Below are positions 1-64,000 of a DNA stretch of 64,000 nucleotides, piece after piece. The DNA is taken from contig NZ_RHHB01000003.1 of the NCBI RefSeq assembly GCF_003710805.1, positions 62,001 through 126,000 on the forward strand, read 5' to 3'. The notes below the pieces were generated by a model, which worked only from the letters and a program-made list of their open reading frames with translations, was not told the DNA's origin and did not search any database. Position numbers and translations under genes: made by a program. This stretch comes from Agromyces tardus. Lineage in GTDB: Bacteria; Actinomycetota; Actinomycetes; Actinomycetales; Microbacteriaceae. How positions within the stretch are numbered: position 1 is the first letter of the stretch; every line of letters starts with the position of its first letter.

Positions 1-154
1 CGACGCGACGATCGCCACGAAGCGCGTGTTCCGGGCGCCGCGCGAGGCGCATCCGCTCGTCGACCTCGAGGCGCAGGCGCCGCTGTTCGAGAGCCCCGAG
101 AAGCACCGCCGCATGACCGAGTTCCTCGAACGACGCAGGAGGACTGCCGAGTGA
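1..154 (+). CDS. Enoyl-CoA hydratase (crotonase family), C-terminal end only
   Basis: Only the last 50 codons are present; the 5' part lies left of the window. The visible tail contains TKRVFRAPREAHPLVDLEA followed by LFESPEKHRRMTEFLERRR, which resembles the C-terminal helix of actinobacterial EchA/PaaF enoyl-CoA hydratases. The stop TGA at 152-154 overlaps the GTG start of paaH (GTGA), so the two are translationally coupled. In the phenylacetate pathway a hydratase next to PaaH would be PaaF, acting on 2,3-dehydroadipyl-CoA. That assignment rests on context because the active-site region is not visible. Confidence 0.6.
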   Translation, partial: DATIATKRVFRAPREAHPLVDLEAQAPLFESPEKHRRMTEFLERRRRTAE

Positions 155-1059
155 CCGACCGCCCCGCCACTGATCCCTCGGCCACCGACCCGCGACCCGA
201 CCTTCCCGATGCGCTCGCCGACGTGGGCGTGCTCGGCGGCGGCCGCATGGGCGCCGGCATCGCGCACGCGTTCCTGCTCGCGGGCTCCCGCGTGACGGTC
301 GTCGAGCGAGACGCGGATGCCGCGGCCGCGGCCCGCGCGCGCGTGCTCGAGTCCGTGGCGGCATCCGTGGCACGCGGCACGACCGACGAGGGCGAGGCGG
401 CGCTCGCTGCGCGCTTCGCCACGGCCACCGACGTCGCGCACTTCGAACGCGCCGGTCTCGTGGTGGAGGCCGTGCCCGAGGAGCTCTCGCTCAAGATCGA
501 CGCGCTCACCCGCGTCGAGGCGGTGCTCGGGCCGGATGCCGCGCTGGCGAGCAACACCTCGTCGATCTCGATCGACGCGCTCGCCGCCGTGCTCGCGCGG
601 CCCGCCCGGTTCCTGGGCATGCACTTCTTCAACCCCGTGCCCGCCTCGACGATGGTGGAGATCGTGCGCGGGGCGGCATCCGGCGGGCCGCTCGTCGAGG
701 AGGCCCGCAGCTGGGTGCGGGCCATCGGCAAGACGCCGATCGTGGTGCGGGACGCCCCGGGATTCGCGTCGTCGCGACTCGGCGTCGCCCTCGGGCTCGA
801 GGCGATCCGCATGCTCGAGCAGGGCGTGGCGAGCGCCGAGGACATCGACGCGGCCATGACGCTCGGCTACAAGCATCCGGTCGGGCCGCTGCGGCTGACC
901 GACATCGTCGGGCTCGACGTGCGGCTCGGCATCGCCGAGTACCTCGCGGCGGAGCTCGGCGAACGATTCGAACCGCCCGCCCTGCTGCGCCGCATGGTCG
1001 CCGAGGGCAAGCTCGGTCGCAAGACCGGCGAGGGCTTCTACCTGTGGGACGCGCAGTGA
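151..1059 (+). CDS. paaH: 3-hydroxyacyl-CoA dehydrogenase (PaaH type)
   Basis: NAD-dependent oxidation of 3-hydroxyadipyl-CoA to 3-oxoadipyl-CoA in the lower phenylacetate pathway. The 302-residue protein has the Rossmann motif G29-G-G31-R-M-G34, the SNTSS segment near residues 134-138, and catalytic His158 in GMHFFNPVP with Glu170 following. The C-terminal helical domain ends in GRKTGEGFY, typical of the family. The GTG start overlaps the stop of the preceding hydratase gene, and paaZ follows after 17 nt. About 15 residues precede the usual family N-terminus, so a slightly later start is possible. The family is certain; the pathway role follows from its position between a hydratase and paaZ. 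Confidence 0.9.
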   Translation: MTDRPATDPSATDPRPDLPDALADVGVLGGGRMGAGIAHAFLLAGSRVTVVERDADAAAAARARVLESVAASVARGTTDEGEAALAARFATATDVAHFERAGLVVEAVPEELSLKIDALTRVEAVLGPDAALASNTSSISIDALAAVLARPARFLGMHFFNPVPASTMVEIVRGAASGGPLVEEARSWVRAIGKTPIVVRDAPGFASSRLGVALGLEAIRMLEQGVASAEDIDAAMTLGYKHPVGPLRLTDIVGLDVRLGIAEYLAAELGERFEPPALLRRMVAEGKLGRKTGEGFYLWDAQ

Positions 1060-1076
1060 CGCGCGGAGAGGACGAC

Positions 1077-3319
<2,243 letters not shown>

Positions 3320-3352
3320 GCAGCGCTTGCGGCGCGACCGGTGGGGCCGGCG

Positions 3353-5512
3353 TCAGCCGCGCAGGGCGAGCACGAAGGGCAGCACCTCGACGGCGCCCGC
3401 TTGGCGGAGGGTGCGGGCCGCGACGGTGAGGGTCCAGCGGCTGTCGGCCTGGTCGTCGACGAGCAGGACGCCGCCGGACGGCACGTCGAGGCCGTCGGCC
3501 GTGAAGCGGTCCCAGACGCCCGCGAGACGGAACGCGCTGTTGCCGCCGGGCTGCCCGGTCGGCCCGCCGCCGACAGGCGTGAGCGAGCCGAGGTAGGGAA
3601 GGCGGCCGACCTCCGCGAGCCCACGAGCGAGCGAGTCGACGAGCAACGGACGTGAACGCGAGGGCACCGAGACGACCGCGACCGGACGCTCGGCCCAGCC
3701 CCAGTCGGCGAGCACGCGCACGCATGCAGCGAGCACCTGCGGCGGCACCGGCGCATCGGGCGAGCCCGCTGCGAACAGCTCGCGCAGTGTGCCGCCCCAG
3801 CCGAGGTCGGTGAGCCGCGCGAGCGCGCGGCCCTCGCCGGCCTGCTCCGCCGCTGCGATGCGGCCCTTGGCGGGAACGCCGAGCCGGTCGGCGCCGGTCG
3901 GCCAGGCGCGGCGCGGCTCGATCGGCACGCCCACGCGGTCGAGGGCGCCGGCCGCGGAATCGGCGGCTCCGGCGACGATCTCGCGCGGGAACCAGGCCCC
4001 GGCGCAGTTGTCGCAGCGACCGCACGGGGTCGCCGTCTCGTCGTCGAGGGAGCGCTGGAGGAACTCCATGCGGCATCCGTCGGTCTGCTCGTATTCGATC
4101 ATGTGCTGCTGCTCGGCTTCGCGCTCCGCGGCGATGCGCCCGTAGCGCTCCGCGTCGTAGGACCACGGCGCACCCGTCGCGACCCAGCCGCCCTGCACGC
4201 GCCGCACTGCGCCGTCGACGTCGAGCACCTTGAGCAGCAGCTCGAGCGGCGTGCGTCGGATGTCGACGCGTGCCTCGAGCGCGGGGGTCGAGAGCGGCAC
4301 GTCGGAGAGCTCGTCGATGACTCGACGCGCCCGCTCCTCGTCGGGCATCGACGCCGTCGCGAAGTAGTGCCAGATGGCCCGGTCCTCGGGGCCGGGCAGC
4401 AGGAGCACATCGGCGCTCTCGCTCGCGCGCCCGGCACGGCCGACCTGCTGGTAGTAGGCGACAGGCGACGACGGCGCCCCGAGGTGCACCACGAACCCGA
4501 GGTCGGGCTTGTCGAATCCCATGCCGAGCGCGCTCGTCGCGACGAGGGCCTTGACCTCGTTGCGCTTGAGCATGCCCTCCGACTCCTCACGCTCGTCGGG
4601 GTCGGTCTGGCCCGTGTAGGCGCGCACGTCGTGCCCGCGCTCGCGCAGCAGCCTCGCGGTGTCGTTCGCCGCCGAGACGGTGAGCGTGTAGATGATGCCC
4701 GAGCCGGGCAGGTCGTCGAGGTGGCTGAGCAGCCACGCGAGCCGCATCGTCGCGTCGGGCAGGCGCAGCACCCCGAGCCGCAACGAGGCCCGGGCGAGCG
4801 GCCCGCGGATGGTGAGCACCTCGCCATCGGCTGCCGGGGTCGAGGTCGGGGGGTCGGATGCCGCGGGCGTGCCGGGCGCCGCGGTGCCGAGTTGCTCGGC
4901 GACATCCGCCACCACCCGGCTGTTCGCGGTGGCCGTGGTCGCGAGCACCGGCACCTCGGGCGGGATCTGGGCGATGAGGTCGCGCAGCCGCCGGTAGTCG
5001 GGCCGGAAGTCGTGCCCCCAGTCGCTGATGCAGTGCGCCTCGTCGACCACGAGCATGCCGATGCGGCGCACGAGCGCAGGCAGCTGCTGCTCGCGGAACG
5101 CGGGATTGTTGAGGCGCTCGGGCGAGACGAGCAGCACGTCGACCTCGTCGGCGTCGAGCCGGCGCAGCACGTCGGTCCACTCGTGCGGGTTGGTCGAGTT
5201 GATCGCGACGGCTCGCACGCCCGCCCGCTCTGCGGCCGCGATCTGGTCGCGCATGAGCGCGAGCAGCGGCGAGACGAGCACCGTGGGCCCGGCGCCCTCG
5301 CGGCGCAGCAGCAGCGTCGCCACGAAGTAGACCGCCGACTTGCCCCAGCCGGTGCGCTGCACGACGAGCGCGCGGCGCCGCCCGTCGACGAGCGCCGCGA
5401 TCGCCTCGTACTGTCCGTCGTGGAACTCGGCGTCGTCGCGCCCCACGAGTTCGCGCAGCGCTGCGAGCGCGGCGGCACGGGTGTCGGCGGGCGCGGCGAG
5501 GGAGGAGGTCAT
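3353..5512 (-). CDS. RecQ-family ATP-dependent DNA helicase with phosphoribosyltransferase-like tail
   Basis: A 719-residue superfamily 2 helicase. Visible are Walker A (QRTGWGKS, about 52-59), DEAH box 157-160 followed by CISDWGHDFRPDYRRL as in RecQ, motif VI QQVGRAGRA, and the RecQ zinc cysteines in CRMEF and CGRCDNC. After the zinc module the protein does not show an obvious HRDC domain. It runs about 200 residues further and ends with VLLVDDQADSRWT (about 682-694), which resembles a PRPP-binding loop. ATG5512 (MTSSLAAP) is preferred because it starts shortly before the helicase core; an upstream extension to 5605 is open but not family-like. It lies convergent to paaZ and is not obviously part of the phenylacetate system. 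Confidence 0.88.
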   Translation of the reverse strand: MTSSLAAPADTRAAALAALRELVGRDDAEFHDGQYEAIAALVDGRRRALVVQRTGWGKSAVYFVATLLLRREGAGPTVLVSPLLALMRDQIAAAERAGVRAVAINSTNPHEWTDVLRRLDADEVDVLLVSPERLNNPAFREQQLPALVRRIGMLVVDEAHCISDWGHDFRPDYRRLRDLIAQIPPEVPVLATTATANSRVVADVAEQLGTAAPGTPAASDPPTSTPAADGEVLTIRGPLARASLRLGVLRLPDATMRLAWLLSHLDDLPGSGIIYTLTVSAANDTARLLRERGHDVRAYTGQTDPDEREESEGMLKRNEVKALVATSALGMGFDKPDLGFVVHLGAPSSPVAYYQQVGRAGRASESADVLLLPGPEDRAIWHYFATASMPDEERARRVIDELSDVPLSTPALEARVDIRRTPLELLLKVLDVDGAVRRVQGGWVATGAPWSYDAERYGRIAAEREAEQQHMIEYEQTDGCRMEFLQRSLDDETATPCGRCDNCAGAWFPREIVAGAADSAAGALDRVGVPIEPRRAWPTGADRLGVPAKGRIAAAEQAGEGRALARLTDLGWGGTLRELFAAGSPDAPVPPQVLAACVRVLADWGWAERPVAVVSVPSRSRPLLVDSLARGLAEVGRLPYLGSLTPVGGGPTGQPGGNSAFRLAGVWDRFTADGLDVPSGGVLLVDDQADSRWTLTVAARTLRQAGAVEVLPFVLALRG

Positions 5513-5601
5513 GGGTCCACTCTGGCGGATGCCGCTGACAGGGGGCACAGCCTCGCGTGCCGGGCCCGCGGCCGCCGGCGCGACCCGCGACTCGAGCGGG
5601 C

Positions 5602-6375
5602 TCACCGGGCGGGCGTGCGGTGGCTCTCGAAGGCGGCCGTGAAGCGAGCCGCGACGTACGCGGCGCCCGCGTCGTTGAGGTGCACCCCGTCGCCCGCGTC
5701 GAACGCGTCGGAATTGCGGGCGGTGAGCCAGGGCGCCGGGTCCTCGCTATCGATGAAGGTCGCGCCCGCTGCCTCCGTCGCCGCACGGATGGTGTCGAGG
5801 TGCACCATGTGGGCGACGCCCTTGCCGAGCGGCTCGAAGGGCCCGAACACCACGACGATCGCGTCCGGCCACTGCTCTCGGGCGGTGCGGATCGCCAGGG
5901 TCGTCGCGGCCTGCACCTGGGCCGGCGTCGCGGCCCAGTCGTTGAGGCCGCCCTGCATGACCACGATGTCGTAGTCCACGTTCATCGCGGCATGGGTGAG
6001 CAGCCGCTGACGATACTCGAGTCCCGAGGCGCCGGCACTGGAGAGCCCCTTGACGAACCCGGTTCCGCCGACCCCGTCGATGGTGGCGTCCCACCCGAGG
6101 GAGGCCGCCGCCAGGTACGCCCAGCTCTTCTCCACCTTCGTCGAGCCGCGGCCTTCGGTGTAGGAGTCGCCGACGATCAGCGCGAGCGGCTCCGCGGGGA
6201 GTTCGTCGAACGGGTTCACGACGGTTCGCTCATACGGCGGGAGTTCGGAGGAGGCGAGCGACCCGGGCATCGTCAGGCTGAGCCCTCCGCCGACCGCGAC
6301 CCCCGCCATGACGACGAGCGTCGCGCGCGCGATGCCGGCGAGCACGCTGCGCACGGAGCGGGAGCGGTCGGGCAT
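5602..6375 (-). CDS. SGNH/GDSL-family hydrolase, membrane-anchored or exported
   Basis: A 257-residue esterase/lipase-type hydrolase. An N-terminal hydrophobic stretch (about residues 10-35) after a basic start suggests a signal peptide or anchor. Block I is IVGDSYTEGRG with nucleophile Ser71, a GGTGF block follows, then GGLNDW (block III), and the C-terminal Asp229-x-x-His232 in GDGVHLND completes the triad. The start follows from the signal sequence. It stands 89 nt upstream of recQ on the same strand. The substrate cannot be told from the sequence; cell-surface polysaccharide or lipid deacylation is typical for the family. Confidence 0.85.
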   Translation of the reverse strand: MPDRSRSVRSVLAGIARATLVVMAGVAVGGGLSLTMPGSLASSELPPYERTVVNPFDELPAEPLALIVGDSYTEGRGSTKVEKSWAYLAAASLGWDATIDGVGGTGFVKGLSSAGASGLEYRQRLLTHAAMNVDYDIVVMQGGLNDWAATPAQVQAATTLAIRTAREQWPDAIVVVFGPFEPLGKGVAHMVHLDTIRAATEAAGATFIDSEDPAPWLTARNSDAFDAGDGVHLNDAGAAYVAARFTAAFESHRTPAR

Positions 6376-6458
6376 GGATCGATGCTAGAACACGCGCATG
6401 GGCGGACTCCGCAAGCGCGCGCACGGCCACGGGCCGTCGTCCGGGCGGTCCCGCAGCG

Positions 6459-6679
6459 TCAGGCCGCTGCGCCGCCGCCGGCGGGCGCGGACACCCACCC
6501 GATCGCCGGCGCGACGTGCTCGGCGATCGCGGCGAGCAGCCGGGTGTCGTACTCGACGCCGAGCCGGTTCGGCACGGTGACCGGCAGCGTGTCGGCGCGG
6601 CCACGGCGGCGTCCTGCGCGAGCTCGGCGGCGATGACGTCGGCCTCCCCGCGGCGCGCACGACCGCATGAATAGGGCAT
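6459..6679 (-). pseudogene. Possible degenerate gene remnant
   Basis: Two minus-strand reading frames carry protein-like stretches that would join with one frameshift near 6590. One reads GEADVIAAELAQDAAVA. The other continues ADTLPVTVPNRLG and VEYDTRLLAAIAEHVAPAIG, then stops at 6459. Amino-acid composition is ordinary here, unlike the Arg-rich shadow frames around it. I do not recognise the family. It could be a decayed gene or a sequencing frameshift. The rest of 6376-6748 shows no convincing gene. Confidence 0.3.
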
Positions 6680-6748
6680 GTGCCCGATGCCCGGCGGCCG
6701 CCTCAGGGAGCACCGTGGGGGAGTAGGAAAAGACGAACCGGAGTCGAG

Positions 6749-6997
6749 ATGTTGATTTCAGAACTGAACTTCGACCACCTGCGCGCCGAGCACGAGGCAT
6801 GGCTCGCCCGCGAGCTCGAGCAGCGGCGGGTCGTCGAGGAACGACGCGCCGAGACGACGCCCGCGATCGGGGCGACGGGCCGCCGTGTCCGGTGGTCGGC
6901 GGTGCTGCGGATGCTGCGGATGCCGCCCAGGACGCGGACGCCGCGACCCTCGCGGGGCCCGGTGGACCCGTGCCCCACGTGCCCGTCGCCGGCGTAG
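6749..6997 (+). CDS. Small hypothetical protein
   Basis: An 82-residue protein. The N-terminal half is a charged amphipathic helix rich in Arg and Glu (LRAEHEAWLARELEQRR, then VVEERRAE); the C-terminal half is Arg/Pro-rich and ends in PCPTCPSPA. ATG6749 follows a GGAG sequence 6 nt upstream. Similar small Glu/Arg-helix proteins occur in Microbacteriaceae, to my recollection without known function. The Arg-rich second half could mean that the real protein is shorter or frameshifted. Confidence 0.45.
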   Translation: MLISELNFDHLRAEHEAWLARELEQRRVVEERRAETTPAIGATGRRVRWSAVLRMLRMPPRTRTPRPSRGPVDPCPTCPSPA

Positions 6998-7094
6998 GCG
7001 GAGGCGGGCCCGCCTCCGAGCACTGCCACGCGGTCGGCCGAGCCGCGCCGCCGGGGCGCTTGACCCCGGCGGCGTCCGCCTCCACGCTGAACGC

Positions 7095-7475
7095 ATGAGC
7101 GAATCGACGCGTACCGCCGCCCGTGGCGCGGCCTTCTGGATCTGCTACGCCGTCACGGTGATCAGCGCGGGGGTGAGTGTCACGTTCTCGGTGCTCGCCG
7201 TCGTCGACGGCGGCCTCGAGGCGACGGACGCGCTGTACGCGGCGTCCCGCAGCACCGCCCTCGTCGTGCTCGCGCTCGTCGCTCCGCTCTTCCGGTCGGA
7301 TGACGCGCTGCTCGCGATCGCGGCGGCGATGACGATCGTGCAGGGCATCGACACCTTCGTCGGCGCGGTGCAGGGCGACGTCGCGAAGACGGTGGGGCCG
7401 GCCGTGCTGTGCCTCGTCACGATCGTGGCGGCGACGTTCCTCGCACGCAGCGATCGGGTGCGCGGGCGCGCGTGA
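7095..7475 (+). CDS. Small integral membrane protein, four predicted helices
   Basis: 126 residues with hydrophobic segments near 13-35 (FWICYAVTVISAGVSVTF), 50-67 (ALVVLALVAPLF), 70-90 and 96-117 (AVLCLVTIVAATFLA). A short basic tail (RSDRVRGRA) suggests a cytoplasmic C-terminus. The pattern matches uncharacterised actinobacterial four-helix proteins, with no catalytic motif. The start is ATG7095; the upstream CTGAACGC has no strong ribosome binding site. The gene is followed directly by the dispersed repeat cluster. Confidence 0.7.
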   Translation: MSESTRTAARGAAFWICYAVTVISAGVSVTFSVLAVVDGGLEATDALYAASRSTALVVLALVAPLFRSDDALLAIAAAMTIVQGIDTFVGAVQGDVAKTVGPAVLCLVTIVAATFLARSDRVRGRA

Positions 7476-7486
7476 TCCGCGAGGGC

Positions 7487-7593
7487 GGGTCTCGATACGC
7501 TCGCTGCGCTCGCCACTCGACCGGCGGGGGCCGGGGCTCGCTGCGCTCGCTACTCGACCAGCGGAGGCCGGGGCTCGCTACTCGACCGGCGGG
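7487..7593. repeat. Dispersed palindromic repeat, one full and two shortened copies
   Basis: Copies at 7487-7527 (full, GGGTCTCGATACG to CCGGCGG), 7531-7565 and 7567-7593, the last two lacking the CTCGATACG end. They occupy the whole gap between the convergent membrane-protein gene and the tetR gene and probably double as the transcription end for both. Confidence 0.8.
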
Positions 7594-7594
7594 G

Positions 7595-8224
7595 TCAGCC
7601 CAGCAGTTGTTCGATGCGGTTCGACGTGGGCATGCGGAGGCCGTCGAGGGCGACCGTGACGACGTCGTCGGCGAGCTTCGCGGCGTCCTCGGGACCGCCC
7701 GGCCGGTACCATTCGACGATCGAGTTGATCATGCCGAACAGCAGTCGCTCCACGATCCGCACGTCGAGGTCGCTGCGCAGCGATCCCTCGGCCTGCGCCT
7801 CCGCGACGAGCGCCGTCACGCGCTTGTCGAACGCACGACGGCGTTCGAGCGCGCGTCGCTCGACGTCGGTGTTGCCGCGCACGCGCAGCAGCAGCGTCAC
7901 GTACGAGAGTTGGTCGACGAGCACGTGCACCGCACCGCGCAGCACGTGGTCGAGCCGATCGGCGGCCCGGCCGCGCGTGGCCTCCGGTTCGTCGAGCACT
8001 CCCTCGAGCGAGCTCAGCGCGTGGTCGAGTGCGTGCTCGAGGATCTCGTCCTTCGACGCGAAGTGGTGGTAGATCGCGGACTTCGAGAGCCCGAGCCGGT
8101 CGGCGAGCACGCCCATCGAGGTCGCGTCGTAGCCGTACTCGTTGAACGCGGCCACGGCGACCTCGAGGATTCCCTGCTGGTCGTAGCCGGGGCGTCCTCG
8201 CCGGTTGGTTCCGTTCTCGCTCAT
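7595..8224 (-). CDS. TetR-family regulator, likely PaaR-type repressor of the phenylacetate genes
   Basis: A 209-residue TetR/AcrR protein. The N-terminal helix-turn-helix is at about residues 13-60 (GILEVAVAAFNEYGYDATS, then LADRLGLSKSAIYHHFASK), with a ligand-binding helical domain after it. ATG8224 (MSENGTNRRGRPG) starts just before the HTH; an upstream extension to 8305 lacks support. It lies downstream of paaI and paaK on the same strand. The only strong TetR-style palindrome nearby is in the paaI/paaA divergent promoter (10243-10264). Phenylacetyl-CoA is the usual inducer of PaaR/PaaX-type regulators. The regulatory target is inferred. Confidence 0.85.
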   Translation of the reverse strand: MSENGTNRRGRPGYDQQGILEVAVAAFNEYGYDATSMGVLADRLGLSKSAIYHHFASKDEILEHALDHALSSLEGVLDEPEATRGRAADRLDHVLRGAVHVLVDQLSYVTLLLRVRGNTDVERRALERRRAFDKRVTALVAEAQAEGSLRSDLDVRIVERLLFGMINSIVEWYRPGGPEDAAKLADDVVTVALDGLRMPTSNRIEQLLG

Positions 8225-8250
8225 CGTGCCCAGTTTCGCATCACCGCGAG

Positions 8251-8301
8251 GGGTTGAGGTCGCCGAACCCACGGGCGATCGGGTTTCGGCGGCCTCGACC
8301 C
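8251..8301 (-). terminator. Imperfect hairpin downstream of paaK
   Basis: Arms GGGTTGAGGTCGCCGAACCC (8251-8270) and GGGTTTCGGCGGCCTCGACC (from 8281) pair over about 20 bases with a few mismatches around a 10-base loop. It lies between paaK and tetR and may end or attenuate the paaIK transcript before tetR. Confidence 0.5.
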
Positions 8302-8367
8302 CCACATGTGCCCTCGACGGGCTCGACCCGCGGACACTGTTTCGCCGCGCTCAACCCGCAAGGGTGG

Positions 8368-9705
8368 CTACTGGTTGCGCAGGTCGTAGACCCGCTGGTA
8401 CTTGCCCTCGCTGCGGGGGAGGGTGCCCGGCTCCTCGAGCTGCACGCGCACCGACGAGCCGATGAACTCCTTGATGCGTGCCGCGAGCACGGCCGCCGAG
8501 CCCTGGCACACCTCGACCGACAGGTCGGGATGCCGCTCGATGCGCACCGTGAGGTCGTCCATGGTGCCCGTGCGGGTGAGCTCGAGGATGAAGTGCGGCG
8601 TGAGCTCCTCGAGCCCCAGCACGATCTCCTCGATCTGGGTCGGGAAGAGGTTCACGCCGCGCAGGATGATCATGTCGTCGTTGCGGCCCGTGATCTTCTC
8701 GATGCGGCGCATCGCGGGACGCGCGGTGCCCGGCAGCAGGCGCGTGAGGTCGCGCGTGCGGTACCGGATCACCGGGAACGCCTCCTTCGTGAGCGAGGTG
8801 AACACGAGCTCGCCCATCGTGCCGTCGGGCACGCGCTCGAGGGTGTCGCCGTCGATGACCTCGGGGAGGAAGTGGTCCTCCCAGATGTGCGGGCCGTCCT
8901 TCGTCTCGATGCACTCGTTGCCGACGCCCGGGCCCATGACCTCGCTGAGGCCGTAGATGTCGAGCGCGTCGATGCCGAGGCGCGACTGCAGCTCGCGGCG
9001 GAGCTCGTTCGTCCACGGCTCGGCGCCGAGCACGGCGACCTTGAGGCTCGTCGTGTGCGGGTCGATGCCGGCCGCGGCCATGGCGTCGGTGATCGTGAGC
9101 AGGTAGCTCGGGGTGCACAGGATCGCGTCGGGCTCGAAGTCGCGGATGAGCTGCACCTGGCGCGCGGTCTGCCCGCCCGACATCGGGATGACGGTCGCGC
9201 CGAGCTTCTCGATGCCGGCGTGCGCGCCCAGGCCGCCCGTGAAGAGTCCGTAGCCGTAGGCGTTGTGCACCTTCATGCCCGGTCGGATGCCGCTCGCACG
9301 GAGCGATCGCGCGATGAGCGACGCCCAGCGGTCGAGGTCGCCCTTCGTGTAGCCCACGACGGTGGGGCGCCCGGTGGTGCCCGACGAGGCGTGGATGCGC
9401 GCGACCTGCTCCATGGGCACGGCGAACATGCCGAAGGGGTAGGTCTGGCGCAGGTCCTCCTTGGTGGTGAAGGGAAGCTTCGCGACGTCGTCGAGCGAGC
9501 GGATGTCGTCGGGGTGCACGCCCGCCTCGTCGAACTTGCGCGTGTAGAGCGGCACGTTCGCGTAGGCGTGGCGCACGGTCTGCTGCAGCCGCTCGAGCTG
9601 GAGGGCCTCGAGCTCGGCTCGCGACATCCGCTCTTCGGGGTCGAGGTCGTCGAGGCTGGGCGGGCGGACGCCAGAGACGGTTTCGGTGAGGGTCGTCGTC
9701 GACAC
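8368..9705 (-). CDS. paaK: Phenylacetate-CoA ligase
   Basis: Activates phenylacetate with ATP and CoA to phenylacetyl-CoA, the first step of the pathway. The 445-residue protein carries the adenylate-forming loop HASSGTTGRPTVVGYT (about 105-120), PaaK-type blocks GYGLFTGGLG, YGLSEVMGPGV, and the C-terminal domain with TGRNDDMIILRGVNLFP. GTG9705 follows CTGGAG at good spacing. It lies 51 nt downstream of paaI with one repeat copy between them. Length and motifs match characterised PaaK enzymes (about 430-440 residues). Confidence 0.96.
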   Translation of the reverse strand: MSTTTLTETVSGVRPPSLDDLDPEERMSRAELEALQLERLQQTVRHAYANVPLYTRKFDEAGVHPDDIRSLDDVAKLPFTTKEDLRQTYPFGMFAVPMEQVARIHASSGTTGRPTVVGYTKGDLDRWASLIARSLRASGIRPGMKVHNAYGYGLFTGGLGAHAGIEKLGATVIPMSGGQTARQVQLIRDFEPDAILCTPSYLLTITDAMAAAGIDPHTTSLKVAVLGAEPWTNELRRELQSRLGIDALDIYGLSEVMGPGVGNECIETKDGPHIWEDHFLPEVIDGDTLERVPDGTMGELVFTSLTKEAFPVIRYRTRDLTRLLPGTARPAMRRIEKITGRNDDMIILRGVNLFPTQIEEIVLGLEELTPHFILELTRTGTMDDLTVRIERHPDLSVEVCQGSAAVLAARIKEFIGSSVRVQLEEPGTLPRSEGKYQRVYDLRNQ

Positions 9706-9730
9706 GGTGTGCTCCAGGTGTTGGTGGGTC

Positions 9731-9770
9731 GGGGTCTCGATACGGCGCCGGGGCGCCTACTCGACCGACG
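9731..9770. repeat. Dispersed palindromic repeat copy between paaI and paaK
   Basis: A variant copy, GGGGTCTCGATACGGCGCC followed by GGGGCGCCTACTCGACCGACG; the central GGCGCC/GGCGCC pair makes it a better hairpin than most copies. The paaI stop codon (TAG on the minus strand, 9757-9759) and the last codons lie inside it. Confidence 0.8.
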
Positions 9771-10164
9771 AACGGTTGGTGGTGAGCGAACGGCCGCGGA
9801 ACTCGGCGACCGGGTCGCCGTGCTCGTCGACGACCGAGACGTCGTAGAGGCCGGTGCGGCCGCTGCGCGTGCGTCGCACCGCGGTCGCCGTGAGGGTCTG
9901 CCCCGCGACCGTGGACTTCAGGAAGGTGATGTCGGCGCCCGCCGCGACGGTGACGTTGTCGTCCTCGTTGCAGGCGATCGCGAAGGCCGTGTCGGCCAGG
10001 GCGAAGACGAGTCCGCCGTGCGTGATGCGGAACCCGTTCGTCATGTCCTCGCGCACGCGCATCGAGACCACCGCGAGTCCGGGCTCGTCGCGCTCGACGA
10101 TCATGCCGAGGGCGGCCGAGGCGAGGTCGTTCTGCATCATCGGCCGGGTGGCGGCATCCGTCAT
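9757..10164 (-). CDS. paaI: Hydroxyphenylacetyl-CoA thioesterase PaaI
   Basis: Hot-dog-fold thioesterase of 135 residues that frees CoA from phenylacetyl-CoA-derived dead ends. It has the family block [18 protein letters not shown] with His49-Gly-Gly and Asp58, then a [12 protein letters not shown] strand. It is the first gene of the minus-strand paaI-paaK-tetR set and is divergent from paaA. Its last residues, SSVE and TAG, come from the repeat at 9731-9770. PaaZ also ends in SVE-TAG for the same reason, so the native C-terminus may have been altered by repeat insertion. Confidence 0.93.
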
Positions 10165-10215
10165 TCGCTGCTCCTCATCGAGTGCGGGGTGTGCGGGGTG
10201 CGTGCGCGGCGGTCG

Positions 10216-10264
10216 TTGCCGCGACGCTGAAGATGACTATATACTAACTGAACGATCGGTTGGT
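10216..10264. promoter_or_regulatory. Divergent paaI/paaA promoter with TetR-type operator
   Basis: A 22-bp interrupted palindrome at 10243-10264 has half-sites ACTAACTGAAC and GATCGGTTGGT, 16 of 22 positions symmetric. It overlaps a plus-strand -10 TATACT (10240-10245), with a -35-like TTGCCG 18 nt upstream (10216-10221). The same AT-rich core gives a minus-strand -10 TATAGT (10236-10241) toward paaI. Binding here would silence both directions. The spacing and symmetry fit a TetR dimer, most simply the regulator at 7595-8224; this is inference. Confidence 0.7.
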
Positions 10265-10324
10265 AATACGGATGCCGCAGGCGGACGGAAGCCCCGACCG
10301 ACATCCGATCTACAGGAGTCGACG

Positions 10325-11308
10325 ATGACCGCACCCGCAGAACTCAGCGTGGCCGCACTCGATGAGCACCGCGACGAGGCCGCACAGGCCCGCTTCGACG
10401 ACCTCATCGCGCAGGACTCGCGCATCGAGCCGCGCGACTGGATGCCCGACGCGTACCGCAAGACGCTCATCCGCCAGATCTCGCAGCACGCGCACTCGGA
10501 GATCATCGGCATGCAGCCCGAGTCCAACTGGATCACGCGCGCGCCGAGCCTCAAGCGCAAGGCCATCCTCATGGCCAAGGTGCAGGACGAGGCGGGCCAC
10601 GGCCTCTACCTCTACTCCGCCGCGCAGACGCTCGGCATCTCGCGCGAGGAGATGATGCAGCAGCTCATCGAGGGCAAGGCCCGCTACTCGTCGATCTTCA
10701 ACTACACGACCCCCACCTGGGCCGACATGGGCGCGATCGGCTGGCTCGTCGACGGCGCCGCCATCTGCAACCAGGTGCCGCTGTGCCGCGCGTCGTACGG
10801 CCCCTACGGCCGCGCGATGGTGCGCATCTGCAAAGAGGAGTCCTTCCACCAGCGGCAGGGCTTCGAGATCCTGCTCGAGCTCATGCAGGGCACCGAGGCG
10901 CAACGCGAGATGGCGCAGGATGCCGTGAACCGCTGGTACTGGCCCTCGCTCATGATGTTCGGCCCGCCCGACGACGAGTCGCCCAACTCGGCGCAGTCGA
11001 TGGCGTGGAACATCAAGCGCTTCTCGAACGACGAGCTGCGCCAGCGCTTCGTCGGCATGCTCGTGCCGCAGGCCGAGGCGCTCGGCGTGACCCTGCCCGA
11101 CCCGAACCTGCGGTGGAACGAGGAGAAGCAGGCCTACGACATGAGCGAGATCGACTGGCACGAGTTCCACGAGGTGCTCGCCGGCCGCGGCCCCGCCAAC
11201 GCCGAGCGCCTGCGGCGTCGCCGCGAGGCCCACGAGGAGGGCGCCTGGGTGCGCGAGGCCGCTGCGGCCTACGCCGCGAAGCAGGCTGCCCGGAAGGTCG
11301 CCGCATGA
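10325..11308 (+). CDS. paaA: 1,2-phenylacetyl-CoA epoxidase, catalytic subunit PaaA
   Basis: Di-iron oxygenase subunit that epoxidises the ring of phenylacetyl-CoA, working with PaaB, C, D and E. The 327-residue protein has the first ligand set around Glu89-x-x-His92 ([15 protein letters not shown]) and the second at Glu172-x-x-His175 ([12 protein letters not shown]). ATG10325 follows AGGAG, with a leader of about 60 nt from the operator/promoter. It is slightly longer than E. coli PaaA (309) because of an Ala/Glu-rich N-terminus and an Ala-rich tail. It heads the paaABCDE-paaG operon. Confidence 0.97.
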
Positions 11309-11310
11309 CC

Positions 11311-11341
11311 CGCCGGTCGAGTAGCGAAGCGTATCGAGACC
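11311..11341. repeat. Dispersed repeat copy between paaA and paaB
   Basis: Inverted-orientation copy CGCCGGTCGAGTAGCGAAGC followed by GTATCGAGAC, inserted 3 nt after the paaA stop. It ends before the paaB ribosome binding site AAGGAG (11344-11349). It could form a weak hairpin within the operon mRNA. Confidence 0.8.
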
Positions 11342-11354
11342 TGAAGGAGAACCG

Positions 11355-11660
11355 ATGAGCACCCCCGGCGAGATGGGAACCGAGGCCTGGCCCCTCTGGG
11401 AGGTCTTCGTGCGCGCCAACCGCGGCCTGAGCCACGTGCACGTCGGCTCGCTGCACGCGCCCGACGCCGACATGGCCGTGCGCAACGCGCGCGACCTCTA
11501 CACGCGCCGCAACGAGGGCGTGTCGATCTGGGTCGTCCCTGCCGACGCGATCACCACGAGCGATCCCGACGCGAAGGGCGCGTTCTTCGAGAGCCCCGCC
11601 GGCAAGAACTACCGGCACGCGGTCTACTACACGAAGAGCGAAGGGGTGAAGCACCTGTGA
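11355..11660 (+). CDS. paaB: 1,2-phenylacetyl-CoA epoxidase subunit PaaB
   Basis: Structural subunit of the multicomponent phenylacetyl-CoA epoxidase, 101 residues. The sequence WPLWEVFVRANRGLSHVHVG followed by SLHAPDADMAVRNARDLYTRR is diagnostic of PaaB. ATG11355 follows AAGGAG. Its stop overlaps the GTG of paaC (GTGA at 11657-11660), so the two are translationally coupled. Confidence 0.96.
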   Translation: MSTPGEMGTEAWPLWEVFVRANRGLSHVHVGSLHAPDADMAVRNARDLYTRRNEGVSIWVVPADAITTSDPDAKGAFFESPAGKNYRHAVYYTKSEGVKHL

Positions 11661-12616
11661 GCGCGGAGATCCCCGCCGGTCGAGCAGCGCGCAGCGCGTA
11701 TCGAGACCCCGCGGCCGAGCCTGATGATCTCGAGACGCCTCCTTCGTCGGCTACTCGATCGGCGGACGACCCGCACGGCGAGGTGCACGGCGAGGTGAGC
11801 GTCGACCAGGTCGCGCTCGCCGAGGAACTCGCGGGGTCGTCCGCGGGCGCCGGCCACGTGGCATCCGCCGACGTCGCCGAGTACGCGCTGCGCCTCGGCG
11901 ACGATGCCCTCGTGCTCGCCCAGCAGCTCGGCATGTGGATCAGCTACGCGCCCGAGCTCGAGGAGGACATCGCGCTCGGCAACATCGGGCTCGACCTGCT
12001 CGGCCACGCACGCACCCTGCTGCACTACGCCGGCACCGCCACGGGCCGCAGCGAGGACGACCTCGCGTACTTCCGCGACGAGCCCGAGTTCCGCAACGCC
12101 TGGCTGTTCGAGCAGCCGAACGGCGACTTCGCGCACACCATCGCGCGGCAGCTGTTCGCGTCGACGTACCTGTACGAGCTGTACGGCGCACTGAGCTCCT
12201 CGACCGACCCGACGCTCGCGGCGATCGCCGTGAAGAGCGACAAGGAAGTCGACTACCACCGCGACCACGCGATCCAGTGGACCCTCCGCCTCGCGGGCGG
12301 CACCGAGGAGTCGCGGCGCCGCATGATCCTCGCAGTGGTCGACACGTGGCCGTACGTCGAGGAGCTGTTCGCCGACGACGCGCTCGTCGAGCGGCTCGCC
12401 GCCGAGGGCGTGGCCCCGCTGCCCTCGTCGCTGCGTCCGGCGTTCGACGCCGTGATCGCGAGGGTGTTCGCCGAGGCGGAGCTTGAGATCCCCACCGGCC
12501 GCACGGCGTTCACCGCGTCGGGCGGCGGCCGTGAGGGGCGTCACACCGAGCACCTGGGGCCGATGCTCGCCGAGATGCAGGTGCTCGCACGCGCGCACCC
12601 GGGGGCATCGTGGTGA
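11657..12616 (+). CDS. paaC: 1,2-phenylacetyl-CoA epoxidase subunit PaaC with repeat-derived N-terminus
   Basis: PaaA partner with ferritin-like fold (non-catalytic scaffold in E. coli). From about residue 75 the protein is typical: VAEYALRLGDDALVLAQQLG, the segment IALGNIGLDLLGHARTLLHY, DEVDYHRDH-like KSDKEVDYHRDHA, and LAEMQVLARAHPGASW. At 319 residues it is about 70 longer than E. coli PaaC (248). The extra N-terminal part (AGRAARSAYRDP and LETPPSSATRSADD) is translated from two dispersed repeats. The coupled GTG11657 supports this start. In-frame GTG codons at 11782 and 11794, behind a GGCGAGG, could instead start a normal-length protein. Confidence 0.93.
   Translation: MSAEIPAGRAARSAYRDPAAEPDDLETPPSSATRSADDPHGEVHGEVSVDQVALAEELAGSSAGAGHVASADVAEYALRLGDDALVLAQQLGMWISYAPELEEDIALGNIGLDLLGHARTLLHYAGTATGRSEDDLAYFRDEPEFRNAWLFEQPNGDFAHTIARQLFASTYLYELYGALSSSTDPTLAAIAVKSDKEVDYHRDHAIQWTLRLAGGTEESRRRMILAVVDTWPYVEELFADDALVERLAAEGVAPLPSSLRPAFDAVIARVFAEAELEIPTGRTAFTASGGGREGRHTEHLGPMLAEMQVLARAHPGASW
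11674..11765. repeat. Two dispersed repeat copies inside the paaC reading frame
   Basis: Copy one, 11674-11709, is inverted (GCCGGTCGAGCAGC then GCAGCGCGTATCGAGACCC). In the frame used, the element's common GTCGAGTAGC is read as codons that avoid TAG. Copy two, 11726-11765, is a forward variant (GATCTCGAGACGCCTCC then TTCGTCGGCTACTCGATCGG). Together they account for about 27 codons. Confidence 0.85.
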
Positions 12617-13143
12617 CCGCGGCATCCGTCGCCCGGCCGGTGCCCGCCGACCCGGTGGCCCGGCGCGCCTGGGACGTCGCGGCGACCGTGACCGACCCCG
12701 AGATCCCCGTGCTCACGATCGAGGACCTCGGCGTGCTGCGCTCGGTGTCGGTTGACGACGACGGCCGCGCCGTGCACGTCGAGCTCACGCCCACGTACAG
12801 CGGATGCCCCGCCATGGACGCCATGCGCGACGACGTCGTGCTCGCGCTCACGCACGCCGGCTACGACGAGGTCGACGTGCACATGGTGCTCGCCCCCGCG
12901 TGGACGACCGACTGGATGAGCGACGAGGGCAAGCAGAAGCTCCGCACCTACGGCATCCAGGCGCCGAGCGGACACGCCCCCGCGCGCGATGCCGGCCCCG
13001 TGCGACTGCAGCTCGCGGTGAAGTGCCCGCGCTGCGACTCGCTCAACACCCGCGAACTCGCCCGCTTCGGCTCGACGTCGTGCAAGGCGCTCTACGAGTG
13101 CCGCGACTGCCTCGAGCCCTTCGACTACTTCAAGGTGCTCTGA
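12613..13143 (+). CDS. paaD: 1,2-phenylacetyl-CoA epoxidase subunit PaaD
   Basis: Accessory subunit of the MIP18/DUF59 family, thought to help assemble or maintain the metal centres of the epoxidase. The 176-residue protein has the DUF59 block VTDPEIPVLTIEDLGVLRSV and TPTYSGCPAMDAM. The C-terminal zinc/iron ribbon has cysteines near 138, 141, 157, 163 and 166 (KCPRCDS, SCKALYECRDC). GTG12613 overlaps the paaC stop (GTGA); GTG12610 is possible. The stop TGA overlaps the paaE ATG by one base. Confidence 0.95.
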   Translation: MTAASVARPVPADPVARRAWDVAATVTDPEIPVLTIEDLGVLRSVSVDDDGRAVHVELTPTYSGCPAMDAMRDDVVLALTHAGYDEVDVHMVLAPAWTTDWMSDEGKQKLRTYGIQAPSGHAPARDAGPVRLQLAVKCPRCDSLNTRELARFGSTSCKALYECRDCLEPFDYFKVL

Positions 13144-14513
13144 TGGCCGCACGCAACCTGGGATCCGCCGGTCGAGTCGCGGCGGAGCCGCCCACCGCCG
13201 GTCGAGTAGCGGCGGAGCCGCGTATCGAGACCCCGGAGGCAGATCTCGATTCGCCTCCTTCGTCGGCTGCTCGATCGGCGGTGGGCACGCCTCCTTCGTC
13301 GGCTGCTCGATCGGCGGTAGGCACGCCTCCATGGGCGGCTGCTCGACCCGCAGGCAGCCTGGAGACGGATGCCGCGGTCGCCGACGCGTTCCTCGCGAGC
13401 GCGGTGGGCGGGAACGATGCGCCCAAGCGTCGCCGCGCCCGCTTCCACAGCCTCGAGGTCGCCGAGGTGCGGCCGCTGACCGACGACTCGGTGGAGGTCA
13501 CCTTCGCGGTGCCCGAGGAGCTCGCCGACGACTACACCTACCTGCCGGGCCAGTACGTGGCATTGCGCAAGGAGTTCGACGGACAGGAGCTGCGCCGCAG
13601 CTACTCGATCTGCCGCCCGCCCGTGCGCGGCAGCGTCTCCGTGGCGATCAAGCGCGACCTCGGCGGGCGCTTCTCGACGTGGGCGAACTCCGAGCTCGCG
13701 GCCGGCGACGTGATCGACGTCATGAGCCCGCAGGGCACCTTCACGTCCGGCCTCGACGCGCTCGACGGCAAGCACCTCGTCGGCATCGCCGCGGGCTCGG
13801 GCATCACGCCCCTCATGGCACTCGCGCACACCGTGCTCGCGCGCTCGGAGACGTCGCGGTTCACGCTCGTCTACACGAACCGCTCGACGCGCGACGTGAT
13901 GTTCCTCGAGGAGCTCGCCGAGCTGAAGGACCGCTACCCGGCCCGCCTGGCGCTGCACCACGTGCTCTCACGCGAGCAGCGCACCGCGCCGCTCCTCTCG
14001 GGGCGCATCGACGCCGAGAAGCTCGATCGCATGCTCGAGGTGCTCATCCCGACGGCGACCGTCGACGAGTGGTTCCTGTGCGGCCCCTTCGAGCTCGTGC
14101 AGCTCGCCCGCGACGAGCTCGCCGCGGCCGGGGTGCCCACCGCGAAGGTGCGCTACGAGCTCTTCACGACCGACGCCGATCGGGCCGAGCCCCGTCACGG
14201 CCGTCCGGTCGTCGTCGAGCGCGGCGAGGCGACGGTGGCGATCGAGTTCACGCTCGACGGGCTGTCGTCGACCGTCGAGAGCCCGGTGAGCGCGAACGAA
14301 TCGATCCTCAACGCGGCCCTCCGCGTGCGGGCCGACGTGCCGTTCGCGTGCGCGGGCGGCGTGTGCGGCACCTGCCGGGCTCGCGTCGTCGAGGGCAGCG
14401 TGCAGATGACCGAGAACTACGCGCTCGAACCCGACGAGCTCGAGCGCGGCTACGTGCTCACCTGCCAGTCCCACCCGAAGTCCGACCGGGTCGTGGTGGA
14501 CTACGACGTATGA
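13143..14513 (+). CDS. paaE: 1,2-phenylacetyl-CoA epoxidase reductase PaaE with long repeat-derived N-terminus
   Basis: NADPH-dependent flavoprotein that feeds electrons to PaaA. From about residue 95 it is a standard PaaE: RARFHSLEVAEVRPLT, the FAD block RRSYSICRPP, the NAD block GIAAGSGITPLMA, and a plant-type 2Fe-2S domain with Cys403, 408, 411 and 441 (CAGGVCGTCRA). E. coli PaaE has 356 residues; this one has 456. Residues about 8-70 (AGRVAAEP twice, then SSAARSAVGTPP twice) are read from five adjacent dispersed repeats. ATG13143 overlaps the paaD stop, which favours translation through the repeats. GTG13404 would give normal length but has no visible ribosome binding site. Confidence 0.94.
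   Translation: MAARNLGSAGRVAAEPPTAGRVAAEPRIETPEADLDSPPSSAARSAVGTPPSSAARSAVGTPPWAAARPAGSLETDAAVADAFLASAVGGNDAPKRRRARFHSLEVAEVRPLTDDSVEVTFAVPEELADDYTYLPGQYVALRKEFDGQELRRSYSICRPPVRGSVSVAIKRDLGGRFSTWANSELAAGDVIDVMSPQGTFTSGLDALDGKHLVGIAAGSGITPLMALAHTVLARSETSRFTLVYTNRSTRDVMFLEELAELKDRYPARLALHHVLSREQRTAPLLSGRIDAEKLDRMLEVLIPTATVDEWFLCGPFELVQLARDELAAAGVPTAKVRYELFTTDADRAEPRHGRPVVVERGEATVAIEFTLDGLSSTVESPVSANESILNAALRVRADVPFACAGGVCGTCRARVVEGSVQMTENYALEPDELERGYVLTCQSHPKSDRVVVDYDV
13166..13350. repeat. Five dispersed repeat copies inside the paaE reading frame
   Basis: Copies at 13166-13195 and 13196-13233 (inverted, CCGCCGGTCGAGTMGCGGCG) and 13242-13281, 13286-13317 and 13321-13350 (forward variants with CCTCCTTCGTCGGCTGCTCG). 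Neighbouring copies are nearly identical, consistent with local duplication. Together they supply roughly 60 codons and no stop in the paaE frame. Confidence 0.85.
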
Positions 14514-14517
14514 CCCG

Positions 14518-14591
14518 TTGCGAGCGCGTCGGTTTCGGACAGGATGAGTGCTCCGCGGCGCCCGTCGCGGCGTGAACTGACGCGCTCGCAA
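14518..14591. repeat. Inverted-repeat element, 13-bp perfect arms (66-bp family)
   Basis: Arms TTGCGAGCGCGTC (14518-14530) and GACGCGCTCGCAA (14579-14591) enclose 48 nt. The 66-bp core from GAGCGCGTCGGTTTCGGAC to ACTGACGCGCTC (14522-14587) has a same-length relative at 49312-49377. It fills the gap between paaE and paaG, just before the paaG ribosome binding site, and could form a long hairpin in the operon mRNA. Confidence 0.75.
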
Positions 14592-14608
14592 GATGAGGAG
14601 GATCGACG

Positions 14609-15400
14609 ATGATCGAGCTCACGATCGCCGACGGCGTGGCCGAGGTCGTGCTCGACGCGCCCGAGAAGCTCAACGCGCTCGACGAGCCGGCGCTCGCCGA
14701 GATGTCCGAGGCGTACGCCGAGGCGGAGGCGGAGGCGGCGGCCGGCGACGGGCGCGTGCGCGCCCTCGTGCTGCGCGGCGAGGGCCGGGCGTTCTGCGCG
14801 GGGCGCGACATCTCGGGCGTCGACCCGCGCGACGACGACGTGCTGCGCTACCTCGGCGGACTCGTCGAGCCGCTGCTGAAGCGCATGGCGCACTTCCCCG
14901 CGCCCACGTTCGCGGTCGCGCACGGCGCGTGCCTCGGCGTCGGACTCGGCCTCCTCATCGCGAGCGACATCGTCTACGTCGCCGACACCGCGAAGATCGG
15001 CTCGCCGTTCAAGAACCTCGGCGCGACCCTCGACTCGGGCGGCCACGCCCTCTTCGTCGAGCGCCTCGGCGCGCACCGCACGATGGACCTCATCGTCACC
15101 GGGCGCCTCATGTCGGGCTCCGAGGCGGTGGCAGCAGGCCTCTTCTCGCAGGTGTTCCCCGCCGTCGAGGTGACGGATGCCGCCCGCGCGGCGGCCCGCG
15201 CCGCGGCATCCGGACCCACGCAGGCCTTCGTCGCCTCGAAGCGACTCGTCGCGGAGCTGCGCGACGAGCGCCTCGGCCTCTGGGCCTCGATGGCGCACGA
15301 GAACCGCGCGCAGGCGGCGCTGTGCGACACCGACGACTACCGTGAGGGCTTCGCGGCGTTCCAGCAGAAGCGCACCCCCGAGTTCACCGGGCGGAGCTGA
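14609..15400 (+). CDS. paaG: Enoyl-CoA hydratase/isomerase family protein, likely 2-(1,2-epoxy-1,2-dihydrophenyl)acetyl-CoA isomerase
   Basis: A 263-residue crotonase-fold enzyme with oxyanion-hole segments GRAFCAGRDISG and HGACLGVGLGLLIASD, and the PaaG-like SPFKNLGATLDSGGH. In the phenylacetate pathway PaaG converts the epoxide to the oxepin-CoA, and its position directly after paaE fits this. ATG14609 follows a strong GAGGAGG at 6 nt. A PaaF hydratase role cannot be excluded from sequence alone, but the hydratase at the left edge is the better PaaF candidate. It ends the operon and converges on the ATP-grasp gene 25 nt away. Confidence 0.85.
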   Translation: MIELTIADGVAEVVLDAPEKLNALDEPALAEMSEAYAEAEAEAAAGDGRVRALVLRGEGRAFCAGRDISGVDPRDDDVLRYLGGLVEPLLKRMAHFPAPTFAVAHGACLGVGLGLLIASDIVYVADTAKIGSPFKNLGATLDSGGHALFVERLGAHRTMDLIVTGRLMSGSEAVAAGLFSQVFPAVEVTDAARAAARAAASGPTQAFVASKRLVAELRDERLGLWASMAHENRAQAALCDTDDYREGFAAFQQKRTPEFTGRS

Positions 15401-15425
15401 CAGCGCCGCTGACGGCGCGGCGCCG

Positions 15426-16988
15426 CTATTCGGGGAGCGGGTTCGGCCGGCCCGCGGCTCGAGCCTCGTCGACGAGCACCCGCCCCGCGCGCTCGTAGAG
15501 CTCCATCGCCTGCTCCGGGGTGTCGCCGACCGCGGTCATCCCGACGCGGCCGTGCTCGGTGATCGAACTGATCATGTGGAACACGATGCCCGCCTGCCTG
15601 GACTGGTCGAAGTGGAGGCCGTGCCGCGCGACCACGTCGAACAGGTCGCCGACCGACAGCGCCCGCAGCTCGTGCGCCTCGAGGTGATCGGTCGCCACGA
15701 GGTGCTTCTCGGCGCCCTCGGGAGTGAGGAAGCGACCCGTCCGTTCGTCGTAGCGGCCGTCGGTCAGGAACTGCAGCGTCAGGAACGGATGCGTCGTGCC
15801 GCCCCTGCGCAGGTTGAGCTCGATCGCGTACGCCGACCAGTCGCCCGCCGCGTTGCGGACCACCACGAAGTCGACCGCGAACCGGCCGAGCACGCCCTCG
15901 GCGGCGAGCCGTTCGCCGATCGCCATCGCCGGATCGCCGATCAGGCGCGAGTAGGCGGGGTCGGCGGGGAAGGTGCAGCCGAGGAAGCTCTGGCCGCTGG
16001 CGCCGCCGAGGAGCTGGTCGTGCGTGGACAGGAGCTCGACCCTGCCGTCGGGCAGGGTCCGGAGCTGCACGCTGGGGCTCAGGAGCTCCTCGCCGAGGAT
16101 GCGCTCCTCCACGATTCCGCCGTCGGACTCGAGCTTCGCCACGTACGCGTCGAAGGGAACGTCGTCGGCCTCCAGGCGCATCTCGCGCACGCGTTCGGCG
16201 ATCGCCGCCGGGCGTTCGGAAGCGGGCAGTCCGACGACGCCGTCGAGCTGGACCACCGCATTGCCCGCGCCGGCGACGCCCTCGTTGAGCTTCACGATCA
16301 CCTGGCGCATGGTCGGCCGCGTCGCGAGCAGCACCTCGATCGCGTCGGCCACCTCGTCGAGGCCGTGCAGGTCCTCGGCTCCGAGCGGATGCGGCACGCC
16401 GACCTCGGCGAACAGCCGGCGGCATCCGGTCTTGGTGCCGAGCGGGGCGAGGCGCGGGTCGGGGCCGTACATGGGGATGCCGAGGCTGAGGGCGAGGTCG
16501 CGTTCGAGCTCGGTCGTGTTGTACGGGATGAGGTGGCTGTGCGCCCGGTTGGGGATCAGCGATGCGATCCTCGCCAGGAGCCGAGGACGCTCCAGGAGCT
16601 TCCGGCTCAGCGGGCGGGGCGATGCATCGCCGACCGACACCAGTGACAGCCGGGCGAGCGCGTGGCTCGGGATGACGCCGGGCAGGAGTGCGAGGTAGTA
16701 CTCGACGATCCGCTGGTCGATGGGCGACGAGGTCACGTAGATCAGCCGCAGTCGCGGCTGGCGGAGCAGCAGGAGCAGGAAGAGGAATCGCTCCTCGTAG
16801 GCCTGTCCCAGGCTGCCGCTGCCCGGGACGGCGCGCGTGACAGGCACGGACGGCACCACGACCACCGACTCGTCGGCGAGGTCGCGGCCCATCGAGTCCC
16901 ACACGGACCGCATCCGTTCCTGCAGCGATCCGAATCGGAGGGCCCGGGCGTCGTCGTCGAGGTCGGCCAGCGTGACCGGGCCGGTCAT
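15426..16988 (-). CDS. ATP-grasp protein of the PGM1 peptide-ligase-related family
   Basis: A 520-residue carboxylate-amine-ligase-like protein. The central ATP-grasp core includes VIVKLNEGVAGAGNAVV (ATP-binding lysine strand and glycine loop), YVAKLESDGGIVEERILG, and metal-ligand segment YAIELNLRRGGTTHPF. The end MTAVGDTPEQAMELYERA resembles the C-terminal module of PGM1-like ligases, named for the pheganomycin peptide ligase. The substrate is unknown. It overlaps the receiver-cyclase gene by 4 nt (ATGA) and is the last gene of a signalling operon, an unusual setting for a ligase. No biosynthetic genes surround it. Confidence 0.75.
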   Translation of the reverse strand: MTGPVTLADLDDDARALRFGSLQERMRSVWDSMGRDLADESVVVVPSVPVTRAVPGSGSLGQAYEERFLFLLLLLRQPRLRLIYVTSSPIDQRIVEYYLALLPGVIPSHALARLSLVSVGDASPRPLSRKLLERPRLLARIASLIPNRAHSHLIPYNTTELERDLALSLGIPMYGPDPRLAPLGTKTGCRRLFAEVGVPHPLGAEDLHGLDEVADAIEVLLATRPTMRQVIVKLNEGVAGAGNAVVQLDGVVGLPASERPAAIAERVREMRLEADDVPFDAYVAKLESDGGIVEERILGEELLSPSVQLRTLPDGRVELLSTHDQLLGGASGQSFLGCTFPADPAYSRLIGDPAMAIGERLAAEGVLGRFAVDFVVVRNAAGDWSAYAIELNLRRGGTTHPFLTLQFLTDGRYDERTGRFLTPEGAEKHLVATDHLEAHELRALSVGDLFDVVARHGLHFDQSRQAGIVFHMISSITEHGRVGMTAVGDTPEQAMELYERAGRVLVDEARAAGRPNPLPE

Positions 16989-18142
16989 GTCGTCACCTGC
17001 TCGGTGGGCGTGTCCGGACGCCCGCTCCCGCCGTCGACGCCGGTGACGGCGAACGCCCGGACCGGGCGGCTGAATCCCCGGAGCTCGAGCTCGCCGACCG
17101 GCTCACCGGCGGCCAGGCGCTCCGCGGCCGAGAACACCCGTTGCGCGACGAGGATCTGGCCGGGGCCGGCCGCCGCGCACAGGCGTGCGGCCAGGTTCGT
17201 CACGCTGCCGATGGCGGCGTAGTCGGACCGTCCCTCGAATCCGATCCTGCCGAGCGTGGCGAAGCCCTGGGCGATGCCGATGCCGAAGCCGAGGTCGTGG
17301 CCGCGCCGGCTCCAGCCGTCGGCCAGTTCGGCGACCCGCTCGCGCATCTCGACCGCCATCGCGACGGCGCGCTCGGCCGCGTCGTCGCACGGCAGCGGAT
17401 CGTTGAAGAACACCATCAGCCCGTCGCCCGTGAAGCGCTCGAGGGTGCCCTCGAAACGATCGATCAGCTCGCCCAGCGCCGAGTGGTACTCGGCCAGCAC
17501 GCCCATGACCTCCTCGGGCTCGCTGGCTTCGGCGAACGAGGTGAACCCGCGGAGGTCGCAGAAGACCACGACGATCTCGCGGCGATGGGAGCCGAGGAAC
17601 GCCTCGTCGCCGGAGTCGATCACGAGATCGACCAGCTGGGGCGGGAGGAAGCGGCGCAGCCGGTTGACCCGTTCGAGCTCGTCGACCTGTGCGGTGACCC
17701 GGGCCTCCAGCTCGGCATTCCACCCGGCGAGCTCCGCCGCCTGCCGTTCGATCGTGTCCTGGTAGCGCTTGACCCGGGCGAGGGAGGCGACGCGGGCGAG
17801 CAGCTCGCCCTGGTTGAACGGCTTGCTCACGAAGTCGTCCGCTCCTGCCTCGATGGCGCGGAGCTTCTCCTGCTCGCCGCTCGCGGTGATCATCACCACC
17901 GGGAGGAACTCGAATCCCGGCAGGGTCCGGATGCGGCGGCACACCTCGTATCCGTCGATCCCGGGCATCAGGATGTCGAGGAGCACGAGGTCGACCCCGG
18001 AGTCCGGCAGCAGGGCGAGCGCCTCCTCCCCGGACGCGGCCGTGAGGACCCGGTAGCCGCGCGGACTCAGCACTGCGTCGAGCAGCCGGAGGTTCTGCGG
18101 CAGGTCGTCCACGGCGAGGACGGTCACGGCGTCATCGGACAT
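16985..18142 (-). CDS. Response regulator with class III adenylyl cyclase output domain
   Basis: A 385-residue fusion. The receiver domain (about 5-120) has Asp12/13, phospho-acceptor Asp56 and Lys107. A coiled coil (about 125-165, IERQAAELAGWNAELEARV) links it to a nucleotide cyclase domain (about 175-360). Cyclase metal ligands are Asp196 (VVFCDLRGF) and Asp240 (FTGDGLMVFFNDP). The adenine-specifying position is Asp307 (RSDYAAIG), and the transition-state Asn316/Arg320 (TNLAARL) are present. The usual substrate Lys is Arg236, a variant seen in related proteins. It probably makes cAMP when phosphorylated by the neighbouring kinase. It overlaps the receiver gene by 11 nt and the ATP-grasp gene by 4 nt. 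Confidence 0.9.
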   Translation of the reverse strand: MSDDAVTVLAVDDLPQNLRLLDAVLSPRGYRVLTAASGEEALALLPDSGVDLVLLDILMPGIDGYEVCRRIRTLPGFEFLPVVMITASGEQEKLRAIEAGADDFVSKPFNQGELLARVASLARVKRYQDTIERQAAELAGWNAELEARVTAQVDELERVNRLRRFLPPQLVDLVIDSGDEAFLGSHRREIVVVFCDLRGFTSFAEASEPEEVMGVLAEYHSALGELIDRFEGTLERFTGDGLMVFFNDPLPCDDAAERAVAMAVEMRERVAELADGWSRRGHDLGFGIGIAQGFATLGRIGFEGRSDYAAIGSVTNLAARLCAAAGPGQILVAQRVFSAAERLAAGEPVGELELRGFSRPVRAFAVTGVDGGSGRPDTPTEQVTT

Positions 18143-18521
18143 CGGCTCGTCCGTTGCTCAGGAAGTCGTCGACCTGGGACGGGAGTTCCCGCACGCTGAT
18201 CGGCTTGCTGAGGTAGCCGTCGAATCCGGCGCGGGCGGTGCGCTCCCGGTCCTCCCGCATCGCGAAGGCGGTGAGGGCGACCACCGGCACCCCGCCGAGC
18301 CGGGGGTCCTGTCGCAGCAGCCGCAGCGCCTCGTAGCCGTCGATGCCCGGCAGCTGCAGGTCCATCAGCACGAGGTCGGGATCGCAGCTTCCCGCGAGCG
18401 CCACGCCTTCCTCGCCGGACTGCGCCGCCACCACGTCGTAGCCGACGGCGGTGAGCACGTCGCGCACGAGCTTGAGGTTGAGCGGGTTGTCCTCCACGAC
18501 GAGGATGCGATCGCCGGACAT
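18132..18521 (-). CDS. Stand-alone receiver-domain response regulator
   Basis: A 129-residue CheY/DivK-like receiver with no output domain. Acidic pocket Glu10-Asp11, phospho-acceptor Asp54 (VLMDLQLPGIDGYEA), Thr84 and Lys106 (YLSKPISV) are all present. It is closer in style to DivK/phosphorelay receivers than to CheY. ATG18521 overlaps the kinase stop (TGATG), and the gene end overlaps the cyclase gene by 11 nt. It could pass phosphate between the hybrid kinase and the cyclase, or act as a phosphate sink. Confidence 0.9.
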   Translation of the reverse strand: MSGDRILVVEDNPLNLKLVRDVLTAVGYDVVAAQSGEEGVALAGSCDPDLVLMDLQLPGIDGYEALRLLRQDPRLGGVPVVALTAFAMREDRERTARAGFDGYLSKPISVRELPSQVDDFLSNGRADVR

Positions 18522-20848
18522 CAGCCGGCTCCTCGCGACCGCGAGCGCGCCCCGCCGGCCTCGGGAAGCGCCACGTCCGAATGCACCGCGCCGACCCGTC
18601 GCAGCGCGCCGATGAGCTCCTCCCGGCCGACGGGCTTGATGAGGTAGTCGGCGGCGCCGAGCATCAGTCCGCGCGACCGCTCGTCGAGCATCGACACGAT
18701 GATGACCGGCACCGCGCGGGTCGCCTCGTCGTCGCGCACCCGGGTCAGCACCTGCCAGCCGTCGAGTCCCGGCATCCGGATGTCGAGGACGACTGCCGCG
18801 GGCGCGAGGGCGCGGATCGACTGCAGGCCCTCCTCGCCGTCCCGGGCGTGGATCACCTGCACGCCGAGCCCGTCGAGGTACGCGGTCATGAGGTCGAGCG
18901 ACGCGCGGTCGTCGTCGATGACGACCACGATCGGCAGATGGGCCTGTTCGGTCGGCGCGGCCGGCGGTTCCTCGACGGGGGACCGCATCGGCACGCTGAA
19001 TCCGAACGTGCTGCCCACCCCCACCTCGGTCTCGAGCCACATGCGACCGCCGAGCAGCGAGACGATCCGCCGGCAGAGGGTGAGACCGAGGCCGGTGCCC
19101 TCCTCCTGCTGCGCGCCGCGGCGCCCCTGCTGGAACGACTCGAAGATGCGCTCCCGATCCTCGGGGGGGATCCCGGTTCCGTCGTCGGTCACCGTGACGA
19201 CGAGGTCGTCGCCGTCGCGCCGCGCGGCCACCGCGACGTGGCCGCCGTCGGGCGTGAACTTCACGGCGTTGCTCAGCAGGTTCAGCAGCACCTGCTTGAA
19301 CCGGAGCTCGTCGGACTCGATGCCGTCGAGGGCCGGGTCGACCTCGAGCCCGACGGCGATGCCGTGGAGCGCCGCCCGCTCGCGCACCATCGAGATGCCG
19401 TACTCGAGCGCCGAGCGCACGGAGAACGTCGACGTGGCGAGTTCCATGCGCCCCGCCTCGACCTTGGAGAGGTCGAGGATGTCGTTGAGCAGCTGCAGCA
19501 GGTGCCGCCCGGAGGAGAGGATGTCGCGGAGATACTCGTCCTGGCGCTCGTTGAGCTCGCCGAACATCCGCTCGAGCAGCACCTCGGAGAAGCCGATCAC
19601 GGCGTTCAACGGCGTCCGGAGCTCGTGGGACATGCTCGCGAGGAACTCCGACTTGTGCTGGCTGACGACCTGGAGCTCCGCGGTCTTGGTCTCGAGCTCG
19701 CGGAACAACTGGGCGTTCCAGACGGCGAGCGCCGACTGGCTCGCGAACGTCTCGAGGAACTCGACCGTCTCGTCGGAGAAGGCGCCGGGCCGCTTGCGCC
19801 GCACGACGAGGGCGCCGATGATCCGCTCGCCGCGGAGCACGGGGACGGCGAGCACCGACCGCCAGCCGTCGTCGTGCAGGAGTTCGAGGTGCGGGTCGAG
19901 CTCGACGGTGTCGAGGTCGGCCACCGCGATGGGGTGCCCCTCGAGCGCGGCCCGGCCGACGAGCGTGGTCTCGAGGTCCACGCGGATGCCGCGCAGCTTG
20001 CGGAGCAGCTCGGCACTGCTCGCGTAGGCGCTCCGCACCGAGAAGCTGCGCTCCTCCTCGACGTACTCCATGATCGAGCCGCCGTCGCAGCCCGAGAAGC
20101 GCACGGCGTTCATGATGATGTTCGAGAGCACCTCGTCGAGCACCAGGCTCGAGCTGACCACGCCGCCGACCTCGCTCAGCGCCTCGAGCTGCTCCACCCG
20201 GCGCGCGAGCTCGACGCCGCGCTCCTCGAGTTCGCGCACGAGGTGCACGTTGCGCACGACGATCGCCGCCTGCGCGGCGAACGCCTCCAGGAGCGCGATG
20301 GCACGGCCGTCGAACGGGTCGACCTCGGTGCGCACGAGCGAGAGCGCTCCGACCACCTCGTCGTCGAGGAGCATCGGGGCCGCCATGATGGTGCGGAACT
20401 TCTCGATCCGCTGCACGTCCTGTCGCCCGTACTCCGGATCGCTGAGGACGTCGGGGATCTGCGTGATCTGCCGGTCGAGCGCAACGCGTCCGAGCAGGGT
20501 CGCGCGGTCGATCCGGAACGGATGCTCGCCGATGCGGCTCACGAACTCGGTCGAGAGCCCGACCGAGCTGGCGAGCGTGAAGTGGTCGTCGTCGATGAGG
20601 TACACCGCTGCCGCTTCGCAGCGGCACAGCCTCCGGGCGCTCTCGACCACGCTGTCGAGCACCGCGTCCGGATCGGACGACGACCTGCCGAGCGCCGTCA
20701 GCACCTCGTTCATCGCCGCGAACTGCTCGGTGGCATCGGTGTAGTCACGCTGGAGGCTCCGGAATTCCTCCACGCTGACCTGACGACCTCGCTCGCTGAT
20801 TGTGGTCTCCCCCTCTCGAGACCCTGCGCACGCGACTTCCGCCGTCAT
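18521..20848 (-). CDS. Hybrid sensor histidine kinase, GAF-GAF-HisKA-HATPase-REC
   Basis: A soluble sensor kinase of about 775 residues without clear membrane segments. Two GAF domains (about 50-205 and 225-385) precede a coiled linker. HisKA has His408 in ASMSHELRTPLNAVIGFSE. The ATPase domain shows NAVKFTPDGG, DDGTGIPPEDRERIFESF and GTGLGLTLCRRIV. A C-terminal receiver (about 648-765) has VVLDIRMPGLDGW and DYLIKP. The start is uncertain: ATG20848 is chosen, but AGGAGA abuts it, and GTG20773 (VEEFRSLQRDY) or TTG20875 are alternatives. It is the first gene of the operon. The GAF ligand is unknown. Confidence 0.92.
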   Translation of the reverse strand: MTAEVACAGSREGETTISERGRQVSVEEFRSLQRDYTDATEQFAAMNEVLTALGRSSSDPDAVLDSVVESARRLCRCEAAAVYLIDDDHFTLASSVGLSTEFVSRIGEHPFRIDRATLLGRVALDRQITQIPDVLSDPEYGRQDVQRIEKFRTIMAAPMLLDDEVVGALSLVRTEVDPFDGRAIALLEAFAAQAAIVVRNVHLVRELEERGVELARRVEQLEALSEVGGVVSSSLVLDEVLSNIIMNAVRFSGCDGGSIMEYVEEERSFSVRSAYASSAELLRKLRGIRVDLETTLVGRAALEGHPIAVADLDTVELDPHLELLHDDGWRSVLAVPVLRGERIIGALVVRRKRPGAFSDETVEFLETFASQSALAVWNAQLFRELETKTAELQVVSQHKSEFLASMSHELRTPLNAVIGFSEVLLERMFGELNERQDEYLRDILSSGRHLLQLLNDILDLSKVEAGRMELATSTFSVRSALEYGISMVRERAALHGIAVGLEVDPALDGIESDELRFKQVLLNLLSNAVKFTPDGGHVAVAARRDGDDLVVTVTDDGTGIPPEDRERIFESFQQGRRGAQQEEGTGLGLTLCRRIVSLLGGRMWLETEVGVGSTFGFSVPMRSPVEEPPAAPTEQAHLPIVVVIDDDRASLDLMTAYLDGLGVQVIHARDGEEGLQSIRALAPAAVVLDIRMPGLDGWQVLTRVRDDEATRAVPVIIVSMLDERSRGLMLGAADYLIKPVGREELIGALRRVGAVHSDVALPEAGGARSRSRGAG

Positions 20849-20938
20849 TCTCCTCGCGGCGTCACGCCCCCGCAACGGCCCAGAACGCGTGCCACGGGCT
20901 CGTCGCGACGACCGCCGGCGCGTGGAATGGCGCGGGTG

Positions 20939-21301
20939 TCAGCGGGCCGCGTCCTGCTCCCGGTCGTGCTCCTCGATGTCGCGGCCGAGGTCGTCCTCGA
21001 TGAGCAGGTCGCGGCGAACGTGGTCGGATCGGTACGCGGCACGCCCGAGCATGTGCGCCGTCATCGGCTGCGTCAACAGCTGGAACGTCATGATGAGGAT
21101 CACGGTCGAGAGCACGCCCCAGGTGGGCACGCGCAGCGTGATCGCGAGCAGCACGACGGCGAGGCCGAGCACCTGCGGCTTCGTCGCCGCGTGCAGGCGG
21201 GTGAGCACGTCGGGGAAGCGCAGGATGCCGATGCCGGCCGCCATCGAGAGGAAGCCGCTCAGCAGGATGAGGGCGCCGATGCCGAGCTCCGCGAGGTTCA
21301 C
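20939..21301 (-). CDS. mrpG: Na+/H+ antiporter subunit G (MrpG/MnhG)
   Basis: A 120-residue membrane subunit of the Mrp cation/proton antiporter with three hydrophobic helices. The family block GILRFPDVLTRLHAATKPQ is intact. GTG21301 overlaps the mrpF stop (GTGA). The hydrophilic tail (YRSDHVRRDLLIEDDLG onward) is somewhat longer than usual. Last gene of the operon. Confidence 0.95.
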   Translation of the reverse strand: MNLAELGIGALILLSGFLSMAAGIGILRFPDVLTRLHAATKPQVLGLAVVLLAITLRVPTWGVLSTVILIMTFQLLTQPMTAHMLGRAAYRSDHVRRDLLIEDDLGRDIEEHDREQDAAR

Positions 21302-21570
21302 GAGGCGTCCTGCTTCCCGATGAAGCGGGCGATCGCGATGGAGCCGAGGATCGCGAAGAGCGCGAGCACGAGCAGCACGATGAGGGTGTCGGTGTGGCGG
21401 TTGATCGCCATCTCGGTGCCGAGCGCGCACATCGCGATGGCGAGCAGCACGTCGGTCGCGAGGGCGCGGTCGAGGATCGACGGGCCGCGGATCACGCGCA
21501 CGATCGCGGCGATCGCGCCCACGCCGAACATGACGCCGGCGGCCAGGCCGATGAGCTCGAGCGTGGTCAT
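21298..21570 (-). CDS. mrpF: Na+/H+ antiporter subunit F (MrpF/MnhF)
   Basis: A 90-residue protein with three predicted helices and the typical VRVIRGPSILDRALATDVL motif. It is coupled by 4-nt overlaps to mrpE upstream (ATGA) and mrpG downstream (GTGA). It is a structural subunit of the Mrp complex in the cytoplasmic membrane. Confidence 0.95.
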   Translation of the reverse strand: MTTLELIGLAAGVMFGVGAIAAIVRVIRGPSILDRALATDVLLAIAMCALGTEMAINRHTDTLIVLLVLALFAILGSIAIARFIGKQDAS

Positions 21571-22436
21571 GCGTCGTCCCCCTTCGGGTGCGCCCCGGGC
21601 TCCGGGTGCGCGTCGGGCTTCGGGTGCGCCTCGGGCTCGGCGGGCGCGCCCAGTCGCCCGGGCAGGTGCTCCTCGGCGCGCAGCTCGGGGTCGTCGAGCG
21701 GATGCCGCTCCGCCGTGTGCGTGGGCGCGACCTCCCGTGCGACGTGCGGGGCGAGGGTCGGGCGCCCGCCCGCGCGACGCTCGCGCCGGGCCTGCCGAAC
21801 GGATGCCGCCTGCTCGCGCGTGCCGATGGCGAGCACGATGCGCTCCTCGGTGCCGAGCACCGCGTCGCGCACCCGCTCGAGGTCGCCGCGCGTGCGGGTG
21901 CCGAGGGCGTGCAGGTAGAGGAGTCCGCGCTCGCGGTCGATGTCGACGACGACGGTGCCGGGCACGACCGAGATGGCCTCGGCGGTCAGCGTCGTCACGA
22001 GGTCGGACCGGGTGAGCAGTTGCACGGCGATGATCGAGTTCAGGGGGCGCCAGGTCGGCCACACCGCGCGGAAGGCCACCTGCACCGACGCGACCGCGAC
22101 GTCGACGATCATGCGGAGGCCCAGGAGCAGCCCGCGCCACGGGTCGAAGCGGCCGCTCAGCAGCACCGGCGGGAGGTAGAGGAAGCGGGTCACGAGCACC
22201 GCGAGCAGCACCCCGGTCGTGATCGTGAGCACGTCGACGTGGTCCCAGAGGAACACCCAGAGCAGTACGAGCGCGATGAGGAGCGGCAGCTGGCGCCACA
22301 CCGACTCCCAGCGCGAGAACCTCGGCTCGGGGGGAGCCTCGGGGACCTCGGGGACCTCGGGGGCCTCGGGGTCCTCGGGAACCGAGCCGACGGGCTCGGG
22401 CTCGACCGGTGCGGCCGCGGCATCCGCTGGGCTCAT
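21567..22436 (-). CDS. mrpE: Na+/H+ antiporter subunit E (MrpE/MnhE) with long hydrophilic tails
   Basis: The MrpE core (about residues 45-205; VLLWVFLWDHVDVL, GRFDPWRGLLLGLRMIVDV and LTAEAISVVPGTVVVDID) is normal. At 289 residues the protein is well above the usual about 160. An acidic Pro-Glu repeat (PEDPEAPEVPEVPEAPPEP) precedes the core. A basic/His-Pro tail ending in EAHPKPDAHPEPGAHPKG follows it. Both tails come from short tandem DNA repeats (for example 22325-22385). Starts and stops overlap the neighbours by 4 nt. Confidence 0.93.
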   Translation of the reverse strand: MSPADAAAAPVEPEPVGSVPEDPEAPEVPEVPEAPPEPRFSRWESVWRQLPLLIALVLLWVFLWDHVDVLTITTGVLLAVLVTRFLYLPPVLLSGRFDPWRGLLLGLRMIVDVAVASVQVAFRAVWPTWRPLNSIIAVQLLTRSDLVTTLTAEAISVVPGTVVVDIDRERGLLYLHALGTRTRGDLERVRDAVLGTEERIVLAIGTREQAASVRQARRERRAGGRPTLAPHVAREVAPTHTAERHPLDDPELRAEEHLPGRLGAPAEPEAHPKPDAHPEPGAHPKGDDA

Positions 22437-24049
22437 TCGACACCCCCCGGGAAGACGAGCGACACGTACACGGCCGGGTCGCGCAGGTTCTCGGCAGCGC
22501 GGCCGGCCAGGTCGAAGAGCGGCCCGGCGAACACGGTGAGCAGCACCGTGAGCACGACGAGGCCCGTCGTGGCGCTCACCATGAGCCACGGCGTCGTGCG
22601 GGTCGCCGTGACGACGCCGCCGTCGGGCGCCTCCTGCACGGACGAGAGCAGCACCGACTCGTAGCCCTCGAGTTCGTCGCGGCCGCGCCAGAACGCCATG
22701 TTCCAGAAGCGGGTGAGCGCGTAGAGGGTGATGAGCGAGGTGGCGGCGCCGGCCGCGATCACGGCCCAGACGAGCCACGTCGGGGCGGAGGAGCCGGGGC
22801 CGATCGCGCCCGCGGCATCCGTGCCCCCGGCGACCTCGGCACCCGCGATGAACAGCCCGACCTTGCCGAGGAAGCCCGAGAACGGCGGGATGCCGCCGAG
22901 GTTCAGCGCCGGGATGAAGAACAGGATCGCGAGCAACGGGGACGCCGCGAGCAGCCCCGCGAGCCGGTTGATCGAGGTCGCGCCGCCGAACCGCTCGATG
23001 AGACCCGTCGTGAGGAACAGCGTCGTCTGCACCGTGATGTGGTGCACGACGTAGTAGATCGTGGCCGCGAGGCCGAGCACGCTCGAGAGCGCGATGCCGA
23101 AGATCATGTAGCCGATGTGGCTCACGAGCGTGAACGAGAGCAGCCGCTTGATGTCGGCCTGGGTGAGGGCGCCCAGGATGCCGATGAGCATCGTGAGCCC
23201 GCCGATCACCATGAGCAGCGTGGTCACGTCGTTCTCGGCGAAGAGCACCGTCTCGGTGCGGATGATGGCGTACACGCCCACCTTGGTGAGCAGGCCCGCG
23301 AACACGGCCGTCACCGGTGCGGGCGCGGTGGGGTACGAGTCGGGCAGCCAGAACGACAGCGGGAACACGGCCGCCTTGATGCCGAACGCCGTGAGCAGCA
23401 GCAGGTGCAGCATGAGCTGCACGTCCTGCGGCAGCTCGGCGAGGCGCACCGAGAGCTGCGCGATGTTCGCGGTGCCCGTGGCGCCGTAGATGAGCGCGAT
23501 CGCGCTGAGGAAGAAGAGCGACGAGACGAGGCTCACGATGATGTACGTGACGCCCGCCCGGATGCGCTCGCCCGTGCCGCCGAGGGTGAGCAGCACGTAG
23601 CTCGCCGAGAGCAGGATCTCGAACCCGACGTAGAGGTTGAACAGGTCGCCCGCGATGAACGCGTTGAAGACGCCCGCCGACAGGATCAGGTAGCTCGGGT
23701 GGAAGATCGACACGGGCGTCTCGCGGTGCCGGTCGGCGACCCCCTGGCCCACGGCGTACACGAGCACGCCGAGCAGCATGAGCGCCGAGATGATGATCAT
23801 GATCGCGCTCAGCCGGTCGACGACGAGCACGATGCCGTACGGCGCGGGCCACGCGCCCACCGTGACCGCGACGCCCGTGCCCGAGCGGTCGACCTCCACG
23901 AGCAGCATCGCGGCGATCGCCGCCACCGCGGTGAGCACGCTCGTGCTGACCGCCATCTGCGCGCGGCGGTGACGGCCGAGGATGAGGGTGCTCGCCGCGC
24001 CGAGCAGCGGCAGCAGCACCACGAGGGGCACGAGGGCGGCGGGCGTCAC
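22433..24049 (-). CDS. mrpD: Na+/H+ antiporter subunit D (MrpD/MnhD)
   Basis: A 538-residue polytopic protein homologous to complex I NuoM/NuoN and probably part of the proton/cation path. Conserved features are GDLFNLYVGFEILLSASYVL (with the key Glu in TM5), AFGIKAAVFPLSFWLPDSYP with the TM7 Lys, and ADIKRLLSFTLVSHIGYMIF. About 14 helices are predicted. GTG24049 overlaps the mrpC stop. The C-terminal part includes a soluble loop of about 25 residues (RGRDELEGYESVLLSS). Confidence 0.96.
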   Translation of the reverse strand: MTPAALVPLVVLLPLLGAASTLILGRHRRAQMAVSTSVLTAVAAIAAMLLVEVDRSGTGVAVTVGAWPAPYGIVLVVDRLSAIMIIISALMLLGVLVYAVGQGVADRHRETPVSIFHPSYLILSAGVFNAFIAGDLFNLYVGFEILLSASYVLLTLGGTGERIRAGVTYIIVSLVSSLFFLSAIALIYGATGTANIAQLSVRLAELPQDVQLMLHLLLLTAFGIKAAVFPLSFWLPDSYPTAPAPVTAVFAGLLTKVGVYAIIRTETVLFAENDVTTLLMVIGGLTMLIGILGALTQADIKRLLSFTLVSHIGYMIFGIALSSVLGLAATIYYVVHHITVQTTLFLTTGLIERFGGATSINRLAGLLAASPLLAILFFIPALNLGGIPPFSGFLGKVGLFIAGAEVAGGTDAAGAIGPGSSAPTWLVWAVIAAGAATSLITLYALTRFWNMAFWRGRDELEGYESVLLSSVQEAPDGGVVTATRTTPWLMVSATTGLVVLTVLLTVFAGPLFDLAGRAAENLRDPAVYVSLVFPGGVE

Positions 24050-24510
24050 GAGCGCCTCCCCTCGCTGTACTCCTCGTCGCTCGCGTCGATGATCTCCTGC
24101 ACCGCCCGGTCGTCGGCCGCGGAGCTGCGGATGAGGTCGGCGGCCTCCTCGGCGTCTTCGACGAGCTCGGCCTCGTCGTCGACGAGGTCGCCCTTCGCGC
24201 CCAGCTGCGCGAGCCACCAGCTGCGGTAGATGAGCGCGAGCATGAAGGCCGTGATGCCGAGGTTGATGACGATGGCGGTGAGGATGAACGCCTGCGGGAG
24301 CGGGTCGGAGATCGCGGACTCGTCGACGCCCTCGCCGAGGATGGGCGCGAGCCCGGGGGTGCCGCTCATGAGGTAGATGAGCAGGTTGACCCCGTTGCCC
24401 ACGAGCAGGAACCCGATGAGCACGCGGGTGAGGCTGCGCTCGAGCATCACGGCGACGCCCGAGCCGAAGAGCACGGCCATGAGCAGCACGAGGGTGAGGG
24501 AGGCGGTCAC
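24046..24510 (-). CDS. mrpC: Na+/H+ antiporter subunit C (MrpC/MnhC)
   Basis: A NuoK-like subunit of 154 residues with three helices. LERSLTRVLIGFLLVGNGVN and DPLPQAFILTAIVINLGITA are diagnostic. The acidic C-terminal tail (DDEAELVEDAEEAADL onward, about 45 residues) exceeds the usual about 113-residue length. Coupled by GTGA overlaps to mrpA/B and mrpD. Confidence 0.96.
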   Translation of the reverse strand: MTASLTLVLLMAVLFGSGVAVMLERSLTRVLIGFLLVGNGVNLLIYLMSGTPGLAPILGEGVDESAISDPLPQAFILTAIVINLGITAFMLALIYRSWWLAQLGAKGDLVDDEAELVEDAEEAADLIRSSAADDRAVQEIIDASDEEYSEGRRS

Positions 24511-27500
24511 GGGCGCGCCTCCCCTGCGGGTGCGGTGGGCACGGCGGCGGATGCGGCAGGCGCTCCCGATGCCGCAGGTGCCCCCGATGCCGGTGCAGTG
24601 GACGCCTGGGCCGCCTCGCGCTCGTGGTGCGGCGTGCCGGGATCGAGGCGGTCGTCATGCGGAGCGATCGCGTCGGGGAGGCCCTCGTCGTCGGCGTCCT
24701 CGCGCTGCCGGTCGATCTCGGCCCCGAGCGAGCGGAGGATGTCGAGCACGAGCCCGACCACGACGAGGTAGACGCCGATGTCGAAGAGCGTCGAGGTGCC
24801 GATGGAGAGCGTGCCGAGCACGGGCACGTCGGCCTCGAACCACGACGACTCGAACACGGTGAGCCCGAAGAAGAGCGGCAGGGTCGCGGTCGCCGCAGCG
24901 AGGAGGAGGCCGGCGCCGAGCAGGCGGCCCGCGTCGACGGGCGCCGCCTCGCCGAGCTCGTAGCGGCCGCCCGCGAGGTAGCGCGCGACGAGTGCGAGGC
25001 CAGCCACGAGTCCGCCGGCGAACCCGCCGCCGGGCGCGTTGTGGCCGACGAAGAGCAGGAACACCGAGACGATGATCGCCGGGTGGAACAGCAGCCGCAC
25101 GAGCACCTCGATGAGGATTGAGCGGTTGCGCGGCGACAGCGTCCGCCCCGCGAGGAGCCACGTCTGCCGGGTGGCGGCGGCCTCGCCGGCGACATCCGTC
25201 TCGTGCTCGGTGTCGGCGAGGCTCGCCCGCGCGCCGCGCATGGTGTCGGCCTGCTCGGGCACGGGACGCAGCCGATCGCGGCGGGCCTGGGGCACCTCGA
25301 GGCGGGGCGGTCCGCCCGTGCGTCCCGAGATGAAGATGAGGCTCGCCACGCCCGTGGCGACCGCGACGAGCACCGAGATCTCGCCGAGGGTGTCCCACGC
25401 CCTGATGTCGACGAGCATGACGTTCACGATGTTCTTGCCGTGCGCCTCGATCGCGAGCGCCGGGAGGCCGTCGGCGATCGTGGGCTGCACGCGGGCGCCG
25501 AGGGCCACGAGCCCGATGATCGCCATCACGGCGCCGGCGAGCACGCCGATCGCGATGCGGAAGGGTGCCCGGATCACCTGCGTGCGCGGCGCGACCTGCT
25601 TCGGCAGCCGGCGCAGCACGAGCACGAAGACCACGACGGTGAGGGTCTCGACGAGGGCCTGCGTGAGCGCGAGGTCGGGGGCGCCCGACATGCCGAAGAG
25701 GAGCACGAGGCCGAACCCGGTCACGCCCACGAGCAGCACCGCGCCGATGCGCTGGCGCGCGATCGCCGCCGCGATCGCCGCGATCGCCATCACGAGTGCG
25801 ATGACCGGCTGCGCCGGGAAGTCCCAGGGGCGCACCTCGTCGGGCCAGTCGGTGTTCCGCAGCGTGGCGATGCCGAGCCCCACGACGAACACCGTGAGGA
25901 TCACGGCGACGTAGCCGGGCAGGCCGCGGGACTGGATGAGCGTCGTGACCCGTGCGGCGAGGCGATCGACGGCGTTCACGATCGCGAGGTAGCCGCGGCC
26001 GGAGTCGATCGTGTCGGGCAGCGCGGCCTGGAGGCGCGCCACGTGGGCGCGCCGCCAGACGAGCAGCGCGCCGAGGCCGAACACGAGCGCCGAGATGGCG
26101 AGGGCCGGCTCGAGACCGTGCCAGAGCGCGAGGTGGTAGTCGTGCGGCCCGGGCAGCTCGTCGGCGTACGCGGCGAGCAGCGGCTCGACCGCGGCGATCG
26201 CGAACGCGGTGACCAGGCTCGCGGCGGCGAGGATGCCGGGGGCGAACCCGATGAGCGGGCTCGTGCGGTGCAGCGGCGTGGGCGCGGCATCCGCCTTGGT
26301 GAAGAACGCACCCCACACGAAGCGCACGGTGTACGCGACCGTGAGCACCGAGCCGAGGATCACCGCGGTGAGGGCCGTCCACGACCAGGCGTCGCCCGCC
26401 GCACCCGCCTCGAGCAACGCGGAGAACACGGCCTCCTTCGCGACGAAGCCGAGCAGCGGCGGCACCCCCGCCATCGACGCGGCGGCGACGATCGCGATCG
26501 TCGCGATGACCGGCATCCGTCGCCCGACCGCCGAGAGCCGGCGCCAGTCGCGGGTGCCCGCCGCATGGTCGACGATGCCCACCACGAGGAACAGCGTCGC
26601 CTTGAAGAGCGCGTGCGCGAGCAGCAGGGCCACGCCCGCGAGCGCCGCGTCGCGCGTGCCGAAGCCCGTGACGAGCACGAGGAACCCGAGCTGGCTCACC
26701 GTTCCGTAGGCCAGCAGGAGCTTGAGGTCGTACTGGCGCAGCGCGCGCCAGCCGCCCACGAGCATCGTGAACCCGCCGAGCACGACGATGAGCGGATGCC
26801 ACACCGAGAGGTCGGCGTAGCCGGGCGCCAGCCGCGCCACGAGGTACACGCCCGCCTTCACCATCGCCGCGGCGTGCAGGTAGGCGGACACGGGCGTGGG
26901 CGCCGCCATCGCGGCGGGGAGCCAGAAGTGGAACGGCACGAGCGCGCTCTTCGACACGGCCCCGAGGAGCACGAGCGCGATCGCGACGCCGCCCGCTGCG
27001 CTCGTGACCGGGTCGGCCACGAGCCGCGCGAGCGAGGTGGTGCCGCTCTCGACGGTGAGCATCACGAGGCCGACGAGCATCGCGAGGCCGCCGAACGTCG
27101 TGACCGTGAGGGCCTGCAGTGCGGCGCCGCGACTCTCCTTGCGGCCGATGTAGTGGCCGATGAGGAGGTACGAGAGCACGCTCGTGGCCTCCCAGAAGAT
27201 GAAGAGCACGTACACGTCGTCGGCGGTGACGAGGCCGAGCATCACCCCCGCGAACGCGAGCAGCAGCGCGGCGAAACGCCCGAGGGCGGGCTCGTCGTCG
27301 TCGAAGTAGTGCACGCAGTACAACAGCACGAGCGCGCCGACGCCCGTGACGATGAGTGCGAGCAGCAGCGCGAGCGCGTCGACGCGGAACGAGAGCGAGA
27401 TGTCGAGCGCCGGGATCCACGGCACGGTCTCGACGACCGCGTCGCCGGCCAGCACGCCCGGGACCCAGGTGAGCAGCACGACGAAGACGACCGTCGGCAC

Positions 27501-27596
27501 GATCGCGATGACCGCGAAGACCCTGCGGCCGAGCATGCGCGTGAGCAGCGGAGTCAGCAGGGCGACGGCCGCGAAGGCGCCGAGGCTGGCAAGCAT
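24507..27596 (-). CDS. mrpA: Na+/H+ antiporter subunit A fused to subunit B (MrpA-MrpB)
   Basis: A 1029-residue polytopic protein and first gene of the operon. The NuoL-like part (about 1-790) contains ATSVLSYLLIGHYIGRKESR, VPFHFWLPAAMAAPTPVSAY and AYGTVSQLGFLVLVTGFG. The MrpB domain (about 810-945) follows: ILIEVLVRLLFHPAIIVSVF and GGGFAGGLVAGLA. The final about 70 residues are an Ala/Pro-rich hydrophilic tail. ATG27596 lies 3-4 nt after GGAGGG. The complex exports Na+ for protons and typically supports alkaline and salt tolerance. No separate mrpB exists in the operon, which agrees with the fusion. Confidence 0.95.
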   Translation of the reverse strand: MLASLGAFAAVALLTPLLTRMLGRRVFAVIAIVPTVVFVVLLTWVPGVLAGDAVVETVPWIPALDISLSFRVDALALLLALIVTGVGALVLLYCVHYFDDDEPALGRFAALLLAFAGVMLGLVTADDVYVLFIFWEATSVLSYLLIGHYIGRKESRGAALQALTVTTFGGLAMLVGLVMLTVESGTTSLARLVADPVTSAAGGVAIALVLLGAVSKSALVPFHFWLPAAMAAPTPVSAYLHAAAMVKAGVYLVARLAPGYADLSVWHPLIVVLGGFTMLVGGWRALRQYDLKLLLAYGTVSQLGFLVLVTGFGTRDAALAGVALLLAHALFKATLFLVVGIVDHAAGTRDWRRLSAVGRRMPVIATIAIVAAASMAGVPPLLGFVAKEAVFSALLEAGAAGDAWSWTALTAVILGSVLTVAYTVRFVWGAFFTKADAAPTPLHRTSPLIGFAPGILAAASLVTAFAIAAVEPLLAAYADELPGPHDYHLALWHGLEPALAISALVFGLGALLVWRRAHVARLQAALPDTIDSGRGYLAIVNAVDRLAARVTTLIQSRGLPGYVAVILTVFVVGLGIATLRNTDWPDEVRPWDFPAQPVIALVMAIAAIAAAIARQRIGAVLLVGVTGFGLVLLFGMSGAPDLALTQALVETLTVVVFVLVLRRLPKQVAPRTQVIRAPFRIAIGVLAGAVMAIIGLVALGARVQPTIADGLPALAIEAHGKNIVNVMLVDIRAWDTLGEISVLVAVATGVASLIFISGRTGGPPRLEVPQARRDRLRPVPEQADTMRGARASLADTEHETDVAGEAAATRQTWLLAGRTLSPRNRSILIEVLVRLLFHPAIIVSVFLLFVGHNAPGGGFAGGLVAGLALVARYLAGGRYELGEAAPVDAGRLLGAGLLLAAATATLPLFFGLTVFESSWFEADVPVLGTLSIGTSTLFDIGVYLVVVGLVLDILRSLGAEIDRQREDADDEGLPDAIAPHDDRLDPGTPHHEREAAQASTAPASGAPAASGAPAASAAVPTAPAGEARP

Positions 27597-27753
27597 TCAC
27601 CCTCCCCGCGTTCGCACCGTCCGTTCCGACAGTTTATCGGGAGGGCCGTGATCGCCATCGGCGAGTCGTATGCCGACAGCGGAATCGATCGGCGAACGGA
27701 TGCCGCGGGGCTCCCGGATCCTCGGTCGTCGCGGTTCGGGGGAGGATTGACGC

Positions 27754-28647
27754 ATGCCCATGCTCATCGAGCCCGCAGAACTGGCCGCCCGCCTCGACGC
27801 CGAGCGCAGCGGCGACGGCTCGACCCGCACCGTCGTGCTCGACGTGCGCTGGACGCTCGCGCAGCCCGACGGCAGCGAGGAGTACCGCGAGGGGCACATC
27901 CCGGGCGCGGTCTACGTCGACCTCGACACCGAGCTCGCCGACCACGACGTCGAGGGCGAGGGGCGGCATCCGCTGCCCTCGGAGGCCGCGTTCACCCGTG
28001 CGATGCGCCGCTGGGGACTGCGCGACGGCGACACTGTCGTGGTGGCCGACGGCGGCGGCAGCTACGCGTCGGCGCGCGCGTGGTGGCTGCTCGAGCACGC
28101 GGGCTGGGCCGACGTGCGCATCCTCGACGGCGCGCTCCCGGCGTGGTGCGCGGCCGGACTGCCCGTCGAGCAGGGCGATGTCGTTCCCGAGCCGGGCGAC
28201 GCGACGGCGCGCTTCGGGTCGTTGCCCGTCGTCGACCTCGACGGCGCCGCCTCGCTCGGCCTCGAGCCGGCCGACGTGCTCCTCGACGCGCGCGCCGGTG
28301 CGCGGTACCGCGGCGAGGTCGAACCGATCGACCCGCGCGCGGGGCACATCCCCGGCGCGGTGTCGGCACCCACGACCGACAACGTCGGCCCCGACGGACG
28401 GTTCCTGCCCGCCGCGGCGCTGCGCGAGCGCTTCGCGGCGCTCGGCGTCGACGGTGCCCGCACGGTCGGGTCGTACTGCGGCTCGGGCGTCACGGCGGCG
28501 CACCAGATCGTCGCGCTGCGCCTCGCCGGCTTCGACGGAGTGCTCTATCCCGGCTCGTTCAGCCAGTGGTCCAACCGGTTCGAGCTCCCGGTCGCCACGG
28601 GGGCCGAGCCGGGCGGTGAGCGAGCGGATGCCGCGGCGCACGGGTGA
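27754..28647 (+). CDS. Two-domain sulfurtransferase (thiosulfate/3-mercaptopyruvate type)
   Basis: A rhodanese-family enzyme of 297 residues. The N-terminal inactive domain has EEYREGHIPGAVYVDLD and YASARAWWLLEHAG; the C-terminal active domain has HIPGAVSAPT and catalytic Cys242 in GSYCGSGVTA. The CGSGVTA loop is nearer the mercaptopyruvate than the thiosulfate type, but the assignment between the two is not firm. ATG27754 follows GGAGG; ATG27760 is also possible. It diverges from the Mrp operon; the 157-nt gap would hold both promoters. Confidence 0.92.
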   Translation: MPMLIEPAELAARLDAERSGDGSTRTVVLDVRWTLAQPDGSEEYREGHIPGAVYVDLDTELADHDVEGEGRHPLPSEAAFTRAMRRWGLRDGDTVVVADGGGSYASARAWWLLEHAGWADVRILDGALPAWCAAGLPVEQGDVVPEPGDATARFGSLPVVDLDGAASLGLEPADVLLDARAGARYRGEVEPIDPRAGHIPGAVSAPTTDNVGPDGRFLPAAALRERFAALGVDGARTVGSYCGSGVTAAHQIVALRLAGFDGVLYPGSFSQWSNRFELPVATGAEPGGERADAAAHG

Positions 28648-28698
28648 TCCGGGCCCGGCGCGCCTGACTCCGGTCGCGAGCCCGAGCCCGGCGCACGT

Positions 28699-29559
28699 TC
28701 ACTCGGGTCGGCGGCCCACGGCGACGAGCGTCGTGATGTCGACCGGCGGCAGCGCGCGGTCCGCGAGCGCGGCGAGGTAGCGCTCCCGCACGCCGGCGAC
28801 GGCCTCGTCGTCGAGGTCGCCGAGCATGGACCGCAGGGGGGTGCCGAGCACGAGTGCCCACGCGAGCCCGGGGTCGAGGTCGAGGTGGCGGTTGATCGCC
28901 TCGGCGCGTACGTCGACGAGCCCGAGGCCGGCGAGCCAGTGCGCGAAGGTGCCGGTGGTGTCCGCGTCGTGGAGCACCGGGAGGCCGGAAGCGATCGCCT
29001 CGGCCTCTGCCTCCGCCTCGTCCTCCGCCTCGGCGCCGGCATCCGCCCCCGGCCCGGCTGCCTCCGGAAGCGCAGCGGCGAGCAGTCCGGGCAGCGGATC
29101 GAGCGCGCCGCGCGCCCACACCGCGAACGCCGCGCGTCCGCCCGGCCGGGCGCACTCCACGAGATGGCGGGCACCCGCCTCCGGATCGGCGAACGACGGG
29201 ATGCCGAGCACGCACTGCACGAGGTCGTACCCCGTGTAGGGCCACTCGGTCGGGTCGCCGACGTGCAGGCGCAGCTGCGGCATCCGCTCGCCCGCCCGTT
29301 CGCGCACGAGCGCGACGACCCCCTCCGAGGACGCGACGGCGTCGACGAGTCCCCCCGGACCCACGAGCTCTGCCGTCGGCAGCGCGGTCGCTCCGTCGCC
29401 GGAGCAGGCGTCGAGCACGCGTTCGTCGAAGATCGGATGCGACCGCAGCACGGTCGCGCGCGCGATCGGATCCCACAGCACTTCGTCGAGCGCCGCGGAC
29501 GCCGTCGCCGGTTCGGCGATCCCCTCGGCGTCCACGGGCTCCATCGTCGGGTCCCCCAT
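28699..29559 (-). CDS. SAM-dependent methyltransferase (class I)
   Basis: A 286-residue protein with a Rossmann SAM-binding core: VLDACSGDGATALPTAELVG (motif I), VDAVASSEGVVALVRERAG, LRLHVGDPTEWPYTGYDLVQ, and LVECARPGGRAAFAVWARG. An acidic Ala/Glu insert (ADAGAEAEDEAEAEAEA) lies about two-thirds along. The substrate is unknown. ATG29559 (MGDPTMEPV) is listed; ATG29544 has a GGGGGA about 9 nt before it and may be the true start. It converges on the sulfurtransferase gene. Confidence 0.82.
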   Translation of the reverse strand: MGDPTMEPVDAEGIAEPATASAALDEVLWDPIARATVLRSHPIFDERVLDACSGDGATALPTAELVGPGGLVDAVASSEGVVALVRERAGERMPQLRLHVGDPTEWPYTGYDLVQCVLGIPSFADPEAGARHLVECARPGGRAAFAVWARGALDPLPGLLAAALPEAAGPGADAGAEAEDEAEAEAEAIASGLPVLHDADTTGTFAHWLAGLGLVDVRAEAINRHLDLDPGLAWALVLGTPLRSMLGDLDDEAVAGVRERYLAALADRALPPVDITTLVAVGRRPE

Positions 29560-29671
29560 GTAACGATTCTCGACCCTGACCGGCCGAATCGCGAGAACAC
29601 AGCGAACGGGGAGCCGGGAGCGTGCAGACTGGTGGGCGACGTCGTTCCCGATCGAAACGAGAATCCCCACC

Positions 29672-30631
29672 ATGAACCGTGCCCTGCGCCGTGGCGCGCC
29701 CATCGCGCTCGCCACCGTCTCCGCCCTGCTGCTCGTCGGCTGCGCCTCCGGCTCCGAGCCCTCGGCGACGACCGACGCGGCCGCGGACTGCCTCGATGTG
29801 TCGTCGGGCGACCTCAGCGACGGGGTGAAGGTGACCGGCGACTTCGGCGCCGCGCCCACTGCCGAGTTCGACACCCCGGTCGACGCCACGGAGCTCCAGC
29901 GCACCGTCGCGATCGAGGGCGACGGCGACGTCACGAAGACCGACGACAAGGTGAGCGCCGTCGTCACGATGTACTCGGGGAGCACGGGAGAGCAGCTGCT
30001 CTCGCAGCCCGCCGAGCTCACCGCGGGCGATGAGACGCTCTACGAGGCCTTCACCGCGGGCATCGACTGCGTGCCCGTCGGATCGCGCACCGTCACGGTC
30101 GCCCCCGCGTCGTCCCTCTACGACGGCCAGGGCAACGAGCAGATCGGCCTCGCGGCGGGCGACAGCGCGATCATCATCATGGACGTGCAGGAGATCGTGG
30201 TGCCCGAGCCGCTGCCGACCCCGTCGGAGTGGACCGAGAACGTGCCCGACGTGAAGTTCAACGGCGACCAGCCCCCGACCGTCACCATCCCCGACACCGA
30301 CCCGAGCACCGAGCTCGAACTCAAGGTGCTCGAAGAGGGCGACGGCGCCGAGGTGCAGGACGGCGACAACGTCACCGTGCAGTACCAGGGCACCAACTGG
30401 GCCACGAAGGAGATCTTCGACCAGAGCTACGGCAAGCAGCCCGCCACCTTCGGCACGGGCGACGTGATCCCCGGCTTCGGTGCGGCGCTCGTCGGCCAGA
30501 AGGTGGGCACGAAGCTCATCGTCACGATCCCGCCGGCACTCGGCTACGGCGAGGAGGCGAGCGACCAGAACCCGCTCGCCGGCCAGACCCTCGTGTTCGT
30601 CGTCGAGATCCAGGACACGCAGGCGGGCTAG
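29672..30631 (+). CDS. FKBP-type peptidyl-prolyl cis-trans isomerase lipoprotein
   Basis: A 319-residue exported lipoprotein. The signal peptide ends in a lipobox LLVGC with Cys24. A first half (about 40-195, GDFGAAPTAEFDTPV) looks like a degenerate FKBP fold, and a canonical FKBP domain occupies about 215-316: GDNVTVQYQGTNWATKEIFD, GDVIPGFGAALVGQKVG, IPPALGYGEEA, LVFVVEIQD. It should assist folding of proteins outside the membrane. It has its own upstream region, divergent from the methyltransferase gene. Confidence 0.93.
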   Translation: MNRALRRGAPIALATVSALLLVGCASGSEPSATTDAAADCLDVSSGDLSDGVKVTGDFGAAPTAEFDTPVDATELQRTVAIEGDGDVTKTDDKVSAVVTMYSGSTGEQLLSQPAELTAGDETLYEAFTAGIDCVPVGSRTVTVAPASSLYDGQGNEQIGLAAGDSAIIIMDVQEIVVPEPLPTPSEWTENVPDVKFNGDQPPTVTIPDTDPSTELELKVLEEGDGAEVQDGDNVTVQYQGTNWATKEIFDQSYGKQPATFGTGDVIPGFGAALVGQKVGTKLIVTIPPALGYGEEASDQNPLAGQTLVFVVEIQDTQAG

Positions 30632-30667
30632 GCTCCGCCGGGCCGGGTGATCCGGCCGCAGACGCAC

Positions 30668-30704
30668 GCACGCGGCATCCGTCGATCGAACGGATGCCGC
30701 GTGC
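30668..30704. terminator. Bidirectional hairpin terminator between convergent genes
   Basis: Perfect 15-bp arms GCACGCGGCATCCGT (30668-30682) and ACGGATGCCGCGTGC (30690-30704) around CGATCGA. It lies between the FKBP gene and the glycosyltransferase gene. The arms contain the over-represented CGGCATCCG/CGGATGCCG word as an inverted pair. There is no T-run, as is common in high-G+C terminators. Confidence 0.8.
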
Positions 30705-30727
30705 GGCGTCTCGGGCGCGGGAGCCGC

Positions 30728-32041
30728 TCAGCCGACGGGCGCCTCGAGCCGCAGGTGCGACGCGCGCACCGCCGACTCGAGCTCGGCCTCGATCTCGCCG
30801 AAGGTGTCGACCTCGGCGATGCGTGCGGCGAGCGCACTCGCACGCCGGCGGAACGACGGGTCGGCGAGGATCCGGTCGACGGCAGCCCCCACGGCGGACG
30901 CGGTCGGCGTGCCGGTCCTGAGGTTCACGCCGACGCCCGTCCACGCGACGCGCATCGAGACCTCGGGCTTGTCCTCGGTGTCGCCCGCGGCCACGATGGG
31001 CACGCCGTGGCTCAGTGCGTACTGCGTGCCGCCGAAGCCCGCGTTCGTCACGAACACGTCGGTCTTCGGGAGCAGCGCGTCGTAGGGCAGGAACTCGGCG
31101 GCGCGCGCATTGGCGGGCAGCGAGCCGAGCTCCGCGACCGGACGACCGCCCGTGGCGACCACGACGAGGACGTCGCGATCGGCGAGCGCGTCGAGCGTGG
31201 GGCGCACGAGGCGGTCGAAGTCCTTGTTGTCGATCGTGCCCTGGCTGACGTGCACCACCGGGCGGTCGCCGTCGAGCTCGTGCCACCACTCCGGCAGCTC
31301 GGGAGCGCCGGGCGCGGGCGGCAGCACGGTGCCGACGAAGCGCAGGTTCGGCGAGAGGTCGCTGCGGGGGTACTCGAACTCGGCCGGCGACAGCTGCAGG
31401 AACCGGTCGAACTCCCGCGAGAAGTCGAGCACGAACCCGCGCAGCGGCGGACGGCCGAGGCTCGCCATGGTCTCGTTCGCCATGCGTTGCGTGCGGCGGA
31501 AGAGCACCCGCTGCACGAGCAGGTTGAGGGCACGGTTGCGGATGCGGCCGACGGCCGACGCGTTCGGGGGCAGGCCGAGCCCGTAGGGCGCGACATCCGT
31601 GCTGGACTGGCTGAGCGGCACGACGCCGGCGGCGAGCACCGGCGGACGCGACGACGGGTCGTCGAGCAGGAACGGGAGGATGCCCGCGAACGCGGAGTCG
31701 ACGAGGATCGCGTCGGGCGCGAGCTCGGCGATGGCCCGCTCGACGGCGCGGGTCTGCTCGGGCACGGGCTTCACGAAGATCGTCTGCACGTCGTACTGGA
31801 GCTTGCCGATGCCGCGGTGCCGGTCGCGCTCGGGGAGGTGATCCTGCATGTTGCGGTCGTCGTAGTCGGCGATGCCCGCCAGCGAGCGGTGCACCGCACC
31901 GGTGCCTTCGACGGCGTCGCGGAAGCGCGAGCCCGTGAGCATGGTGACCTCGTGGCCGCGCTCGACGAGGTCGCGCGCGATGGCGAGGACGGGGGCGACG
32001 TGGCCCTGGATGGGCGACGCGCAGAGGAGGTACTTCGACAT
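30728..32041 (-). CDS. Glycosyltransferase family 1, macrolide/UGT-like
   Basis: A 437-residue GT-B fold protein. N-terminal ASPIQGHVAPVLAIARDLVE is the acceptor-side signature. The C-terminal donor domain has VHVSQGTIDNKDFDRLVRPT and a PSPG-like block FLPYDALLPKTDVFVTNAGF followed by GGTQYALSHGVPIV. It resembles macrolide and flavonoid glycosyltransferases (MGT family). It stands alone with no biosynthetic partners, so self-protection or xenobiotic glycosylation is possible but unproven. It converges on the FKBP gene. Confidence 0.88.
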   Translation of the reverse strand: MSKYLLCASPIQGHVAPVLAIARDLVERGHEVTMLTGSRFRDAVEGTGAVHRSLAGIADYDDRNMQDHLPERDRHRGIGKLQYDVQTIFVKPVPEQTRAVERAIAELAPDAILVDSAFAGILPFLLDDPSSRPPVLAAGVVPLSQSSTDVAPYGLGLPPNASAVGRIRNRALNLLVQRVLFRRTQRMANETMASLGRPPLRGFVLDFSREFDRFLQLSPAEFEYPRSDLSPNLRFVGTVLPPAPGAPELPEWWHELDGDRPVVHVSQGTIDNKDFDRLVRPTLDALADRDVLVVVATGGRPVAELGSLPANARAAEFLPYDALLPKTDVFVTNAGFGGTQYALSHGVPIVAAGDTEDKPEVSMRVAWTGVGVNLRTGTPTASAVGAAVDRILADPSFRRRASALAARIAEVDTFGEIEAELESAVRASHLRLEAPVG

Positions 32042-32164
32042 TTCGAGGGGTCTTCCGGGTGGGTGCCGGTCGCCGCGGATACCATGCGACCATGCCGCTC
32101 GGGACGCGGCACGAGGCCGAAGCTACGTCCGGCGAGGATCCCTCGACAAGGCGCGCAGCCCGGT

Positions 32165-32281
32165 TTCAGGGATATCCCGGGCGGTATTCAGGGTCAGCAC
32201 CGAGACTTGGGGAATTCCCCGGTCAGCCGAGAGGTTGTACATGTACTCGGGTGAGGAGACTCCGAACCCGGCGAAGGAGGA
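32165..32281 (+). promoter_or_regulatory. Palindrome-rich leader upstream of the hexapeptide-repeat gene
   Basis: Within about 80 bp lie three perfect palindromes: GGGATATCCC (32169-32178), GGGGAATTCCCC (32209-32220) and GTACATGTAC (32237-32246). TTCAGGG also occurs twice, 22 nt apart (32165 and 32187). The stretch is richer in A+T than its surroundings. It ends in a strong AAGGAGG (about 32275-32281) before GTG32285. I cannot assign a clear -10/-35 pair. Confidence 0.5.
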
Positions 32282-32284
32282 AAC

Positions 32285-32701
32285 GTGGGCATCAGCTACG
32301 TCGAGTTCGAAGACGAAGCCGGCATCCTGCGTCGCTACCGCAAGCACGTGAACGGCCGCGGACTCGTGGCCACGACCGCCAAGGTCGACCCGACCGCGTT
32401 CGTCGATCCGACCGCATACGTCGACCCCGGCGCCGAAGTGCAGCGGGGTGCGACGATCGGACACGGCGCGTGGATCGAGCAGAACGCCATCGTCGCCGAA
32501 CGCGCGTCGATCGGCGTCAACGCGCGCGTCGGCCGTTCGGCCGTCGTCGGCAAGTTCGCCGTCGTCGGTCCGTACGCGTCGATCGGCGCGGAGGCGCGCG
32601 TGCAGAACGGCGCGCGCGTCCCCCGCGAGGCGAACATCCCCGCAGGCGCGGAACACCACGCCTCGGGCGAGGACCTGCGCCGGCTCGGCCTCGCGGCCTG
32701 A
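32285..32701 (+). CDS. Hexapeptide-repeat (left-handed beta-helix) protein
   Basis: A 138-residue protein. After a short lead (GISYVEFEDEAGILRRYRKH), residues about 30-115 are successive hexapeptides of the LbH type: KVDPTAFVDPTAYVDPGAEV, QRGATIGHGAWIEQNAIV, ASIGVNARVGRSAVVGKFAV, and VGPYASIGAEARVQNGARV. No separate acyltransferase domain is visible, and the protein is shorter than known hexapeptide transferases. It may bind a small molecule or act as a scaffold. GTG32285 has a near-perfect ribosome binding site and an unusually structured upstream region. Confidence 0.8.
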   Translation: MGISYVEFEDEAGILRRYRKHVNGRGLVATTAKVDPTAFVDPTAYVDPGAEVQRGATIGHGAWIEQNAIVAERASIGVNARVGRSAVVGKFAVVGPYASIGAEARVQNGARVPREANIPAGAEHHASGEDLRRLGLAA

Positions 32702-32783
32702 GCCGAGCGGGGGCCCGCGCGGCCCTCGCGCCCCGCGCGGACGGGCCTCGCGACCCGTGCCGCACCCTGCGATGATCGGGGGC

Positions 32784-34514
32784 ATGCCGAACGAGCATGT
32801 CCCCGTTTCCGTGACCGCCTCCGACTGGTGGAAGTCGGCGGTCGTCTACCAGGTGTATCCGCGCAGCTTCCAGGACTCCGACGGCGACGGCGTCGGCGAC
32901 CTGCGCGGCATCCGGAACCGCCTCGACCACCTCGAACGGCTCGGCGTCGACGTCGTCTGGCTGTCGCCCATCTACCGGTCGCCGCAGGCCGACAACGGCT
33001 ACGACATCAGCGACTACCGCGACATCGACCCGACGTTCGGCACGCTCGAGGACTTCGACGAGCTCCTCGCGGCGATGCACGCGCGGGGCATCAAGCTCGT
33101 CATGGACCTCGTCGTGAACCACACGTCGGACGAGCACGCGTGGTTCGCCGAGTCGCGGTCCAGCCGCGAGAGCCCGAAGCGCGACTGGTACTGGTGGCGT
33201 CCGCCGCGGCCGGGCACCGTGGGAGGCGAACCGGGGGCGGAGCCCACCAACTGGGAGTCGTTCTTCTCCGGCTCGGTCTGGGAATGGGACGAGGCCACGG
33301 GCGAGTACTACCTGCACCTCTTCGACCGCAAGCAGCCCGACCTCAACTGGGAGCATCCGGAGGTGCGCCGGGCGGTCTACGACATGATGTGCTGGTGGCT
33401 CGATCGCGGCGTCGACGGATTCCGCATGGACGTGATCAACCTCATCTCGAAGCACGTCGAGCTGCCCGACGGCCCCGTGCGCCTCGGCCGCCGCTGGGGC
33501 GACGGCGGCGCGTTCTACACGAACGGCCCGCGCCTGCACGAGTACCTGCAGGAGATGCACCGCGAGGTCTTCGACGGCCGCGACGGCCTCATCACGGTCG
33601 GCGAGACGCCCGGCGCGACCGTCGACGACGCGGTGCTCTTCACCGACCCCGCACGCCGCGAGGTCGACATGGTCTTCCAGTTCGAGCACGTCGGCCTCGA
33701 CCACGGCGTCAGCAAGTTCCGGCCGCGGCCCCTCGAGCCCGGCGAGCTCGCGGCATCGCTCACGCGCTGGCAGGAGGGCCTGCACGACACCGGGTGGAAC
33801 AGCCTCTACCTCGAGAACCACGACCAGCCCCGCTCGGTGAGCCGGTTCGGCGATGACGAAGCGCACTGGCGCGCCTCGGCGACGGCGCTCGCGACGATGC
33901 TGCACCTGCAGCGCGGCACGCCCTACGTGTACCAGGGGCAGGAGCTCGGCATGACGAACGCGCCGTTCGCGGTCATCGACGAGTTCCGCGACGTCGAGTC
34001 CCTCAACGCCTACGCCGAGGAGGTCGCGAGCGGCACGGCGGTCGCCGACGCGATCTCCGGCCTCAGCTACATGAGCCGCGACCACGCCCGCACGCCCATG
34101 CAGTGGGACGCGTCGCCGAACGCCGGCTTCACGGACGGCACCCCGTGGATCGCGGTCAACCCGAACCACGACCGCGTCAACGCCGCCGCGCAGGCGGGCG
34201 ACCCCGACTCGGTCTTCGAGTACTACCGCCGGCTCATCGCGCTGCGCCACGAGCGGCCGGTCGTCGGCCACGGGTCGTTCGAGCGGGCGGATGCCGGGCA
34301 CCCGGCGATCTTCGCCTTCGAGCGCGTGCTCGGCGACGACCGGCTGCTCGTGGTCGCCAACCTGTCGTCGGCCGGGCATGTCCCCGCGTTCGCTGCGGAG
34401 GTGGCTGCGCGGTGGCGCGGCGCGCGGGTGCTGCTCGCGAACGAGTCGGAGGCCGCGGCATCCGTCGACGCGCCTCTTGGGCCCTGGGCGGCCCGCGTCT
34501 TCGAGCTCGGCTGA
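32784..34514 (+). CDS. Alpha-glucosidase / oligo-1,6-glucosidase, GH13
   Basis: A 576-residue family GH13 enzyme, probably cytoplasmic since no signal peptide is visible. N-terminal VVYQVYPRSFQDSDGDGVGD is family-typical. Catalytic residues are Asp216 (GFRMDVI), Glu274 (TVGETPG) and Asp347 (ENHDQPRS). The Val after the nucleophile (MDVI) and QPRS match alpha-glucosidase/oligo-1,6-glucosidase subfamilies. It hydrolyses terminal alpha-glucosidic bonds of short maltose/isomaltose-type sugars. ATG32784 is used; ATG32772 is in frame. No transporter or regulator gene is adjacent. Confidence 0.92.
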   Translation: MPNEHVPVSVTASDWWKSAVVYQVYPRSFQDSDGDGVGDLRGIRNRLDHLERLGVDVVWLSPIYRSPQADNGYDISDYRDIDPTFGTLEDFDELLAAMHARGIKLVMDLVVNHTSDEHAWFAESRSSRESPKRDWYWWRPPRPGTVGGEPGAEPTNWESFFSGSVWEWDEATGEYYLHLFDRKQPDLNWEHPEVRRAVYDMMCWWLDRGVDGFRMDVINLISKHVELPDGPVRLGRRWGDGGAFYTNGPRLHEYLQEMHREVFDGRDGLITVGETPGATVDDAVLFTDPARREVDMVFQFEHVGLDHGVSKFRPRPLEPGELAASLTRWQEGLHDTGWNSLYLENHDQPRSVSRFGDDEAHWRASATALATMLHLQRGTPYVYQGQELGMTNAPFAVIDEFRDVESLNAYAEEVASGTAVADAISGLSYMSRDHARTPMQWDASPNAGFTDGTPWIAVNPNHDRVNAAAQAGDPDSVFEYYRRLIALRHERPVVGHGSFERADAGHPAIFAFERVLGDDRLLVVANLSSAGHVPAFAAEVAARWRGARVLLANESEAAASVDAPLGPWAARVFELG

Positions 34515-34571
34515 CGCGGTTCGCGCAGCCCCCGACCGCGGCCCAGCCCTACCCGTGGCCGTGCCCCGACC

Positions 34572-34642
34572 CGCAGGAGTGAGGTTTCCGTCCTGGAGTG
34601 AGCTTGGGAACCTCACTCCAGGACGGAAACCTCACTCCTGCG
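34572..34642. terminator. Very long perfect hairpin between convergent genes
   Basis: Two 31-bp perfectly complementary arms (34572-34602 and 34612-34642) surround a 9-nt loop CTTGGGAAC. Each arm carries GGAGTGAG twice, separated by GTTTCCGTCCT. It sits between the alpha-glucosidase and LLM oxidoreductase genes, so it would end transcription from both sides. The stem is longer than a normal terminator and looks like a mobile or repeated palindromic unit. Confidence 0.75.
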
Positions 34643-34685
34643 CGTGAGAGCGCGGGGGCGGGGCGCGGCGGGCGCGGGCGCCCCG

Positions 34686-35735
34686 CTACGCGGCCAGGCG
34701 CTCCGCGAGGAGCTCGAGCGAACGGACACGGCCGGGCGTGGCATCCGCCGGCTCGCTCGCGTAGGAGCCCGCGATCGGCGCGACCATGACCTCGTCGATG
34801 GCGTGCCGCTCGGCGAGGCGACGCACGGCGGAGGCCGCGGCATCCGCGTCGCCGATGACCCACCGCTGGCGCATGCGCACGATCAGCTCGTCGCCTTCGG
34901 AGTCGGCGGGCGCCGCGAGGGCCTCGTCGACGGTCTCGAGGGGTCGCATCGGCCGGCCGAGCCGCAGCCGCGCCATCGACCGCAGCTGGGGGAGCGCCCG
35001 CTCGGCGGCCTCCTCGGCGGTGTCCGCGACCGACACGTTGAGCGTCAGGATCGTCTCGGGCTGCGGATGCCGCTCGCTCGGCGTGTACCCGGAGCGGTAC
35101 AGGTCGAGCGCCGGCTCGAGGCCCTCGCCCGAGAAGTGGTTCGCGAACACGTACGGCAGGCCGAGTTCCGCCGCGAGCCGCGCGGAGTAGTCGCTCGAGC
35201 CCAGGAGCCACAGGGTGGGCACGGCGCTCGCCGCGGGCGTCGCCTGGATCGCGTACTCGCGCCCGCTCGTGAGGCGAAGCGTCGCGCCGTCGGGCGAGAG
35301 CAGGCTCAGGATGTCGGCGACGTGGTCGGGGAACCGGTCGACGTCGGCCGTCGGCCCAGAGATGCGCAGCAGCTGCGTGATCACCGGGTCGCTGCCCGGC
35401 GCCCGGCCGATGCCGAGGTCGATGCGGCCCGGCGCGAGCGCCTCGAGCGCGGCGAATTGCTCGGCGACGACGAGCGGCGCGTGGTTCGGCAGCATGACGC
35501 CGCCCGAGCCCACGCGGATCCGCTCGGTGCGCGCCGCGATCGACGCGATGAGCACCGGCGGCGTGGTCGACGCCACGGCCGGCATGTTGTGGTGCTCGGC
35601 GAACCAGTAGCGCGTGAAGCCGAGCGCGTCGGCGCGCTGCGCGAGGGCGACGGATGCCGCGACCGCCCCCGCCGAGGTCTGCCCGCTGCGCACGGGGACG
35701 AGGTCGAGCACGGACAGGCGCGGTGAAGTGGGCAT
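34686..35735 (-). CDS. LLM-class flavin-dependent oxidoreductase (luciferase-like)
   Basis: A 349-residue TIM-barrel monooxygenase of the bacterial luciferase superfamily. SVLDLVPVRSGQTSAGAVAA is the start of the MsnO8-type group. RYWFAEHHNMPAVASTTPPV, RIRVGSGGVMLPNHAPLVVA and IDLGIGRAPGSDP are conserved. It would use FMNH2 or F420H2; the substrate is unknown. It stands alone, convergent with the alpha-glucosidase gene. Confidence 0.9.
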   Translation of the reverse strand: MPTSPRLSVLDLVPVRSGQTSAGAVAASVALAQRADALGFTRYWFAEHHNMPAVASTTPPVLIASIAARTERIRVGSGGVMLPNHAPLVVAEQFAALEALAPGRIDLGIGRAPGSDPVITQLLRISGPTADVDRFPDHVADILSLLSPDGATLRLTSGREYAIQATPAASAVPTLWLLGSSDYSARLAAELGLPYVFANHFSGEGLEPALDLYRSGYTPSERHPQPETILTLNVSVADTAEEAAERALPQLRSMARLRLGRPMRPLETVDEALAAPADSEGDELIVRMRQRWVIGDADAAASAVRRLAERHAIDEVMVAPIAGSYASEPADATPGRVRSLELLAERLAA

Positions 35736-35858
35736 CGCCAGGGGTAACGGATGCCGCGGCCCCCCTATTCCGCCGCGCCGCGGGCCGCCCCCGGGGCGGG
35801 TCCCGCGCTGCCCGGATCCCGGGCGAACCCTCGGGATAACCCTGAGACGAACGGAGGG

Positions 35859-35871
35859 GGATCACTGATCC
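35859..35871. promoter_or_regulatory. Small palindrome in the divergent intergenic region
   Basis: GGATCACTGATCC (35859-35871) is a perfect inverted repeat with one central base. It lies in the 261-nt gap between the divergent LLM oxidoreductase and FAD oxidase genes, and could be an operator. Apart from this, and an imperfect CTCGGGATAACCCTGAG just before it, I see nothing distinctive in 35736-35996. Confidence 0.35.
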
Positions 35872-35996
35872 GCGGCATCCGCTCGCCCGATTGGATCGAG
35901 GGGTGTCGTGAGCGCCGCCGGGAATCCGTGCGGCCGTCGGCGGAGGCCCAGGCGGCCCGCCCGGCCCGCGACCCCCATCCGTGAAAGGAACCATCA

Positions 35997-37433
35997 GTGA
36001 ACACCCTTGTGTCTGAAACCGAAGCGTTCTCGCTGCGCGAGGCGTTCGCGATGCTCGAAGAGCGCCTCGACGGCCGGCTCCTCATCCCCGGCGACGACGG
36101 CTGGGACGACGCGCGTCAGGCGTGGAACCTCGCCGTCGACCAGCGGCCCGCCGCCGTCGTGGTCGCGGCCTCCGTCGCCGACATCGCCCGCACCGTGCGG
36201 ATGGCCCGCGCCTACGGGCTCGCCGTGGCTCCGCAGGCCACCGGCCACAACGCCGGACCGCTCGCGCAGGACGGAGGCCTCGCCGACGCGATCCTGCTGC
36301 GCACGCACGAGCTGCGCGGCGTCGAGGTGCGCCCGAACCAGCGCATCGCGCGCGTCGAGCCCGGCGCGCAGTGGGGCGACGTCGTCGCCGCGACCGCGCC
36401 GCACGGCCTCGCCGCGCTCGCCGGGTCGTCGCACGACGTCGGCGTCGTGGGCTACACGCTCGGCGGCGGCGTCTCGTGGCTCGCCCGCTCGCACGGACTC
36501 GCGGCCAACCACGTCGTGGCGGTCGAGCTCGTGACCGCTGACGGCGCCTTCCGGCGCGTCGACGCCGAGCACGACGCCGAGCTGTTCTGGGCGGTCCGCG
36601 GCGGCGGCGGCGACTTCGGCATCGTGACCGCGATCGAGTTCGAGCTGTTCCCGATCGCGCAGGTCGTCGCCGGCACCCTGTTCTGGCCGATCGAGCGTGC
36701 GGGCGAGGTGCTCGAGGCCTGGGCCGACTGGACCGCGACGCTGCCCGACACGGTCACCTCCGTGGGCCGCGTGCTGCGCTTCCCGCCGATGCCCGAACTG
36801 CCCCCGTTCCTCTCGGGCCGCTCGCTCGTGGTCGTCGAGGCCGTGTTCCAGGAGTCGCCCGAGCGGGCCGATGAGCTGCTCGCCCCGCTGCGCGCGCTCG
36901 GCCCCGCGATCGACACCGTGCACCCGCAGGCACCCGCCGAGCTGCTGCAGCTGCACATGGACCCGCCTGCCCCCGTTCCCGGCCACGGCGACGGCATGCT
37001 CCTCGCGTCGCTCCCGGGTGCAGCCGTGCGCGCGTTCGTCGCCGCCGTCGGGTCCGACTCGGGCAGCACCCTGCTCTCGGCCGAGATCCGCCACGTCGGC
37101 GGTGCGCTCGAGCCGGATGCCGCGGTCGCCGCCGCCCAGGCGGAGGGACGACCCCTGCCCGGCGCCGTGTCGGGCTTCGACGCCCAGTACCTCGTGTACG
37201 GCGTGGGCATCCCGGTGCCCGGCGCGATGGAGGGCCTCGTGGCCTCGCTCGGACGACTGTTCTCGCAGATCGAGCCGTGGCGCGCCCCCGTCGAGTACCT
37301 CAACTTCGCCGAACGCGCGGTGCCCGCGTCGCGCATCTTCGGCGATGACGGCCGGCTCGCGCGCCTCCGCGCGGTGAAGCAGGCGGTCGACCCCACGGGC
37401 GTCATCCGCTCGAACCACCCGGTCCGCCGCTGA
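35997..37433 (+). CDS. FAD-binding oxidoreductase, berberine-bridge/VAO type
   Basis: A 478-residue PCMH-type flavoprotein. FAD-binding strands are PAAVVVAASVADIARTVR, QATGHNAGPLAQDGGLAD and the SSHDVGVVGYTLGGGVSWLA loop. The C-terminal berberine-bridge element ends in VKQAVDPTGVIRSNHPV. His84 is placed for covalent FAD attachment. The second attachment Cys of bicovalent family members is absent (SSHDVG instead of a Cys-containing loop). GTG35997 follows AAAGGAA. It likely oxidises an alcohol or sugar; the substrate cannot be read from sequence. Confidence 0.88.
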   Translation: MNTLVSETEAFSLREAFAMLEERLDGRLLIPGDDGWDDARQAWNLAVDQRPAAVVVAASVADIARTVRMARAYGLAVAPQATGHNAGPLAQDGGLADAILLRTHELRGVEVRPNQRIARVEPGAQWGDVVAATAPHGLAALAGSSHDVGVVGYTLGGGVSWLARSHGLAANHVVAVELVTADGAFRRVDAEHDAELFWAVRGGGGDFGIVTAIEFELFPIAQVVAGTLFWPIERAGEVLEAWADWTATLPDTVTSVGRVLRFPPMPELPPFLSGRSLVVVEAVFQESPERADELLAPLRALGPAIDTVHPQAPAELLQLHMDPPAPVPGHGDGMLLASLPGAAVRAFVAAVGSDSGSTLLSAEIRHVGGALEPDAAVAAAQAEGRPLPGAVSGFDAQYLVYGVGIPVPGAMEGLVASLGRLFSQIEPWRAPVEYLNFAERAVPASRIFGDDGRLARLRAVKQAVDPTGVIRSNHPVRR

Positions 37434-37619
37434 GGCGTCCCGCACCCCGAGTCCCGGCGGCGCTGCGCAACCCGAATGCGCGGCGCCGTCGGCATATGGC
37501 GCAGCGCCGTCCCATTTCCCACGGGACGTACGGCCCGGATTCGGGGTGTCGCTCGCGACCCGGCCTTCATAGGCTGGGTGCAGCGACATCGCGGTCGCCT
37601 GAACCACGGGGGAGGACGC

Positions 37620-38804
37620 ATGACGGTCCACTACGAATTGCCCACCACGGCCGATTTCACGGCGCTGGCGGGGGCACATCATCCGGCCATCACGATCTAC
37701 GCCTCGACCTCGCCCGTCGTCAGCGAGCGCGAGCTCGCACAGGTGGCGGTGAAGAGCGCGTTCGACGAGGCGATCGAGCAGGTGCGCGCCTCGGGCGCGG
37801 AGTCATCCGACATCGAGGCCCTTCGCGCGGAACGCAACCGCGTGCTCGCCCAGGAGGTCCCGTGGGAGGCGCTCGCCCGCTCGCTCGCGATCTTCGTCGC
37901 GCCGGGCTTCAGCGAGGTCTTCGTGCTGCCGAACCGCCTCGACGACGCGGTGCACGTCGGCTCGCACTTCACCCTCGGCCAGCTCCTGCGCGCCCCGAGC
38001 CAGGACCAGGAGGCCTTCGCGGTCGCCATCTCGGCCAACGAGTGGTCGCTCTGGCACGCCACGCCCACTGCCCGCGCCGAGCAGATGCCGCTCGATCCGA
38101 CGCTGCCGAAGAACGCCGACGAGGCGGCCAACCGCGAGCCCGGCGACGTCGGCCCGCGACGCGGCGGCAAGCACGGCGACCGCGGCATGAGCGAGGAGGA
38201 TCGCCGCCCCACCACCCTCGACATCTACGCGAAGCGCGTCGCCGACGCCGTGAAGCACGTGCTGCAGGAAGGCGACCCCGAGGAGCGGCTCCCGCTCGTC
38301 GTGTTCGCCGCCGAGCCGCTGCTCAGCCAGTTCCTCGAGCGCTCGCACAACCATCGGCGCATCGTTCCCGTGCAGGGCGCGGCCGACCGGCTCGGCGCCG
38401 CCGAGATCGACGAGTGCGTGCGCCGGGAGCTCGCGCAGCTCAACATCGACGAAGCCAGGAGCGCGCTGCACGGCCTCGCCGAGGGGAGTGCGGGCCGCGT
38501 CGAGCGCGACCTCGCGACCATCGGCCGGCTCGCGGCCGACGGCGCCGTCGACACGCTGTGGTTCGACTTCACCACCTCGGTGAACGGCACGCTCGACCGG
38601 GAGTCGGGGGCGGTGCAGTTCGCGAGCGACAACGGCAACGGCGAGACGCTGCACGACGGCACGCACGCCGGCGACCTGCTGCCGCAGCTGGCCATGCTCG
38701 TCATGGCCAAGGGCGGCAAGGTCGTCACCGTGCGCAGCGACGACCTCGACGAGGCGGTGTGGTCGGGTCCCGCGATGGCCGAGCTGCGGTTCGCGCTCGC
38801 GTAG
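37620..38804 (+). CDS. eRF1-like protein (baeRF family), function unknown
   Basis: A 394-residue protein. It opens with YELPTTADFTALAGAHHPAI, then TIYASTSPV, and has a conserved middle LFVAP-like block (LAIFVAPGFSEVFVLPNRL). A variable hinge with RRGGKHGDRGMSEEDRR follows, then VFAAEPLLSQFLERSHN and a C-terminal domain ending in GGKVVTVRSDDL. This layout resembles bacterial archaeo-eukaryotic release-factor-like (baeRF) proteins, which are suspected to act on ribosomes. That placement is from memory and moderately sure. ATG37620 follows GGGGGAGG. No partner genes. Confidence 0.65.
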   Translation: MTVHYELPTTADFTALAGAHHPAITIYASTSPVVSERELAQVAVKSAFDEAIEQVRASGAESSDIEALRAERNRVLAQEVPWEALARSLAIFVAPGFSEVFVLPNRLDDAVHVGSHFTLGQLLRAPSQDQEAFAVAISANEWSLWHATPTARAEQMPLDPTLPKNADEAANREPGDVGPRRGGKHGDRGMSEEDRRPTTLDIYAKRVADAVKHVLQEGDPEERLPLVVFAAEPLLSQFLERSHNHRRIVPVQGAADRLGAAEIDECVRRELAQLNIDEARSALHGLAEGSAGRVERDLATIGRLAADGAVDTLWFDFTTSVNGTLDRESGAVQFASDNGNGETLHDGTHAGDLLPQLAMLVMAKGGKVVTVRSDDLDEAVWSGPAMAELRFALA

Positions 38805-38832
38805 GCGGGCGGCGCCGCTGAGCGGCGCGTTG

Positions 38833-38868
38833 CGAGGGGCGGATGCCGTGTGGCATCCGCCGCCCTCG
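38833..38868. terminator. Hairpin terminator between convergent genes
   Basis: GCGGATGCC, a GTGT loop, then GGCATCCGC form a 9-bp stem that extends, after a small bulge, through CGAGGG/CCCTCG. It lies between the baeRF-like gene and the hypothetical gene ending at 38869. The stem is again the CGGATGCC/GGCATCCG word in inverted pairing. Confidence 0.75.
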
Positions 38869-39303
38869 TCAGACCATGCGGCCGGCGGTCGCGAATGGCC
38901 GCTCCGCGCCGATGCGCGCGCCCGTCGCCCGCGTCGGCTCGCGGGACGACCGCGCGCCGACCCCGTTCTGCGGCGACGTCTCGCGTACCGCCACGCGGAT
39001 CGGCGGCCGCCAGCCGAAGTGGATGACGATCTCGGTGGCGTGGGCGTCCTCGATCATCGCCTCGATGCTCGCCTGCGCCCGGTAGCGCCCGGCACGGCGC
39101 GGCGGCGTCTCGCGGATCGTCAGGCAGACGCGGTCGGGGGCGGGCACGACCCCGCAGTTGACCGGTGCGAAGTCGAGTCGCCATCCGGCGCCGCGGGTCG
39201 TCGCCGCCCCCGTCACCTGGATGACGCGAATGCCGCCGGACGTGATGGCCGTGGCGTCGAAGTCGTCGGGGGAGTACTCGCACTGAGTGGGTAGGGCAGT
39301 CAT
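38869..39303 (-). CDS. Hypothetical protein
   Basis: A 144-residue protein I do not recognise. It looks predominantly beta-stranded in its first 110 residues (ITSGGIRVIQVTGAATTR, WRLDFAPVNCGVVPAPDRVC, ATEIVIHFGWRPPIRVAV), with an Arg-rich tail. There is no signal peptide or membrane segment. ATG39303 is used. It is divergent from the F420-type LLM gene by 75 nt. Confidence 0.65.
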   Translation of the reverse strand: MTALPTQCEYSPDDFDATAITSGGIRVIQVTGAATTRGAGWRLDFAPVNCGVVPAPDRVCLTIRETPPRRAGRYRAQASIEAMIEDAHATEIVIHFGWRPPIRVAVRETSPQNGVGARSSREPTRATGARIGAERPFATAGRMV

Positions 39304-39378
39304 ATCCGGCACGCTACGGAGGCGCCCCAGCGCGGGCATCAGTGCTGGCGCTGAGATCGCCCGCCTAGGCTTGAGCCC

Positions 39379-40377
39379 ATGCGATTCGGACTCTTCGTTC
39401 CCCAGGGCTGGCGCCACGACCTCGTCGGCATCGACCCGGCCGACCAGTGGTCGACCATGCGCGACTTCGCCGCCCACATCGACCGCGAGGGCTCGGCTTG
39501 GGAGTCGATCTGGGTGTACGACCACTTCCACACCGTGCCGAAGCCGAGCCCCACCGAGGCCACTCACGAGGCCTGGACGCTCATGGCCGCGTTCGCGGCA
39601 TCCACCTCGCGGGTGCGTCTCGGCCAGATGTGCACGTGCATGGGCTACCGCAACCCGGCCTACCTCGCCAAGGCCGCCGCGACGGTCGACCTCGTGTCGG
39701 GCGGCCGTGTCGAGATGGGCATCGGCGGTGGATGGTACGAGCACGAGTGGCGCGCCTACGGCTACGGGTTCCCGGGTGTGCCCGACCGGCTCGGTGCGCT
39801 GCGCGAGGGCGTCGAGATCATGCACCAGGCGTGGACGACCGGCAGCGCCACCCTCGACGGAACGTACTTCCAGGTCGACGGCGCGATCGTGCAGCCGCAG
39901 CCGCTGCAGCAGGGCGGCATCCCCATCTGGGTCGCCGGCGGCGGCGAGAAGGTCACGCTGAAGATCGCGGCGGAGTACGCGAGCTACACGAACTTCCACG
40001 GCAGCCCCGAGGAGTTCAGCCACAAGAGCGAGGTGCTGCGGGGGCACACAGAGCGGCTCGGGCGCGACTTCGACTCGATCGTGCGCAGCGCGAACTTCAA
40101 CACGGTGATCGGCGAGTCCGAGGCGGATGTCGCGCGGCGCCTCGACGCGATCGAGGCGCGCGTCGCGCCCTTCCTCGGCCCCGAGGTCACGGCGCGGTTC
40201 ATGGCGGACTACCACGCCCCGACCGCACTCGTGGGCACGCCCGCGCAGGCGATCGCGCAGCTCGCCGACATGCGCGAGCGCGGCCTGGGCTATGCGATCC
40301 ACTACTTCCCCGAGGCGGCCTACGACCGCTCGGGCGTCGAGCTCTTCGAGCGCGAGGTCGTGCCGGCGCTGGGCTGA
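39379..40377 (+). CDS. LLM-class F420-dependent oxidoreductase
   Basis: A 332-residue luciferase-superfamily protein. MRFGLFVPQGWRHDLVGIDP, SIWVYDHFHTVP, RVRLGQMCTCMGYRNPAYLA and RVEMGIGGGWYEHEWRAYGY follow the F420-dependent subgroup common in actinobacteria. The C-terminal VGTPAQAIAQLADMRERGLGY block is also typical. It probably transfers hydride from F420H2 to an unknown substrate. ATG39379 is preceded by CTTGAGCCC, without a strong ribosome binding site, so the mRNA may be leaderless. Confidence 0.88.
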   Translation: MRFGLFVPQGWRHDLVGIDPADQWSTMRDFAAHIDREGSAWESIWVYDHFHTVPKPSPTEATHEAWTLMAAFAASTSRVRLGQMCTCMGYRNPAYLAKAAATVDLVSGGRVEMGIGGGWYEHEWRAYGYGFPGVPDRLGALREGVEIMHQAWTTGSATLDGTYFQVDGAIVQPQPLQQGGIPIWVAGGGEKVTLKIAAEYASYTNFHGSPEEFSHKSEVLRGHTERLGRDFDSIVRSANFNTVIGESEADVARRLDAIEARVAPFLGPEVTARFMADYHAPTALVGTPAQAIAQLADMRERGLGYAIHYFPEAAYDRSGVELFEREVVPALG

Positions 40378-40394
40378 GCTCGGGTTCGCGAGCG

Positions 40395-40463
40395 GGCGGA
40401 TGCCGCGGCATCCGCCGGACGTGCGAACGGCCGCCTCCCGGGGAACTCGGGGGCGGCCGTTCG
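40395..40463. terminator. Two consecutive hairpins between convergent genes
   Basis: The first is a perfect 22-bp palindrome at 40395-40416 (GGCGGATGCCG meeting its complement), flanked by complementary TTCGC/GCGAA. The second has 12-bp arms CGAACGGCCGCC (40424-40435) and GGCGGCCGTTCG (40452-40463) with a 16-nt loop. They separate the LLM gene from the mycoredoxin-like gene and can serve one direction each. Confidence 0.8.
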
Positions 40464-40489
40464 GCGTGTCTGGTTCGGGGTGCCTCGGG

Positions 40490-40813
40490 TCAGGCGGCGG
40501 CCTCGTCGGCACGGTCGGCGCGGTCGGCCTCGGCCGTGGCCGCGGCTGCGAACGCGTCGAGCTTCGCGCCGAGCTCGGCGTCGGTGGGCTCGGTGAAGTG
40601 CGTGCCGTCGGGGAAGACGACGACGGGGATGCTCGTGCGGCCGCTGATGGCCTGGGCGCGGGCGGCGGCGTCGAACTCGACTTCGAGGTCGACGTACTCG
40701 TAGTCGACGCCGCGGCGGTCGAGCACCGCCTTGGAGCGGCGGCAGTCGCCGCACCAGGCGGCGCCGTACATGGTGATGCGGGCAGGGTTGAGGTCGGTTG
40801 CGGGGGAGGACAT
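40490..40813 (-). CDS. Glutaredoxin-family protein, mycoredoxin-like
   Basis: A 107-residue thioredoxin-fold protein. Active site Cys21-Gly-Asp-Cys24 sits in MYGAAWCGDCRRSKAVL. The cis-Pro segment SIPVVVFPDG and the glycine-phenylalanine region follow. It resembles actinobacterial mycoredoxin-1 (usually CGYC), which reduces mixed disulfides with mycothiol. The tail EADRADRADEAAA is a small repeat. ATG40813 precedes a short leader; the divergent YdeI-like gene starts 90 nt away. Confidence 0.87.
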   Translation of the reverse strand: MSSPATDLNPARITMYGAAWCGDCRRSKAVLDRRGVDYEYVDLEVEFDAAARAQAISGRTSIPVVVFPDGTHFTEPTDAELGAKLDAFAAAATAEADRADRADEAAA

Positions 40814-40902
40814 ACGAATAACCTACGTGGGTATCCTGTGCTGTCTTCCCAGCTTCGGCGGACGCTGGCAGGGGGTCGTCGACTGCTGGCAGACTCGCGT
40901 GC

Positions 40903-41340
40903 ATGCGGTTCGAGACGACGATGCACCAGACGGGCAACAACACGGGCATCGAGGTGCCGCCCGAGGTCGTGGAGGCGCTCGGCGCAGGGAGGAAGCCGCC
41001 CGTGGTCGTCAACGTGAACGGGTACGAGTACCGCAGCACCGTCGCCGTGATGGGCGGCAGGTACCTGATCCCGTTCAGCAGCGACAGGCGCGCGGCGACG
41101 GGCATCGCCGGCGGCGACGCGATCACGGTCGACCTCGAGGTCGATTCGACGCCGCGCACGGTGGAGCTTCCGGCTGACTTCGCGGCGGCGCTCGACGCGA
41201 CGCCGGGTGCCCGCGAGGCCTACGAGCGGCTCGCGCCGAGCCACAAGAAGGCGCACGTGACGGCGATCGAGTCGGCGAAGGCGGCGGACACCCGTCAGCG
41301 ACGCATCGATGCGGCCGTCGCGAAGATCACCGGGTACTGA
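40903..41340 (+). CDS. DUF1905 / YdeI-OmpD-associated family protein
   Basis: A 145-residue two-part protein. The DUF1905 beta-barrel (about 1-85) contains NNTGIEVPPEVVEALGAGRK, PPVVVNVNGYEYRSTVA and GITGGDAITVDLEVD-like GIAGGDAITVDLEVD. The helical C-terminal part has ARE-x-YE, LAPSHKKAHVTAIESAKAAD and TRQRRIDAAVAKI, the bacteriocin-protection/YdeI motif. The molecular role is unknown. Its 3' end overlaps the convergent nuclease-helicase gene by 14 nt. Confidence 0.88.
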   Translation: MRFETTMHQTGNNTGIEVPPEVVEALGAGRKPPVVVNVNGYEYRSTVAVMGGRYLIPFSSDRRAATGIAGGDAITVDLEVDSTPRTVELPADFAAALDATPGAREAYERLAPSHKKAHVTAIESAKAADTRQRRIDAAVAKITGY

Positions 41341-44300
41341 CCCGCTCGCCGGCAGGTATCTCCGCGCCGACGAGGCGCACGAACGCGCTGAGCTGGGCCA
41401 CGCCGTCGGGCGTGCGGGGCAGTGCGTCGAGGAGCCCCGGCGAGTGCACGAGGTAGGCGGCGACCTGCGCGCGCGAGATGGCCACGTTCAGCCGGTTCTT
41501 CAGCAGCAGGAACTCGATGCCGCGCGGGGCGGCGGCGGCCGAGGACGCGGCGAGCGACACGATCGCGACGGCGGCCTCCTGCCCCTGGAACTTGTCGACG
41601 GTGCCCACGGGCACGTCGTGGAAGCCCGCGGCGTCGAGGGCGCCGCGCACCCGCGCCAGCTGCGCGTTGTACGGCGTGACGACGATGATGTCGCGCTGGC
41701 CGAGCGGGCGCGGGGCGGCCGCTCGGGTCTCGTCGGCGCGGTCGAGGTCGACGAGGTCGCGGCCGAGCAGCGAGTCGACGATCGACACGACGACGTCGGC
41801 CTCTTCGGGGGACTCGGTGGAGTTGCCGTGGTGCTCGACCTGCACGGGCGCGAGTCCGGGGGCGACGCCGTCGATGCGCCGCAGCCCGGCGGTGGGGAAC
41901 GAGCGCAGCTCGCCCTCGTACGACAGCCGCGAGACGGGGGCGGCCATGGCCGGGTGCATCCGACGGCTCTCGGCGAGGAAGTAGCCGTACTCGGGCGGCA
42001 GCACGTCGTGGCCGTCGGCGATCCAGCCGAGGGCCGAGGCGTCGACCGGCTCGGGGTGGATGCCCTGGCTCACCTGCGGCAGCTGCTGCGGATCGCCGAG
42101 CAGCAGCAGCCGCTTCGCGGCGACCGATGCGGCGATGGTGGCCGCGAGCGAGAACTGGCCGGCCTCGTCGATGACGAGCAGGTCGAGCGAGCGGCGGTCG
42201 AAGCGACCGAGGTTGGTGAAGTCCCACGCGGTGCCGCCGACGACGAAGCCGGATGACGCACGCCCGCGCATGTACTCGCCGACGCCGTTCTTCGCGACGA
42301 CGGTGAACGCGTACGCGGCGTCGTCGCCGGCCTCCTTCGGCGCCTTGGCGACGAGGTCGGGATCGAGCCCCGCGGCGATGACCCGGTCGAGCAGGTGCTC
42401 GACCACGGCGTGCGATTGCGCGACGACCCCGATCTTCCACCGGTGGTCGCGCACGAGCCGCGTGATGACGTGCGATCCGACGTAGGTCTTGCCCGTGCCG
42501 GGCGGCCCCTGCACCGCGAGCACCGAGTGCTCGAGGTCGAGCAGCGAGCGCGTGACGGCGCCGACGTAGTCGTGGCCGTCGTCGGGGGCGAGCGGCGCGA
42601 GTGCCCCCGATCGCGTTCGCGGCGGGGTGCGGCGCAGCACGTCGACCGCCGGGTCGCTCGGCCAGCCGGGCTGCGCCATGACGAGTGCGCGTGCCCACTC
42701 GGCGATGGCGCCGCGTTGCGACCCGGCCTGCGGCGGCGGACTCGGCACGACCGCGGAAGGGAGCACGTGCCAGTGCTCGCCGTCTGGGCTGATCTCCTCG
42801 ATGAGCACCCCGTCGTCGAACACCTCGAGCACCGAGACCGGGCGCGGCACCCGGGCGTTCGGGCGCGTTCCCGCGATGGCGAAGGGCCCCGGCGGCTCGT
42901 ACAGCACGAAGGGGTTCGCGCCGGTGGAGAAGCGGCTGCCCGGCGCGATGCGACCGCGCAGCCGCACGTGGCGCCGCTCCTTGCGCTGGCGCGTGTCGCC
43001 GTCGAGGAACCAGTCGCGCACCACCTCGGAGGCGGCCGAGTCGACGACGAGGACGTCGCGGGTGTCCTCCCACTCGTCGATCGGCTGCTCGAGTCGGAAG
43101 AAGTGCCCCCACCAGAAGCTCTTCTGCTCGCGGTCGTGGTAGTCGATCGCGGCCGCGGCCAGGGCGAGCGCGGTGTGGTCGGCGTCGCGCCGCGGGTCGA
43201 GCGGGTCGCCCGAGAGCGACATGAGCTCGAGCGCGAGCGGCGAGGACTCGTAGACGCGTCCGTCCTTCGGGGCGGGCGGTGCGGGCAGCACCCCTTCGGA
43301 CCGGGCGATGCCGAGCAGGAAGTCCCGCAGCCGCACCGTGGAGACGCAGTCGTAGCGGTTGTAGTCGGCGAGGTCGGCGAGCACGGCGGCCGCGGCCTCC
43401 GCCTGGCCCGACGCTTCGAGCTCACGGGCGCGCACGTACTCGAGGATCGAGTCGCCGCCCGACTTCACCTCGGCCTCGCGCAACTCGGACCCCATGTAGA
43501 GGGGTTCGAGCTTCTTGATCGAGTACGAGCGGCTGCCCACGCGGATGCCCCGCTTGACGATGGGGTAGAGGTCGACGAACACCTCGTCGGCGAGCAACTG
43601 GTCGACGGCGGACTCGCCCACACCGTGCCGCGCGGCCATCGCGAGCAGGTGCGTGCGCTCGTAGGCCGCGTAGTGGTAGATGTGCATGCCCGGGTACCGC
43701 CGCCGGCGCTCGGCGACGAGGGCGAGGAAGCGCTCGAGCGCCTCGCGCTCCTCGGCGAAGGTGTGCGCCCAGATCGGCGTGAAGCGCTCGTCGGTGTCGA
43801 CCATGCCGAAGAGGTAGTCGATGCCCCACCAGTGACCCTCGCCCTCGGTGTAGAGCGGATCGCCCTCGAAGTCGAAGAAGAGGTCGCCCGGGTCGGGCTC
43901 GGGGATGGCCGCGAGCGCGCGGGCGTCGCGCACGGCGACAGGCGGGGGCAGCGGCGGTGCGCCGGGCTCGGGCTCGCCCGCGGCCTCGCGCTGCGCCTCG
44001 GCGATGAGCTGCAGCCGGGCCTGCTCGCGCAGCCCGTCGAGGGTCGACGCGGTGATGCCCGGCACGGGGCCGGCCGACGCGGCGAGTTCGTCGATCGTGG
44101 TGATCCCCACCTCGAGGAGGCGGTCGCGCTGCGTCGTGCGCATGGCCGCGACGAGCAGCACGTCGCGGTGGGCCGTGACCTCGAGGTCGCACGTGGGGCA
44201 GCGCCCGTCGATGGCGTAGCGCAAGTCGCCCCACTCGACCGGGGCGACGTCGGCGACGCGCTCGGCGATGATCTGCTCGAGGCGGGCCCGGCGCAGCCGG

Positions 44301-44863
44301 TAGACGGGCAGGATGTCGTCGAGCCGGTGCGAGCTCACCGATCCGTCGCCCAGCAGCAGCTCGGCGGTGTCGGCGCGCGGCACGCCGATGCGGTCGAGCT
44401 GCTCGGCGTAGGCGGCGAGCTGGAGCAACGCCGTGACCTTGGCGCGGCGGGCGAGCTTCGTGTCCTGCACGAGGTAGCGGCCGTCTGGCCGGCGCACGAT
44501 GAAGTCGGCGAACCCGATGAAGTCGTCGGTGGCGAACGTGGCCTGGAACACCACGTCGGCGCCGCGCGCGAACGCCGCGTTCGTGGCCTCCACCGCGGCC
44601 TGCACCGCCGCGGCATCGCGCACGTCGGGCCGCTCGATGAGCGCGACCCCCTCGCCGAACTCGGCGAGGTAGGCCTCGAGCTGCAGCGCCTCGTGCCGGT
44701 CGCCGAGGCGCCCCGAGCGCTCGAGCATGGCGTCTTCGGGGTCGGGCACGGGCTCGCAGCGCCCGAGCTTCGCGTCGAGCGCGCGCAGGAACGCGAACTC
44801 GCACTCCGACGCCTTCTTGAGGTCGCTCGCGCTCGTGACCACGGTGTCGCCCAACAGGTACAT
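41327..44863 (-). CDS. TM0106-family RecB-like nuclease with SF1 helicase
   Basis: A 1178-residue protein in three parts. The N-terminal PD-(D/E)xK nuclease (about 1-200) has GFADFIVRRPDGRYLVQDTK. A middle DEDD-type exonuclease-like domain (about 335-540) has LFFDFEGDPLYTEG, IYHYAAYERTHLLA and DYNRYDCVSTVRLRDFL. The C-terminal superfamily 1 helicase has Walker A VQGPPGTGKTYVG with Lys792, Walker B LLVIDEAGQF, and VDKFQGQEAAVAIVSLAAS followed by NRLNVAISRA. This is the TM0106 family, presumed to act in DNA or RNA processing. It is a single gene with no recognisable defence partners. ATG44863 starts at MYLLGDTVVTSASDL. Confidence 0.92.
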   Translation of the reverse strand: MYLLGDTVVTSASDLKKASECEFAFLRALDAKLGRCEPVPDPEDAMLERSGRLGDRHEALQLEAYLAEFGEGVALIERPDVRDAAAVQAAVEATNAAFARGADVVFQATFATDDFIGFADFIVRRPDGRYLVQDTKLARRAKVTALLQLAAYAEQLDRIGVPRADTAELLLGDGSVSSHRLDDILPVYRLRRARLEQIIAERVADVAPVEWGDLRYAIDGRCPTCDLEVTAHRDVLLVAAMRTTQRDRLLEVGITTIDELAASAGPVPGITASTLDGLREQARLQLIAEAQREAAGEPEPGAPPLPPPVAVRDARALAAIPEPDPGDLFFDFEGDPLYTEGEGHWWGIDYLFGMVDTDERFTPIWAHTFAEEREALERFLALVAERRRRYPGMHIYHYAAYERTHLLAMAARHGVGESAVDQLLADEVFVDLYPIVKRGIRVGSRSYSIKKLEPLYMGSELREAEVKSGGDSILEYVRARELEASGQAEAAAAVLADLADYNRYDCVSTVRLRDFLLGIARSEGVLPAPPAPKDGRVYESSPLALELMSLSGDPLDPRRDADHTALALAAAAIDYHDREQKSFWWGHFFRLEQPIDEWEDTRDVLVVDSAASEVVRDWFLDGDTRQRKERRHVRLRGRIAPGSRFSTGANPFVLYEPPGPFAIAGTRPNARVPRPVSVLEVFDDGVLIEEISPDGEHWHVLPSAVVPSPPPQAGSQRGAIAEWARALVMAQPGWPSDPAVDVLRRTPPRTRSGALAPLAPDDGHDYVGAVTRSLLDLEHSVLAVQGPPGTGKTYVGSHVITRLVRDHRWKIGVVAQSHAVVEHLLDRVIAAGLDPDLVAKAPKEAGDDAAYAFTVVAKNGVGEYMRGRASSGFVVGGTAWDFTNLGRFDRRSLDLLVIDEAGQFSLAATIAASVAAKRLLLLGDPQQLPQVSQGIHPEPVDASALGWIADGHDVLPPEYGYFLAESRRMHPAMAAPVSRLSYEGELRSFPTAGLRRIDGVAPGLAPVQVEHHGNSTESPEEADVVVSIVDSLLGRDLVDLDRADETRAAAPRPLGQRDIIVVTPYNAQLARVRGALDAAGFHDVPVGTVDKFQGQEAAVAIVSLAASSAAAAPRGIEFLLLKNRLNVAISRAQVAAYLVHSPGLLDALPRTPDGVAQLSAFVRLVGAEIPAGERVSTR

Positions 44864-44969
44864 CGGGCTCCTTCCGTCGGCCTCGTTCCCACGGTAGCGG
44901 CGCCGTCCGACATCCGTCGTGCGACCGCGGCTTCGGCGTGCGCGGCCGCACCCGAGCGGATGCCGCGAC

Positions 44970-45599
44970 TCAGCGTGCGGTCGAGAGCGCCCCGCGTCCG
45001 AGCCCGAGCATGCCCTCCACGGCCCGGTGGATGAGCGATCCGCGATCGCCCGCGTCGCCCCACCGCACGAGCGCCTGCGCGTTGAGGCCGTCGATCATGC
45101 CGAGCAACTGCCACGCGACGGCGGCCGCGTCATCCGTCTCGAACTCGCCCGACGCGGCGCCCTGCTCGACGACACCCTGCACGACCTCCTGCCAGGCGTC
45201 CATCTGCCCGCGAACGGATGCCGCAAGCGCGTCGTTGCGGCGCCCGAGCGCCCAGGCCTCGACCCACACGACGGTCACGTCGTCGCGGGTGCCGTCGAGC
45301 AGCGTGTCGAGCAGCACGCCGAGGCGCTCGCGCGGGCCGGGGAGGGTCGCGAGCAGCGCGACGACCTCGTCGATCTCTGCCGAGACGATCGTGGCGAAGG
45401 TGCTCGCGATCAGGGCGTCCATGTTCGGCTGGTAGTGGGCGACGAGCGCCGGAGCGACGTCGGAGCGCGTGGCGACCGAGCGCAGCGTCACGGCCGCGAG
45501 CCCCTGCTCGAGGGCCACGTGCCGCGCGGCATCCGCGATCTCCGCAGATCGCTCCGCCGGGCTCTTGCGGGCCGCCTTCTTGCGTTCGGGTCTTGACAT
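44970..45599 (-). CDS. TetR-family regulator of the adjacent permease operon
   Basis: A 209-residue TetR protein. The HTH (about 17-62) has EIADAARHVALEQGLAAVTL and VATRSDVAPALVAHYQPNMD; the ligand domain resembles BetI-type members. It diverges from the NCS1 permease gene across an 84-nt gap with a strong palindrome (45630-45649), the classic arrangement of a self-regulated local repressor. Confidence 0.9.
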   Translation of the reverse strand: MSRPERKKAARKSPAERSAEIADAARHVALEQGLAAVTLRSVATRSDVAPALVAHYQPNMDALIASTFATIVSAEIDEVVALLATLPGPRERLGVLLDTLLDGTRDDVTVVWVEAWALGRRNDALAASVRGQMDAWQEVVQGVVEQGAASGEFETDDAAAVAWQLLGMIDGLNAQALVRWGDAGDRGSLIHRAVEGMLGLGRGALSTAR

Positions 45600-45629
45600 C
45601 GTGCCGCCAGTCTATGTAGCGTCTCACAC

Positions 45630-45649
45630 TATTGATCAAGTGATCAATA
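45630..45649. promoter_or_regulatory. TetR operator between the divergent regulator and permease genes
   Basis: TATTGATCA, AG, TGATCAATA: a perfect 9-bp inverted repeat with a 2-bp centre in an otherwise A+T-rich stretch. It lies 30 nt from the regulator start and 34 nt from the permease start, and so overlaps any promoter in either direction. Confidence 0.8.
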
Positions 45650-45683
45650 AGAATTCATCGTCGAGACAACGAGGTTTCCGCAC

Positions 45684-47417
45684 ATGAACGACCAGCACAT
45701 CGACCCGGGGCCGGGGCAGCGGGCCCCCGGCGCGGCGCAGTCGGTCGGCCCCGTGCCCGCCGCCGCGCACGCGAACGTCGCGACATCCGCCGCCCCCGCC
45801 CACCACCACGAGCACGACGCCGGCGTGCCCGCCGACCGCGCCGGCCACATCGAGACCCACGGCATCGAGTCCATCCCCGAGTCCGACCGGCACGGCCGCC
45901 CGTCGGGCCTCTTCTGGGTGTGGATGTCGGCGAACGTCGGCTACCTCTACTTCGTCATCGGCGGCGTGCTCATGCTGCTGGGCCTCTCCATCTGGGAGGC
46001 GCTCGCGGTCACCGTGCTCGGCAACCTCTGGTGGGCCGCCGTCGGCTGGCTCGCCGTGAGCGGCCCCGCCGCCGGAGCGCCGAGCGTCACGATCATGCGC
46101 GCCATGTTCGGCGTGCGCGGCAACCGGATCTTCGGCGCCGGACTCGGCGTGGCCATCGGCCTCTTCTACGAGATCATCAACGTCGCCTTCGCGACGCTCG
46201 CCGCGATCGCCCTGCTCGCGCAGTTCGGCATCGTGCTCCCCGGCGGCGCCGAGTGGGCCGTGCTCGCCGTGATCGGCGTGCTGAGCTTCGTCATCGGCGT
46301 CTACGGACACGCCACGATCCTCGCGCTCGCGCCGTGGTTCTCGGCGGCGCTCGCGGTGGTGTTCATCGTGCTCGCCGTCTTCGTGTTCGCCGCCGCCGAC
46401 TTCTCGTACGCGCCTCAGTCGCTGCCGGTCGCCGACCACTGGGCCGTGCTGCTGCTCGGCTTCGCGATCGTCGCGTCGAGCCCGCTGTCGTGGGGCACCG
46501 GCGCCGACTACGCGCGCTACCTGCCGGCGGACGTCTCGAAGCGCGCGGTCGCCTGGTACACCGCGCTCGGCGGGTTCGTGCCCGCCCTGGTCATCGGCGT
46601 GCTCGGCATCGTCGCCGGCACCGCGATCGACATGACCGACCCGCAGCTCACGATCGGCGAGATCGTGCCCGCGTGGTTCACGCCCGTGTTCCTCGGCATG
46701 ATCGTGCTCTCGAGCGTCACGAACAACGTGCTCGTCGCCTACTCGACCGGCTTCTACCTGCAGGCGCTCGGCGTGCGCATCTCCCGGGCGGCCACCGTGG
46801 TCGTCACGGGCGTCATCGCCACCGCGGTCGCCGGCTGGGTGCTCTTCCTCACGCCGAGCTTCCTCGACACGCTGAGCTCGTCGCTCGAGCTCAGCGTCAC
46901 CGTGCTCGGCCCGCTCGTCGCCGTGTACGCCGTCGACATCCTGCTGCGCCGCAACCGCTACGACGGCCGCGCGCTCGACGACACGACGCCCGCGAGCCCC
47001 TTCTGGTACCGCGGCGGCGTGTTCCTGCCCGGCGTCGTCACGATGCTCGTCGCCCCCGCGGTCGCGGTCATGATGGCGAACACGACGCTGTACGTGGGGC
47101 CCATCGCGGCGGCCCTCGGCGGGGCCGACCTGTCGGCGCTCGTGGGTCCCGTGCTCGCCGGGGGGCTCTACGCGCTGCTCTGGCTGAGGACCGACCCGTA
47201 TCGCGACGCGTCGCGGCGACCGGGCGCAACGGGTGCTGCCGCGGTCGGCGCCGACGCGACCGCGAACGCCCGCGACGCGGCATCCGAAGACCTGCACACG
47301 GCGGACCCGAACACCGCAGACCCGGGCACCGCAGACCCGATCACGACAGACCCGACCACCGAGACCACGGATGCCGCGGCATCCACCCGTACCCTGAACA
47401 TGGAGGTGCCCGCATGA
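45684..47417 (+). CDS. NCS1-family purine/cytosine-type permease
   Basis: A 577-residue membrane transporter with about 12 helices. ESIPESDRHGRPSGLFWVWM and SANVGYLYFVIGGVLMLLGL are the NCS1 N-terminal signature; SSPLSWGTGADYARYLPADV follows. The hydrophilic N-terminus (about 55 residues, His-rich HHHEHD) and the C-terminal tail (about 60 residues with repeated TADP units, 47290-47366) are unusual. Family substrates are nucleobases, hydantoins or related N-heterocycles, taken up with H+ or Na+. The stop overlaps the deiminase ATG (ATGA). Confidence 0.9.
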   Translation: MNDQHIDPGPGQRAPGAAQSVGPVPAAAHANVATSAAPAHHHEHDAGVPADRAGHIETHGIESIPESDRHGRPSGLFWVWMSANVGYLYFVIGGVLMLLGLSIWEALAVTVLGNLWWAAVGWLAVSGPAAGAPSVTIMRAMFGVRGNRIFGAGLGVAIGLFYEIINVAFATLAAIALLAQFGIVLPGGAEWAVLAVIGVLSFVIGVYGHATILALAPWFSAALAVVFIVLAVFVFAAADFSYAPQSLPVADHWAVLLLGFAIVASSPLSWGTGADYARYLPADVSKRAVAWYTALGGFVPALVIGVLGIVAGTAIDMTDPQLTIGEIVPAWFTPVFLGMIVLSSVTNNVLVAYSTGFYLQALGVRISRAATVVVTGVIATAVAGWVLFLTPSFLDTLSSSLELSVTVLGPLVAVYAVDILLRRNRYDGRALDDTTPASPFWYRGGVFLPGVVTMLVAPAVAVMMANTTLYVGPIAAALGGADLSALVGPVLAGGLYALLWLRTDPYRDASRRPGATGAAAVGADATANARDAASEDLHTADPNTADPGTADPITTDPTTETTDAAASTRTLNMEVPA

Positions 47418-48454
47418 CCTGGCGCATGCCCGCAGAGACCGCGCCGCACGAGCGCACGTGGATGGCGTTCCCGCGAGAGGGGCTGACCCTCGGCGAGACC
47501 GACGCGGAGCGCGAGGCCGGCTACGCCGCCTGGGCCGACGTCGCGAACGCGATCGCCCCCTTCGAGCCGCTCAGCATGGTCGTCGACCCCACCGAGACCG
47601 CACGGGCACGCCGCATGCTCTCCGCGGAGATCGAGCTCGTCGAGGCGCCGCTCGACGAGTTCTGGATGCGCGACTTCGGCCCGACGTTCGTCGTCGACGA
47701 CGAACGGCCCGGTGTACTGGGCGCCGTCGACTGGATCTTCAACGGCTGGGGCGCGCCGGAGTGGGCCGAGTGGACGAAGTCCGCAGAGATCGCGCGGTTC
47801 ATCGCCGAGTGCGTCGGGGCGGAGCTCGTGTCGAGCATGCTCGTCAACGAGGGCGGCGGCATCCACGTCGACGGCGAGGGCACCGTGCTCCTCACCGACA
47901 CGGTGCAGCTCGACCCGCGCCGCAACCCCTACGCCGACCGGGCCCGGGTCGAGGCGGAGCTCGCACGTACGATCGGCACGTCGAAGGCGATCTGGCTCCC
48001 CCGCGGCCTCACCCGCGACTACGACCAGTTCGGCACCAACGGACATGTCGACATCGTCGCGACGATCCCGTCGCCCGGGCGTCTCCTGCTGCACGAGCAG
48101 CGCGACCCCGGGCATCCCGACTTCGAGGTGACGCGCGACCTGCGTGCGCGCCTCCTGGGCGAGACGGATGCCGCAGGCCGCCCCTTCGAGATCATCGACC
48201 TGCCCGCGCCCGAGACCCTCCGGGACCACGAGGGATTCGTCGACTGGAGCTACGTGAACCACCTCGTCGTGAACGACGGCGTGATCGCATGCGGCTTCGG
48301 CGAGGAGCGGGCGGATGCCGCGGCGCGCGAGATCCTCGCCGACGCGTACCCCGGGCGCCGGGTCGTCACGGTCGACTCGCGCGAGATCTTCGCCCGCGGC
48401 GGCGGCATCCACTGCATCACGCAGCAGCAGCCGGCGCTGGGCGGCGCCCGATGA
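47414..48454 (+). CDS. Agmatine deiminase family protein
   Basis: A 346-residue guanidino-group-modifying enzyme of the peptidyl-arginine-deiminase fold. It has WMRDFGPTFVVDD, NEGGGIHVDGEGTVLLTD, His211 in GTNGHVDIVA and catalytic Cys334 in GGGIHCITQQQP. Agmatine deiminase makes N-carbamoylputrescine and ammonia; the residues fit, but the substrate may be another guanidino or amidino compound taken in by the permease. It is coupled by 4-nt overlaps to the permease and amidase genes. Confidence 0.9.
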   Translation: MTWRMPAETAPHERTWMAFPREGLTLGETDAEREAGYAAWADVANAIAPFEPLSMVVDPTETARARRMLSAEIELVEAPLDEFWMRDFGPTFVVDDERPGVLGAVDWIFNGWGAPEWAEWTKSAEIARFIAECVGAELVSSMLVNEGGGIHVDGEGTVLLTDTVQLDPRRNPYADRARVEAELARTIGTSKAIWLPRGLTRDYDQFGTNGHVDIVATIPSPGRLLLHEQRDPGHPDFEVTRDLRARLLGETDAAGRPFEIIDLPAPETLRDHEGFVDWSYVNHLVVNDGVIACGFGEERADAAAREILADAYPGRRVVTVDSREIFARGGGIHCITQQQPALGGAR

Positions 48455-50280
48455 GCGGCGACGGGTTCGACGTCGTCGAGGCGTCGATCGCCCAGCTGCG
48501 CGCCGCGCTCGAGCGCGGGCGCGTGACGAGCGTGGGCCTGGTCGAGGCGTACCTCGCCCGGATCGAGGCGTATGACGGCCCGGGGACGGAGACGGCGCTC
48601 AACGCGGTCGTCGTCATGAACCCCGACGCGATCGCCGACGCGCGCGCCTCCGACGAACGCCGCGCGCGCGGCGAGACGCTCGGTCCGCTCGACGGCATCC
48701 CGTACACCGCCAAGGACAGTTACCTCGCACGCGGCCTCACTGCGGCGGCCGGCAGCCCGGCGTTCGAGCACCTCGTCGCCCAGCGCGACGCGTTCACGAT
48801 CGAGCGACTCCGAGCCGGCGGCGCCGTGCTGATCGGACTCACGAACATGCCCCCGATGGCGAACGGCGGCATGCAGCGCGGCGTCTACGGCCGCGCCGAG
48901 AGCCCGTACAACGCGGAGTTCCTCACGGCCGCGTTCGGCTCCGGCTCCTCCAACGGCTCGGGAACCGCGACGGCGGCGAGCTTCGCCGCGTTCGGTCTCG
49001 GCGAGGAGACCTGGTCGAGCGGCAGGGCGCCCGCCTCGAACAACGCGCTCTGCGCGTACACCCCCTCGAGGGGTGTCATCTCGGTGCGCGGCAACTGGCC
49101 GCTCGTGCCCACGATGGACGTGGTCGTGCCGCACACCCGCACCATGGCCGACCTGCTCGAGGTGCTCGACGTGATCGTGGCCGACGACCCCGAGACCCGG
49201 GGCGACTTCTGGCGGGCGCAGCCGTGGGTGTCCATCCCGTCCGCGTCGTCGGTACGCCCCGAGTCGTATGTTGCCCTGCTCCCGACGCCCGCGGAGCGGG
49301 CTCCCCACGCCGAGCGCGTCGGTTCCGGACGCGACGCGACCGACTCCGCGGCATCCGCGACGCGAAGTGACGCGCTCGATGCGGGCGCCGCCAGCGTGCT
49401 CGCGGGCAGGCGTCTGGGTGTGCCGCGCATGTACGTGAACGCCGACCCCGACGCCGGCACGGCCGAGCCCGGCCGCAGCCCCGGCATCGGCGGATCGACC
49501 GGGCAGCGCATCGACACCCGGGCATCCGTCATCGAACTGTGGGAAGCCGCGCGCCGCGACCTCGAGGCCGCCGGCGCCGAAGTGGTGCTCGTCGACTTCC
49601 CCGTCGTGTCGAACTACGAGGGCGACCGGCCCGGCGCGCCCACGATCGCCACCCGCGGACTCGTGAGCCCCGAGTACCTGCACCGCGAGATCGTCGACCT
49701 GTCGGCGTGGTCGTGGCAGGACTTCCTCGATGCGAACGGCGACCCGGCGCTGCGCTCGCTCGCCGACGTCGACGGTGCCCGCATCTTCCCGCACCCCGAG
49801 GGCGCGCTGCCCGACCGCTACACCGGGTTCGACGACGACATCGCCGAGTACCCCGACTGGGCGCGCTCGCACCCGGGCGCGACGCTCGACGACATGCCCG
49901 AGCTCGCGGAGGGCCTCCGCGGTCTCGAGGAGACCCGGCGCATCGACCTCGAGCAGTGGATGGACGGCCTCGGCCTCGATGCCGTGGTCTTCCCCGCGGT
50001 CGCCGACGTGGGTCCCGCCGACATGGACGTGAACGCGGCATCCGCCGATCTCGGCTGGCGCAACGGCGTGTGGGTCGCCAACGGCAACCTCGTGCCGCGG
50101 CACCTCGGCATCCCGACGGTGACGGTGCCCATGGGGCTGATGCGCGACATCCGGATGCCGGTGGGCCTCACGTTCGCCGGACGCGCCTACGACGACTCGG
50201 CCCTGCTCGCCCTCGCCGCCGCGTTCGAGGCCACCGGCTCCCGCCGGACCCCGCCGCCGCGGACCCCGCCGCTCGCCTGA
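48451..50280 (+). CDS. Amidase signature family protein with an internal repeat insertion
   Basis: A 609-residue amidase. The Ser-cisSer-Lys triad is Lys88 (PYTAKDS), cis-Ser166 (GSGSSNGSGTA) and Ser190 (ETWSSGRAPASN). It is larger than standard members (about 450-500). Residues 288-309 (ERVGSGRDATDSA to SDAL) are encoded exactly by a 66-bp inverted-repeat element. It could hydrolyse an amide or ureido product of the upstream deiminase. N-carbamoylputrescine amidohydrolase is normally a nitrilase-type enzyme, so the pathway is not standard. Confidence 0.88.
   Translation: MSGDGFDVVEASIAQLRAALERGRVTSVGLVEAYLARIEAYDGPGTETALNAVVVMNPDAIADARASDERRARGETLGPLDGIPYTAKDSYLARGLTAAAGSPAFEHLVAQRDAFTIERLRAGGAVLIGLTNMPPMANGGMQRGVYGRAESPYNAEFLTAAFGSGSSNGSGTATAASFAAFGLGEETWSSGRAPASNNALCAYTPSRGVISVRGNWPLVPTMDVVVPHTRTMADLLEVLDVIVADDPETRGDFWRAQPWVSIPSASSVRPESYVALLPTPAERAPHAERVGSGRDATDSAASATRSDALDAGAASVLAGRRLGVPRMYVNADPDAGTAEPGRSPGIGGSTGQRIDTRASVIELWEAARRDLEAAGAEVVLVDFPVVSNYEGDRPGAPTIATRGLVSPEYLHREIVDLSAWSWQDFLDANGDPALRSLADVDGARIFPHPEGALPDRYTGFDDDIAEYPDWARSHPGATLDDMPELAEGLRGLEETRRIDLEQWMDGLGLDAVVFPAVADVGPADMDVNAASADLGWRNGVWVANGNLVPRHLGIPTVTVPMGLMRDIRMPVGLTFAGRAYDDSALLALAAAFEATGSRRTPPPRTPPLA
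49312..49377. repeat. 66-bp inverted-repeat element inside the amidase gene
   Basis: Begins GAGCGCGTCGGTTCCGGAC and ends GAAGTGACGCGCTC; arms of 9-10 bp are perfectly complementary. It is the same length and has near-identical ends to 14522-14587, but a diverged middle. It begins on a codon boundary and is 22 codons long, so the amidase frame is kept. Confidence 0.8.
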
Positions 50281-50290
50281 TCGCGGGCGA

Positions 50291-50698
50291 CTACTGCCCC
50301 TGCCACCACGGCATCATCGGCAGCACCGTCTGGGGAATGGCGCCGTACACCTGCGAGATCGTCGCCGTGATCAACCAGAGGCCGAAACCGGCCGCGGTGA
50401 TGATCCAGGCGACGAGGCGATGCTCCTCGTAGTCGGGCAGCAGTCGCCCCTCCTTGTCGCGCTGCACGCCGGCGAGGGTGAGGATGAGGTCGATGAGCCA
50501 CCAGATGCCGAAGCCGCCCAACGTGAGCAGCTTGAGGATGCCGGTGCCGACCTTGCCGAGGTAGAAGCGGTCTACGCCGAGGAAGCCGAGCAGCCACGCG
50601 AACATCCAGGTGGCGACGAACGACCGGTCGGACAGAGCGGTGGGAAGCGCGGGAACGGGCGCCCCCGGGTTCGGTGCGATGGGTGGTTGCGCGGACAT
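50291..50698 (-). CDS. TM2-domain membrane protein
   Basis: A 135-residue protein. After a Pro-rich N-terminus comes the TM2 module: WLLGFLGVDRFYLGKVGTGI, LKLLTLGGFGIWWLIDLILT. A third hydrophobic segment (AWIITAAGFGLWLITATI) ends the protein. The function of TM2 proteins in bacteria is largely unknown. ATG50698 follows GAGGAGG. It converges on the amidase operon, 10 nt apart. Confidence 0.9.
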   Translation of the reverse strand: MSAQPPIAPNPGAPVPALPTALSDRSFVATWMFAWLLGFLGVDRFYLGKVGTGILKLLTLGGFGIWWLIDLILTLAGVQRDKEGRLLPDYEEHRLVAWIITAAGFGLWLITATISQVYGAIPQTVLPMMPWWQGQ

Positions 50699-50768
50699 GT
50701 CGGCCTCCTCGGCCCTTCCACTCTGCGCCGGTCGGCCGATCGCGCCGGGGTCGAAGGTCCCCCGACGT

Positions 50769-50861
50769 GGGTGTGCGGGAGCGGGATCCTCGACCTGAGC
50801 CAGCCGGTCAGCGCTGGGCTGTGCGCGAGGCGGGGTCCTCCACCCGGATGAGCCGGTCAGC
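50769..50861. repeat. Imperfect tandem duplication upstream of the TM2 gene
   Basis: Two copies of about 45 bp, at 50769-50812 and 50817-50861. Both run GTGCGnGAGnGGGnTCCTC, then end in GCCGGTCAGC. The duplication lies in the 179-nt gap between the TM2 gene and the end of the molybdoenzyme gene, which are on the same strand. It has no obvious promoter motif. Confidence 0.55.
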
Positions 50862-50877
50862 TCCGGTTCCGTACGGG

Positions 50878-52488
50878 TCAGGCGACCTCGACCGTGAGTT
50901 CGTCGAGCCCCGTGGCGCCGTCGGGCGCGACCGGGGCGACGTCGGCGGTCTGCACCTCGCCGTCGGCCCCGATCGCACGCACCCGCAGCGTGTGCGAGCC
51001 GGGCGCGGCATCCCAGTCGTACCGCCACTGCACCCAGGTGTCGATCGAGATCGCCGTGGCCAGGGTGGCTGCGCGCCAGTCGCCGTCGTCGACCTGCACC
51101 TCGACGCCCGCGATGCCCGTGTGCTGGTGCCACGCGACGCCCGCGACGGTGACGGTGCCGGCTGCCACCGACTGGCCCTGCCGCGGCACGTCGATGCGCG
51201 ACGAGAGCTTGATCGGCCCGCGTTCGCTCCAGCCGCGGTCGCTCCAGTAGGCGCGCGCCCGGTCGAAGCGGGTGACCTCGAGGTCGACGACCCACTTCGT
51301 CGCCGAGACGTAGCCGTAGAGCCCCGGCACGACCATGCGCACCGGGAAGCCGTGCTCGACGGGCAGCGGGTCGCCGTTCATGCCCACGGCGAGGATCGCG
51401 TTGCGGTCGTCCTGCAGCACGGGCAGCGGCGTCGAGGCGGTGAACCCGTCGACGCTGCGGGAGAGCACCATGTCGGCGTCGGAGGTGGGCGCCGCGCGGG
51501 CGAGCAGCTCGCGGATCGGGTAGCCGAGCCACGCGGCGTTGCCGATGAGCCCGCCGCCGACCTCGTTCGACACGCACGTCAGGGTCGTCACGCTCTCCTC
51601 GAGGGGGAGTGCGAGGAGCTCGTCCCACGTGACGGTGACCTCGCGCTCCACCAGGCCGTGGATGCGCAGGCTCCAGTCGGCCGGATCGACCTGCGGCACG
51701 CTGAGCGCCGTGTCGATGCGGTAGAACTCGGCGTTCGGCGTGACGACGGGCGCGAGGCCGTCGATCGCGAGTTCCGCCGACGCGGGAACGGTCGCGCGGG
51801 TCGCGGGCTTCGGCAGGCGGATCGCCTCGCGCACCGCGGTGACCGCGCGGGATCCCGCGCTCAGTGCCGACGCCCCGAGCGCGGCGAGCACGCCGATGGC
51901 CGCGGCGCCGCCCGCCCAGGCGAAGAAGGCGCGCCGGTCGGGCGGGGCGGGCGGGTCGGCCCGTGCGGGATCGGCGGATGCGGCGAGGCGCTCCTCCACG
52001 GATGCCTCGGCGCCGGCGTCTCCGGCCGCGGCGGGCACGAACGGCGCCAGCCGACGCAGCAGCACCCCCAGCGCGCCGATCGCCGCGATCGCCACGACCG
52101 CCGAGGGCACGATCGCGAGCATGCCGGCGCCGGCGCGGGTCGCCGCAGCGAGGGCGCCCACGGCACCGAGCGCTGCGATGAGCACGCGTCCCCACGGCGG
52201 GCGGCGCCACTCGAGCCAGCCGGCCGCGCCCGCGAGCACGATGACGACGAGGCCGATGCCCGTGAGCAGCGCCGCCTTGTCGCCCGTGCCGAAGAGTGCG
52301 ATCGCGGCATCCTTCGCCCATGGCGGCGCCAGGTCGATGAGCAACGATCCGACCACGACGAACGGCCCCGACTCAGGACCGACGATGGATGCGGCGAGCT
52401 CGCCGAGCCCCGCGCCGAACAGCACCGCCGCAATGCCGGCGACCGCGGGCCGCACCCATCGCGTCGGTGTGCGAGGGGCGTCGGACAT
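50878..52488 (-). CDS. Molybdopterin-dependent oxidoreductase, sulfite-oxidase fold, membrane-anchored
   Basis: A 536-residue protein. The first about 215 residues hold five or so hydrophobic helices. The Mo-cofactor domain (about 240-430) has NAEFYRIDTALSVPQVDPAD, LTCVSNEVGGGLIGNAAWLG with the Mo-ligand Cys305, and FPVRMVVPGLYGYVSATKWV. An Ig-like dimerisation domain (about 435-530) follows, with GVAWHQHTGIAGVEVQVDDG and HTLRVRAIGADG. This layout is common in actinobacteria; the electron donor and substrate are unknown. ATG52488 (MSDAPRTPTRW) is preferred over an upstream extension. Confidence 0.92.
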   Translation of the reverse strand: MSDAPRTPTRWVRPAVAGIAAVLFGAGLGELAASIVGPESGPFVVVGSLLIDLAPPWAKDAAIALFGTGDKAALLTGIGLVVIVLAGAAGWLEWRRPPWGRVLIAALGAVGALAAATRAGAGMLAIVPSAVVAIAAIGALGVLLRRLAPFVPAAAGDAGAEASVEERLAASADPARADPPAPPDRRAFFAWAGGAAAIGVLAALGASALSAGSRAVTAVREAIRLPKPATRATVPASAELAIDGLAPVVTPNAEFYRIDTALSVPQVDPADWSLRIHGLVEREVTVTWDELLALPLEESVTTLTCVSNEVGGGLIGNAAWLGYPIRELLARAAPTSDADMVLSRSVDGFTASTPLPVLQDDRNAILAVGMNGDPLPVEHGFPVRMVVPGLYGYVSATKWVVDLEVTRFDRARAYWSDRGWSERGPIKLSSRIDVPRQGQSVAAGTVTVAGVAWHQHTGIAGVEVQVDDGDWRAATLATAISIDTWVQWRYDWDAAPGSHTLRVRAIGADGEVQTADVAPVAPDGATGLDELTVEVA

Positions 52489-52658
52489 GCGCCCCAGCGT
52501 AGGCCCGGAGGCTGCATGGCGTCTCGGAATCCGCGGGCATCCGGTCACGGGACTTCCGTCCCGCTCCGGCGTCGGCCGCCCTGCCTATGCTGACCCGGAG
52601 GGCGACCGCTGGCGCGAACGCGAGAGGTCGCCCGTTCTCCGCAGCGAAAGGATCCCCC

Positions 52659-53414
52659 ATGGCCCAGTACGACGTCGGCGACCGCTCCGCGATCGTGACC
52701 GGCGGGGGAAGCGGCATCGGCCGCTCGGTCGCACTGCTCCTCGCGGCGAACGGCGCCTCGGTCGTCGTCAACGACATGAACGGCGACCACGCCGACGCGG
52801 TCGTCGACGAGATCCGGGCCGCAGGCGGCGAGGCCGAGGCATCCGTCGGCGATGTCACGGATGCCGCGTGGATCGAGAGCTCGATCGACACCGCCAACTC
52901 GCTCGCACCGCTGCGCATCGCGGTGAACAACGCCGGCATCGGCGGCGCCGCCGCCCTGATCGGCGACTACCCGGTGGAGAGCTGGGACAAGGTGCTCGAC
53001 GTGAACCTCTCGTCGATCTTCCGCGGGATGCGGGCGCAGCTGCCCGCGATGGTGAAGAACGGGGGCGGATCCATCGTGAACGTCGCGTCGATCCTCGGCA
53101 GCGTCGGCTTCGCGAACTCTGCGGCGTACGTGAGCGCCAAGCACGGACTCGTCGGCCTCACGAAGAACGCGGCGCTCGAGTACTCGGCGCAGGGCGTGCG
53201 GATCAACTCGGTGGGCCCCGGCTTCATCAAGACGCCGCTGCTCGACGCGAACCTCGACGAGGCCACGATGGACTTCCTCGCCGGCAAGCACCCCATCGGC
53301 CGCCTCGGTGAGCCCGAGGAGGTCGCCGCGCTCGTCGCGTTCCTCGCGAGCGACGCCGCGAGCTTCATCACGGGGAGCTACCACCTCGTCGACGGCGGAT
53401 ACACCGCCCAATGA
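52659..53414 (+). CDS. Short-chain dehydrogenase/reductase
   Basis: A 251-residue classical SDR. The cofactor motif is VTGGGSGIGRSVAL (about 14-27) and the NNAG motif is VNNAGIGG. The catalytic set is Ser in NVASILGSVG, then Tyr-x-x-x-Lys in AAYVSAKHGLVGLTKNAALE. Asp after the second strand (VVVNDMNG) suggests NAD preference. The C-terminal FLASDAASFITGSYHLVDGG is typical. ATG52659 follows AAAGGA. The substrate is not determined. The repeat array begins 65 nt downstream. Confidence 0.92.
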   Translation: MAQYDVGDRSAIVTGGGSGIGRSVALLLAANGASVVVNDMNGDHADAVVDEIRAAGGEAEASVGDVTDAAWIESSIDTANSLAPLRIAVNNAGIGGAAALIGDYPVESWDKVLDVNLSSIFRGMRAQLPAMVKNGGGSIVNVASILGSVGFANSAAYVSAKHGLVGLTKNAALEYSAQGVRINSVGPGFIKTPLLDANLDEATMDFLAGKHPIGRLGEPEEVAALVAFLASDAASFITGSYHLVDGGYTAQ

Positions 53415-53478
53415 GCCCGGGAGCGGGCGCTGCGGTTCGGGGGAGCCTGCGGCATCCCGCTCCCGTCTGACGCGTCGC

Positions 53479-53776
53479 GCCGATCGAGTCGGCGCGCAGC
53501 GCCGCCCCGCCGATCGCGTAGGCGCGCAGCGCCGCTTCGCCGATCGAGTAGGCGCGCAGCGCCGTGTGCCACGCCGATCGAGTAGGCGCGCAGCGCCGTA
53601 TCGAGATCTCACGGAGGGGTCTCGATACGCGCTTCGCGCTACTCGACCGGCGGCGCGGGTCTCGGTACGCGCTTCGCGCTCCTCGACCGGCGGCGCGGGT
53701 CTCGGTACGCGCTTCGCGCTCCTCGACCGGCGGCGCGGGTCTCGATACGCGCTTCGCGCTACGCGACCGGCGGCGT
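53479..53776. repeat. Array of the dispersed repeat: four inverted then four forward copies
   Basis: Block A has four copies (53479-53505, 53509-53535, 53539-53564, 53573-53606) of GCCGATCGAGTAGGCGCGCA followed by GCGCCG. Block B has four copies with an exact 40-bp period (53617, 53657, 53697, 53737) of GGGTCTCGATACGCGCTTCG followed by CGCTACTCGACCGGCGGCGC. Block A is the reverse complement form of block B. There are no unique spacers. Together with short flanks it accounts for the 417-nt gap 53415-53831. Confidence 0.9.
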
Positions 53777-53831
53777 CTCGACCCGCCGTTCCGCTCGCTG
53801 GTACTGTGTGGCCAGCGGAGTGGAGGTGAGG

Positions 53832-54392
53832 ATGCTTCACGCTGAGGATGTGGGCACCGCGCTCCTGACCGGCCTGTGGACTCCGCTCGCCGTCGCCGTC
53901 ATCACCGCCGCCGCGAGCGGGCTCATCGCGGTGATGAACGTCCGCGGCGACGACCTCAAGCGGGCCGAGCGGCTGAGCCAGGTGCTCGGCGACATGGAAC
54001 CGTCGCCCGAGCGCACGGTCGTCGCGACGATCCGCGACGACTACGCGGTGGGGTGGGCCCTCCGCCAGGCGGCTCCGATCGACCACCGGCTGCGACGCGT
54101 CGCCGCGGTGCTCACGGTGGCGGGCGGCGTCGCCCTCGCCGGCGCGATCGTCGTCGGCGTGTACGTGGGCCTCGGCTACGGCACGGTGAGCGACTGGTTC
54201 TTCTGGGTGTACTACTCCGTCGGCCTCGCGTTGCTGCTCGCGGCCGTGTGGCTGCGGGCGATCGCGAAGCGCCGCGCCCGCGTGTGGATCCGCGCGGAAC
54301 GTGCTCGACGCGGCCTCCGCGAACCCCTGCACGAGCACCTGCGCCGCGAGGCCACCGACCCCGCGCCGCCGGCGCCCACTACGCGTCGATGA
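53832..54392 (+). CDS. Membrane protein of unknown function
   Basis: A 186-residue protein. Hydrophobic segments lie near 13-35 (LWTPLAVAVITAAASGLIAV), 93-115 (VLTVAGGVALAGAIVVGVYV) and 122-143 (WFFWVYYSVGLALLLAAVWL). A soluble loop of about 50 charged residues separates the first two, and the C-terminal tail is basic. I do not recognise the family. ATG53832 follows GGAGG. Its end overlaps the convergent dehydrogenase gene by 14 nt. Confidence 0.75.
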   Translation: MLHAEDVGTALLTGLWTPLAVAVITAAASGLIAVMNVRGDDLKRAERLSQVLGDMEPSPERTVVATIRDDYAVGWALRQAAPIDHRLRRVAAVLTVAGGVALAGAIVVGVYVGLGYGTVSDWFFWVYYSVGLALLLAAVWLRAIAKRRARVWIRAERARRGLREPLHEHLRREATDPAPPAPTTRR

Positions 54393-55434
54393 CGATCTTC
54401 AGCGCCTTCGTCTCGGCTGCACGCCCGAAGGTGTCGTAGGCATCGAGGATGTCGCCGAGGGCGAAGTGGTGGCTCGCGAACGCGTCGGCGTCGATCTTGC
54501 CGCTCGCCACGAGCTTCAGCAGCATCGGCAGGGTGTTCGTGTTGACGAGCCCTGTGGAGATCACGACGTTCTTGATCCAGAGGTCCTCGAGCGCGAGCTC
54601 GACGGGCTTCCCGTGCACGCCCACATTCGCGACGTGGCCGCCGGGTCGCACGATCTCCGTCGCCATCTGCAGCGTCAGCGGGATGCCCACCGCCTCGATC
54701 GCGACGTCGACGCCGAGTCCGTCGGTCAACGCGAGCACCTGGTCCTTCCAGTCGGCGTCACCGGAGTTCACGCCGTCGGTGGCGCCGAAGCGTCGTGCCT
54801 GTTCGATGCGGTTGGCGTCGAGGTCGATCGACACGATCCTCGCGGCGCCGTAGAGTCCGGCGGTCGAGATGATCGACAGGCCGATCGGCCCGGCCCCGAC
54901 GACGGCGACGACGTCGCCGGGCTTGACGGCGCCGTACTGCACGCCGATCTCGAACCCGGTCGGCAGGATGTCGCTCAGCATCACGCCCTGCTGGTTCGTG
55001 ACCCCCTCGGGCACCTTGTACACCGAGTTCTCGGCGAACGGCACGCGCACGTACTCGGCCTGCGTGCCGTCGATGAGGTGGCCGAAGATCCAGCCGATGC
55101 CCGACGCGCCCTCCGCCGCGAGGCAGTGCGAGTACAGGCCGGCGTGGCAGTAGGAGCAATGGCCGCACGCGCTGATGCACGCGAGGATCACGCGGTCCCC
55201 CACGGCGAGGTCGGTGACCGACGAGCCCACCTCGGTGATCACGCCGACGCCCTCGTGGCCGAGGATCCGGCCCGGGGTGACCGCCGGCACGTCCCCCTTG
55301 AGGATGTGCAGGTCGGTGCCGCAGATCGTGGTCGTCTCGATCCGCACGATGACGTCGGTCGGCTGCTGGATCACGGGATCGGGAACGTCGGTCCAGTCGA
55401 TCGCGCCGGGTCCCTGGTACACCAATGCCTTCAT
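54379..55434 (-). CDS. Zinc-dependent alcohol dehydrogenase (MDR family)
   Basis: A 351-residue medium-chain dehydrogenase. Catalytic zinc ligands are Cys38 (TTICGTD) and His60-Glu61 (GHEGVG); the structural zinc cysteines are Cys90, 93, 96 and 104. The Rossmann motif is VVGAGPIGLSII and Asp after it (SIDLDANR) indicates NAD. DVAIEAVGIPLTLQMATEIV and WIKNVVISTGLVNTNTLPML match the class with formaldehyde-threonine-type relatives. ATG55434 follows GGAG. The substrate is not clear; alcohols or polyols are likely. Confidence 0.92.
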   Translation of the reverse strand: MKALVYQGPGAIDWTDVPDPVIQQPTDVIVRIETTTICGTDLHILKGDVPAVTPGRILGHEGVGVITEVGSSVTDLAVGDRVILACISACGHCSYCHAGLYSHCLAAEGASGIGWIFGHLIDGTQAEYVRVPFAENSVYKVPEGVTNQQGVMLSDILPTGFEIGVQYGAVKPGDVVAVVGAGPIGLSIISTAGLYGAARIVSIDLDANRIEQARRFGATDGVNSGDADWKDQVLALTDGLGVDVAIEAVGIPLTLQMATEIVRPGGHVANVGVHGKPVELALEDLWIKNVVISTGLVNTNTLPMLLKLVASGKIDADAFASHHFALGDILDAYDTFGRAAETKALKIVIDA

Positions 55435-55517
55435 CGTCGTCACTCCGCCTTCGTCTTCGGGCCGGACCGCGACGCTCGCGATCCCCCATCGGGCGTTCCG
55501 AACGCCCTGCATCGACG

Positions 55518-56243
55518 CTATGCGGGCGGCTCGACGGCGGATGCGTCGAAGGTCCCCTCATCGGTCGAGCGCACGAAGGCGGCGACCCGCGGCGCGAGCG
55601 ACGCGCCGACCTCGGCGGCGGGGCGCTTGCGCCCCTTGACGTCGAACGAGTGGGTGGCGTCGTCGATCCACTCGAGCGTCGCGTTCGGTCCGATGCGGCG
55701 CACCACGTCGTCGAGCTGCTCGTTCGGGATCGCGAACGGGTCGTTGCGGCCCTGCAGGAACAGCATCGGCACCGCCTCGAGCCCGTACAGGTGCTCATCG
55801 CGCGGCCGGTCGGGCTTGCCGGGGGCGTGCAGCGGATAGCCGAGGAACACGAGTCCGGCTGCCGCCATCCCGTCGGCGACCGCCATCGAGGCCATGCGGC
55901 CGCCGAAGGACTTGCCGGCCGCCCAGATCGGCTCGCCCTCGGGCGCACGCGCCGCCGCGGCATCCGTCGCCGCGCGCCACGCCGCGATCGCGACCGGCGG
56001 GCGATCGGGGAACTTCCGCCCGGCCTCGCGGTAGGGGAAGTTGAACCGCAGGGTGGCGACGCCCGCGTCGTTCAGCGCGCGCGTGAACCCCGACATGAAC
56101 GGGTGCTCCATGCCGGCGCCGGCGCCGTGCGCGACGACGACCGTGGCGCTCGCGCCGTCGGGTCGCGCGGCGACGCCCGACACGGTGGCGCCGTCGACCG
56201 CGAAGGTGATGGTCTGCTCGGGCACCGCGGCCTCCTCGGTCAT
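55518..56243 (-). CDS. Alpha/beta hydrolase of the KANL3/Tex30 family
   Basis: A 241-residue hydrolase. The oxyanion region AHGAGAGMEHPFM and FNFPYREAGRKFPDRPP are diagnostic of KANL3/Tex30-like proteins. Triad residues are Ser112 (AAGKSFGGRM), Asp168 (GRNDPF) and His198 (THSFD). Substrate unknown. It lies 84 nt upstream of the dehydrogenase gene on the same strand and could be co-transcribed. The DUF2207-like gene ends 15 nt before its start. Confidence 0.87.
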   Translation of the reverse strand: MTEEAAVPEQTITFAVDGATVSGVAARPDGASATVVVAHGAGAGMEHPFMSGFTRALNDAGVATLRFNFPYREAGRKFPDRPPVAIAAWRAATDAAAARAPEGEPIWAAGKSFGGRMASMAVADGMAAAGLVFLGYPLHAPGKPDRPRDEHLYGLEAVPMLFLQGRNDPFAIPNEQLDDVVRRIGPNATLEWIDDATHSFDVKGRKRPAAEVGASLAPRVAAFVRSTDEGTFDASAVEPPA

Positions 56244-56258
56244 CGTGGTCCTCGCGTC

Positions 56259-57434
56259 TCAGGTGTTCAGCGTGTCGAACAGGTCGCCGATCCCGACGAG
56301 CACCGTGCCCGCGCCGTCGACGAGGTCGCCGAGCGACGCGGCCAGCTCGAGCACGCCGCCGGCCGCGTCGATCGCGGTGGCCACCTCGGCCGTCACGTCG
56401 ACGAGTCCGGCGAGGGTGTGGGGATTCGACGTCTCGAGGGCGGCGTGGTCGAGCTGCAGCTGCGCGATCCACTGTCGTTCGAGGCCGAAGAGCACGGCGT
56501 AGGGCAGGAGCCGCTCATGCAGGTGGAAGCGGACGAGCGGGGCGGATGCGTCGGCGTCGGCCGGCCCCGCGGCATCCGCGGCGCTCGTGGCAACCGCCGG
56601 CCCGGCGGCATCCGACGGCGCTGACTTCCGCGCCGACGCCGCTGCCGACGCCGACGCGGGCACATGCGCGTGCGCCGACCCCTCGACCGCGCGCAGCTCG
56701 GCGCCCGCGGGCGACTGCAGCACCCGCAGGCGATCGACCTCGGCGAGCTCGAGGTACCGGCGGAGGCCGGCGAGGTGCTCGCGTCGCGGCACCGCGGGCG
56801 GCAGGAAGCGCCGCCACGATGCGGGCGTGACGAAGATCGTCGCGATCGTCGTCGCGAGCGCGACGAGCGCCGCCGCGAGTGCGACCCAGTCGGTGGCGAC
56901 GAGGGTCACGACGATGAGCACGCCCTCGACGAGCATGCCGAGGTAGGCGAGCACCGTGAGCGTCGTCCCCGGCCAGGTGACGCGGTCGCGGGCGACGAGG
57001 CCTTCGCGAGCCAGGGCGTGCTCGACGCCCTGCAGCAGCGTGCGCACGCGTCCCTGCAGGGCGCGCCGGTCGGAGGAGAACCGGCGCAGCCGCGACGACG
57101 TGTGCTCCGGCCCGAAGAGCACCTCGAGCACCGAGAGCTCCTCGTCGGTGAGCGTCGCGCCGGGTGCGAGCTCGGCGCCGATCGTGGAGCGCCTGCCGCC
57201 CTGCGCCACGAGGCGCAGCTTGCGCTTCACCGCGAGGTCGATGAGCGCCGCCGCGACGGCGAGGCGGTCGGCGTCGACCAGCAGGGCGTCGCGCAGGACC
57301 GTGCTGCCGCGTTCGGGCGCGTACTGCACCACACGCGCGGTGACGCGCTGCGCGGCGACCGCGCGCGCGACGATGCCGAACCCGAGGATCGCGAGGGCGG
57401 GAGCGACCGCGATGAGGAGGACGGTGATCAGCAC
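56259..57434 (-). CDS. DUF2207-like membrane protein, C-terminal part only
   Basis: A 391-residue protein: an N-terminal helix (about 3-25), a soluble stretch with a winged-helix-like pattern (ALIDLAVKRKLRLVAQGGR), and two helices near 160-205 (LTVLAYLGMLVEGVLIVVTL). A soluble C-terminal region has HERLLPYAVLFGLERQWIAQ, the signature of DUF2207 proteins. Typical DUF2207 members also have an N-terminal extracellular beta domain, missing here. An Ala/Ser-rich linker (about 285-320) is low complexity. GTG57434 is preceded at 8-13 nt by TAGACT, so the mRNA may be nearly leaderless. Confidence 0.7.
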   Translation of the reverse strand: MLITVLLIAVAPALAILGFGIVARAVAAQRVTARVVQYAPERGSTVLRDALLVDADRLAVAAALIDLAVKRKLRLVAQGGRRSTIGAELAPGATLTDEELSVLEVLFGPEHTSSRLRRFSSDRRALQGRVRTLLQGVEHALAREGLVARDRVTWPGTTLTVLAYLGMLVEGVLIVVTLVATDWVALAAALVALATTIATIFVTPASWRRFLPPAVPRREHLAGLRRYLELAEVDRLRVLQSPAGAELRAVEGSAHAHVPASASAAASARKSAPSDAAGPAVATSAADAAGPADADASAPLVRFHLHERLLPYAVLFGLERQWIAQLQLDHAALETSNPHTLAGLVDVTAEVATAIDAAGGVLELAASLGDLVDGAGTVLVGIGDLFDTLNT

Positions 57435-57566
57435 GGCCCTCAGTCTAGGGAGGGCGCCGCTCCGGTGGGCGGGCCGCCCGTCGCCGCGGCCCGCATCCAC
57501 GGCGGCCGAGCGACCCCGAGCCCGTGCCGTCCCCGCGATCGCGGCCGCGCGGAGTGAAGTGACGAG

Positions 57567-57597
57567 GGGACCGGGCGAACCCGAAACGCCCGGTCCC
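57567..57597 (-). terminator. Hairpin terminator of the tspO gene
   Basis: Perfect 11-bp arms GGGACCGGGCG (57567-57577) and CGCCCGGTCCC (57587-57597) with a 9-nt loop. It lies 38 nt downstream of the minus-strand tspO stop. The rest of the 200-nt gap 57435-57634 shows no gene. Confidence 0.8.
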
Positions 57598-57634
57598 ACT
57601 CTCGCTGCGCCCCCCAGCGCAGCGCCCCCCGCGC

Positions 57635-58525
57635 TCAGGCGGGGGTGGTCTCCCCCTCGGATGCCTCGTCGCGGGCCGCGCGGCCCGCACCTCCGGCGCG
57701 CATGTCGGCCACCCGCGCGCCCACGGTCACGATGACCACGGCCACGGCTCCGATGATCGCGGCGACCCCGGTGACGACCGAGGCCGGCTCGTCCGTGAGC
57801 CGAGCGATCGCGACCCACGCGAGGCCCCAGCACAGCGAGAGCATCGGCGCGATGCGGCCGTGGCCCCACACCGCGAGCGCCACGCCCACGGCGCTCGCGA
57901 CGGCGATCACGACGACGGCCCACGTCTCGGCGGGGATCCCCCAGCCGTCGAAGCCGGCGGCCACGAGCACGGCCGTCGCGTTCGCCGCCGTCGCGACGCA
58001 GACCCAGCCGAGGTAGAGCCCGACGGAGCCGTCGGTGATGACGCCGTCGACGGCGCCGCGCGGCGGCATCCGCCGGGTCATCACGAAGATCCAGGCGAGC
58101 ACCGCGAGCAGCGCGACGATGACGACGAGGCTGAGCGCGAGCTGGTCGAGCTGCACGACGAAGATCCACACGGCGTTGAGCACGAGCGACGCGGCGATCG
58201 GGTACCCCATGCGACGGTGCCGCTCCTCGGCGCGCTGCCGGGGCAGCAGCTGCCAGATCGCGTAGGCGAACATGCCCGTGTAGATGACGCTCCAGATGGC
58301 GAATGCGCCACGGCCGGGCGCGATGAGCGTGGAGTCGGCGTCGAGGTAGCCGCCCGCGGCATCCTGGATCGGCGTGCCGCCGGCCGCACCCGACCCGAGG
58401 AACGCGGCCACGATCGCGAGCACCGACGTGACGAGCACGACGACCTGTCGCACCGTGTCGGCCGCGGTGCCCGTTCGGCGCTCGGACCGGGCCATTCCGC
58501 TGTCGGCGCCCGCGGTGCTCGTCAT
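57635..58525 (-). CDS. TspO/MBR-family tryptophan-rich sensory protein
   Basis: A 296-residue polytopic membrane protein, longer than bacterial TspO (about 160) and built from about 8-9 helices. Trp-rich elements are AIWSVIYTGMFAYAIWQLLP, LNAVWIFVVQLDQLALSLVV, VGLYLGWVCVATAANATAVL and LSLCWGLAWVAIARL. Such long forms are common in actinobacteria and annotated with TspO; the ligand is uncertain. ATG58525 is listed; ATG58495 (MARSERR) is possible. It diverges from the DUF4242 gene. Confidence 0.8.
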   Translation of the reverse strand: MTSTAGADSGMARSERRTGTAADTVRQVVVLVTSVLAIVAAFLGSGAAGGTPIQDAAGGYLDADSTLIAPGRGAFAIWSVIYTGMFAYAIWQLLPRQRAEERHRRMGYPIAASLVLNAVWIFVVQLDQLALSLVVIVALLAVLAWIFVMTRRMPPRGAVDGVITDGSVGLYLGWVCVATAANATAVLVAAGFDGWGIPAETWAVVVIAVASAVGVALAVWGHGRIAPMLSLCWGLAWVAIARLTDEPASVVTGVAAIIGAVAVVIVTVGARVADMRAGGAGRAARDEASEGETTPA

Positions 58526-58749
58526 GGCGTACCTGCCCCACCTCGTCGGCCGCCCGCGTCGCTCGCACGGCGGTCATCGACAGCCTAGGCACGCGGATGC
58601 CGCTGCGGCCTCCACCATTCGGTTGATTCGCGTTTCCGGCTCACCGCAACATGGGGCGTCGCGCCCGATGTCGGGGGCATGCCTCCGGGCGGATCCTGAG
58701 TGTCACCGGAGGCGGACGCCGCCGGCGACACGAGAACAGGAGCACTGAC

Positions 58750-59034
58750 ATGAAGCGGTTCATCATCGAACGCGAGATCCCCGGGGCGAGCGAGCTCACC
58801 GAGGCGCAGCTCGCGGAGATCGCCGTGACCTCGAACGCGGCCGTCGCCTCGCTCGGGGTGCCGTACCACTGGGTCACCAGCTACGTCGCGGGCGACAAGA
58901 TCTACTGCGTGCACGAGGCGGAGGATGCGGACACCATCATCGAGCACGCGCGACGCGGGGGGTTCCCGGCCGACCTCGTCGCCGAGGTGGCCTACGAGTT
59001 CGGCCCGCACACCGCGGAGCTCGTGCTGCAGTGA
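58750..59034 (+). CDS. DUF4242 small protein (SCO4226-like)
   Basis: A 94-residue ferredoxin-like-fold protein. MKRFIIEREIPGASELTEAQ and VTSYVAGDKIYCVHEAEDAD are diagnostic of DUF4242; the Streptomyces relative SCO4226 is reported to bind nickel. Candidate ligands here are His72-region residues HWVTSYV and CVHEAED. ATG58750 follows AGGAG. The leader holds an imperfect 15-bp hairpin (58700-58731, GTGTC ... GACAC). A strong terminator follows the gene. Confidence 0.88.
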   Translation: MKRFIIEREIPGASELTEAQLAEIAVTSNAAVASLGVPYHWVTSYVAGDKIYCVHEAEDADTIIEHARRGGFPADLVAEVAYEFGPHTAELVLQ

Positions 59035-59050
59035 CCTCGACACCCGTCAT

Positions 59051-59083
59051 CGAGGCGGGAAGGCGCAGCGCCTTCCCGCCTCG
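59051..59083 (+). terminator. Strong hairpin terminator after the DUF4242 gene
   Basis: GAGGCGGGAAGGCG (59052-59065) pairs perfectly with CGCCTTCCCGCCTC (59069-59082) around CAG, extended by one C-G pair. Because it lies between 59034 and the LuxR gene, it argues against starting the LuxR protein at GTG59031. Confidence 0.85.
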
Positions 59084-59111
59084 GCGGCGTGCCCCGACCC
59101 TGGCGGCGACC

Positions 59112-59140
59112 TTCCACGGCCCGCCGGAACCGTCGTATCC
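59112..59140 (+). promoter_or_regulatory. Candidate leaderless promoter of the LuxR-family gene
   Basis: TTCCAC (59112-59117), 17-nt spacer, TATCCT (59135-59140). The -10 ends 7 nt before GTG59148, so transcription would start at or next to the start codon, giving a leaderless mRNA, as is frequent in actinobacteria. Confidence 0.5.
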
Positions 59141-59147
59141 TGCGGAG

Positions 59148-61715
59148 GTGGAACTCCTGGAACGGGAGCCGCAACTCGAGCAGTTGCGCGAGGCCATCCT
59201 CCGCAGTCGTCGTGCCGGCGGCATCGTCACGATCAGCGGCGAGTCGGGGGCGGGCAAGTCCGCGCTGCTCCGGGCGGCGACCGCGCTGGAGCCGACCGTC
59301 AGGGTCGCCCGCGGCCTCTGCGACCCGCTCGAGACGCCGAGGCCGCTCGGCCCGATCCGCGAGGTCATCACGGACCTCTCCGCCGGCCGCAGCATGCACC
59401 TCGACCTCGGCGGCGCCACGACCCCCGCCGAGCTCGCCGCCACGCTGATGCAGGCGATCGCCGCGGAGCCGACGATCGTGGTGATCGAGGACGCGCAGTG
59501 GATCGACGAGGCATCCGTCGACGTGCTCCGCTTCCTCGTGCGCCGCATCGAGTCCGCGCCGATCCTCCTGATCGTGACCTACCGCCCCGGCGAGATCGGG
59601 GCCGGCCACTCGGTGCGGCCCCTGCTCGGCGACATCGCCCGACAGGAGGGCGCCGTCGCCGTCGCGGTCCCCTCGCTCACGATCCGCGCCATCCGGGCGC
59701 TCGTGAGCGAGACCGGACTCGATGCCGCATCGGTGCTCGCGCGCACCGGCGGCAATCCGTTCTACGTGACCGAGATCGTACGCCACCCGGGGGAGGGCCT
59801 GCCCGCGTCGGTGCGCGATGCGGTGCTCGCGAGCACGAACGCCGTCGCCGAGGACGACCTCGAGGTGCTGCGGCTCATCGCCACGGCGCCCGACGCCGTG
59901 GACGATCGGCTCCTTCCGCTGCTCGACATCGACGTGCCGCGGCTCCGACGGCTCGAGGCGACCGGCCTGCTGATGCGCTCCCGGCGCGGCGTCGGGTACC
60001 GCCACGAGCTCGCCCGCCTCGCGGTCGAGGACGCGATCCCGCTCGCCGCGTCGGCGCCCCTGCACGCGCGCATGCTCGACGCCCTCGAACGCTCGGGCTC
60101 TGGCGACCTCGCCCTGCTGACCCACCACGCCCGCGCCGCCGGGGACGACCGGCGCACCGCACGGTACGCGGATGCCGCGGCCGCCGACGCGAGCCGCACG
60201 GGCGCGCACACCGAGGCGGTGGCGTTCCTGCGCCTCGCGATCGAGCACTTCATCGGCGAGCCGGCCGAGCGCGCCGACCTGCTCGAGCGGCTCAGCTACG
60301 AGGAGTACATGGTCAGCCACCTGTCCGACGCCATCGAGGCGATCTCCGACGCGCGGCGCGTGTGGAGCGCCGTCGGCGACCGGCGTCGGCTCGCTGCGGC
60401 GCACGCGCGGCAGGCGCTCATCGAGTACTACGGCGCGGATCGACGTCAGGCCGAACGGCACGTCGGTCTCGCGATCGAGGAGGTCGACTCACCGGGCTAC
60501 GCCGCGGCGTGGGCGACGCGGATGTATCTGCAACTCCGCCGCAGCGACGTCGACGCGGTGAAGGCGAGCGCCCGGGTGGCGAGCGACGTGGCCCGCGAGC
60601 GGCACGATGACGACGTGCGGCTGCGATCGGAGATCTTCGGCGCGGCCGCGGACGTGCTCGGAGGATCAGCCACCGCCCGGGAGCAGTTGCTCGACTGGGC
60701 GGACGAGGCCCGGGTGCTCGGCTTCGACGAGGCCGCTTCCACCGGGTACTCGAATCTCGTGGCGATCGATGTCGACCACCGGCGGTTCCGCGAGGCCGGA
60801 GAGCTCCTGTCCCGTTCGCTGCCGTTCACCGTCGACCGCGACATCCCGCTGTGCAGCCAGTGGCAGACCGGCGTGCGGGGGCGGCTGCACCTGCTGCGCG
60901 GCAGGTGGGCGGCCGCGCTCGAGGACGCCGGCTCGGTGCTCGAGGTGGAGGCCGCGCCCCTGGCCCTGCTGTGGCCCAACCTCGTGGCGGCCCTCGTCCT
61001 CCTGCGACGCGGAGCGTCACGCGAGCTCGCCGAGCGGCACCTCGACCGGGCCTGGGAGCTCGCAGGTCGACTCGACGAGCCGTTGGCGCGACTGCCCGTG
61101 CTCGCGGCGATCGCGGAGCGGGCGTGGCTGCTCGACGTGGACGACGACCGCCTCGACGGCGCCGACGCCGCGATCGCCGGACTGCACGACGGGAACGGCG
61201 GCGAGTGGGCGGCGGGCGACCTCGCGGTCTGGCTGGCGCGCCTCGGCCGGCCCGTCGCGGCCCCGCGTGTGGCCGAACCGTTCGCCCTCGAGCTCGCCGG
61301 TCGCGTCGACGACGCCGCGGCGCGCTGGCGGGCGCTCGGCTCCCCGTTCGAGGCCGCGCTCGCAGCGCTCGGGTCCGCTGACGAGGCCGTCGCGGGCGGC
61401 GCCGTCGACGAGCTCGACGCGATGGGCGCGATCGCCACCGCCGACCGTGCGCGGGGCGCGCTGCGTGCACGCGGCCTCGCCCGGGTGCCCGTGCGGCCGC
61501 GCACCAGCACCCGCGGCAACCCCTCCGGGCTCACGAATCGGCAGCTCGACGTGGCCCGCCTCGTCGCGCAGGGGCTCACGAACGCCGAGCTCGCGCAGCG
61601 GCTCTACATCTCGCCGAAGACCGCCGGGCACCACGTCTCCGCGATCCTCGCCAAGCTCGGGTTCGCGACACGGCGGGAGCTGATCCGGCGGGCCGGTGAG
61701 ATGGGGCTGGCCTGA
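59148..61715 (+). CDS. Large LuxR-family regulator with AAA ATPase domain
   Basis: An 855-residue LAL-type regulator. Starts VELLEREPQLEQLREAIL; Walker A is GESGAGKS (31-38), Walker B VVIEDAQWIDEASVDVLRFL, and sensor region ARTGGNPFYVTEIVRH. A long TPR-like helical region fills about 290-780. The C-terminal HTH (about 792-850) has LTNRQLDVARLVAQGLTNAE and LYISPKTAGHHVSAILAKLG. It binds DNA in response to an unknown signal. GTG59148 is preferred over GTG59031, because a terminator and a promoter lie between them. The target genes are not evident; ltrA follows after 96 nt. Confidence 0.9.
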   Translation: MELLEREPQLEQLREAILRSRRAGGIVTISGESGAGKSALLRAATALEPTVRVARGLCDPLETPRPLGPIREVITDLSAGRSMHLDLGGATTPAELAATLMQAIAAEPTIVVIEDAQWIDEASVDVLRFLVRRIESAPILLIVTYRPGEIGAGHSVRPLLGDIARQEGAVAVAVPSLTIRAIRALVSETGLDAASVLARTGGNPFYVTEIVRHPGEGLPASVRDAVLASTNAVAEDDLEVLRLIATAPDAVDDRLLPLLDIDVPRLRRLEATGLLMRSRRGVGYRHELARLAVEDAIPLAASAPLHARMLDALERSGSGDLALLTHHARAAGDDRRTARYADAAAADASRTGAHTEAVAFLRLAIEHFIGEPAERADLLERLSYEEYMVSHLSDAIEAISDARRVWSAVGDRRRLAAAHARQALIEYYGADRRQAERHVGLAIEEVDSPGYAAAWATRMYLQLRRSDVDAVKASARVASDVARERHDDDVRLRSEIFGAAADVLGGSATAREQLLDWADEARVLGFDEAASTGYSNLVAIDVDHRRFREAGELLSRSLPFTVDRDIPLCSQWQTGVRGRLHLLRGRWAAALEDAGSVLEVEAAPLALLWPNLVAALVLLRRGASRELAERHLDRAWELAGRLDEPLARLPVLAAIAERAWLLDVDDDRLDGADAAIAGLHDGNGGEWAAGDLAVWLARLGRPVAAPRVAEPFALELAGRVDDAAARWRALGSPFEAALAALGSADEAVAGGAVDELDAMGAIATADRARGALRARGLARVPVRPRTSTRGNPSGLTNRQLDVARLVAQGLTNAELAQRLYISPKTAGHHVSAILAKLGFATRRELIRRAGEMGLA

Positions 61716-61811
61716 GCCGGAACGCGTCCGCGACGGCCTCGAGGTCCATGCTCCTTGCCTCCCGGCCCCCGCGCCGCGAGGATCGGGGCATCCGACGTGA
61801 GGAGCCCGACC

Positions 61812-63035
61812 ATGAGCGCAGGCACGACGGCGACCGGCTGGCGCCGGCGGATGGGCCGGCTGTTCCAGGGGCCGCGACCGCACGGCGCCGTCGATCCCGA
61901 CCGCGTGGTGGGGCCGCTCGAGCTGTTCTACGACCTCGTGGTGGTCGTGCTGGTCGCCCAGGCGGGACACCACCTCGCCGAGCACCTCACATGGGAGGGC
62001 GTCGGCGACTTCGCCGCGGTCTTCGCCGTCATCTGGATCGCGTGGCTGAACGGCACGATGATGCACGACCTGCACGGCCGCGACGACGTCGGGAGCCGCA
62101 ACCGGGTGTTCGCGCAGATGCTCGTGCTCACCGTCATGGCGACCCAGGTCGCCGACGCCCCCGGCGAGACCGGCACGGGATTCGCGCTGTCGGCCGCCGC
62201 GCTCTTCGCCCTCATGTCGGTGCTGTGGTGGTGGGTGGCCCGGCAGGACGACCCGAGCTGGCGGCCGGTGACGCGTCCCTACATCGTCGGCACGGCGGCG
62301 TTCGCGATCCTCCTGGCCGCCACCGCCCTGCTCGACGACGCCCAGCGCGTGCTCGCCTGGGGCGTCATGTCGGCGGCCTACCTCGCGCTCGCCGTGATCG
62401 TGTCGGGGGTGACCGCGTCGGGTCGCAGCAACCCGCTCACCGTCACCGAGTCCCTCGCGGAGCGCAGCGGGCTGCTCGTCATCATCGTGCTGGGCGAGGT
62501 GTTCCTCGGCGTCGTCGAGGGTCTCACCTCCGTGGAGTTCGGCGGGCTCCAGCTCGCCACGGCGCTGGCGGCCCTGGCCGTGGGGTTCGGCATGTGGTGG
62601 ACCTACTTCGACCTCGTCGGACATCGGCTCCCGGCCGCCAGACCCGGGGCCGCGGTGAGCTGGCTCGCACTGCACCTGCCGCTCACCGCTGCGGCGGCTG
62701 CCGCCGGCGCGTCGATGGTCGTGCTCGTCGAGGGGGCCGGCGAGGGGCGAGCGGATGCCGGTGCAGCCTGGGTCCTCTCGGGCGGCGCCGCCGTGCTGCT
62801 GCTCTCCCTCATCGGGTGCACGCTCCAGCGCGAGCCGGGCGCCGACGTGCCCGGCTGGCCCGAGCGGATCGCCTGCCTGGTCGCAGCGGCCCTGGCGGTG
62901 GGCCTCGGGGCCGCCCGGCCGTCGGGCGTCGTGCTGTGCCTCGGGCTCGTCGCCATCCTCATGATCCCGTGGCTCGTCGGCGTGGTCCGGGGCACGGTGA
63001 TGCCCGACGACGCCTCCTCCGCGGCGGCCGGGTGA
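61812..63035 (+). CDS. Low temperature requirement protein A (LtrA) family
   Basis: A 407-residue polytopic membrane protein with about 11 helices. The N-terminal VGPLELFYDLVVVVLVAQAG and WLNGTMMHDLHGRDDVGSRN are hallmarks of LtrA; SLAERSGLLVIIVLGEVFLG and AVGFGMWWTYFDLVGHR follow. LtrA was named for growth at low temperature in Listeria; the molecular function is not settled. ATG61812 follows GAGGAG. Confidence 0.9.
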   Translation: MSAGTTATGWRRRMGRLFQGPRPHGAVDPDRVVGPLELFYDLVVVVLVAQAGHHLAEHLTWEGVGDFAAVFAVIWIAWLNGTMMHDLHGRDDVGSRNRVFAQMLVLTVMATQVADAPGETGTGFALSAAALFALMSVLWWWVARQDDPSWRPVTRPYIVGTAAFAILLAATALLDDAQRVLAWGVMSAAYLALAVIVSGVTASGRSNPLTVTESLAERSGLLVIIVLGEVFLGVVEGLTSVEFGGLQLATALAALAVGFGMWWTYFDLVGHRLPAARPGAAVSWLALHLPLTAAAAAAGASMVVLVEGAGEGRADAGAAWVLSGGAAVLLLSLIGCTLQREPGADVPGWPERIACLVAAALAVGLGAARPSGVVLCLGLVAILMIPWLVGVVRGTVMPDDASSAAAG

Positions 63036-63082
63036 GTCCGAGCCGCGCTGTCGAGTCGCGCGCGGTCGCGGTCCGGGCGGGG

Positions 63083-64000
63083 TCAGGCCGGCGTCGAGGC
63101 CGAAGCCGCTGCGCTGGGAGGCCCGTCGATCGCGGTCGGCTCGCTCCGGCGCACGTACGGCGGCGAGGCGATCGTGGCGGCGTAGAGCCGGCGGAGGCCC
63201 GCGATGCCGTTCTTCTGCCACGCGGCGCGCTGACGCGCGGCGCCCGTGCCGTCGCGGAGCAGCCGCTCGACCAGGTCGTGCACGAACTCGCGATCGCCCG
63301 TGCTCGCGAGCTGCTCCTCGACGTGGTCGAGGAGGCGACGCACGACGTCGGCCGCGGGCGCGAGCGTTCCGGTCGCCGGGTCGAACGCGTCGGTGCCGAG
63401 CCCCGTGTGCGCCGAGTGCACGATCGCGGCCGAGAGCAGTTCGGGCGGCAGGTCGACGGCGAGGCTCGCGGTGACCGCGTCGCGCGGCGCGTCGGCGGTG
63501 CCGCCCGCGTCGACGTCCTCGACCGCCCGCATCACGAGCGCGCGGCACAGGGCGGCGATGAGCAGGGTGTCGTCGGAGGTCAGTTGCGCGTCGGCCATGC
63601 GGAACTCGATCGTTGGCAGGTGCTCCGAGAGGCGCACGTTCCACGAGATGAGCGCGAGGTCGGCGGTGCCGCCGATGCCGAGCAGCTGGCGGAGCCGGCG
63701 GTCGTAGTCCGCGGCATCCGTGAACCGCGGCGGGCAGCCCGACGTGGTCCACCGTCGCAACTGGATCGTGCGCCAGCTCGCGTACCCCGTGTCGTACCCG
63801 CGCCAAAGAGGGGAGTTGCCGCTCATCGCCGTGAGGAGCGGCAGCCACGGCCGCACGGCGTTGAGCGCGGCGACGCCGTGCTCGCGACTCGGGATGCCGA
63901 CGTGGATGTGCAGGCCGCTCATCTGGTGGTCGGCGATGATGCCGGCCATGTCGCGCACCACCCGGTGGTAGCGCTCGTTGTCGGTGATCGACGGGAAGGC
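63083..64000 (-). CDS. Glutamate-cysteine ligase family 2 protein (YbdK type), 5' end beyond the window
   Basis: The last about 305 residues of a carboxylate-amine ligase. At the window edge the sequence reads AFPSITDNERYHRVVRDMAG, then SGLHIHVGIPSREHGVAALN, SGNSPLWRGYDTGYASWRTI and TIEFRMADAQLT, all typical of YbdK/GCS2 enzymes. These have weak glutamate-cysteine ligase activity in E. coli; in actinobacteria the true role is often unclear. The stop is at 63083; an Ala/Ser-rich tail precedes it. It converges on ltrA, 47 nt apart. Confidence 0.9.
   Translation of the reverse strand, partial: AFPSITDNERYHRVVRDMAGIIADHQMSGLHIHVGIPSREHGVAALNAVRPWLPLLTAMSGNSPLWRGYDTGYASWRTIQLRRWTTSGCPPRFTDAADYDRRLRQLLGIGGTADLALISWNVRLSEHLPTIEFRMADAQLTSDDTLLIAALCRALVMRAVEDVDAGGTADAPRDAVTASLAVDLPPELLSAAIVHSAHTGLGTDAFDPATGTLAPAADVVRRLLDHVEEQLASTGDREFVHDLVERLLRDGTGAARQRAAWQKNGIAGLRRLYAATIASPPYVRRSEPTAIDGPPSAAASASTPA

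Follow-up and report, generated by a model that had tools for sequence, protein, structure and literature searches.

The paa locus and the repeat array in paaE

The window, which is the whole 64-kb stretch of DNA analysed here (G000:C23:62001-126000), belongs to a genome of 4.06 Mb and contains paa genes. One of these, paaE, encodes a protein with FAD-binding, NAD-binding and 2Fe-2S domains in this order and adjoins paaC and paaD-like genes, which identifies it as the PaaE reductase; the best matches of its core are in Agromyces (up to 91%). The genes and conserved segments that concern us are the following.

11657..12616, forward strand: paaC, whose GTG start overlaps the paaB stop
12610..13143, forward strand: paaD, whose TGA (13141-13143) shares one base with the paaE ATG
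13143..14513, forward strand: paaE, 456 aa, with the Pfam domains FAD_binding_6 (105-200), NAD_binding_1 (215-323) and Fer2 (376-446)
13143..13166, forward strand: PaaE N-terminal peptide MAARNLGS, conserved in relatives
13368..13412, forward strand: DAAVADAFLASAVGG, PaaE residues 76-90, between the array and the reductase, conserved in relatives

The paaE frame starts at the ATG at 13143-13145 and is open to the stop at 14511-14513. An earlier note on this DNA had proposed that the region before the reductase is an N-terminal extension read from repeats; it pointed to the overlap between the paaD stop and this ATG, which is indeed present. The same note placed the beginning of the conserved protein only at about residue 95, a view that has to be revised, since residues 1-8 and DAAVADAFLASAVGG are conserved as well. 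Between these two segments, from residue 9 to about residue 71, the paaE frame passes through five hairpin-repeat units, of which two are forward and three reversed.

13165..13194, forward strand: forward unit 1, half-site GGTCGAGTCGC at 13170-13180, encoding AGRVAAEPPT
13195..13232, forward strand: forward unit 2, complete, with GGTCGAGTAGC at 13200-13210, a centre, and GCGTATCGAGACC at 13220-13232, encoding AGRVAAEPRIET
13242..13287, reverse strand: reverse unit 1, half-sites at 13242-13254 and 13266-13276, encoding DLDSPPSSAARSAVG
13288..13323, reverse strand: reverse unit 2, encoding TPPSSAARSAVG
13324..13359, reverse strand: reverse unit 3, degenerate, encoding TPPWAAARPAG

The resulting N-terminus reads MAARNLGS-AGRVAAEP-PT-AGRVAAEP-RIETPEADLDSPP-SSAARSAVGTPP-SSAARSAVGTPP-WAAARPAG-SLET. 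AGRVAAEP and SSAARSAVGTPP thus each occur twice, as had been read before, in units that are clustered and not dispersed as then described; the encoded peptides also include VAAEPPTAGR and SAVGTPPSSAAR. The two forward copies (27 nt, starting at 13165 and 13195) are direct, 30 nt apart and 96% identical, while the three reversed copies (36 nt, starting at 13252, 13288 and 13324) are 97% and 72% identical. The two sets are mutually inverted, with arms of 21 nt that are 86-90% complementary. Each pair of near-identical units differs by a single base, in both cases the third of a valine codon. Both half-sites of the complete unit are free of mismatches, and a 31-base core of the array is identical to two units on another contig (C21) of the same genome. 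The RNA from 13140 to 13380 has a predicted fold of -142.6 kcal/mol (z -4.9). Elsewhere in the cluster, a single repeat unit (11313-11341) occupies the short gap between paaA (end 11308) and paaB (start 11355).

The repeat family in the genome and in the bacterial family

In its complete form, the repeat unit consists of GGTCGAGTAGC, a variable inverted centre and GCGTATCGAGACC. Exact pairs of half-sites separated by a centre of 3-12 nt occur 102 times in the genome and 0 times in the reversed control. Among 100 units from the window and the stretches fetched from the same genome, 27 distinct centres were found. Their arms are complementary at 43 of 63 pairs when the outermost pair is left aside (the raw 70/90 also counts 27 pairs that the search pattern predetermines), and both G-C and C-G occur at the same places. 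In a survey of 299 genomes of the bacterial family, drawn evenly from a larger group, 50 genomes and 26 of 85 genera had a match, with up to 597 matches per genome, and the control gave 0 among the matches listed.

The surroundings of 66 arrays with at least three half-sites were judged by coding bias, not annotation: 15 lay between convergent, 1 between divergent and 25 between tandem stretches, 14 between stretches in the same frame, and 11 were unclear. The 4398 control spots, judged in the same way, gave 108, 222, 585, 1967 and 1516, respectively. The arrays are therefore placed in the manner of REP sequences, at gene 3' ends and rarely between divergent genes, and their preference for convergent gene ends suggests a role at transcript 3' ends. 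Within the window, the arrays at 3180-3315 and 7488-7589 each have converging stretches on their two sides, as judged by coding bias, and in the array at 53478-53775, outside any evident gene, about four forward units come before four reversed units of 40 nt.

The RAYT transposase was considered as the mobiliser of the repeat and rejected: none of eight copy-rich genomes, including the one studied here, had a match to Y1_Tnp (PF01797), and the control found RAYT in 5 of 14. Rfam gave no match above the gathering score in the 64-kb window, and a protein database search with the repeat segment returned 4136 candidates, none with E<=1. No description of this repeat was found in the open literature, a scope outside which most subscription papers fall; a literature search with the repeat's own letters gave matches that were unrelated, as judged by title.

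Conservation of the paaE start and frame in relatives

An open frame through the repeats had been offered as an argument for their translation. The frame is indeed open, and the argument is a weak one. Among 75 arrays from the window and 36 stretches fetched from the same genome, 59 leave three to five of the six frames open and 6 leave all six; an open frame alone thus proves little, and openness was discarded as evidence of translation.

The comparison with relatives is more informative. In a search of 60 genomes of the genus, 58 had some match and 51, the present genome included, had a PaaE ortholog by score (L081-L131). All 47 parsed paaE loci, of 51 examined, have an ATG that shares one base with the paaD stop and lies at a distance of 2 modulo 3 from the reductase core, with 24 distinct lengths. 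The four unparsed loci, read by eye, all have an open frame; L082, L128 and L129 start with M(A/T)A(I/V)NLGS, and the N-terminus of L130 differs. A motif of the form AFL..(T/A)VGG stands just before the reductase in 45 of the 47 parsed loci, the exceptions being L122 and L131, which encode short forms of PaaE. This motif is also present in several Microbacterium loci and absent from the parsed loci of Leifsonia and Cryobacterium.

Both conserved ends vary most at the third codon position. Across 45 loci, the variation at codon positions 1, 2 and 3 amounts to 16, 12 and 93 of 315 for codons 2-8 and to 67, 45 and 103 of 405 for the AFL..VGG motif. The conserved ATG, the frame kept over 24 lengths and the third-position bias together mean that translation from ATG13143 through the repeat linker is strongly supported, as judged from comparative sequence data. 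The alignment with close relatives that the earlier note had called for hence bears out its reading: the start equivalent to ATG13143 is conserved, and differences in the length of the extension are always multiples of three. No relative had an equally long, conserved N-terminus free of repeats, which would have spoken against this reading; what joins the same two ends in relatives is a shorter, variable linker.

The repeat itself was detected in 8 of the 45 linkers tested, in each case above all 100 shuffles, and was not detected in the other 37. On a tree of the 47 reductase DNAs, the eight carriers do not cluster and need 7 changes (7 in the bootstrap range; shuffled mean 7.5), each of which may be a gain or a loss. 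In two species (L101 and L114), the forward unit is in the frame that would hold a stop, and GAG stands where the consensus has TAG. Local tandem growth is seen in the linkers of L118 and L120. Ala, Pro, Ser and Thr are abundant in the repeat-free linkers too.

In-frame arrays in paaC and in unrelated genes

A second array lies in frame in the N-terminal linker of PaaC (11676..11762; GRAARSAYRD...LETPPSSATRSA). Of 32 paaC loci tried, 21 were parsed, and the frame is kept in every one of these, across 16 lengths; repeat-like peptides were recognised by eye in the window and in L002, L003, L009, L014, L019 and L021. In Agromyces mediolanus (L030), the PaaC linker contains a second, different repeat around TTCGACAGGCTCAGG that appears to be translated (RQAQDGVPRPAQDGVLRPAQG), and a shorter variant of it is found in the linker of L025; only three copies of this type, with one mismatch, occur in the genome of the window.

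A coding-bias scan of the 75 arrays revealed 13 with the same best open frame on both sides. Three of them (L133:2540, L145:2499 and L164:9015) were dropped from the intragenic set because their arrays open the ORF and nothing upstream of them is coding; 10 arrays in nine genes of this genome are left. These encode a LysR regulator, an alpha/beta hydrolase, an NAD-kinase-like protein, a GH42 beta-galactosidase, an MGH1-like glycosidase, an APH-aminotransferase fusion (two arrays), an AidB-like acyl-CoA dehydrogenase, an ABC ATPase, so named from its sequence, and a CMP-sugar-synthetase-like protein. The eight other than the ABC ATPase were run against Pfam: seven have the array inside or between domains of one ORF, and in the MGH1-like gene it precedes the domains found. 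The scan did not flag paaE and paaC, whose arrays closely follow another gene and have mostly that gene on their upstream side; these two in-frame cases rest on the relatives.

Three of the nine genes were compared with relatives, and empty sites were found for all three. For the NAD-kinase-like gene, the flanks (query to about 133 and from about 230) lie within about 10 bases of each other in 12 of the 19 relatives that match with E below 1e-100. In the remaining seven, G013 carries its own repeat-like insert, the flanks are separated by 24-42 bases in G027, G033 and G050 and by more than that in G016 and G020, and G011 is split over contigs. Residues of about 130-190 of the CMP-sugar-synthetase-like protein are absent in, for example, G010 (0 bases between the flanks), G053 (12) and G012 (15), and those of about 130-206 of the alpha/beta hydrolase are absent in G029, G052 and G025, with 6 bases between the flanks. 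Five genes, including paaE and paaC, are thus supported by relatives. The other six (LysR, GH42, MGH1-like, APH-aminotransferase, AidB-like and ABC) are supported by their ORF and coding bias, and five of these also by Pfam; L154 (AidB-like) and L156, with only a short degenerate unit, are the weakest cases. The MGH1-like ORF (L149:7939-11067) has, besides its internal array of 98 residues, further repeat peptides (GRVGAQ, GLDTLRYSTG), clustered close to where it probably starts.

Palindromic repeats that lie in frame in unrelated genes and are absent in relatives are the mark of elements that resemble the Rickettsia palindromic elements (RPEs), and this pattern was found here. The suggestion that the repeat family enters genes in frame in an actinomycete is therefore supported, and more widely than proposed, for paaC and nine other genes.

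Spacing and reading frame of the units

Same-type half-sites at most 80 bases apart are spaced by a multiple of three in 28/28 intragenic pairs versus 66/170 elsewhere, the latter including the three dropped arrays; the intragenic set was picked for an open frame common to both flanks, which helps this result. In the 11 genes, the opening outer half-sites are nearly always read in one frame, with GGT as the first codon: forward half-sites give GRVA.. in 15/16 cases and reversed ones GLDT.. in 22/23. The same opening frame is used in the eight repeat-bearing paaE linkers by 7/8 forward and 6/7 reversed half-sites. Inner half-sites fall in either of two frames (12 and 17; 10 and 3) because the length of the centre varies. 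The forward half-site has a second stop-free frame and the reversed one is stop-free in all three. Since the units of one array are not independent, the fair number of observations is about 11 genes.

This near-single frame could mean that the element is adapted to life in genes, either because its insertion phase is tied to the codon phase or because its sequence has been selected to encode a harmless disordered linker. This idea is tentative, and we consider it rather improbable. If it is true, the repeat would be a mobile source of protein linkers across the bacterial family, spread by an enzyme other than RAYT.

Origin of the linker and alternative explanations

We consider it highly probable that a REP-like hairpin repeat found throughout the genome entered the paaE linker in frame, then expanded, and is now read as protein. 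Such a repeat would have become widespread in the bacterial family, for the most part outside genes, and now and then a copy would land in a gene at a position that tolerates it, in paaE the linker between the N-terminal peptide and the stretch that precedes the reductase. Entry may have occurred by insertion, as we infer, rather than by template-switch copying. Inserted copies would grow into tandem and inverted ones, and only frame-keeping, stop-free outcomes would survive, so that ribosomes starting at ATG13143 would read through. PaaE would thereby gain a linker of about 63 residues that is encoded by the repeat, probably disordered and presumably neutral, and for which a catalytic role is unexpected. 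In the modest AlphaFold2 model of PaaE (mean pLDDT 62), residues 1-71 have a pLDDT below 50 and no order, a helix at 72-87 reaches about 43-53, and the core follows, with parts that are also low; in that of the NAD-kinase-like protein (mean pLDDT 55), residues 137-229, between a helix and a strand, are likewise below 50. The PaaE linker is thus predicted to be disordered, and the simplest reading is probably that loops and linkers tolerate a repeat, selfish or copied.

The repeats could instead be an untranslated spacer between paaD and paaE, with PaaE starting downstream, for instance at the in-frame GTG at 13404, and Di Nocera et al. (PMC3733652) lend this some weight with their caution that wrong annotation may account for many of the N-terminal REPs of other organisms. 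The same GTG may also act as a second start of PaaE. An untranslated spacer is nevertheless very unlikely, given that the upstream in-frame ATG is present in every parsed locus at a distance that keeps the frame over all observed lengths, that codons 2-8 vary mostly at the third position, and that a start at GTG13404 would fall within the conserved AFL..VGG motif. Still harder to credit is an ordinary low-complexity coding expansion, by slippage of Ala, Pro and Ser codons, whose likeness to the DNA repeat would be superficial. The composition of the repeat-free linkers and the tandem growth in L118 and L120 are in its favour, but it is largely contradicted by the exact complete unit, the presence of both orientations and the core shared with C21.

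That the in-frame arrays were recruited, with an mRNA hairpin tuning the PaaE level or the linker aiding assembly of the Paa complex, appears unlikely, if less so than the two explanations above. The fold of the array RNA is very stable, so an effect of the hairpin on the PaaE level is possible, and paaC and paaE linkers were both struck in several species. Against recruitment, most linkers lack a detectable repeat and its presence changes at least seven times, so the array is dispensable in most species, and unrelated enzymes were struck too. In-frame entry of a REP-like repeat that is tolerated in the linker accordingly remains the reading that we prefer.

Comparison with known systems

Palindromic insertions that keep the reading frame are best known from Rickettsia; in other bacteria, the cases described are scattered REPs. 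RPEs, as treated in a review (PMC10969869), are elements of about 150 bp that are found between genes and in frame in unrelated genes, where they add a repeat-encoded peptide. The present repeat shares this behaviour, but its hairpin units are short, about 30-40 nt apart, and form tandem and converging arrays in another host group; the comparison rests on behaviour and on the unit length given in that review, not on sequence alignment. The earlier note had drawn this parallel. The behaviour is alike, but in-frame REPs outside Rickettsia had already been described (PMC3733652).

These are the GTAG/CGTC REPs (Di Nocera et al., 2013; PMC3733652), hairpins of 20-40 bp that form dimers and clusters, lie mostly downstream of genes, between convergent or unidirectional ones, and in some cases are part of ORFs, where they encode 20-82 residues. 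The hosts of GTAG repeats named there are Proteobacteria, Cyanobacteria, Chloroflexi and PVC, and the main text of that article, supplements aside, gave no match for the actinobacterial terms tried. As far as that text describes them, they resemble our repeat in their hairpin units, clusters, placement at gene ends and occasional intragenic position. The present repeat differs in its actinomycete host, in the lack of a RAYT match in the eight genomes, in arrays of up to about 98 residues and in the near-single frame of the opening half-sites; moreover, GTAG here stands immediately before the variable centre, as part of a longer conserved half-site and not at its end.

Enterobacterial small mobile sequences such as ERIC, and other MITEs, are described as non-autonomous repeats that can sit in genes and carry ORFs (PMC2759123; PMC10969869). 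The likeness is that of small repeats inside genes with ORFs; terminal inverted repeats and target-site duplications are not part of it, and the insertion boundaries here are approximate. The MIRUs of mycobacteria are actinobacterial tandem repeats at the overlapping stop and start codons of operon genes, and the paaE array resembles them in this position, by description and not by sequence.

Because the many sequenced relatives allow occupied and empty sites to be compared gene by gene, the conversion of repeat into protein, with its rate, frame and cost, is directly testable, and protein models from such genomes can carry repeat-encoded segments. Among the systems covered by these sources, RPEs and intragenic GTAG/CGTC REPs are the closest, and the actinomycete host and near-single opening frame set the present repeat apart.
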